Shown here: positions 1 through 22,481 of the stretch, piece after piece
How positions within the stretch are numbered: position 1 is the first letter of the stretch
Layout: every line of letters starts with the position of its first letter
IMG/VR virus record: IMGVR_UViG_3300030107_005733
Span: 1 to 22,481 of that record
Length of the DNA stretch: 22,481 nucleotides
Strand: one strand, 5' to 3'
Source of the DNA: a virus
Translations under genes and position numbers: made by a program
The notes under the pieces: model-generated
Seen by the model: only the letters and a program-made list of their open reading frames with translations
Told to the model about the DNA's origin: nothing
Database searches by the model: none

Positions 1-2146
1 GCTTCTTCTTGGTGTCAACCAACTGTTCCTTCAAACGCATCTCTGTTTTTAGTTCAGTGTTTTCCTCTTTGATAATATTGTATTTATCCAACCGATTAGT
101 CAATGTCTCAGCGCCACTAAAACCCTTTATCTCGTCTTGAACATTATCCATACTCTGTGAATACTTTTCAAGATTCGTTTCACTATTAGATAATTGTATA
201 GTCAACTTGTCAACATTTTTATTTGTCTTTTTCTTATCAGAAGTAATATCATTAATGTCTCTAACTCCACCTACCACATTGTTTAAAGACCTTACAAGTG
301 CTTCTTTCTCTACTAACAACTCTTTACTAGTCTTTTCTAAATCATCTTTATGTTTAGTTAGATCGCTTATAACATCAACAGTTTGCAATCTTTGACTCTC
401 AAAATTACTCAACACAGATGGGAAGTCATTCTGTTGATATTCTTTCAATAAAGTTTTCAGCGAAGATGTTTCTTCTTTGATGCTTTTTTGTAAATCGTCA
501 ATAATGTTTAGACCTAAGAAACGAGCAAGCAAGTCTTTACGATTTGTTTGACCATGATCAATCCACCTTGTAATATCAAACTGTTGACTAAATGTTGTCA
601 TGGTGTGTTCTTCATATGAGCCAAGTAAATTACGAATTGCTGTCTCTGTTTCTCTAACATTAGCTTCACCACTAATGTTAACCTTATCACCATGCACAAT
701 TTGGTAAAGTTTTACTTGGTTGTTTGCACGATTTGGATTCCTTTTATTTCTTTTGAAAACTCTTTCGATAACATATCTCTTATCATCTACAGAAAACTCT
801 ATCTCAATTGATCCTTCATTTTGGTTTTTATGAATAACATCAGCAACATTTCTACCGCCAGTTCTATTACTACTATTAAAAAATCCCTGTAAAATAGTAT
901 ATAAGATACTGGACTTACCAGATGCGTTGGGAGAAAATATTCCCGTTAAACCTTTCATTTTATCAAAATTAATAATGTTATTAGGCCCATAAGAAAATAC
1001 ATTATCAAACAAAACCTTGTGTATTACCCACTTCCTACTTTTGTATGTATCGTAGTCCTCAGTAGTGCAAGTATCATAAAAAGCTTTGTGAATAGATAAT
1101 ATCTCATTTACTTCTTGTTCAGAAACGGTGGGACGTTTTGCAAAATATTGTTGTAACAAATCTTGTTGAGTTTTTAAGTCCGTTACGTTTTCTGGTTTAC
1201 CCGACAAAGAGAGATCATCAACGGTAGATTGCACATCAACTTCAATAAATAATCCTTCGGGCTTATATCTACCTCTTATAACAGATTCTACATGCTTTGC
1301 TGTAGTTACATTATAATCGCTAGTATTAAGAAGAATCCTTACGTAAGGTTTGATAGGTAAGTCGAACTCAATATTTTCTATATTATCAATAGCTTCTTGG
1401 TCTAACCTAAAAGTCTTAAAGCCCCAATCGTTGGCCACTTCTATAAAAATACATTTCTTTTGATCTAAATCCCATAGAAGAAATCCTTTTTCTATAGATT
1501 CACCAAAGTTCTGTTGAATCAAAGAACCTGCATATGCAACCTTAATACTACCGTTGTCATCCAATATCATTGGTTGTCGTGAGTGAATATCGCCCAACAT
1601 ACCAAAATCATAATTACGGAAAACACTTTTATCGGTTTCACTTTCAATACGGTGACTAGCGCTTGTATGACTACCATCAATCGCACCATGATAAAGAGCC
1701 ACATACTTCTTTCCTTGTTTCTTATCAAAGTTAATAGGCCACTGATGTTTAGTGTCTTGTTGAGCAAAAATACCATACACTAACTCGTCATTCACATCGT
1801 ATAAGCCACTCTCTTCATATAGGGTGATGGGCTTACCTTTACTCTTTAACAACGATACGATAGGAGTTAAGCTGTCTAAACGGTTATGTTGATTAATAAC
1901 GCAATCGTGGTTTCCAAGTATTAGATCGACAGGAACGATGTCACTTAATCTGTCTAAATAATCACTAGCTAGTTGCACAGCTTCGGGTGATAGATCAGTT
2001 TTATTATGTAGTAAATCGCCTGCTATAACAATTCTATCAATTGGTAGTGACTCTAAACTAGCAACTAAGTTTTCTAAAACTACTTTATATTCTTCATGTC
2101 TTCTTGTTTTACGAATATGTATATCGCTTAGGTGAGCTATTAGCAT
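1..2146 (-). CDS. Fused Mre11/SbcD-type nuclease and Rad50/SbcC-type ATPase (T4 gp47-gp46 fusion), 3' end cut by window edge
   Basis: I translated this frame codon by codon from ATG 2146 to base 1 and found 715 codons with no stop. Residues 1-330 are a calcineurin-like phosphoesterase of the SbcD/gp47 kind: D8 and H10 in HLSDIH, D44 in AGDLLH, N79-H80-D81 in GNHD, H153, then GDIH at 185-188, and a YAGSLIQQNFGE segment near 205-216. After a linker the chain continues as an SbcC/gp46-type ABC ATPase with a Walker A loop (NASGKSS, K411) near 402-413, then from about residue 500 the start of a long coiled coil. In T4 and bacteria these are two proteins forming one complex that resects double-strand breaks to start recombination-dependent replication; here they are one polypeptide. 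The start overlaps the primase stop (TAATG). The zinc hook, Walker B and signature motif lie beyond the window. One Mre11 metal ligand, the first His of the usual GHxH, is Asp186. Confidence 0.92.
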   Translation of the reverse strand, partial: MLIAHLSDIHIRKTRRHEEYKVVLENLVASLESLPIDRIVIAGDLLHNKTDLSPEAVQLASDYLDRLSDIVPVDLILGNHDCVINQHNRLDSLTPIVSLLKSKGKPITLYEESGLYDVNDELVYGIFAQQDTKHQWPINFDKKQGKKYVALYHGAIDGSHTSASHRIESETDKSVFRNYDFGMLGDIHSRQPMILDDNGSIKVAYAGSLIQQNFGESIEKGFLLWDLDQKKCIFIEVANDWGFKTFRLDQEAIDNIENIEFDLPIKPYVRILLNTSDYNVTTAKHVESVIRGRYKPEGLFIEVDVQSTVDDLSLSGKPENVTDLKTQQDLLQQYFAKRPTVSEQEVNEILSIHKAFYDTCTTEDYDTYKSRKWVIHKVLFDNVFSYGPNNIINFDKMKGLTGIFSPNASGKSSILYTILQGFFNSSNRTGGRNVADVIHKNQNEGSIEIEFSVDDKRYVIERVFKRNKRNPNRANNQVKLYQIVHGDKVNISGEANVRETETAIRNLLGSYEEHTMTTFSQQFDITRWIDHGQTNRKDLLARFLGLNIIDDLQKSIKEETSSLKTLLKEYQQNDFPSVLSNFESQRLQTVDVISDLTKHKDDLEKTSKELLVEKEALVRSLNNVVGGVRDINDITSDKKKTNKNVDKLTIQLSNSETNLEKYSQSMDNVQDEIKGFSGAETLTNRLDKYNIIKEENTELKTEMRLKEQLVDTKKK

Positions 2147-3081
2147 TAACTAAATAACCTTTCTTTTATTTGATCTTCAAACGTAAAACTCTTTACGCTT
2201 CCACTGGTTACTATTTCTTCAAATTTTTCTGAACCCATTTCAGCTATGTCCCTTTCTTCTGATTTCCAATCTACATAAGTAACAGGAATATTATATTTGA
2301 CTAATTCGTTTATCATTTTAAACATTTTCTTTTTCGCATCTGCATCTAACGCAATAATAACTTGTGTGTTATTTTCTAATAACCTTTTGAACAACAAAGA
2401 CCCACTACCCACGTTACTGCCAAGAATAGGCACAGCGTTTTTACGTGACAATATAGCATCAAATATTCCCTCTACAATATACAGAGGTTTATCCCATTCA
2501 ACTAAGTGTTCATTAAATATAACCTCTTTCTTTGAGGCCGATGCGTTTTTGTATTTATAGGCTTCAAAAGGTTGAATGGTTCTTGCAACATAATAGTTTA
2601 AGTTGTTGTCTCTATCGTATGATGGAAACAATATTCTTTGATCATTAACACTATAGTATATGTCGTATTTGAGAATGTCTTGTTTCGTTAATCCTCTTTT
2701 CAAAAGATACTCTGCAGCGGGTTTGTAGAACTGTCGCTCTAAATTTCTAAAAAGATTTTCATAGCCGTTGGGTAAAACCAACTTCTTCTCTTTAACAATT
2801 TCTTTACTAAAAATATTATTAATCTGTTCTAAATTCTTTTTTGGTTCCTCATTAAATATCTTTCTATACTGGTTGACATTTGACACACCAGCGAGTTTAA
2901 GAAGATAGAGGAAACTACGACCAGATAGGTTGCAATGAAAACAAGAGAATACGTTTTTCTCTATGTTGACGGTTAATTTATTATTATGATGATGACAGTT
3001 TACACATCGGAAATAATGATTACCACCGGCCATTGTTTTATAACTTCCAAGATGTTGTGCTAATATATCTAACTTATCCAT
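2146..3081 (-). CDS. dnaG: DNA primase, DnaG-like (CHC2 zinc finger plus TOPRIM)
   Basis: This primase of 311 residues would synthesise RNA primers for lagging-strand replication with the DnaB-like helicase encoded at 18624-19970. The N-terminus carries a zinc-binding set of the CHC2 type (C26-X2-C29 and C47-X2-C50). The middle has the DnaG core strand 'RILFPSYD' near 149-156. The TOPRIM domain follows, with E204 in IVEGIFDA and the metal-binding pair D246/D248 in ALDADAKK. It lacks the C-terminal helicase-binding domain of bacterial DnaG (about 580 residues), as is usual in phage primases. I chose ATG 3081 over the in-frame TTG one codon upstream because AAGGG lies about 10 nt before the ATG. 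It is the first gene after the promoter at 3120-3148 and its stop overlaps the start of the Mre11-Rad50 fusion, so the two are probably co-transcribed and translationally coupled. Confidence 0.9.
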   Translation of the reverse strand: MDKLDILAQHLGSYKTMAGGNHYFRCVNCHHHNNKLTVNIEKNVFSCFHCNLSGRSFLYLLKLAGVSNVNQYRKIFNEEPKKNLEQINNIFSKEIVKEKKLVLPNGYENLFRNLERQFYKPAAEYLLKRGLTKQDILKYDIYYSVNDQRILFPSYDRDNNLNYYVARTIQPFEAYKYKNASASKKEVIFNEHLVEWDKPLYIVEGIFDAILSRKNAVPILGSNVGSGSLLFKRLLENNTQVIIALDADAKKKMFKMINELVKYNIPVTYVDWKSEERDIAEMGSEKFEEIVTSGSVKSFTFEDQIKERLFS

Positions 3082-3119
3082 CAAACTTTAACCCTTAAAT
3101 AAAATTTTAATATAGATAT

Positions 3120-3148
3120 AATATAACCAATTATTATGATTAAGTCAA
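3120..3148 (-). promoter_or_regulatory. Sigma70-type promoter for the primase / Mre11-Rad50 operon
   Basis: On the minus strand a -35 box TTGACT (3148-3143) is followed after exactly 17 nt by TATATT (3125-3120), preceded by TGGT. The -35 overlaps the last codons of the RuvC-like gene. Five other copies with the same geometry occur in the window, which makes chance unlikely. Transcription would start near 3113, about 30 nt before the primase ATG. Confidence 0.75.
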
Positions 3149-3736
3149 GGCTTTTTCTTTTTTGGTAGTGTTCAATTCCAATTGAGGTGGGAGTATTTCT
3201 GCAGCTCTTGCTCTTGCAATAACAACTGCATCACTCACATCATATGCTTCTTTACTAAATTCGTTTTTTGTTTTCATCAAAGGTAGGAGTTCTTTTATTT
3301 CGGGGTGTAACTCTATCACTCTTCTGAGAATAAAGTCTTTTGACTTTGTGCCGCGTGGAACCTTACAATCAGCTAAATTTCTTGCTCTTATAACATTCAT
3401 CATAGTGGGGTATTTATTTAACATCTCATAACATTTGCGTTGGATTATAGCGTTGAAAGCAGCGAGTGTGATTATAGTTTTAATATTAGATTTACCGGAT
3501 ATAAACTTTGTGATTATATCTTCTATTACTACTTCAGTTATTTTATCAGTGTTTTCGTTCAAAGTATCTAAAACTTCAAACATCACATTAACTTTTTCAT
3601 GTAGACCTTTTATGTTTTTTAATGCTACATGACCTGCGGTTTCTAATTTGTTTTGATTAAGATTCCATATGGCGTAGCCAGTACAGAAGGTGCTAACATC
3701 TAGTGCTAGTAAATATCCCTCTGTACTGACTGCCAT
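3140..3736 (-). CDS. RuvC-like Holliday-junction resolvase / RNase H-fold endonuclease
   Basis: This is a 198-residue protein with the RuvC arrangement of acidic residues on an RNase H fold. D13 sits in the first strand (LLALDVSTFCTGYA), E72 in the VVIEDI strand, and D166/D169 in the final helix segment AYDVSDAVVIA. A basic stretch with KVPRGTKSKD lies around 125-134. RuvC-like enzymes cut four-way junctions; in phages they debranch replicating DNA before packaging, the role T4 gives to the unrelated endonuclease VII. The ATG is the first codon choice after an in-frame stop three codons upstream. It has no strong ribosome-binding site, so translation may be coupled to the preceding outer-membrane protein gene, which ends 6 nt upstream. 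The last codons overlap the -35 box of the primase promoter. The exact substrate cannot be told from sequence. Confidence 0.72.
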   Translation of the reverse strand: MAVSTEGYLLALDVSTFCTGYAIWNLNQNKLETAGHVALKNIKGLHEKVNVMFEVLDTLNENTDKITEVVIEDIITKFISGKSNIKTIITLAAFNAIIQRKCYEMLNKYPTMMNVIRARNLADCKVPRGTKSKDFILRRVIELHPEIKELLPLMKTKNEFSKEAYDVSDAVVIARARAAEILPPQLELNTTKKEKALT

Positions 3737-3742
3737 ATTAAA

Positions 3743-4381
3743 CTACCACGTTTTGCTTACAACAAAATGTGTGTTCTTCACATCTGGATTATAGATAAAC
3801 GAAGCACCATAACCGTCATCGTTATTGTAAGATAGTGCTACATTTGATACGCCAAAGTCACCCGACTTTGTGTATAATCCGTCACCGCCTCCAACAGTAG
3901 CGTTAAAGCCAAACAATGGATACGATACTTGTGCGTATGTGTCTCCCTCAATAGTTGGATCACTCTTTATAAAACGTCCAACATAAAAATCAACACCTGC
4001 ATACTCGGTCGAAAAACCAAGCTCTATATCGTGATCATCTATATCTAAAAGTTCTGTTGTCGTAGTAGGATAGAAATATGAAATCAAATGCGCAGAGCCG
4101 TAGTCGCCCACTTCCTGCGAAAGTGTGAAATCATATTCGGTAGGATGGCCAGTTACCCATGTGGAACTATGAAAAGGTATTTGACCCCATACATTGAAAC
4201 TAGTTCCAGTTGAATCAAAAGGCACCGTCAATGATGGTTGAACCGAAACCACATCTACTACACCAACACCGCGCCAAACATGGCGACTAAAAACAGAAAC
4301 TTCTAAATTAGAATCTGCAGAAACTGTTGATGAAAAGATTAGGGACAAGACAGCAAAAGCTGCCATGATAAAATTACGCAT
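3743..4381 (-). CDS. Secreted outer-membrane beta-barrel protein (TorF/porin-like)
   Basis: The 212-residue product begins with a clear signal peptide: MRNF, a hydrophobic run IMAAFAVLSLIFSS and a likely cleavage after VSA near residue 22. The mature part starts with a beta-barrel signature, SRHVWRGVG, seen near the N-terminus of small outer-membrane barrels of the TorF / putative porin group. It continues as alternating polar/aromatic strands rich in Gly, Tyr, Phe and Asp and ends in an aromatic residue (SKTW), as expected for a BAM-inserted barrel. It is predicted to sit in the host outer membrane. Such a protein is unexpected between replication genes; it could change surface permeability, nutrient uptake or receptor availability (superinfection exclusion, as proposed for porins encoded by some lambdoid phages), all inference. 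AAGGAG lies 9 nt before the ATG. No close TTGACA/TATATT promoter is visible upstream. Confidence 0.75.
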   Translation of the reverse strand: MRNFIMAAFAVLSLIFSSTVSADSNLEVSVFSRHVWRGVGVVDVVSVQPSLTVPFDSTGTSFNVWGQIPFHSSTWVTGHPTEYDFTLSQEVGDYGSAHLISYFYPTTTTELLDIDDHDIELGFSTEYAGVDFYVGRFIKSDPTIEGDTYAQVSYPLFGFNATVGGGDGLYTKSGDFGVSNVALSYNNDDGYGASFIYNPDVKNTHFVVSKTW

Positions 4382-4425
4382 ACAAATTTTCTCCTTGTAG
4401 GGGGATTGTTTACTACATTAACATT

Positions 4426-4449
4426 TTGACATTCACGCTTGACATTCAC
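4426..4449. repeat. Short tandem direct repeat upstream of the outer-membrane protein gene
   Basis: The 11-mer TTGACATTCAC occurs at 4426-4436 and again at 4439-4449 on the plus strand (13-nt period). The second copy covers the stop codon of the gene at 4446-4889. The pair lies 45-70 nt before the start of the outer-membrane protein gene, where an operator could sit. Its function is unknown. Confidence 0.5.
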
Positions 4450-4889
4450 ACTTCTTTCTTGAGTTTTGGGAACTCAAGGACACTTTGATCACCAGTTTGG
4501 GGATCATCTTCTTTGTTAATGTTTTGTTCTTCACCATCAGATTCGGGTATGAATCGTTTGGGTGCGATTCCTTCCTTATCTAAAAGATCAAGAATATCAT
4601 TTGCATTAACAGAATCCTTACTTTCATTTTCTAAATCTAATAACTTATGAGAAGCACTAATCATTTTGATAAGATTTTCCGTAGCTTTATGTGCTGAATC
4701 TAAGTATGGGTGAGGTTTATCACCCGACATAAAAAGATCTTCACTATCACCAACCATAGCTCTAAACTTTTTAAAAGTAGACATAGCTTCTTCTCTTTCC
4801 TCAATAGATTGTTTAAAAATAACATTAAATATCTCATCAAGGCTCTTACCTTCAAATAAACTTATGTCTTTTAGTTTTTCAAGACTCAT
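4446..4889 (-). CDS. Unknown acidic protein (147 aa)
   Basis: I do not recognise this protein with confidence. It is 147 residues, rich in Glu, Asp and Lys, and predicted mostly helical up to residue 110, with an acidic disordered tail. The two long helices around 30-50 and 65-95 loosely recall the coiled-coil core of T4 gp16-type small terminase subunits, but no diagnostic motif supports this and the setting is a replication region, so I do not assign it. GAGG lies about 9 nt before the ATG. The start overlaps the end of the preceding small membrane-protein gene by 11 nt, and it is followed by the outer-membrane protein gene. Confidence 0.7.
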   Translation of the reverse strand: MSLEKLKDISLFEGKSLDEIFNVIFKQSIEEREEAMSTFKKFRAMVGDSEDLFMSGDKPHPYLDSAHKATENLIKMISASHKLLDLENESKDSVNANDILDLLDKEGIAPKRFIPESDGEEQNINKEDDPQTGDQSVLEFPKLKKEV

Positions 4890-5172
4890 CTTCTACTTCC
4901 TCACCTAAAGTATTAAATTTATAATTTTCATCTAATTGTTGTAAATAATATTCTATATCTTGTAATTGACCTACAAAGTTTTTAATTACAGGATCGTCAC
5001 TATATATTTCGCGAGACAATACATCTCTAATACTATTTCCCAATGCTGTAAAACGCCCGTACATATCTCCTTGCATATCTTCATAAAAGCTAAGTCTGTT
5101 TATTGACCTATAAAGTGCTACGCCTAAGCATATGGATAGTATAATAAATAGTGCCGTTAATACTTCAAACAT
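4879..5172 (-). CDS. Small single-span membrane protein, unknown function
   Basis: The 97-residue product has one hydrophobic segment at about 4-22 (VLTALFIILSICLGVALY) followed by a charged soluble part with a helical, heptad-like C-terminus. This is the shape of a bitopic inner-membrane protein with its N-terminus anchored. I chose ATG 5172, not the in-frame TTG three bases upstream, because the ATG overlaps the TGA of the preceding gene (TGATG), a normal coupling arrangement. The 3' end overlaps the next gene by 11 nt. I do not recognise the family; holin- or spanin-like roles cannot be claimed from one helix. Confidence 0.65.
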   Translation of the reverse strand: MFEVLTALFIILSICLGVALYRSINRLSFYEDMQGDMYGRFTALGNSIRDVLSREIYSDDPVIKNFVGQLQDIEYYLQQLDENYKFNTLGEEVEDES

Positions 5173-5375
5173 CAAGTTTTATACCTTTCTAATATATTCA
5201 AAGCATCCTCTGCAGATGCCAACTCTGCGACCCATTTATTAATCTCTGTTGGTAAATCACTATGTTCACCGATACCAACAGAGTTATTGAGATATGTATC
5301 TAATACAGCCTCGGCTTCTAACTTCTTTGTTGTAAAGTGGGATAAAGAGGCTTGTATATACATATTAGTAACCAT
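5172..5375 (-). CDS. Unknown small protein (67 aa)
   Basis: The 67-residue product is predicted to be largely helical, with no cysteines and no membrane segment. A strong Shine-Dalgarno AAGGAG lies 6 nt before the ATG. It follows the adenine methylase gene after a 58-nt AT-rich gap and its stop overlaps the next start (TGATG), so it heads a tight run of three small genes that ends before the outer-membrane protein gene. No family is recognised. Confidence 0.65.
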   Translation of the reverse strand: MVTNMYIQASLSHFTTKKLEAEAVLDTYLNNSVGIGEHSDLPTEINKWVAELASAEDALNILERYKT

Positions 5376-5433
5376 TATCTTCTCCTTTAATATAAGTGTT
5401 TAATAGTATAAAAAAAACAATACGTCTTTTAAA

Positions 5434-6417
5434 CTACTCGTAATTCATAATCAAAACCTCTTCACCTGTGGATTGATCTACTCCTTCTTTAGCGCCTGCA
5501 GGTTTCACAAACTCTTTTGTTTCCCAATGAAATTTATCTTTTGGATACATATCACTTAGTTCAGAGAAATCATAATAAGATAATGAAAACTTACCCTTCA
5601 TGTTGTGAAGACAACTCATCAACTCATAGTGCTGTTCTCTACCAAAGCGATGTAGACTATAATATAACTCAGTACTCCAATAAGGTGGGTCAACATAAAA
5701 ATATGTAGTTTTAGAATCATATTTTGCAATAACTTCTTCAAACGACATATTCTCACAAGTATCAATTTTTTTTAGTTTAGGAATAACTTTATCGCTGGTA
5801 AGTCTATTATAGAAGGCTTTAAACTTGGAGTTATACTTTCCTTTATAATCTTGAAATTCTGAATCCACTGGGTCTATACCAGAGAATGAAGAAGTAAGAA
5901 TATATGCATACTTCATCGCAGCTACTTGGTTCTTTTGACCTGCTTTAATCTTATCACCAAAAACATCTCTCATATTATTATTGTTACACTGACGAGATGC
6001 TCGTGCATGAGTCAACGCTTCATTCAACGCTTTACGTTGCTTACCTTTAATATTTTTGTCCTCTAAGATTTTTCTTATCTGTTTGATAGCAAAGTCTGTA
6101 TAGAATAAACTTTCCTTACAATCATAGAAATAATCTCTACAAGATTCTGATAGTTCGGGTGAATCTTTGGTTTGTAAAGGTGGTTTCTTATTATCAATAA
6201 ACTTTGAGAATACTTTTGGGTGTGATGAGCATCGGAATAAATTAGTCATGTAAGGATTAAAATCATTATAGATAGCCTTATCACATCTTTCATGTATGTC
6301 TGAATTAACATATACCCAATACGCACCACCAAAAACTTCTACATATGTATCACATTCGGGAACAAAACCACTGATCCAATCTGCCATTCTTGCTTTTCCA
6401 CCAATATAACTTAAGAT
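5434..6417 (-). CDS. dam: D12-class (Dam-like) DNA adenine methyltransferase, apparent AUC start
   Basis: This enzyme would transfer a methyl group from S-adenosylmethionine to N6 of adenine in phage DNA, probably to evade host restriction or time DNA processing. Counting from the proposed start, it has the N-terminal Dam motif SYIGGKARMADWI (residues 3-15), an AdoMet-site strand YVEVFGGAYW (about 25-34), YNDFNP, and the catalytic DPPY at 243-246. The first ATG is at 6387, but starting there would delete the conserved GGK motif, which is encoded in frame upstream. Between the in-frame stop at 6468-6466 and ATG 6387 there is no ATG, GTG or TTG. GAGG lies 5 nt before the ATC codon at 6417, which I take as the start (327 aa). 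The gene is first after the promoter at 6451-6479. If ATG 6387 is used instead, the product is 317 residues and probably impaired. Confidence 0.85.
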   Translation of the reverse strand: MLSYIGGKARMADWISGFVPECDTYVEVFGGAYWVYVNSDIHERCDKAIYNDFNPYMTNLFRCSSHPKVFSKFIDNKKPPLQTKDSPELSESCRDYFYDCKESLFYTDFAIKQIRKILEDKNIKGKQRKALNEALTHARASRQCNNNNMRDVFGDKIKAGQKNQVAAMKYAYILTSSFSGIDPVDSEFQDYKGKYNSKFKAFYNRLTSDKVIPKLKKIDTCENMSFEEVIAKYDSKTTYFYVDPPYWSTELYYSLHRFGREQHYELMSCLHNMKGKFSLSYYDFSELSDMYPKDKFHWETKEFVKPAGAKEGVDQSTGEEVLIMNYE

Positions 6418-6450
6418 AGTAACCTCGTTTCTAAAAAATTTTATATATAT

Positions 6451-6479
6451 AATATAACCATACCTCTACATATTGTCAA
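6451..6479 (-). promoter_or_regulatory. Sigma70-type promoter for the methylase gene
   Basis: The minus strand has TTGACA (6479-6474), 17 nt, then TATATT (6456-6451) preceded by TGGT. The TGA stop of the upstream gene is embedded in the -35 box. The predicted transcript starts near 6444, leaving a leader of about 27 nt before the proposed ATC start. Confidence 0.8.
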
Positions 6480-6796
6480 GGATTTTCCTCATCATCATCA
6501 AATATTTTTAGTATATCATCCATTGTATGTAGGGGTGGCTTTTTTTCTTTCTTTATTTGTTCCACTCTATCTTTCTGTTCTTTGGTTAATCCTTTATCTA
6601 ATATTTCTTTAAACTCTTCATCTGGAGTAAGGTCAATATAAAATTCTCCTTCTTCAAAATCATTCATATGTTCTAAGACTTCAATGTATTCTTCTAAATC
6701 TCCGATATGTTGCAGAAGTGTTTCTTGTTTTTCCATAAGCTTAGAAATAATATTTATCAGTTTGCTAGCATTATCCATCTTAGATTTTCTGCTCAT
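6476..6796 (-). CDS. Unknown acidic coiled-coil protein (106 aa)
   Basis: This 106-residue protein is very rich in Glu, Asp and Lys. Residues 8-45 form a likely coiled coil (ASKLINIISKLMEKQETLLQ onward), followed by a charged linker and an acidic C-terminus DDDEENP. No family is recognised. The Shine-Dalgarno GGAGAA lies a few bases before ATG 6796 and the gene starts 9 nt after the MscS-like gene ends. Its TGA stop lies inside the -35 box of the methylase promoter. Confidence 0.65.
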   Translation of the reverse strand: MSRKSKMDNASKLINIISKLMEKQETLLQHIGDLEEYIEVLEHMNDFEEGEFYIDLTPDEEFKEILDKGLTKEQKDRVEQIKKEKKPPLHTMDDILKIFDDDEENP

Positions 6797-6805
6797 AACA
6801 TTCTC

Positions 6806-7195
6806 CTAATCACTAAACATGCTTTCTAAATCAAAATTACCTAACGGTTTTTCTAATTTTAAATCTCTTAACTTATCATTCTCTACAATAAGTTTAGTTC
6901 CACCCGAAATGTTTTTTTTACCACTAGCGTCAACCTTAATGGTATAAAGATAAAATGTTGTTTTCCACATTGACACTCTTACAATTCGGCCGGGTCTGCC
7001 ATCTAAAATTATAATGTCATCGTTATTATAATCGTTACCAACAAACACAAGAAGTCCTGCTAATACTGATTCTATGGTTGTTTTAAAAAATAAGACTACT
7101 AAGGCGGCAAAAAACATCCACCCATATTCACCCAACAAAACACTTATGTTACTCTGTATAACATTTTCTATTTGTTGTGCGCTTGCTTCTTCCAT
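6806..7195 (-). CDS. Minimal MscS-like mechanosensitive channel protein
   Basis: This 129-residue protein matches the core of the MscS family. A hydrophobic segment at about 25-54 ends in ESVLAGLLVFVG, like the pore-lining TM3 of MscS. It is followed by the Sm-like beta domain: NNDDIIILDGRPGRIVRVSMW (58-78), a Thr-Thr pair, and GTKLIVENDKL (99-109), equivalent to the MscS stretch ending in IPNGKI. It lacks the first two transmembrane helices and the large C-terminal cage of E. coli MscS (286 residues), so it is a one-helix-plus-beta-domain version. MscS proteins are heptameric inner-membrane tension valves; this one might form a reduced pore, join host MscS subunits, or affect lysis or osmotic state, all inference. 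GGAG lies 8 nt before the ATG. Confidence 0.72.
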   Translation of the reverse strand: MEEASAQQIENVIQSNISVLLGEYGWMFFAALVVLFFKTTIESVLAGLLVFVGNDYNNDDIIILDGRPGRIVRVSMWKTTFYLYTIKVDASGKKNISGGTKLIVENDKLRDLKLEKPLGNFDLESMFSD

Positions 7196-7210
7196 CTAAC
7201 TTTCTCCAAC

Positions 7211-7256
7211 TGGTATAGTTTTTGTTTGTTAATTAGTGGGATAAACATTTATACCA
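7211..7256 (-). promoter_or_regulatory. Inverted repeat in the leader of the MscS-like gene
   Basis: In the 82-nt gap before the MscS-like gene, TGGTATA (7211-7217) and TATACCA (7250-7256) are inverted copies 32 nt apart. The inner arm ends just before the Shine-Dalgarno sequence, so it could pair in the mRNA or bind a dimeric protein. The stem is short and AT-rich, and this is a weak candidate. Confidence 0.25.
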
Positions 7257-7277
7257 ATAGAAGGTTATGACAGGTTT

Positions 7278-7724
7278 TTATTTCCTACTCTCGTTAATAA
7301 GTGAAGAAATATTTTCTTTAACTTGATTATAGTTATCAACTAATTCTTTTTCTTTTATACGAACCATCGTATAGCCTTCTTTTTTTGCCAACCAATTTTT
7401 AGTTATATCGTTTTTCTTTGCCATCATACCAGCATAACTAGGTTTGTTCCCTATATCACCATGCCAATATGCTCCATCAACTTCTATCAAAACTTTATAA
7501 TCTATTAAACTAAAATCATAATATCTCCACCCTTGCATATATTTTAAAGGTTTTTCTCTCTCATACTCTATCTTTAATTCATCTAACATATCAGCAACAA
7601 TTCGTTCTAAACTAGACATTTCTTTTTTAGCTCGGTTCATTGGCGGATACTTTTGAGAATCGCTTAATTTTTGCCTTAACCTTTTTACTTTATTTTTATT
7701 ATATTTTGGTTTTTTCTTAGGCAT
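7278..7724 (-). CDS. PD-(D/E)XK / Vsr-like endonuclease
   Basis: The 148-residue product has a basic N-terminus (MPKKKPKYNKNKVKRLRQK) for DNA contact. A compact nuclease core follows: a helix with E40 (SSLERIVADMLDEL), D70 in YYDFSLIDY, E81-V-D83 in VLIEVDGAYWHGD with H88, and a helix with D106 and K109 before EGYTMVRIKEKEL. This is the pattern of the very-short-patch-repair / DUF559 / EDxHD group of PD-(D/E)XK nucleases, which includes mismatch nickases and free-standing homing endonucleases. Which activity applies cannot be decided here. AGAGGAAC sits just before the ATG, supporting this start although it overlaps the end of the upstream gene by 40 nt. It lies between small unknown genes, a common place for a mobile endonuclease. 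Confidence 0.7.
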   Translation of the reverse strand: MPKKKPKYNKNKVKRLRQKLSDSQKYPPMNRAKKEMSSLERIVADMLDELKIEYEREKPLKYMQGWRYYDFSLIDYKVLIEVDGAYWHGDIGNKPSYAGMMAKKNDITKNWLAKKEGYTMVRIKEKELVDNYNQVKENISSLINESRK

Positions 7725-7918
7725 TTAAGTTCCTCTAATTTTACAACTCTTATTCCTAAACCACTGTCTTCTTTACGAAGGTAAGCAATAATATCGTCAT
7801 CAACATATTGCCCCATAACTAAATCAAGCTGTCTCATAGAGTGAGCATCAACATAATCACTCCAAATATTTAAAACTCCGACACCTAATCCTATGCTCTC
7901 TTGTCTTGTTAAAGGCAT
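7685..7918 (-). CDS. Unknown small protein (77 aa)
   Basis: The 77-residue product has a hydrophobic N-terminal third and a mixed charged remainder, with no recognisable motif. A weak purine-rich ribosome-binding site (GAGAG) lies about 5 nt before the ATG. The last 13 codons overlap the start of the endonuclease gene in another frame and are lysine-rich there, so the natural end of this protein may have been extended when the endonuclease gene arrived. It starts 9 nt after the preceding gene ends. Confidence 0.55.
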   Translation of the reverse strand: MPLTRQESIGLGVGVLNIWSDYVDAHSMRQLDLVMGQYVDDDIIAYLRKEDSGLGIRVVKLEELKCLRKNQNIIKIK

Positions 7919-7927
7919 AATATCTCT

Positions 7928-8179
7928 CTATTTAACTTCATCCTCTCCATATACAGAGGTATACGGTGAACCTATATCTTTATTTTTTTCTTTATTTTCT
8001 AACTTCTCTATTCTCTCTTGTAACATTGCTATTGTAACTTCTAAATTTTGTGCATGTGTTCTGTATTGTGCCATCAAATTTTCAGTATCTACAACTCTTT
8101 TATGTATGGCAAATAATATTTCGTGCGGTTCGGCTTCCGCAGCCATGTTAACCTTTTCGGGAGTTAAAATATTACTCAT
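7928..8179 (-). CDS. Unknown small coiled-coil protein (83 aa)
   Basis: The product, beginning MSNILTPEKV, is 83 residues. Residues 20-65 form a likely coiled coil (ending MLQERIEKLENKEKNKD). I placed the start at ATG 8179 rather than an in-frame ATG ten codons upstream because ATGAGTAA overlaps the stop of the preceding gene, the same 8-nt overlap as at the next boundary, and GAAGG precedes it. No family is recognised. Confidence 0.6.
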   Translation of the reverse strand: MSNILTPEKVNMAAEAEPHEILFAIHKRVVDTENLMAQYRTHAQNLEVTIAMLQERIEKLENKEKNKDIGSPYTSVYGEDEVK

Positions 8180-8600
8180 CGCCTTCAAACCTTTCCTTAA
8201 AATAATCAAGCATATTAGTTATAACTTTATTGTCCTTTGATGTTTTTTTATTATCTTTATCACTCTCTTCTTCTGCCATTGCTGATTCTATTTTTTTACG
8301 ACTTTCTTGTATGTCCTCGTCCCAATTAGTTTTTTTTTGTTTTCCATCCAACCCTTCTGTTATTAATTCTGCAGAGTTTAGATAAGCGGCGTTCAAAAGA
8401 CAAAGGTCAGCACTAATATTTTCTAATAACTTCAAAATATTAAAACAACGAGAGTTGCCTAATGATGTAGATATTTCATCTTGAGATAAAGCTATATGTG
8501 TTGTTTTATCCAAAGATGTTAAATGTGTTTTTAACATATCTATCTCACCTAATAAACTTATAAAAACATCTAAATCTTCGGGTATAGAATCTTTATTCAT
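8172..8600 (-). CDS. Unknown protein (142 aa)
   Basis: This 142-residue protein is helical in its first 90 residues, then has a highly charged, probably disordered region (about 95-125, many Glu, Asp, Lys) and a short terminal helix MLDYFKERF. It has no membrane segment and only a few scattered cysteines. Its start ATGAATAA overlaps the stop of the upstream gene by 8 nt. I recognise no family. Confidence 0.62.
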   Translation of the reverse strand: MNKDSIPEDLDVFISLLGEIDMLKTHLTSLDKTTHIALSQDEISTSLGNSRCFNILKLLENISADLCLLNAAYLNSAELITEGLDGKQKKTNWDEDIQESRKKIESAMAEEESDKDNKKTSKDNKVITNMLDYFKERFEGDE

Positions 8601-8967
8601 CGTCTTTCTCTTCTTCTAAAACAATCAGCTTGATATCCTCTAATTGGCCTGCACTATTAAACTTAATATTAATATCGTAGTTACTTACTATACGAGCAAT
8701 ATTACCTCTACACTTATCAAACAAATAATAAAGCATCCTATTAAAGCCGTTGCTAGTTTCGTCCTTAACTGACGCGTCATAAATAGAATTAACAACAACC
8801 CAATTTTTAAAAGTATCATCTTGTGTTAAATCTTGATCAGTAAGACCCTGTGGAATTTTATCTCTTAATTTATCAGAGAGTTGCATTAAGTTATCTCTTA
8901 TGTATTCCACTCTATACTTTAATTTATCTTCTTCAATATCTATAATTTCTTCTACTTGTTCGCTCAT
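8593..8967 (-). CDS. Unknown acidic protein (124 aa) behind a structured leader
   Basis: This 124-residue acidic protein has a helical N-terminal half and a short alpha/beta C-terminal part ending in DIKLIVLEEEKDDE. I recognise no family. AAGGAG lies 5 nt before the ATG. The 110-nt leader immediately upstream contains a closed-stem RNA structure whose loop resembles this ribosome-binding site, so translation of this gene is the likely target of that control. It is first in a run of small overlapping genes reaching down to 7278. Confidence 0.65.
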   Translation of the reverse strand: MSEQVEEIIDIEEDKLKYRVEYIRDNLMQLSDKLRDKIPQGLTDQDLTQDDTFKNWVVVNSIYDASVKDETSNGFNRMLYYLFDKCRGNIARIVSNYDINIKFNSAGQLEDIKLIVLEEEKDDE

Positions 8968-8986
8968 AAAAACTCCTTTATTAAAA

Positions 8987-9068
8987 GGTTAGCTACATCT
9001 ATCTTTAAATTAATGTTGGATAAAAACCTTTATGGGAGAATCCAACTTAAAAATATTCGTAGCTAACC
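8987..9068 (-). promoter_or_regulatory. Structured leader RNA with ribosome-binding-site mimic
   Basis: On the minus strand GGTTAGCTAC (9068-9059) pairs perfectly with GTAGCTAACC (8996-8987), a 10-bp closing stem. Inside it GTTGGA (9046-9041) pairs with TCCAAC (9020-9015), with a further TTAA/TTAA pairing across one bulge. The 20-nt loop contains CTCC, complementary to the GGAG of the downstream Shine-Dalgarno. It also has ATAAAGG-TTTTTAT, a near copy of the true site ATAAAGGAGTTTTTATG just below the stem. This fits translational control by pseudoknot or by mimicry for an autoregulatory protein. It matches no riboswitch class I recognise. Confidence 0.55.
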
Positions 9069-9077
9069 CATATAAGC

Positions 9078-9698
9078 TTATAACCCATCTTTTCCAGCAA
9101 TTCTATCGTCTATACCATCTACACACAAAACATACCTTTTTAATTCTTTATCAATTTCATAAACATACAATTCTTTATCTTCTTTTTCTGAATCTAATAA
9201 ATCCATATCATCTTTTTCGTTTTCTTTAAAGTGATGCATAATATAAGGTATATTAAGTGGTATAAAAAAATCACGATCATTTGGATTGACTATCACTGTT
9301 TCCATAGGTGAGTTTACTAACTGTTGAGTTAACAAAATACCATTTTGTGACATAGAAACAGATGTGGTCGTATTGCTTTGCATAATCTGATTTATTTTTA
9401 ATAAGGTCATATTAACTAAAACTACTTTTGCTCCAAAGCTTCTATTAACCTGTTTTATAATACTACGGCGATTAATATAGTTATACGCTATATATTCATC
9501 AGTAAAAGCAACAATTGCTTTTTCCTCGTTACTTAACTGAACCGTATATAATTGATTACCTTCTATATTCCCAACAAACCACATATTAAAGTCTTCCTTA
9601 ATAAGTTTGTTGAAAATAATCTGAGCAGCTAATCGGCCAGGCTTATTTTCTATTTCTTCAATAGAAAGTTTTCTTAAATCTGGTTGTAAGGGTTCCAT
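9078..9698 (-). CDS. SseB-like domain protein, function unknown
   Basis: The 206-residue product begins with a short helical region. It then has a domain with strand WFVGNIEGNQLYTVQ, the segment AIVAFTDEYIAYNYI, a strand VVLVNMTLLKIN and VIVNPNDRDFFIPL. This order resembles the SseB N-terminal domain (value strand, 'FTd', 'NP..' loop), found in bacterial proteins of poorly known role. An acidic linker (EKDDMDLLDSEKEDKEL) precedes a final strand. The match is from memory of the family pattern and is tentative. GGAG lies 7 nt before the ATG, directly below the hairpin at 9710-9730, and the gene follows the polymerase gene after 37 nt. Confidence 0.62.
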   Translation of the reverse strand: MEPLQPDLRKLSIEEIENKPGRLAAQIIFNKLIKEDFNMWFVGNIEGNQLYTVQLSNEEKAIVAFTDEYIAYNYINRRSIIKQVNRSFGAKVVLVNMTLLKINQIMQSNTTTSVSMSQNGILLTQQLVNSPMETVIVNPNDRDFFIPLNIPYIMHHFKENEKDDMDLLDSEKEDKELYVYEIDKELKRYVLCVDGIDDRIAGKDGL

Positions 9699-9709
9699 AA
9701 AATTTCTCC

Positions 9710-9730
9710 GTTGATATAATAAATATCAAC
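9710..9730 (-). promoter_or_regulatory. Perfect AT-rich hairpin before the SseB-like gene
   Basis: GTTGATAT (9710-9717) and ATATCAAC (9723-9730) form a perfect 8-bp stem with a 5-nt loop between the polymerase stop and the Shine-Dalgarno of the next gene. It has no U-run, so it is not a typical terminator; it could be an operator, an RNA-processing site or an mRNA 3'-end stabiliser. Confidence 0.45.
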
Positions 9731-9735
9731 TTGCA

Positions 9736-12700
9736 TTAGTATAACTCTTCTTGTAATTTTAATAGATTATCCTCGCTCAATAAACTATTTCTATCCCAAG
9801 CTAAACTTCTACCGAAATTGTCAGATTGGAGTTTCACAGCGATGATTTTGCCAGGAATCAAATCATCTTCACAGTATTGTAATTTATTGTGCCACACCCT
9901 AAAACTACTACCATCCTCTGCTCTAACATTAGCGTATGGTTTACCCTTCTTTGTTTTTAACATCTCTACCGTACTAATCTTTGTCCAAAAATATGGTGAG
10001 TTCTCATCGTCTTCATTATACTCAGATATGTGTGATAGGTCTAATTTACTAACAACCTGCTTCATCATTTCTATCCGCTTAGTGTTTTCTGAGACTCTAA
10101 AGCCGATGCTCTCCAACTCAAAAGAGATCAACTCTTTCTCAGTGTATTCTTCTTCTGCGTTAATGTGAAATACATCCATAAGCCTATCAATCTTTTTACT
10201 ATTGATAAGGTCATCAAAAACAATACTATCATCATCAAATATTTTAACCATTAACTCTTTAAACTTCTTTTTGGTCTGTAACGAAAACTGATTGAATACA
10301 TCGGTAATATCACACAACGCCTTTCTACTAAACGTCTTGCCACAAAGCACCATTTCATCAAACAAACCTAACTTAATAAGCATGTGTAAGGCTTTATGTG
10401 GAATCATCTTAAGTTCCAAATTATCGCGATAGAACTCTGTAAAATCCAACCATCCACTTCCAGGCCGAGCCTTCTCTATTTTGTTCAACACACTATCGCC
10501 TAAACCTTTAATGTTCTTTATACCGATAGTGATGTTTTCTTCGCTAACGGAAAAACCTTTTGAGAAAGTATTGATATCGCCCAAACTGACTAGTGGTTCA
10601 TCTAACAACCTTCTACCCATCGTCAAACCTAATGCGATTTCTTCATGCTCACCAAGATGGTCGTTCAACATAACTTCAGTAAACTCAGCAGGGTGCTTGG
10701 CCTTGAAATAACTAGTCCAGTAAGCGAGAATACTATAGCTAATAGCGTGAGACTTGTTGAACAAATACCCTGCGTTGTCAATCAACTTCTTTGCAACCGC
10801 TCGTGTTTCTTCTACAGAGAGAACCATCTTATCGGGGTATGCGAATAAGTTTTCTTCCAAATACTCATTACACTTTTTATGATCCATACTTTCGGCAAGT
10901 TTTCTCAAGATATCGCCTTGACCAAAGTTCAACCCAAGCAAGTTAAACATCTGAATGAATTGCTCTTGGTAAATCATAATGTTTTCAGTGGGCTTCAAAA
11001 TATCATCAAACAAAGGGTGATGATCGTTTGTTGATTCTTCTTGTCCATTACGTCTACGTAGAAACGCTTCTGTAGCACCTAACTTAATAACGCCAGGACG
11101 GTAGATCGCATTGACAGCAGCAATATCTTCTACATTTCTTGGAACCATCTTCTGTAAACAACGAGTTATGTTTGCTCCACCAAACTGAAACACACCATAC
11201 GTATCACCTTCACACAACAAGTCATACGCCTTATCATAATACTTTTGTTCTTCTTCATCCAATAGATCTCTATCAATTGGCATTGTGTAAATATCCTCAA
11301 TGGACATACCAACCTTCTTCATCACTTCCATAACTACGGATAAAGTGGAAAGACCCAACATATCAATCTTGAGAAACTTCATCTTGGCCAATTCATCTAT
11401 CTGCCACTCAGTAACCAAATCACCTTCTTTAGACTTACGTAACGGCATAACGTCATAGAGTGGTTGTGATGATATAATCACACCGCCGCCTGCAATCGTT
11501 TGGTTTCGTAGATTACCAATAAGTGTATCAATAGTTGTGATAAAGTCTTCGGCTTCGGTTGGTTCCAACGATGATATAAACCCTTTAACATCCTTGTTAC
11601 TGTTCATTAATTCAGTAAACGTAGTCAAATCTTTGTTTAGTGAAATATGCCCACTAATCGTTTTCGCAATCTTGTTAGAAAGTTTGAAGTCAATGCCTTT
11701 GTCTTTCGCCAAATCACGAAATAAAGTATTAACAGAATAACGGGTATAGGCAGCAACAGAAGCAATATTAGCATCGCCCCACTTGGAGGCCACGTAGTTT
11801 TTAACATCTGGTCTACGGTTGTCTTGAAAGTCATTATCAATGTCAGGCTCCTTAATTCGTTCGGGATTCATAAACCTTTCAAAGAATAGGTCATACTTAA
11901 TTGGGTTAAGATGCGTAATACCTAACAGCCAACAAATCAACGAACCACTTGCACTACCACGGCCGGGAGACATGAGTATATCGTTTTCATATGCCCATTG
12001 TGTAAAGTCATTTGTTATAAGAAAGTAATCTACGTAACCTTTATCAGCAATCAACTCCAACTCTGTTTTCAACCGCTCAACATATTTAGAAATTTCATCT
12101 TCGGGAATAAGATTACTCTTTACCTTACTTTCCATACCTTTTTTCAATAGGTCTAAAATATAGGTCTTACTATCCTTAAAACCATTTGGAACATCAAACT
12201 TAGGTTCCTTCAAAGTATCAACATCAAGCTGTGCATTGCAACGACTAGCTATGTGTTTTGTAGACTCTATACCCTCATATAAATATTCATCACTAATGAT
12301 ATCACCCATACCTGCGTCATACCACTTTTGTATCATCTCATCCTCTGTGGCGAAGTGTAGTTTGTCTATACCTGCTTCATCAAACTTACCATCAGTATTA
12401 AGTCGCCATAAAAAGTTGTGAGTCTCATGGTGGTCTTGTTCTACATAGTGAACATCATTAGCTAACAGTGTCTTTACGTCATACTTCTTTCTAAACATCT
12501 CAATAAGAACTTGGTTGTATTCTCGTTGAGAATCTAAGGCATGTGGGTGTAGTTCAATGAAAAAACGATCTTTACCGAAAACCTCAAGCATATCTTCAAA
12601 CCACACACTCATGTCATCAATCTTCTTACTCTGTAACATTCTCGCCATGGGAGAGATGACGCATGTAGTTGTCGCAATAACACCTTTGTTATACTTCCTT

Positions 12701-13137
12701 AACAGAGGAATGTCTATGGTTGGTTTACCATAAAAGCCTGACATATTAGCATGGTAATTAAGCCTATATATATTCTCCAACCCCTCGTTAGTTTCCGCTA
12801 GTAACAATAGGTGTGATTTACGAAGTCGTAGCTTGTTAGCCTCTCTCACCTCTGTGGGCGTAAGACCCTCCTTTTCTTGATCGGTAAGACCTCGTAAGGT
12901 GCGGTCTGTTGTAAAGTAAAACTCGTTACCATATATGATCTTTGTTCCTGTTGGCTGACTTGCTTGATGAAAAGCAAAATGACTAGCACAACTGCCGTGT
13001 TCAGTTACCGCAAGTGCTCCGTGTCCTATATTAGCAGCTTTCTCACAATAATCTACGGGTTTACCTACACCATCTTGTAGTGAACCAAAAGAAGAGTGTA
13101 GGTGTAAATGGGTGAAACTATCTATCTTGTCTTGCAT
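9736..13137 (-). CDS. dnaE: DNA polymerase III alpha subunit (DnaE type) with intact-looking PHP domain
   Basis: This 1133-residue protein is the replicative polymerase. The N-terminal PHP domain (1-235) carries H12, H14, D22, H47, E72, H109, C159, D228 and H230, the full set of nine metal ligands expected for an active PHP exonuclease. The palm holds GRGSASGS (391-398), the catalytic pair D433/D435 in EPDIDNDFQ, and D591 in FLKIDMLGL. The finger region has KSHAISYSILAYWTSYF. Helix-hairpin-helix (IKNIKGLGDSVL) and a C-terminal OB fold (about 1050-1110) follow. Most T4-like or T7-like phages use family B or A polymerases, so a DnaE enzyme is notable. No separate epsilon-type proofreader is in this window. 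AAGGAG lies 4-5 nt before the ATG and the gene has its own promoter at 13164-13192. No clear clamp-binding peptide is evident. Confidence 0.95.
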   Translation of the reverse strand: MQDKIDSFTHLHLHSSFGSLQDGVGKPVDYCEKAANIGHGALAVTEHGSCASHFAFHQASQPTGTKIIYGNEFYFTTDRTLRGLTDQEKEGLTPTEVREANKLRLRKSHLLLLAETNEGLENIYRLNYHANMSGFYGKPTIDIPLLRKYNKGVIATTTCVISPMARMLQSKKIDDMSVWFEDMLEVFGKDRFFIELHPHALDSQREYNQVLIEMFRKKYDVKTLLANDVHYVEQDHHETHNFLWRLNTDGKFDEAGIDKLHFATEDEMIQKWYDAGMGDIISDEYLYEGIESTKHIASRCNAQLDVDTLKEPKFDVPNGFKDSKTYILDLLKKGMESKVKSNLIPEDEISKYVERLKTELELIADKGYVDYFLITNDFTQWAYENDILMSPGRGSASGSLICWLLGITHLNPIKYDLFFERFMNPERIKEPDIDNDFQDNRRPDVKNYVASKWGDANIASVAAYTRYSVNTLFRDLAKDKGIDFKLSNKIAKTISGHISLNKDLTTFTELMNSNKDVKGFISSLEPTEAEDFITTIDTLIGNLRNQTIAGGGVIISSQPLYDVMPLRKSKEGDLVTEWQIDELAKMKFLKIDMLGLSTLSVVMEVMKKVGMSIEDIYTMPIDRDLLDEEEQKYYDKAYDLLCEGDTYGVFQFGGANITRCLQKMVPRNVEDIAAVNAIYRPGVIKLGATEAFLRRRNGQEESTNDHHPLFDDILKPTENIMIYQEQFIQMFNLLGLNFGQGDILRKLAESMDHKKCNEYLEENLFAYPDKMVLSVEETRAVAKKLIDNAGYLFNKSHAISYSILAYWTSYFKAKHPAEFTEVMLNDHLGEHEEIALGLTMGRRLLDEPLVSLGDINTFSKGFSVSEENITIGIKNIKGLGDSVLNKIEKARPGSGWLDFTEFYRDNLELKMIPHKALHMLIKLGLFDEMVLCGKTFSRKALCDITDVFNQFSLQTKKKFKELMVKIFDDDSIVFDDLINSKKIDRLMDVFHINAEEEYTEKELISFELESIGFRVSENTKRIEMMKQVVSKLDLSHISEYNEDDENSPYFWTKISTVEMLKTKKGKPYANVRAEDGSSFRVWHNKLQYCEDDLIPGKIIAVKLQSDNFGRSLAWDRNSLLSEDNLLKLQEELY

Positions 13138-13163
13138 AATTCTCCTTAAAAGTTATATATAAT

Positions 13164-13192
13164 AATATAACCAATACTGCCCGTTTTGTCAA
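13164..13192 (-). promoter_or_regulatory. Sigma70-type promoter for the DNA polymerase gene
   Basis: The minus strand has TTGACA (13192-13187), 17 nt, then TATATT (13169-13164) preceded by TTGGT. The TGA stop of the upstream gene lies within the -35 box. The predicted start near 13157 gives a leader of about 20 nt before the polymerase ATG. Confidence 0.8.
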
Positions 13193-13692
13193 GTGTTTTG
13201 TTCAACATCATACCATTTTGGTTTAGTGGCTTCATCCTTCCATACAGCAATGTTTTTCTTTTCTGTTTGGTAATACTTTCTATAAGCGGCGATACTATCA
13301 CCCTCTACCTTACAGTATGGGGGCATACATTGTGGTGGTTGAGTGAAATCGCCGTAGGGTAAATTTTTTGGTAAGTGACTAAGGGCGTGTGCAAACTTAG
13401 TATCACATAGATGTATCTTATCATATCGGGATGCGTATTCTTCACATAGTCCAATAAAGTGACGATACAACCAACTATAATTTTCTGATGTTTTTCTAGC
13501 CCAAATAGTAGACGGGTGATTTTTGTAAGCTGCTCTATATATAGGTTGACCTGCTACCACATCTGCGTTATCAAGAACCCTATGAGCCGTACACAACATC
13601 TGTGCAGACTCTAAGGGCATCTTGACAACATGCTTATCTAATAAGTTGGAGGCAGCTACGGTAGGGTTTGGGTCTACATAAAATATATTGAT
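13189..13692 (-). CDS. Conserved marine-phage protein of unknown function, apparent AUC start
   Basis: Translation upstream of the first ATG (13620) stays open and gives INIFYVDPNPTVAASNLLDKH then VVKMPLESAQMLCTAHRVLD. This matches my memory of the N-terminus (MNIF..D..P, DKHVVKM..ES.Q.L..AHR) of a protein common in marine T4-like phages. The coding region therefore starts upstream, but there is no ATG, GTG or TTG between the in-frame TAA at 13710-13708 and ATG 13620. AGGAG precedes two consecutive ATC codons (13695 and 13692) by 5 and 8 nt; I take ATC 13692 as the start (167 aa). Later conserved-looking parts are NHPSTIWAR, YSWLYRHFIGLCEEY and KVEGDSIAAYRKYY. The function is unknown; it is a soluble protein rich in His, Trp and Tyr. 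Its stop overlaps the polymerase promoter. Confidence 0.75.
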   Translation of the reverse strand: MNIFYVDPNPTVAASNLLDKHVVKMPLESAQMLCTAHRVLDNADVVAGQPIYRAAYKNHPSTIWARKTSENYSWLYRHFIGLCEEYASRYDKIHLCDTKFAHALSHLPKNLPYGDFTQPPQCMPPYCKVEGDSIAAYRKYYQTEKKNIAVWKDEATKPKWYDVEQNT

Positions 13693-13722
13693 GATAAAAT
13701 CTCCTGTTTAAAATGTTTATAT

Positions 13723-13751
13723 AATATACGAAACTTTATCTAATTTGTCAA
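13723..13751 (-). promoter_or_regulatory. Sigma70-type promoter for the conserved phage protein gene
   Basis: TTGACA (13751-13746), 17-nt spacer, TATATT (13728-13723) on the minus strand, starting 4 nt beyond the stop of the ParB-like gene. The predicted start near 13716 leaves a leader of about 24 nt before the proposed ATC start. Confidence 0.8.
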
Positions 13752-13752
13752 G
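13723..13752. repeat. 30-bp direct repeat, copy 1 (promoter repeat)
   Basis: These 30 bases are identical to 14930-14959 in the same orientation. The two copies bracket the ParB-like gene and each contains a complete promoter, including the non-conserved spacer, so the identity goes beyond shared promoter boxes. Confidence 0.9.
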
Positions 13753-13755
13753 ACC

Positions 13756-14880
13756 TTACCTGTTGGGGTTATCTGTTAAAAAATCACTTAATGAAACAAA
13801 TAAAACACCTTTATCAATTTCATTTGTCATATCTTGAGGCACCCAACCTAAAAATTTTATTTGATCATCAATGGTTTTTTCTGCCTCTTTTCTATTTAAC
13901 TTATTGCTTCTCATAATAATATTAATAGCAATAGACCTGTACTTTTTAAACTTATCATATTGCTGTTGGCGTTTATCTCTAAGGAAAGAGGGTGCTGATA
14001 CTGTATCCTTGACAACAGATGCTATCTCCATCTTCATTGATGGGTCTTCTAAAACCTTAAAAAAATCTCTCATAAGGTAAGAATCAAATTCTGAAGTTTT
14101 GCCAAAATAAACCCTTTGTACTATACCATTTTCATTTGTTAATCGTTTTGAACTTTCAAACCCCTTTACTGAGTATTCACCCCAACCAATTATATCACGA
14201 GCATTATTAACAGCATTCCGTAATTTACTTTCGGAAAATGACATGATATGTTCTGCCACCACTTTTTTTTCAATTTGTTTGAATACCTTTTTTGCAACTC
14301 CGTCCTTTTGAGAGTCACTTCCAAAATTAGGAGCACATCGTTCAATTTCATTTAAAATTTCGGTTTTATCATGCTTAAGTCGCCCACTTGCGTTAAGTTT
14401 GAGCAAACTCTCAATTAAATCGTTTTCTGTGTTTTTGAATGCACTGCCGTGATCGTTCACAGACATTTGAAATTTTATTTCGGCAGCCTTGCTTTCAAAT
14501 CTAAAAACGTCCATCGGCCACATAGCTTCTGGTTGCTGTCGAACTATTTCTCTAAATTTTTCACCTCTAGCGAATCCACTAGACATTCTCGGACCGCTAG
14601 GTTCCATAACAACTTGAGGTATCATACATTCTGGTCTAAACCCCTTTGTCTTTAAATCACGGCCAATTTCACTAACCCTTTTATCAAGATTATCATCAGA
14701 TCTTATCTGATCTTGTTCGTAAATCAGAATATCTTTTAAGTAAAAAAATTCCATTCCAAGATGTTCTACACCTTCTATTTTATGTTCGTCACGAGCTGGC
14801 GGTTGCCAAGAATTGAAAGTATAGTTTTTCATTTCCCACCACTCTTTTGTATACTCGTTGCTTATTACTAATTGATTCAT
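13756..14880 (-). CDS. ParB-like nuclease-domain protein (tentative), repeat-flanked
   Basis: The 374-residue product has a region at about 50-145 that follows the ParB N-terminal pattern. It has 'IRSDDNLDKRVSEIGRDLKTKG', here split as IRSDDNLDKR and VSEIGRDLKTKGFRPE, then a strand IPQVVMEP, the turn SSGFARGEKF in the place of the ParB GERR/GHRR box, and a helix running to KAAEIKFQMSVND. The remaining 230 residues are helical and basic and I do not recognise them. ParB-like domains in phages bind or cut DNA or act as CTP switches; the activity here is unknown. The gene lies between two identical 30-bp repeats, each a promoter, so it looks like an exchangeable cassette. GGAGGAATAAGG precedes ATG 14880. 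Confidence 0.7.
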   Translation of the reverse strand: MNQLVISNEYTKEWWEMKNYTFNSWQPPARDEHKIEGVEHLGMEFFYLKDILIYEQDQIRSDDNLDKRVSEIGRDLKTKGFRPECMIPQVVMEPSGPRMSSGFARGEKFREIVRQQPEAMWPMDVFRFESKAAEIKFQMSVNDHGSAFKNTENDLIESLLKLNASGRLKHDKTEILNEIERCAPNFGSDSQKDGVAKKVFKQIEKKVVAEHIMSFSESKLRNAVNNARDIIGWGEYSVKGFESSKRLTNENGIVQRVYFGKTSEFDSYLMRDFFKVLEDPSMKMEIASVVKDTVSAPSFLRDKRQQQYDKFKKYRSIAINIIMRSNKLNRKEAEKTIDDQIKFLGWVPQDMTNEIDKGVLFVSLSDFLTDNPNR

Positions 14881-14929
14881 AAACCTTATTCCTCCGTGGA
14901 ATGTTTTGAATTAAATTCATTATGTTTAC

Positions 14930-14958
14930 AATATACGAAACTTTATCTAATTTGTCAA
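14930..14958 (-). promoter_or_regulatory. Sigma70-type promoter for the ParB-like gene
   Basis: TTGACA (14958-14953), 17 nt, TATATT (14935-14930) on the minus strand. The TGA stop of the gene at 14955-15461 sits in the -35 box. The predicted start near 14923 gives a leader of about 43 nt. Confidence 0.8.
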
Positions 14959-14959
14959 G
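14930..14959. repeat. 30-bp direct repeat, copy 2 (promoter repeat)
   Basis: Identical over 30 bases to 13723-13752, same orientation, 1207 bp apart. Recombination between the two would remove exactly the ParB-like gene and leave one intact promoter in front of the next gene. Confidence 0.9.
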
Positions 14960-15461
14960 GCTTTTTTACTTTCAAATATTTTTTATTTTCTTCTGTAAAT
15001 TTATCAAAGTATTTTGTATTCTTTAGATTTTGATGTGCTTTATTAAGTTCATCAACATACGCTACATTTATTAGAAAGTAGGGTGCATTGCTTCTTGTCT
15101 TTACACCGCCTACTTCAAATTCATCATCGGGGTGAAAGGTTATCACTTTTACATAACCCATCTTTCTTTTTCGCAACTCTCTATTAATATAATTTTGAAA
15201 TTTTTTATACTCATGCACCTTAATGTCAGATATGTGAGCGACAATCATGGACATATAGTTGTCTTCCATATCCCACTCATCTATCAAATCAAAAATAGAG
15301 TTTTCTTTACCAACTTCAAAAACCTCATATTTTAATTTACCAGATGCTCTTTCTTGTTTTACAAATGGACAGATAGGAAATCCACCAAAAGCTTCATTTG
15401 GAGTTGCAAGCCAATCTATATACTCATCTATTTTTGCAATTATTGTTTCTCTATCTTGCAT
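14955..15461 (-). CDS. Unknown protein (168 aa) downstream of dCMP deaminase
   Basis: From ATG 15461 the product is 168 residues (MQDRETIIAKIDEYIDWLAT at the N-terminus). It has a FPICPFVK segment, an alpha/beta middle (YMSMIVAHISDIKVHEYKKF), a strand GYVKVITFHPDDEFE and a strand YFLINVAYVDE, so it is probably a globular alpha/beta enzyme or binding protein. I recognise no family. GGAG lies 7 nt before ATG 15461, which is better placed than an ATG five codons upstream. The start overlaps the deaminase gene end by 22 nt and the TGA stop lies in the -35 box of the next promoter. Confidence 0.65.
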   Translation of the reverse strand: MQDRETIIAKIDEYIDWLATPNEAFGGFPICPFVKQERASGKLKYEVFEVGKENSIFDLIDEWDMEDNYMSMIVAHISDIKVHEYKKFQNYINRELRKRKMGYVKVITFHPDDEFEVGGVKTRSNAPYFLINVAYVDELNKAHQNLKNTKYFDKFTEENKKYLKVKKP

Positions 15462-15880
15462 ACCGGCACTCCACATTGTTCAAGAAACCTTTTACCATCA
15501 TCTAAACGATATTCGTCTATATAGAAAAACTTTTTAATACCGGCGGATACTACTAATTTAGCACAAGATATACAGGGAGTCATCGTGCAATACATTATAC
15601 AACCATCCGTATTGATACCATTACGAGCCGCATACCCTATTGCGTTCTGTTCTGCGTGTATACCAAGAAAACAAGAGCCATTAGAATCTTTACCACACTT
15701 TTCTTCACCACCATCATCTATACAATTTAAAGAACCAGAAGGCGGCCCGTTATAACCAAAAGAAATTATTCTATTATCCTTGATTAAAAGGGCTGCCTGT
15801 TTAGCTTTAACACAAGATGATCTTTGAGAAACTAGTTTTGTTGTCTCTACAAATAAATCGTTAAAAGTTATTCTACTCAA
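15440..15880 (-). CDS. Deoxycytidylate (dCMP) deaminase
   Basis: This zinc enzyme converts dCMP to dUMP, feeding dTMP synthesis. With the TTG start at 15880 the protein is 146 residues. It has RSSCVKAKQAALLIKDNRI, FGYNGPPSG, the catalytic HAE (H75, E77) in GIHAEQNAIGYAARNG, and the zinc cysteines C103/C106 in TPCISCAK. I prefer TTG 15880 because AGGAG lies 4-5 nt before it, the protein then begins MSRITFNDLF like family members, and TTGAGTAG overlaps the upstream stop by 8 nt. Tandem ATGs at 15904 and 15901 would add eight or seven basic residues and lack a good ribosome-binding site. It sits beside the RNR gene, consistent with dNTP supply during replication. Confidence 0.88.
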   Translation of the reverse strand: MSRITFNDLFVETTKLVSQRSSCVKAKQAALLIKDNRIISFGYNGPPSGSLNCIDDGGEEKCGKDSNGSCFLGIHAEQNAIGYAARNGINTDGCIMYCTMTPCISCAKLVVSAGIKKFFYIDEYRLDDGKRFLEQCGVPVCKIEKQ

Positions 15881-16292
15881 AACACTCCTGCGTTTTTTCA
15901 TCATATACAACTTGACCAGCTCTGTTTAACAATCTGTTACCGTCTTGACTATACTTCTCATTCTGGCCAAGAGTCATATACTTTAACATTACACTAATGT
16001 CACCAAAATCTTCTGCTAACTTTTTTAAAGGGCCATAAAAGTAAGTGCCTGGCTTCTTTTCTTTTTTCTTTGCTGGTCTTATTAAATGTTCTAACGACAT
16101 TGCTGTCTCTGTATTTTTTTGTTTACGGCGATATCTTTCATGTGTTTTAGTTATTTCATCTTTATATTTTTCTTCTTCTTCTCTTTGTAAGTATTTATCT
16201 AACCGTTCTCTTTCTGGTGTAATTTCATTTTCATACTGTTTAACATTATCCTTACTCTTGATTTGTCGTAAGATATTTCTAGTGTTTGACAT
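15873..16292 (-). CDS. Unknown basic/charged protein (139 aa)
   Basis: The 139-residue product is extremely charged over residues 8-62 (ERERLDKYLQREEEEKYKDE and similar), predicting a long single helix, then has a basic patch RPAKKKEKKPGTYFYGPLKK and a small globular end. I recognise no family. The RNR stop is followed by a GGGG-containing site 5-9 nt before ATG 16292. Its end overlaps the deaminase start. Confidence 0.62.
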   Translation of the reverse strand: MSNTRNILRQIKSKDNVKQYENEITPERERLDKYLQREEEEKYKDEITKTHERYRRKQKNTETAMSLEHLIRPAKKKEKKPGTYFYGPLKKLAEDFGDISVMLKYMTLGQNEKYSQDGNRLLNRAGQVVYDEKTQECFE

Positions 16293-16301
16293 TATTTCCC
16301 C

Positions 16302-18152
16302 TTAAGTTATTTCACACGATCCACCAGCACATGCTAGCTCACCTGTGAGATTAGTATTATCTATTAGTTCCACCACTCCACTTAAATCCACCTCTCTTAA
16401 GTTATTAAACAAATCTTTAAAAGTTACTTTATCTATATCTTCAAAAGGAGCTTGTTTATAAGATCCGCCAAAATAAGGAAGTACAGATAGTCCGTTATAA
16501 TAATCACGGTTATCCCACATCCACTTGCCTACTTCTTCCCATTCATCTTCCTTAACGGAAACAGTGCAAGAAACATTATGTGTATTATTACCATTGTTAT
16601 GAGCGGGAACAATCCAACGATTGTAAATGTCTTTTACTCTTTCTAACAACTCTACCGATGTTTCATGTCTTAATATACCGTCACTTGGTGCTTGTTGAGG
16701 TATAGATATTACTGCTTGTTGATCAGGCTTAAAAAAATCATCTTCTAATAGTTCGGGGTGATTAACTTTTAAATAATTGTAAATAGCTTCATTCTTACCA
16801 ACTCTAATACGCCGAATATAATAGTCATTGTGCCATGCGTGAATACCACTTGAAGTACCTAAAACACAAGACGTAGTTCCACTTGGCTTCACTGTAGTAA
16901 TTCTTGCAGCTGTATTAATACCAAATTCAGATGCATAATATTTATTAGTTGATACGGCCATTTCTGCAGCTTCTTCTAAATCTAACTTTTGTACACGACC
17001 ACTTCCAATACCTGTCATACCAATCCCAAGTAAAGCATCCTTTTCAGTAGTTCGGCGCCATACATCACGTAAATAATGAAAGTTAGTGTAAGTAGCTTGA
17101 AGAGTTCCGATAAGAGATGCAGCAGAAACTCTTTCATTGAGTTCTTGTTGTGTCTCTACATCACTTACATTTACCTCACAAAGATTACAAAATTGAAAAG
17201 GTCGTAAGGCAATTTCTGCACAAGGATTAGTTCCCCACTCAGAATCGTTTGTAAAATAAACGCCAGGCTCTCCTGCGCCACTTTCTTTTACTTTTTCCCA
17301 AATATTGAAAAAATCTTTTTTCTTAACTCTATGTCTAACCACCACTGCCGAATTGTTTGCTCTTGCTCTTTGCGGTTCTGTTTCCCACCAATCTCCGAAT
17401 TTAGATTGGAGCATTTCTTTATCATCAAGGGAAAACAAACTAATAGTAGCAGACCTACGGATACCACCAGATAATACTGCATCTGCAATCCAACAGTTAA
17501 TATCGTGCACTTCCAAAGTAGATAATTGATCTCCATGTTCTTTCCTATCAAAAATTCTTTTTATATTATGAACACAATCTTTTAGTGGTTGTGGGCCGGG
17601 AGCCTTACCGCCACTAGTTACTAACAAAGCACCTTTTGGTCGAACACTAGTAAAGTCAAATTCTGGTTCGGGCTTATCAAGAAAATATGACTTCATCAAC
17701 ATTTTTATACAATCAGCCCAACCTTCAATACTATCACCGACAAGGTAACGGCGTTTTTTTGTGGGTTTAGTAATAGTTGGTAATTTTTCTACATGATGTT
17801 TTTGCACCGAATAACCCACACCAGTTCCACCTAATAGTAGAAACATCACTTCACTAAACGCTCTGTAATCATCCATCGGTAAATAAGCACAATTGTATAT
17901 ACGAGAAGGTGTCTGTTTTATAGCACCACCTGCAAATTGTAAAGAACGCATAGACGGTAAAACTTTTTTATCATATACTAACTCATAAGCCTTTTCTATA
18001 TTTGACTTAATGTTAGGAAAGTTAGAGATATGCATATCACGATTGCGTGTTATTAATTCTTCCCATGTTTCGCGGCGTTGCTCTGCCGGAAGATACCTTG
18101 CATATTTCATATGCACAGTAATTTCTGATAAAATTTGTTGACTTATATCCAA
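16302..18152 (-). CDS. nrdJ: Class II (adenosylcobalamin-dependent) ribonucleotide reductase, monomeric type
   Basis: This enzyme reduces ribonucleotides (triphosphates in the monomeric Lactobacillus-type family) to deoxyribonucleotides using a B12-generated thiyl radical, so it works with or without oxygen. The sequence shows the disulfide partners C88 (RIYNCAYL) and C322 (FQFCNLCEV), the radical-site motif N309-P-C311-A-E313, LLLGGTGVGYSV (105-116), VKPSGTTSCVLGTSSGIHAW, and the C-terminal redox pair C608/C613 in CAGGSC. At 616 residues it is shorter than the 739-residue L. leichmannii enzyme. No small subunit or activase is expected for this class. The start codon is TTG 18152, with GGAG 7 nt upstream. 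It follows the FmdB-like gene by 2 nt. The host must make or import cobalamin. Confidence 0.93.
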   Translation of the reverse strand: MDISQQILSEITVHMKYARYLPAEQRRETWEELITRNRDMHISNFPNIKSNIEKAYELVYDKKVLPSMRSLQFAGGAIKQTPSRIYNCAYLPMDDYRAFSEVMFLLLGGTGVGYSVQKHHVEKLPTITKPTKKRRYLVGDSIEGWADCIKMLMKSYFLDKPEPEFDFTSVRPKGALLVTSGGKAPGPQPLKDCVHNIKRIFDRKEHGDQLSTLEVHDINCWIADAVLSGGIRRSATISLFSLDDKEMLQSKFGDWWETEPQRARANNSAVVVRHRVKKKDFFNIWEKVKESGAGEPGVYFTNDSEWGTNPCAEIALRPFQFCNLCEVNVSDVETQQELNERVSAASLIGTLQATYTNFHYLRDVWRRTTEKDALLGIGMTGIGSGRVQKLDLEEAAEMAVSTNKYYASEFGINTAARITTVKPSGTTSCVLGTSSGIHAWHNDYYIRRIRVGKNEAIYNYLKVNHPELLEDDFFKPDQQAVISIPQQAPSDGILRHETSVELLERVKDIYNRWIVPAHNNGNNTHNVSCTVSVKEDEWEEVGKWMWDNRDYYNGLSVLPYFGGSYKQAPFEDIDKVTFKDLFNNLREVDLSGVVELIDNTNLTGELACAGGSCEIT

Positions 18153-18154
18153 TG

Positions 18155-18373
18155 TTAGTCTCCGTCTGTTGATGTTTTTACATTTTTAGCACTTTCATAT
18201 CCATCTCTAAAAAATCCTTTTCCAAAACTAATCCCTACATTCTCTATTTTACGCCTCATTTTTGCGCCACAACTGGGGCAATAAACTTTTTCTTTTGAGT
18301 CATACTCTTTGATACTCATTCTTTTAGTAAGTTGATAAGTACATTGTTCGCAAACCCACTCATATACTGCCAT
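18155..18373 (-). CDS. FmdB-type zinc-ribbon protein
   Basis: The 72-residue product starts AVYEWVCEQC and has two CxxC pairs (C8/C11 and C32/C35), then RRKIENVG and GKGFFRDGY. This is the layout of the FmdB 'putative regulatory protein' zinc ribbons (YEYxCxxC ... CPxCG ... GFY). FmdB-like ribbons are small metal-binding proteins of uncertain role, often proposed to act in transcription or protein contacts. I chose ATG 18373, which overlaps the preceding TGA (TGATG), over the in-frame TTG three bases upstream. Confidence 0.72.
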   Translation of the reverse strand: MAVYEWVCEQCTYQLTKRMSIKEYDSKEKVYCPSCGAKMRRKIENVGISFGKGFFRDGYESAKNVKTSTDGD

Positions 18374-18618
18374 CAAAGACTCCTTTGACCAACTTTTTCT
18401 ACACGATGTATAAATTCTGTATTACCATTATCATAAGCTAACAGAACTTCATATTCAACTTCTTCGTTAGTATAGAGTCTTTCGTTTTCTATCATTTGAT
18501 TTGCCATGCGTATTACATCATCTTTCTTAACATCTCTACGAGATGCAGAATATACGTGAGATATTGTCGTATCAACATTGCCCCATCGGTGTGTTTTAGT
18601 AATTGTGAATCTTTCCAT
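18373..18618 (-). CDS. Unknown small protein (81 aa)
   Basis: The 81-residue protein starts with beta-like segments (MERFTITKTHRWGNVDTTIS), then a charged helix (DDVIRMANQMIENERLY) and a final strand EYEVLLAYDNGNTEFIHRV. It is probably a small alpha+beta domain; the family is not recognised. AAGGAT lies before the ATG, overlapping the helicase stop, and the gene is tightly coupled to both neighbours. Confidence 0.65.
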   Translation of the reverse strand: MERFTITKTHRWGNVDTTISHVYSASRRDVKKDDVIRMANQMIENERLYTNEEVEYEVLLAYDNGNTEFIHRVEKVGQRSL

Positions 18619-18623
18619 AATTA

Positions 18624-19970
18624 TTATCCTTCTTTAAAATCTCTATATAAAGACCTCATTTTATCGCCACCATTTAACATACCATTAACTTTTTCGCCGA
18701 TAGAAAAACCATTGGTAGATGGCATATCATCATTTAAATCAATAAAACTACGTGCTGGGTCCATCTCAATATTGAAATTAATATTTGCTTGACCCATACG
18801 ATTTTTACCAACATGAAACTTACGTTGTGAGAAAGTGCCAAAGAAATCTACAACCATCGCCTTATTTATAGCTTCACCAACTTTATCAATAGTGATAACG
18901 TCATCATTAAAACCTTCACGATTACTTTGTGTTGCCGTCCAAATCGGTAACTTCATCTCCATAGACAAGGCTCTAAGGTCTTCAAAAATACTTTCTAACT
19001 CAAATCGTTTTTGGTCGTAACCTCTACGGGACTTCATCAAATCACCATAATCAATTATGATCAAATCTGGACTAAATCCATTAGACAACAATCTACCCAT
19101 ATGAAACTTGATGGTATTTATTGTTGCAACCTTTGGTGGATACTCTTTAATAAACAACTGGCCACCATTAAACTTAGCTAGTTGTCCTTCGGCCTCAACC
19201 ATACGACCACGTAATTCTTTTGTTGGAATACTTGTAATACGACTATCATAGCGATTACCTACATGAGTTTCACTCAACTCAAAGGTATAGTGAACAACAT
19301 TCTTACCTGCAGCAAGCGCACCATAGCCAAAGTTGACTAACATAAAACTCTTACCACCGCCTGTTGGAGCCATAACAACACCCAACTCGCCATTAGCTAA
19401 TCCACCATCCAACACACTATTCTGATCCAAGAGAGGGAATCCTGTGGGGATACAAGCTCTTACATGAACTTGTTGACGAGACTTGAAAGAGTCAAAGTAA
19501 TCATGTCCCATATCTTGTTCAGTACTAATCTTTAAACTATCTTCAATGGTTTTCTGAATCTCTTCAAACTTACCTTCTTTTAACAAGTCCACTGATTGCA
19601 GAATTGCACCCTTCATAGATTGATTTCTGCAGAACTCTAATGACTTGTCCTTTGCATATTCAATCTCTTGACGATTAACCTTTGTTTCAATATCCAACAA
19701 CACGTTAATAGTAGATTCTTTTAATTCACCTTCGGGGTATTGTGAAATTTCTGTTTTTAAAGTATCATAGGTAGGAGCTGCACTATATTTGTTAAATAGT
19801 TTTCTTATCTCTAACCAAACTGTTTTGTGTGCTTCAGATGTAAAGTATTCTTCTTTTAAAACTTCAAAACTCTTTTCAAAAAAATCTCTGTCAATTAAAG
19901 CCGCTTGAAGAACACAATTCTGAAAATTTGTTCCAAAAGACTTGAAAGAGTCAACATCCGTATACGACAT
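18624..19970 (-). CDS. dnaB: Replicative DNA helicase, DnaB/gp41-like
   Basis: This 448-residue protein is the hexameric replication-fork helicase. It has an N-terminal helical domain (about 10-150, FGTNFQNCVLQAALIDRDFF at the start) and a RecA-like ATPase core. The core has Walker A APTGGGKS (201-208, K207), the strand VVHYTFELSE (225-234), Walker B LIIIDYGD (D307), and the sensor segment WTATQSNREG (344-353). This matches SF4 helicases of the DnaB / T4 gp41 group. It would unwind ahead of the DnaE polymerase and recruit the primase encoded at 2146-3081. AAGGAG lies 6 nt before the ATG, and the gene follows the flap-nuclease gene after 10 nt, so both share the promoter at 21006-21034. Confidence 0.92.
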   Translation of the reverse strand: MSYTDVDSFKSFGTNFQNCVLQAALIDRDFFEKSFEVLKEEYFTSEAHKTVWLEIRKLFNKYSAAPTYDTLKTEISQYPEGELKESTINVLLDIETKVNRQEIEYAKDKSLEFCRNQSMKGAILQSVDLLKEGKFEEIQKTIEDSLKISTEQDMGHDYFDSFKSRQQVHVRACIPTGFPLLDQNSVLDGGLANGELGVVMAPTGGGKSFMLVNFGYGALAAGKNVVHYTFELSETHVGNRYDSRITSIPTKELRGRMVEAEGQLAKFNGGQLFIKEYPPKVATINTIKFHMGRLLSNGFSPDLIIIDYGDLMKSRRGYDQKRFELESIFEDLRALSMEMKLPIWTATQSNREGFNDDVITIDKVGEAINKAMVVDFFGTFSQRKFHVGKNRMGQANINFNIEMDPARSFIDLNDDMPSTNGFSIGEKVNGMLNGGDKMRSLYRDFKEG

Positions 19971-19980
19971 TATAATCTCC

Positions 19981-20952
19981 TTACAATATTACTGGTTCGC
20001 GTGAAACCGACATAAATGATGATATCCAGTTGTCAATGTTACTTGGTGATATATCTTCGCTCAACAACTTAAGTCTAAGTTGATAAGAATTAAACTTCAA
20101 ATCTTTATTTTCATAACTTTTTTCCAACGCCTGAATTGATTGTATATTCACATCTACATCCAAAAGTTGTACTATCTTATAGTTCCTTCTTAACAAACTT
20201 TCGTTGTCAATATACTTTTGATACTTCTTATTCTTTTGATTACTTGCATATTCTAAAACATTATCCACATCCATATCTTCATTGGTTGACAATAGTGGAA
20301 AATCTCGTTTAACACTCTTTTCACCAACGCCTGAAATGCCATTGATGTTGTCACTCTTATCACCAACAATAGCCTTTAGAAGTGCATAATTAGGTGGAAA
20401 AACATCCTCTTTTTCTACCATGTAATCCATATCTATCATCTCACCTTTTGGATTTTCTTTAGTCTTAACTGGCCGATATACAGAAGTGTTGTTATCGACT
20501 AACTGAAAAAAATCTCTATCGGTAGAGACAATGACTTTTGCTTCATCTTTGAAGAAAGTTCTACAGGAATATGCTATTTGATCATCGGCCTCTAAATACT
20601 GAACCGCCGGTTGATATACGGGTAGTAAATCTAAACACTCCTTAAGTAGTTGGAGTTGTCTAGCAAATGATTCTGACTCGTCTTCTTGCGAATATTCAAA
20701 GTGCCTATTAAGACCTCTAAACTTCCTACCCTCTTTGTATTCCTTTAGCGTGCGTCTACGCCGTTCTGATGAACCTTTACCTTCCCACACCACCGAAACA
20801 ATATCGGGGTTGTGCTTTTTTATCTGCGATTGTAAACTATTGAGAGTGCCGTATACACCACCGACATGCTCGCCATTATCATTTGTTAGTCTAACCGCAG
20901 AGAAATTTCTAACAAACATATTCATTAAGTCAATCAATAAAACCTTTTTCAT
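19981..20952 (-). CDS. 5'-3' exonuclease / flap endonuclease (T4 RNase H / T5 FEN-like)
   Basis: The 323-residue protein is a FEN-family nuclease that removes RNA primers and 5' flaps from lagging strands. Metal-site acids are D8 (LLIDLMNMF), E121/D123/D124 in YLEADDQIAY, D145/D147 in STDRDFFQL, and D198/D201 in VGDKSDNINGISGVG, which continues into the H3TH DNA-binding helices. An arginine-rich arch segment (SSERRRRTLKEYKEGRKFRG) lies at 61-80. It replaces the nuclease domain absent from a DnaE-type polymerase. It is the first gene after the promoter at 21006-21034. The ribosome-binding site is weak (GGTGAT, then GGTAATA). Confidence 0.93.
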   Translation of the reverse strand: MKKVLLIDLMNMFVRNFSAVRLTNDNGEHVGGVYGTLNSLQSQIKKHNPDIVSVVWEGKGSSERRRRTLKEYKEGRKFRGLNRHFEYSQEDESESFARQLQLLKECLDLLPVYQPAVQYLEADDQIAYSCRTFFKDEAKVIVSTDRDFFQLVDNNTSVYRPVKTKENPKGEMIDMDYMVEKEDVFPPNYALLKAIVGDKSDNINGISGVGEKSVKRDFPLLSTNEDMDVDNVLEYASNQKNKKYQKYIDNESLLRRNYKIVQLLDVDVNIQSIQALEKSYENKDLKFNSYQLRLKLLSEDISPSNIDNWISSFMSVSREPVIL

Positions 20953-20956
20953 ATTA

Positions 20957-21202
20957 TTACCATATCACCATATTAGTTATGAGGCGTTTTACAAATACTC
21001 TATATAATATAAGAAAGTCTTTCCATGTTGTCAAGTCTTTTCTTTGTTTTGCTAACAGTTCTTTTTCTTTCATTTTTGCTAATCTAATTGACCATCTTTT
21101 TTGCCTTAGTTCGCTTAATTTAGCACTGCCTGTATACCAAACGAAATACTCAATAAAGGCCCAAAACCAAATTCTAAGTGTGATTAACATAATAAAAACC
21201 AT
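20957..21202 (-). CDS. Small membrane protein, unknown; overlaps a promoter
   Basis: The 81-residue product has a hydrophobic N-terminus (MVFIMLITLRIWFWAFIEYF) followed by a strongly basic helix (LRQKRWSIRLAKMKEKELLA), the shape of a small membrane-anchored protein. It begins 8 nt after the 3D-domain gene but no clear Shine-Dalgarno is seen. Its last 25 codons run through the -35 and -10 boxes of the exonuclease promoter, unlike other promoters here, where the upstream gene stops at or before the -35. It may therefore be a chance ORF or a gene whose 3' end was reshaped by promoter insertion. Confidence 0.45.
   Translation of the reverse strand: MVFIMLITLRIWFWAFIEYFVWYTGSAKLSELRQKRWSIRLAKMKEKELLAKQRKDLTTWKDFLILYRVFVKRLITNMVIW
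21006..21034 (-). promoter_or_regulatory. Sigma70-type promoter for the exonuclease / helicase operon
   Basis: TTGACA (21034-21029), 17 nt, TATATT (21011-21006) on the minus strand. The predicted start near 20999 gives a 47-nt leader before the flap-nuclease ATG. With no further such promoter until 14930-14958, it may drive the helicase, RNR and deaminase genes as well. Confidence 0.75.
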
Positions 21203-21210
21203 TTATCATT

Positions 21211-21780
21211 TTAAGTCTCACCATTATAATTTATTTTTCTCATAGATGCATCATCATACTTATAAGGTTTGACGCCAGGTGATTCTAAAATATCTATGCG
21301 ATTAGTAAATCGGGCATTCATTGTATCTCTAACTTGATACACTCCAGACTTCTTACCGGCATCTACCCAAACATAATCACCAAACCTAAGAAAACCACCA
21401 TTACGCACAAGCATATTTCGCGAAACTGCAACATAGTTATATTCACTTGCCCTTTTTATTTTAATAACAGTTCCATCGGCTGTGATATTTGGAGTATCAT
21501 CTGTTTGGTCGGGAACAGGGTGATACATTGTAACAACTATTTTATGAGTATTAGCTTCAAGATTCTTAAGTTTATTTTGATAAGTCATTAATTTATCAGC
21601 TAAAATAAGACCGTTAATAGTGGTGCTTTTTATAAGTGAATCTGCCATAGATACTTTAAAATTTAAAAAACTTATTTGATCGTTTAGTTCCTCTATAACA
21701 TTTTTCTTCTCTATACTGTGTGATATTAAAATCACCGATAGGAGTGTAATAGCTATGGTTTTTATGTTTTCTCTATTCAT
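21211..21780 (-). CDS. Membrane-anchored 3D-domain (double-psi beta-barrel) protein
   Basis: The 189-residue protein has an N-terminal signal anchor (IKTIAITLLSVILISHSI, 6-23) and a helical, coiled-coil-like stalk to about residue 78. A 3D-type domain follows: VVTMYHPVPDQTDD, ITADGTVIK, YVAVSRNML, FLRFGDYVWVDAG, VYQVRDTM and NRIDILES. Of the three aspartates that name the domain, the two in VRDTM and RIDIL are visible; the first position is Ser (VAVS). The fold is shared with MltA-type lytic transglycosylases and RlpA/YuiC-like cell-wall proteins, so a peptidoglycan-related role in the periplasm is plausible but not shown. GAGGAATGAT precedes the ATG. An AT-rich leader of about 105 bp separates it from the tRNA; an extended -10 (TGCTATATT) there may be a weak promoter. 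Confidence 0.7.
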   Translation of the reverse strand: MNRENIKTIAITLLSVILISHSIEKKNVIEELNDQISFLNFKVSMADSLIKSTTINGLILADKLMTYQNKLKNLEANTHKIVVTMYHPVPDQTDDTPNITADGTVIKIKRASEYNYVAVSRNMLVRNGGFLRFGDYVWVDAGKKSGVYQVRDTMNARFTNRIDILESPGVKPYKYDDASMRKINYNGET

Positions 21781-21885
21781 ATCATTCCTCGTTGATAGTA
21801 TAAATATAGCACAAAAAATCTATAAAAATACACTATCATTTAAAAAAATTTAAATTCATTTTTTGGAAAATATTTTATTAGAATT

Positions 21886-21958
21886 TACTCCCAACGGGAC
21901 TTGAACCCGTATTTTTGCCTTGAAAGGGCAATATCCTAACCGATTAGATGATGGGAGC
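21886..21958 (-). tRNA. tRNA-Glu (anticodon UUC)
   Basis: The 73-nt cloverleaf folds by eye. The acceptor stem GCTCCCA/TGGGAGT has a G-U first pair. A D-arm ATCT...AGGAT follows. The anticodon stem TTGCC/GGCAA has loop CTTTCAA giving anticodon TTC, and the T-arm is ACGGG-TTCAAGT-CCCGT. The discriminator is A. The terminal CCA is not encoded, so host CCA-adding enzyme is needed. It would read GAA/GAG, codons heavily used in the Glu-rich phage proteins here. Confidence 0.92.
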
Positions 21959-21966
21959 GATATAAC

Positions 21967-22242
21967 CTATTTAAACATCCACTTTGTTAATTTTAAACCA
22001 GTAAAATAAGCAAACAATAATGCTGCTCCAGTATATGGTGTAAGTTCATTCGCACCAAATACTGGAGCTACAGAAAAGTTCCACAATAGGGAAAAGAGAT
22101 ATCCTAAAACAAGATACACTAAAACGGCAAAAAGACCAACAATAGTAATACCAATTAAGAAACCAACACACCACATAAATTTTACGAACCATGGCGTTTC
22201 AGTTTTAGTTATAGGTTCTTTTATCTTTTCCCAATATTTCAT
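21967..22242 (-). CDS. Small membrane protein with two hydrophobic segments, unknown
   Basis: The 91-residue product has a short charged N-terminus (MKYWEKIKEPITK) and a long hydrophobic stretch at about 18-58 (MWCVGFLIGITIVGLFAVLV continuing through LGYLFSLLW), enough for one long or two spans. A final hydrophobic segment lies around 70-84 before a basic end. It is an integral inner-membrane protein; a holin role is possible but not supported by context. Its ATG overlaps the upstream stop (TAATG), with GAGG 7 nt before it. It lies 8 nt upstream of the tRNA in the transcript direction. Confidence 0.65.
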   Translation of the reverse strand: MKYWEKIKEPITKTETPWFVKFMWCVGFLIGITIVGLFAVLVYLVLGYLFSLLWNFSVAPVFGANELTPYTGAALLFAYFTGLKLTKWMFK

Positions 22243-22481
22243 TAGATTACCTCATCCTCACCTAATGCTTCTGTGGTTACTTGTTCTCTTCGCTTATGTG
22301 GGTCTTGCTCTATGATTAACGAATGTTTAACCATTCTTTTACAATAATCATGTGCTTCTGTATTTTCAACCTTTCTTACCCACTCAACAAATTTACGGTT
22401 TTGGAACTCATAAACCTCACCCGTTTCTTTGTTAGTAATGGCAGACTTTTGTTGTGAAATCTTTTCTGCAACATCAGCCTT
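22242..22481 (-). CDS. Unknown protein, C-terminal fragment (window edge)
   Basis: I translated an open frame from the window end to TAA at 22244-22242: 79 residues, running ETGEVYEFQNRKFVEWVRKV in the middle and ending EALGEDEVI. It is helical and charged; the family is not recognised. The 5' end lies outside the window. It is coupled to the next gene through TAATG. Confidence 0.6.
   Translation of the reverse strand, partial: KADVAEKISQQKSAITNKETGEVYEFQNRKFVEWVRKVENTEAHDYCKRMVKHSLIIEQDPHKRREQVTTEALGEDEVI

Follow-up and report, generated by a model that had tools for sequence, protein, structure and literature searches.

The separate-chain Mre11–Rad50 (SbcCD) complex is an M2R2 assembly in which the C terminus of Mre11 contacts Rad50. 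Single-chain versions of this machine are also on record. Yoshida, Claverie and Ogata (2011, PMC3175470) described Mre11/Rad50 fusions in Mimivirus, Bacillus phage 0305phi8-36, bacteria, plasmids, and eukaryotes, argued for repeated fusions, and noted primases among the neighbors of such genes. The same study found genes resembling Mimivirus R555 to be abundant in marine viral samples and suggested that many may come from phages; its summary of the roles of T4 gp46/gp47 is the basis for the function assigned below.

The stretch of DNA analyzed here (the window) is a linear viral contig of 22,481 bases with a gene of this kind at one edge. We assign its product, with a probability of about 0.9, as a single-chain Mre11–Rad50 (SbcD–SbcC) protein of a marine-type tailed phage and a member of the known viral fusion family. 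The protein is not new in kind. A preliminary description of the sequence had implied that the fusion is rare, a view at odds with the 2011 account and with the outcome of a database search for the same architecture, which that description had proposed and which found fused genes in dozens of viral contigs and seven sequenced phage isolates. To this the present analysis adds long contigs on which the marine genes are complete fusions, their order relative to primase, and trees of both halves.

Layout and predicted anatomy of the fused protein

The fused gene occupies the minus strand (window 2146..2), where an ATG opens a frame of 715 codons that reaches the contig edge with no stop; the other two minus-strand frames contain 56 and 116 stops. 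The features are as follows.

2146..3084, minus strand: DNA primase (Toprim/zinc-ribbon), directly upstream of the fused gene, with a stop/start overlap TAATG
2..2146, minus strand: fused SbcD–SbcC (Mre11–Rad50) gene, first 715 codons; the 3' end lies past the contig edge, and complete relatives have 1056–1058 aa
1439..2146, minus strand: calcineurin-type nuclease domain, residues 1–236, with conserved metal-site residues D8, H10, D44, N79, H80, H153, D186, and H188
1583..1594, minus strand: GDIH, residues 185–188, where most SbcD/Mre11 proteins have GHxH
1235..1438, minus strand: predicted Mre11-type capping domain, residues 237–304, from an AlphaFold2 model and a structural match to SbcD with a capping domain
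1067..1177, minus strand: predicted helix-loop-helix of the Rad50-binding type, helices 324–336 and 343–360, from the model against Thermotoga Mre11 3tho_B
1034..1066, minus strand: linker of about 11 residues (361–371) from nuclease part to ATPase part; low confidence in the model, supported by frame and purifying selection
509..1033, minus strand: Rad50/SbcC N-terminal ATPase lobe, residues 372–546, from Pfam and the model
908–928, minus strand: Walker A NASGKSS, residues 407–413, inside the N-terminal ATPase lobe
497..586, minus strand: probable recombination breakpoint, residues 521–550; upstream sequence nearest relative L017, downstream sequence nearest relative L025
2..508, minus strand: first arm of the coiled coil, residues 547–715, cut by the contig end

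Pfam recognizes Metallophos_2 at residues 1–228 (1.9e-9) and AAA_23 at residues 381–609 (1.7e-12) in the same frame, PHROGs also detects both halves in one frame, and a PDB profile search returns SbcC (6s6v_C, 3.2e-36) and Mre11 (3qg5_C, 1.2e-18). The nuclease motifs D8/H10, GD44, GNHD 78–81, H153, GDIH 185–188, and YAGSL...E216 are present, including every motif listed in the preliminary description, whose central observation, an uninterrupted frame that passes from an SbcD-type nuclease into an SbcC-type P-loop and the start of a coil, is confirmed. The order it gave is likewise sound: with nuclease, helix-loop-helix, and ATPase in succession, the chain agrees with the contact that the Mre11 C terminus is known to make with Rad50. 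Fusion may, as it proposed, fix a 1:1 stoichiometry, but little is gained by this, the unfused complex being M2R2 in any case.

The contig ends before the C-terminal third of the window protein, for which relatives are the only source; the completeness of the protein is therefore taken from them. Walker A is the only one of the Walker A, signature, Walker B, and D-loop motifs reached before the contig ends; complete relatives hold all four. Their ATPase half contains a coiled coil, a CKKC hook near residue 740, a GSGME signature, a Walker B motif (FVIDEG), a D-loop (GTLD), and an ISH switch; among these are the Walker B, signature, and CxxC zinc hook that the preliminary description had proposed to look for downstream. 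The hook lies past the window's end; it reads CKKC or CSKC in every close relative, among them L025, whose coil is of the window's type. In clades farther removed it is either CxxC or a spaced CGDxxPxC, and the latter spacing marks a large clade of fused proteins (L011, L031, L048, and numerous others).

For relative L017, the AlphaFold2 model (pLDDT 79.7) matches SbcD 7dog_A over residues 1–303 (Z 25.2, 277 aligned, rmsd 2.7) and Rad50 3av0_B over residues 371–1057 (Z 29.8, 354 aligned, rmsd 4.0), the Rad50 match spanning both ATPase lobes; domain placement is not established by this full model, because its pTM is only 0.45. Window residues 1–372 were also modeled (pLDDT 87.7) and match Thermotoga Mre11 3tho_B over residues 1–363 (Z 25.6, 330 aligned, rmsd 8.1) and E. 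coli SbcD 7yzo_B, taken from complex structures (Z 25.1, 305 aligned, rmsd 3.9). The 3tho_B match covers the capping domain and the C-terminal helix-loop-helix, both of which the window protein is predicted to contain. About 11 residues separate the last helix of the latter (343–360) from the first ATPase strand at residue 372; for the Thermotoga complex, Yoshida et al. (2011, PMC3175470) put the number required to bridge the 28 Å between chains at 9–12 residues. Judged from the domain matches and this linker length, the predicted anatomy is that of a normal M2R2 complex with its two chains joined.

The nuclease metal site, the junction, and alternative readings

The eight metal-site residues listed above are invariant in a 47-row alignment, as are the SbcD/Mre11 metal motifs DxH, GD, GNHD, and HG, all present in the window protein. 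The first His of GHxH is absent, with Asp186 in its place, and a pattern match finds GD[IV]H in 82/82 single-frame loci. Among unfused phage-type SbcD proteins, GHxH occurs in 11/12, and T5-like phage PSTCR5 has GDLH. Four fused proteins of 1301–1326 aa from Bacteroidota and Sphingomonas phages (L114–L117, from Tenacibaculum, Sphingomonas, and Chryseobacterium phages) have GDIH in three cases and GHIH in PAU, and all four have Gln at the H10 position, converting DxH to DxQ, with the other metal-site residues retained. The choice between Asp and His thus appears to follow lineage rather than fusion, with exceptions both ways, because PAU is fused with GHxH and PSTCR5 is unfused with GDxH; the same pair eliminates Asp186 as a mark of fusion. 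The suggestion in the preliminary description that Asp186 is a normal phage variant holds, the residue being universal in the close family and both His and Asp being found in fused and unfused proteins. Yoshida et al. (2011, PMC3175470) placed Pyrococcus Mre11 His206 among the residues for nuclease activity and reported Asp at this position in Mimivirus R555. With Asp also present in R555 and in the unfused SbcD of PSTCR5, Asp186 is no ground for exclusion from SbcD/Mre11. The window protein would presumably use metal with Asp186 in the site, and an Asp among the metal ligands could make the nuclease activity weaker or different.

Other phages usually have sbcD and sbcC as separate adjacent genes, and an assembly or sequencing artefact that merges two such neighbors would produce an apparent fusion. 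The record of Listeria phage LMTA-57 may be an example: a single SbcD–SbcC protein of 1009 aa is annotated (L113, 3851–6880), its close relative A511 has two genes, and the downstream coordinates are shifted by one base relative to A511, which makes an indel of one base or an error in sequencing likely. The window protein, in contrast, has relatives in 11 viral contigs, nine of which (L001–L008 and L010, 69–79% identical to it) keep an open frame across the junction and encode the complete proteins of 1056–1058 residues. Comparison with five near relatives gives pN/pS of 0.09–0.21 for junction residues 330–385, similar to both domains, with synonymous sites near saturation, and the junction is thus under purifying selection. 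A conserved internal start near residue 372 was sought in the relatives and none was found; a hidden start that would yield a separate SbcC is rejected on this count, and one TTG column (residue 299) is absent from the window. A profile scan of viral contigs returned 80 loci, and of the 85 tested once others were included, 82 have the fusion in one open frame, cultured phages among them. The three exceptions are L025, a truncated contig; L013, in which an ORF is inserted; and L096, a true two-gene phage. With the frame conserved in near and distant relatives and the junction under selection, the junction that the preliminary description wished to see confirmed is supported: the fusion is no assembly artefact, and we put the chance of one at practically nil. 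In L013 (LR756508.1, a 484-kb phage), the inserted ORF at 3662–4579 has a TnsA-like endonuclease domain (Pfam 5.8e-6) and splits the fused gene just after GDIH; the insertion is likely intron- or intein-like, and an Rfam search of the interrupted gene gave no intron match.

Other readings accept the single chain and dispute its function. Replacement of a metal-binding His by Asp186 across the close family would fit a protein that does not cut DNA and instead acts as an ATP-driven DNA tether or end clamp, with the nuclease half as a dimer interface. Asp is itself a good metal ligand, however, the remaining metal-site residues are invariant, and the nuclease domain and the ATPase lobe evolve at similarly slow rates, all of which makes such a protein improbable. 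A phage-borne, defense-like SMC system (Lamassu-like) rather than a repair or replication enzyme is more improbable again: PADLOC LmuB matches the ATPase half of L017 (1.1e-21), but this match is limited to the shared SMC/Rad50 ATPase, and the fused gene adjoins primase among replication genes and encodes an Mre11-type nuclease together with a CxxC hook. A single-chain Mre11–Rad50 enzyme of phage replication and repair remains the preferred reading.

Distribution, inheritance, and probable exchange of the coil

The sequenced phages with the fusion are Microcystis phage Mel-JY01; Tenacibaculum phages pT24, PTm1, and PTm5; Chryseobacterium phages MA9V-1 and MA9V-2; and Sphingomonas phage PAU. 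PHROG 35725, named metallo-phosphoesterase, is a full-length fused family. Fusions are common in aquatic phages and hidden by the labels 'AAA domain' and 'metallo-phosphoesterase'. Bacterial genomes gave seven matches, all in metagenome-assembled genomes and probably viral contigs binned with hosts; fused genes in bacterial and archaeal contigs of this type (L106–L109, from Nitrosopelagicus, Halobacteriovorax, Chloroflexi, and Methylococcaceae) are also probably viral. Plasmid relatives were limited to Vibrio records that match the nuclease third alone.

ATPase and nuclease trees were built from phage proteins, leaving out giant-virus, plasmid, and eukaryotic fusions. Among the sampled phage proteins, the fused ones are monophyletic, with support of 99 for the ATPase and of 90 in one sample and 71 in another for the nuclease. 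The halves share their inheritance: each half of the window protein is nearer to other fusions than to unfused phage SbcD or SbcC, and this agreement between the two trees suggests one old fusion behind the sampled phage fusions.

The coil has a different history from the head. The window protein shares 89–93% identity with L017 as far as residue 566 or so and 24–42% in the coil, and its identity to L025 is 82% in the ATPase lobe and 63–80% in the coil, with informative sites switching between residues 521 and 550 (window 497–586, minus strand). Topology tests reject a window–L025 grouping in the head (AU p 0.0115) and a window–L017 grouping in the coil (AU p 6e-52). A second, independent contig set behaves in the same way, joining L020 with L024 in the head and L022 with L024 in the coil, with alternatives rejected at AU p 0.0009 and 0.0001. 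Recombination that swaps coil versions appears to be the simplest reading of the conflict between head and coil in the two sets. Chimeric assembly of the window alone was considered and set aside, as it cannot account for the conflict in the second set. More tentatively, the coil and hook may be a swappable cassette traded by recombination while the heads are kept, perhaps with the hook deciding partners or serving as a target of others; any selective reason for the exchange is speculation, and a literature search on coil exchange found none. If cassette-like exchange is true, it bears on what the zinc hook is for.

Replication context and comparison with known systems

The fused gene is embedded among replication genes. 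The stop codon of primase overlaps its start codon (TAATG), which suggests translational coupling of the two, and primase lies within 1.5 kb upstream (<=1.5 kb) in 68/76 fused loci with enough sequence. Neighbors include, besides primase, a RuvC-like resolvase, a DnaE-type polymerase, a DnaB-like helicase, and a 5'-3' exonuclease, with ribonucleotide reductase and dCMP deaminase as further members; in L001, PhoH follows the fused gene. Seven virus records, each linear, possibly incomplete, and between 20 and 274 kb long, contain no AAA_23 match other than the fused gene. The window's ribonucleotide reductase (16302–18152) is only 616 aa long and apparently class II, with a weak match to a B12-dependent insertion domain. 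A small protein with a DUF559/Vsr-like endonuclease fold (7278–7724) is possibly a free-standing nicking endonuclease, and a single tRNA-Glu (ttc) gene is present at 21886–21958 on the minus strand.

Two chains of the fused protein most likely form one symmetrical, homodimeric, and self-contained M2R2 machine in which the nuclease domains would pair and each helix-loop-helix would grip the coiled-coil root. ATP would join both ATPase heads over a DNA end, and at the tip of the coil the CxxC hook would link two chains or two DNAs. DNA ends clipped and resected in this way would feed phage recombination, recombination-dependent replication, and repair, as with T4 gp46/gp47. Judged by family and neighborhood, the protein most likely resects and bridges DNA ends in recombination-dependent replication and repair. 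In a single-chain Mre11–Rad50 of this kind, nature offers a two-protein repair machine in conveniently simplified form.

Comparison with Mimivirus R555 and the giant-virus fusions reveals a common plan, nuclease followed by ATPase in one chain with the capping domain and helix-loop-helix kept and a short linker between halves. R555 also shares Asp for the first His of GHxH and has related genes abundant in marine viral samples. In the viral model library, giant-virus fusions match best (Tupanvirus, 23% identity across 1320 columns), but R555 has 1351 aa, whereas the window's relatives have 1057 aa and phage replication genes around them. The fused proteins of the seven sequenced phages, whose annotations say no more than 'AAA domain', 'DNA repair', or 'metallo-phosphoesterase', have the architecture of the window protein in 1066 to 1326 aa. 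That of Mel-JY01 is about 32% identical to it; those of the Bacteroidota and Sphingomonas phages are longer, have Gln at H10, and have diverged too far for the window protein to detect them directly, and PAU has GHIH rather than GDIH. T4 gp47/gp46 and the SbcD/SbcC pairs of Herelleviridae and cyanophages share the domains and presumed end-processing role of the fusion but are encoded by two genes, frequently separated by a small one; the sampled pairs have GHxH and fall on other branches in both trees. E. coli SbcCD and archaeal and eukaryotic Mre11–Rad50 share the predicted fold of every domain, including the cap and the helix-loop-helix, but consist of separate chains with about 15–26% identity in structural alignments.

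Follow-up and report, generated by a model that had tools for sequence, protein, structure and literature searches.

The DNA analyzed here, referred to as the window, is an IMG/VR virus record of 22,481 bases, on whose minus strand a gene for a DNA methylase appears to begin at AUC. The features of this locus are as follows.

5434..6417, minus strand: coding sequence of a predicted D12-class adenine methylase, from ATC 6417 to the stop, 327 amino acids (PF02086, phrog_56, clade alignment)
6415..6417, minus strand: putative AUC start codon of the methylase, aligned to ATG in 70/70 distant loci and to ATT, ATA, GTG, TTG, or ATG in the clade
6423..6426, minus strand: Shine-Dalgarno (SD) sequence GAGG, 5 nt before the ATC, with an anti-SD duplex of -6.6 kcal/mol
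6451..6479, minus strand: promoter-like TTGACA-17-TATATT ahead of the methylase, 11/12 matches
6466..6468, minus strand: in-frame TAG stop upstream of the methylase, from reading the sequence
6385..6387, minus strand: first canonical ATG; by clade comparison it encodes M11, which is conserved and internal rather than the start

Read along the minus strand, the order is GAGG (6426-6423), TTACT, ATC (6417-6415), TTA AGT TAT ATT GGT GGA AAA GCA AGA, and ATG 6387. Upstream of ATC 6417 the frame stays open for 16 codons, as far as TAG 6468-6466, and no ATG, GTG, or TTG occurs in it between that stop and ATG 6387; the first-pass annotation, which had described this frame and the GAGG 5 nt before the ATC, was right in both coordinates and sequence. 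The residues ahead of ATG 6387, ILSYIGGKAR, lie within the region matched by the family: Pfam MethyltransfD12 (PF02086; E 2e-19, 70.8 bits versus a curated cut-off of 22) covers residues 4-298 counted from the ATC, and the match to the DNA methyltransferase family phrog_56 (E 7.4e-37) extends from residue 1. DPPYW, at residues 243-247, is invariant in nine clade members and contains DPPY, which we take to be the catalytic motif of D12-class methylases. By profile and by this motif the gene product is a D12-class adenine methyltransferase, with its activity predicted. PDB searches by sequence returned no solved relative, and the AdoMet-binding role proposed earlier for the GGK loop is putative.

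We gathered relatives of the methylase by three scans of viral contigs, two with 3 kb flanks and one with 10 kb flanks, the last of which contributed L093; two later scans brought no new relative. Three loci that gave no methylase motif (L082, L083, and L085) were excluded from the start-codon counts, and the copies L005 (of L004) and L011 (of L010) were each taken together with their original as one clade sequence. The codon aligned to ATC 6417 is ATG in 70/70 more distant loci (L012-L081), eight of which also have a second, TTG-started methylase copy. The ten distinct sequences of the clade carry ATC (window), ATT (L001), ATA twice (L003 and L004), GTG three times (L007, L009, and L010), TTG (L093), and ATG twice (L002 and L008), with L004 the least certain near-cognate case owing to an alternative GTG start five codons upstream. 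Whether relatives have ATG at this position, a question that had been raised earlier, can thus be answered with yes for the wider family and mostly no for the closest clade.

The ten codons ahead of ATG 6387 show the signature of translated sequence. Nine clade members all have Y4, G6, G7, K8, and R10, bearing out the earlier description of a conserved N-terminal motif (YIGGK) encoded upstream of the first ATG, and M11 is invariant even in clade relatives whose ATG start sits ten codons earlier. Over all pairs of the ten clade sequences, differences at codon positions 1/2/3 number 113/56/226 in codons 2-10 and 260/259/375 in codons 11-28; synonymous codon differences stand at 156 versus 97 others in codons 2-10, and at 164 versus 350 others in codons 11-28. 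Between the window and L001, four of the first ten codons differ, all at the third position, codon 1 being ATC versus ATT and the other three changes synonymous. The third-position and synonymous excess indicates that the stretch before ATG 6387 is translated and more conserved than the codons that follow, which makes a start at ATG 6387 very unlikely.

Functional relatives starting at the equivalent of ATG 6387 had been named in advance as the observation that would count against an AUC start; we sought them and found none, all parsed relatives starting at the 6417 position. A shortened methylase made from ATG 6387 would begin at the first canonical codon in frame, but it would leave out ten codons under coding constraint and cut into a Pfam domain that starts at residue 4, and its relatives start ten codons earlier, so that we give this alternative almost no weight. 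Relatives' start codons, domain extent, and coding constraint all point the same way, and methylase translation very probably begins at AUC 6417, as had been proposed.

By comparing the ORFs of the window with eleven clade loci, we found a second gene with its conserved N-terminus ahead of all canonical start codons.

13189..13692, minus strand: coding sequence of a Pyr_excise-like DNA glycosylase, from ATC 13692, 167 amino acids (PF03013 E 1.1e-7, phrog_624 E 4.2e-54)
13690..13692, minus strand: putative glycosylase start codon AUC; the aligned codon is ATC in L086, L087, and L088 and ATG in L095
13701..13705, minus strand: SD sequence AGGAG, 8 nt before ATC 13692
13723..13751, minus strand: promoter-like TTGACA-17-TATATT preceding the glycosylase and conserved among its AUC relatives

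The canonical-start ORF of this gene (13189-13620) is without the first 24 residues. From 13695 the sequence reads ATC ATC AAT ATA TTT, and because the codon at 13695-13693 is also ATC, the start is ambiguous by one codon. The PF03013 score is 32.6 bits versus a curated cut-off of 23, and the PHROGs label for phrog_624 is only 'DNA binding protein'; the gene at 13692-13189 likely encodes a DNA-repair glycosylase of the pyrimidine dimer type, as predicted from these matches. Glycosylases of the window clade have AUC throughout except in L095 (ATG) and L272 (ATT), with L086 and L088 identical across the start stretch. The AUC start of the methylase, a codon that the first-pass annotation had presented as almost never used, is well supported but not a lone case: the annotation had missed this second gene and the wide occurrence of the trait.

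We scanned viral contigs for the pattern GGAG, a gap of 3-9, AUH, and the NIF motif, and obtained 62 contigs; as the pattern demands GGAG and AUH, SD strength in this set is partly by construction and the counts are not frequencies. Sixty of the 62 lead into a Pyr_excise-like N-terminus, and two were dropped, L274 as unrelated, with 19 codons, and L280 for a stop after 9 codons. The equivalent scan for AUH methylase starts gave two clade contigs and one other match, L242, which on inspection was judged to be chance. We examined 155 Pyr_excise records, of which 152 could be parsed (L256, L280, and L291 are absent from the counts), and their 126 distinct contexts start with ATG (76), ATT (34), ATC (8), GTG (7), and TTG (1). 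No canonical codon lies upstream in frame in 27/42 AUH contexts. Within L161-L240, a set not picked by start codon, AUH occurs only in L191. ATA is found at 0/42 AUH glycosylase starts versus 99/366 isoleucine codons in the same genes (nominal p 1.8e-6, which is optimistic owing to sequence relatedness), suggesting that the start position is not just any isoleucine codon. The methylase site differs from the glycosylase site in that ATA does occur there (L003 and L004).

A tree of 122 Pyr_excise rows requires 14 or more changes of the AUH state, with at least four of them forced by well-supported branches, and AUU is present in nearly all of one 21-row clade, which was sampled via the AUH pattern. 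The window's phage group carries a DnaE-type polymerase. The AUU contig L270 partly resembles T4-like Synechococcus phages, a likeness that suggests the AUH trait is not confined to the window's phage group. None of the eight named phages examined has an AUH glycosylase start, six having ATG and two GTG. The record of Pseudomonas phage PaBG (L306, NC_022096.1 30698-31935) has an open, ATG-started Pyr_excise frame for which no CDS is annotated.

We also surveyed ORFs that had not been selected for the trait, calling a case when the codon aligned to the relatives' ATG followed an SD and preceded the first canonical start by three codons or more. The 1,566 ORFs yielded eight AUH cases and one ACA, the latter in an ORF already counted; one AUH case, in L192, is weak and was not counted as real. 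Six of the calls come from the 251 ORFs of the window clade and are confined to two gene families. Matches with a near-cognate codon one or two codons ahead of an ATG were discarded as chance neighbors. The phage exonuclease family phrog_107 is probably a third family with AUU starts, judging from ATT after a GGAG SD in L271 (2719-3558, plus strand), L269, and L257, at a position where L291, L274, and L185 have ATG. An apparent ATA start in the dCMP deaminase of L094 and L272 was rejected: this stretch overlaps with the gene upstream, and the start is accounted for by a TTG that has an AGGAG SD, read directly in L094 and by analogy in L272. A deaminase-like gene of the window (15440-15880, minus strand) has a probable start at TTG 15880, after AGGAG and within the last part of the gene upstream; the first codon of its longer ORF is probably not the start.

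In 32 distant ATG methylases the median SD duplex is -2.75 kcal/mol, compared with -6.6 for the window methylase, and the AUH glycosylases of the window clade have a median of -8.4 kcal/mol (n=5) versus -5.3 in 71 unselected ATG members. The clade's ATG methylases L002 and L008 also have strong SDs, so a strong SD by itself is no proof of compensation for a weak codon. A hairpin over the methylase SD was no stronger than in shuffles (z -0.80). The methylase and the glycosylase share a promoter-SD-AUC layout, and five promoter-like sites in the window match at 11/12 positions, two ahead of AUC genes and three ahead of ATG genes.

21034-21006, 14958-14930, 13751-13723, 13192-13164, and 6479-6451, minus strand: window promoter-like sites sharing both hexamers and a 17-nt spacer

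The gene that follows each of the five either acts in DNA metabolism or has no known function. The glycosylase TTGACA-17-TATATT begins 55-59 nt upstream in the window, L086, L087, L088, L261, L276, and L283, all with ATC, and in L272, with ATT.

The window has one tRNA-Glu (ttc) gene (21886-21958, minus strand), and no tRNA gene was found in nine clade loci. L085 (JAKUUM010000028.1), a contig of a SAR86 MAG, has phage genes of the clade including an 83%-identical methylase fragment, which hints weakly at a possible host, though the binning may be wrong.

The place of each start, its SD, the promoter match, and the recurrence of the trait can be read from the sequences compared here. The reading we favor overall, with modest confidence, is that near-cognate AUC starts throttle DNA-acting enzymes, here the methylase and the glycosylase. 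Ordinary SD-directed initiation would take place at AUC 6417 and AUC 13692 with a third-base mismatch between the codon and the initiator tRNA, giving fMet as the presumed first residue, and the weak codon would be compensated in part by the strong SD. The net result would be a fixed low yield of these enzymes despite promoters that look strong, perhaps because they are harmful or mistimed when in excess. Initiation of this kind may also be sensitive to host IF3. The earlier suggestion that AUC keeps methylase levels low or ties them to initiation-factor state would fit the strong SDs, the consensus promoter, and the recurrence in other DNA-acting genes. A search of 15 phage records, most of them fragments, found no phage IF3.

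Two alternatives to ordinary initiation at AUC were weighed. If sequencing or assembly error concealed an ATG, the failure of the viral contig scans to find a second contig with the window's own methylase start would be expected, but near-cognates occupy the same methylase site in separate contigs (L001, L003, and L004/L005), the window's glycosylase ATC and leader are repeated in the separate contig L283, and errors would not be limited to AUH as in the 1,566-ORF survey, all of which makes error extremely improbable. Ribosomes might instead arrive at AUC through translational coupling from the upstream gene, and reinitiation is tolerant of weak start codons; in both genes, however, ~60 nt separate the upstream stop from the AUC, with a consensus promoter in that interval or at the stop, so we consider coupling very unlikely.

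It is also conceivable that AUC is the true start but merely tolerated, strong SDs rendering the start codon near-neutral in the clade or its host and allowing drift among AUN, GUG, and UUG without regulatory purpose. The seven start-codon changes on the methylase tree, with ATG, GTG, TTG, ATT, ATC, and ATA mixed, and the strong SDs of L002 and L008 speak for such drift, but it would not readily confine the survey calls to two window-clade gene families, keep AUC in most clade glycosylases, or place AUU in nearly all of the 21-row Pyr_excise clade, even one sampled by the AUH pattern; we regard tolerance as a less probable but serious contender. Against throttling itself stand ATG in L002, the window methylase's nearest relative in the tree, meaning that a weak start is not required for methylase function, the three of five strong promoter matches that serve ATG genes, and ATA at the methylase site in L003 and L004. 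A bolder proposal, that diverse phages repeatedly evolved AUU and AUC starts on DNA-acting enzymes to read the host IF3 level and so switch methylation and repair during infection, seems doubtful to us.

Throttling of the methylase and glycosylase by their start codons would have precedents in bacteria. In S. aureus, AUU and AUA starts that are paired with extended SDs reportedly reach about 10% of the yield of AUG in poor medium (PMC13009471), and non-canonical starts are repressed by IF3 (PMC5472188). Among 61,358 reconstructed ancestral AUG starts, one study lists a single switch to AUU and no switch to AUC or AUA, within annotation limits (PMC5622118). Among the open-access papers searched, none dealt with phage methylases or glycosylases that start at AUH. 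The cited work documents conserved AUH starts for only a few bacterial genes, and here such starts appear repeatedly in two phage families and probably a third. Gene callers restricted to ATG, GTG, and TTG would lose the conserved N-terminus of such enzymes in viral databases, and AUC-started phage enzymes would be a simple test bed for start-codon strength setting phage gene dosage.

The window methylase shares its domain (PF02086) and N-terminal YIGGK motif with other D12-class (Dam-like) phage methylases, and differs from them in the near-cognate start codon found in part of its clade. Among non-canonical starts, Streptomyces sigR (GTC) is likewise described as yield-limiting and IF3-repressed, but it uses GUC rather than AUH and encodes a sigma factor, with the start determining the ratio of this factor to RsrA (PMC5472188). 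infC, which encodes IF3 and starts with ATT in E. coli and ATC in Streptomyces, resembles the window genes in its near-cognate AUH start, repressed by IF3 according to the same source, but is a host gene that regulates itself, and IF3 was not found in the 15 phage records. S. aureus cvfC1 (AUU) and ccpN (AUA) also combine conserved near-cognate starts with strong, extended SDs and were measured by Ribo-Ret and reporters (PMC13009471), whereas the phage DNA enzymes are known from sequence alone. Among relatives, AUC is mostly kept in the window-clade glycosylases, and the methylase codon varies, ATG (L002 and L008) included. The window genes match the infC/ccpN type in two features: no canonical start before the conserved N-terminus, and a strong, properly spaced SD.

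Follow-up and report, generated by a model that had tools for sequence, protein, structure and literature searches.

The window analyzed here is a stretch of 22,481 nt (positions 1 to 22,481 of IMG/VR record IMGVR_UViG_3300030107_005733, itself a fragment of a phage genome). On its minus strand, at 13189..13692, lies a gene for a 167-residue protein that appears to begin with ATC. The promoter, at 13723..13751 on the same strand, consists of TTGACA (13751-13746) and TATATT (13728-13723) separated by 17 nt, with 11 of 12 matches, and a similar promoter precedes the orthologues L088, L090, L179, L193, L262, L268 and L291. A short leader of about 25 nt follows (13693..13716, minus strand), as the original prediction had proposed, and contains the Shine-Dalgarno sequence AGGAG at 13705-13701. 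The leader is predicted to be open, folding less than shuffled sequences do (z +1.57), and we rejected control by a leader hairpin because the fold prediction leaves the leader unstructured. Promoter repeats matching CTTGACA-N17-TATATTAT occur in the window at 3116-3163, 6447-6498, 13162-13211, 13720-13757, 14927-14964 and 21002-21053; the copy at 14927-14964 is 92% identical over 38 nt to the one at 13720-13757.

On the minus strand, AGGAG is followed by ATTTT, two adjacent ATC codons and then AAT ATA TTT TAT GTA. The two ATC codons lie 5 and 8 nt past AGGAG, the spacings that had been reported for them, at 13693..13695 and 13690..13692, respectively. The in-frame stop upstream of the gene is TAA 13710-13708, and we found no ATG, GTG or TTG in frame between it and the ATG at 13618..13620 (ATG 13620), which agrees with the original reading. 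This ATG is codon 25 and becomes the listed start if only ATG, GTG and TTG are allowed. Initiation at the first ATC would add one residue. We do not favor it because the conserved methionine of the family aligns with the second codon; at the position of the first ATC, relatives show ATT, GTT, CTT or AAA.

In the 80 closest relatives in IMG/VR, which were confirmed by tblastn and are about 45-54% identical, the codon aligned to the second ATC is ATG in 77, GTG in two and TTG in one. The upstream segment INIFYVDPNP is thus the N-terminus of the family, as had been suggested, and when we looked among the relatives for homologues that lack it, the segment was present in them. In a 49-member alignment, N2, I3, F4, K24, M25 and E28 are invariant. 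Because the pattern used to collect some of these members required N-I-F, the set of 80, on which no such pattern was imposed, is the cleaner evidence. Three related genomes (G001, G002 and G003), whose polymerase, reductase and helicase proteins are 61-85% identical to those of the window phage, carry orthologues encoding proteins 47-55% identical to the window protein, each with ATC at the same place after GGAG. Across 360 family members, the initiator position is occupied by ATG, GTG, TTG, ATT or ATC and nothing else; CTG and ATA are absent from it. Since only these five codons occur and three related genomes keep ATC, the placement of ATC is more than chance. An AUH codon (H standing for U, C or A) occupies the aligned initiator position behind a Shine-Dalgarno sequence with no canonical alternative, the arrangement by which infC-type genes are recognized.

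Translation might instead begin at ATG 13620, with the upstream homology untranslated or vestigial. This is the first canonical codon in frame, but it has no Shine-Dalgarno sequence, and the aligned start of all relatives sits 24 codons upstream of it. Starting there would remove residues 1-24, including the invariant N-terminus, and with them the invariant or near-invariant residues 2-4, D19, K20, H21 and K24. We consider this start very improbable and rejected it on conservation. From these comparisons we are highly confident that ATC 13692 is the initiator of the gene.

A single metagenomic contig is in principle open to error, and the unusual codon might reflect a misread base or a decaying gene. 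A second contig, L221, shares its promoter, Shine-Dalgarno sequence and ATC with the window, after which its coding region diverges. At positions 11000-11313, L221 is almost the same as the window from the upstream gene up to about the 110th coding base, and the point where the two part resembles a recombination breakpoint within the gene. Comparing the window gene with orthologues whose start is ATG or TTG gives a dN/dS ratio of about 0.1. The ratio is equally low in pairs where both members carry ATH (ATT, ATC or ATA), with dS above 1, where synonymous sites are near saturation. Because ATC recurs in L221 and in G001-G003 and dN/dS is about 0.1, both error and decay are ruled out for practical purposes; we give them almost no weight, and the doubt that the original prediction cast on a sequencing error was justified. 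The comparisons indicate a gene under purifying selection and strongly support the proposal of a real AUC start, one that orthologues retain as ATC or ATT.

The protein encoded by this gene resembles T4 endonuclease V (denV, PDB 2end), the pyrimidine-dimer glycosylase. It matches the PF03013 Pyr_excise profile with 32.6 bits, against a curated cut-off of 23, and phrog_624 with an E-value of 4e-54. A sequence search of the PDB returned no relative, and T4 endonuclease V surfaced by fold search alone. The AlphaFold2 model is confident (pLDDT 94.9), and its top match was 2end both in Foldseek (E 0.06, probability 0.80) and in VIA-align (Z 8.1, 3.5 Å over 116 residues; the next unrelated row scored 3.9). 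E28, invariant in the 49 members, lies nine residues past the aspartate of a D-x-H motif. Catalytic Glu23 of T4 endonuclease V has the same nine-residue spacing, and we take E28 to be its equivalent. Fold and spacing are thus shared, while the two proteins differ in that they are only 16% identical, the window protein has about five more residues before the D-x-H motif, and its residue 2 is Asn in place of catalytic Thr2. We describe the protein as T4-endonuclease-V-like and as a candidate glycosylase/AP-lyase acting on UV-damaged DNA. The nucleophile of T4 endonuclease V is the N-terminal alpha-amine of Thr2, exposed after removal of the methionine. Because the VIA-align range opens with model residue 1 on 2end residue 2, the residue incorporated at ATC may occupy the position of the catalytic amine. 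Asn at residue 2 makes a poor substrate for methionine removal, so Met1 may stay on the window protein.

How common are such starts in the endonuclease family? A scan for GGAG, 3-9 nt and ATH followed by the codons for N-I-F-(Y/F) matched at least 120 loci. Among the matches listed, about 70 encode family members whose initiator codon is ATT (mostly) or ATC, many of them only 34-47% identical to the window protein. In a sample whose pattern contained neither start codon nor Shine-Dalgarno sequence, the starts were ATG in 106, GTG in nine, ATT in two and TTG in one; requiring GGAG while allowing any codon gave 77 ATG, 20 GTG, nine ATT, two TTG and one ATC. ATH therefore accounts for 2 of 118 (~2%) in the unbiased sample and 10 of 109 (~9%) with a GGAG Shine-Dalgarno sequence, and is a minority state in the family. 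None of the 12 isolate phages that we checked has an ATH start; all use ATG or GTG. Within the window's own clade the codon alternates between ATC (five), ATT (one), ATG (five) and TTG (one). In a quick tree of 285 rows, the distribution of ATH takes 20 changes to explain. Supported branches force at least 10 of these, and ATH forms clusters, occupying 25 of 32 rows in one clade. ATH rows were collected for this tree with the GGAG pattern, so its ATH frequencies are not estimates. The AUH start is thus retained within sub-clades yet has switched at least 10 times across the family, and marine and lake relatives have apparently switched to AUU or AUC repeatedly at the same codon. One ATT-started member lies in an uncultured Bacteroidetes genome bin (L624); it is 75% identical to L120, and the contig is probably from a phage.

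We also asked which features accompany ATH. It occurs in 10 of 109 members with a strong Shine-Dalgarno sequence, compared with 0 of 93 without GGAG (Fisher p 0.002), and the gap to the upstream gene is larger in ATH members (median 58 nt versus 1-3, p ~0.0015). We rejected an own promoter as a specific correlate, as its frequency in ATH members did not significantly exceed that in canonical members with GGAG (p 0.41, with too few independent pairs).

The window phage has a second gene with an apparent ATH start. Its D12 adenine methylase gene (5434..6417, minus strand) has ATC at 6417-6415, 5 nt past ACGAGG and in frame with the conserved xxSYIGGKxRMA N-terminus. Orthologues carry ATT (L083), ATA (L085 and L086/L087) or ATG (L084) at the aligned start, which bears out the suggestion that the methylase is a parallel case. 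Outside the window clade, YIGGKxRM-type methylases start nearly always with ATG. Two relatives, L595 and L562, whose leaders resemble the GAGG leader of the window (AAACGAGGTTA.., AAGAGGTTTTATA), start with GTG and TTG, which are likewise weak start codons. Near the methylase gene, at 7278-7724 (minus strand), lies a small protein with weak matches to DUF559/Vsr-like endonucleases.

Across about 28 other genes shared within the clade, which together offer ~170 distinct canonical start sites in alignment, no ATH start was found. In the gene at 18376, four ATA codons fall opposite the listed start, but they lie one codon before the true ATG. In clade contigs, ATH behind a strong Shine-Dalgarno sequence occurs, background apart, in the endonuclease and methylase genes only, and when 5.25 Mb of loci were scanned mechanically, this arrangement was nearly confined to the endonuclease family. 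Because the other shared genes start with ATG, GTG or TTG, we rejected a wholesale change of the genetic code or of start-codon usage in the window phage. An altered initiator tRNA, which the original prediction had proposed looking for, is not needed for an AUC start, and none is encoded in the 22-kb window, whose sole tRNA is a tRNA-Glu (TTC) at 21886-21958 (minus strand). The original prediction of a non-canonical start used by this phage was right in part: two of ~30 shared genes carry one, but the family uses ATT or ATC in many unrelated phage contigs. The putative AUU and AUC starts, with AUA in the methylase, are recurrent and gene-specific, a pattern that reaches beyond one phage but falls short of a phage-wide habit. 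A ribonucleotide-reductase-like gene at 16302-18152 (minus strand) starts with TTG, as do 21 of its 28 distinct relatives (ATG in seven), and this is apparently another conserved weak start in the window clade.

These observations suggest that, in phages, weak start codons serve to limit certain enzymes that act on DNA. In the mechanism that we propose, the gene's own sigma-70-type promoter would produce an mRNA with a short leader, on which a strong, accessible Shine-Dalgarno sequence would position AUC 13692 for initiation. The ordinary initiator tRNA would most likely read this codon, and the first residue would for that reason be formyl-Met. AUU, AUC and AUA are near-cognate starts mismatched at the third base only, and because of that mismatch initiation at them would be far slower than at AUG. 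The weak codon would then serve as a translational throttle, keeping a DNA-cutting or DNA-modifying enzyme scarce despite a good promoter and ribosome site. Such a throttle would have evolved many times among the endonucleases, and it would have arisen in this clade's methylase as well. We regard this explanation as a whole, in which a recurrent AUH start holds down DNA-acting enzymes, as the probable one, though with considerable reserve. It builds on what the comparisons show, namely the codon's place, conservation and recurrence, purifying selection and the restriction to endonuclease and methylase genes; that AUH is read as formyl-Met, that output is low and that dosage control is the purpose are inferences. 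Counting against it are the low frequency of ATH in the unbiased sample, the ATG or GTG starts of all 12 isolates and the lack of a significant link between ATH and a promoter among GGAG-bearing members.

The same codons could also be tolerated drift, in which ATG is lost at times, a strong Shine-Dalgarno sequence and abundant mRNA suffice, and the weak codon brings no advantage. That ATH is rare overall, is found only with a strong Shine-Dalgarno sequence and swaps with ATG or GTG between near-identical proteins is what drift would produce. Against it, ATC and ATT are kept across synonymous distances above 1 (L088-L090, L120-L154), one clade has ATH in 25 of 32 rows, and no such drift is seen elsewhere among the genes of these phages; we judge drift unlikely, if worth keeping in view. 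A third reading is regulatory, a possibility that the original prediction had raised. IF3 represses non-canonical starts (PMC5472188; PMC13068326), AUH among them (PMC5472188), and AUU, AUC and AUA include the infC start codons of different bacteria. An AUH start might accordingly be used only while IF3 is in short supply relative to 30S subunits, timing the enzymes by infection stage or host state, and these phages have the feature in two genes whose products act on DNA. Sensitivity to IF3 would accompany any AUH start, however, and need not be its reason; we find such a switch doubtful. The fuller version, a repeatedly evolved phage switch placing AUU, AUC or AUA on DNA-repair and DNA-modification genes so that their synthesis follows the host's IF3-to-ribosome balance in infection, seems equally improbable.

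AUU, AUC and AUA starts have been described in a handful of cellular genes. The bacterial infC gene, which encodes translation factor IF3, has an AUU or AUC start through which IF3 exerts autocontrol. As in infC, AUH in the phage family stands at the position of the initiator methionine and is conserved between relatives. Unlike infC, the phage gene encodes an unrelated product, and the family flips often between ATG or GTG and ATH; IF3 control, a feature of infC, would be hypothetical in the phage family. The phage starts also recall sigR of Streptomyces (GTC) and rnhC and infC of Listeria (ATC and ATT), in which rare start codons are fixed, and the rnhC product likewise acts on nucleic acid. 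The Listeria infC ATT and rnhC ATC starts have been confirmed, and ATT and ATA starts in this organism are functional but yield less protein, in the order ATG > ATA > ATT (PMC13068326). Whereas sigR, rnhC and infC are cellular and experimentally confirmed, the window starts belong to phage genes and are inferred from comparison. In the mostly open-access literature that we searched, there was no report of AUH starts in phages or of a phage family gaining them repeatedly. Gene finders limited to ATG, GTG and TTG clip the conserved N-terminus, and such starts are therefore systematically missed.

Natural pairs within the family bear on the throttle reading. L171 and L177 (ATT, with AAGGAG or GAGGAG) have the same promoter as L509 (ATG, with a weaker Shine-Dalgarno sequence), and their proteins are 97-99% identical. 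Similarly, L176 has ATT with a consensus promoter and AGGAGG, while L043 has ATG and no Shine-Dalgarno sequence. Both comparisons fit a throttle, and such near-identical ATT/ATG pairs make the purpose of the weak start codon directly testable. Against a throttle, the nearest orthologues of the window gene itself (84-89%) keep ATG behind a similar promoter and AAGGAG or GGAG, so its codon was weakened without visible compensation.
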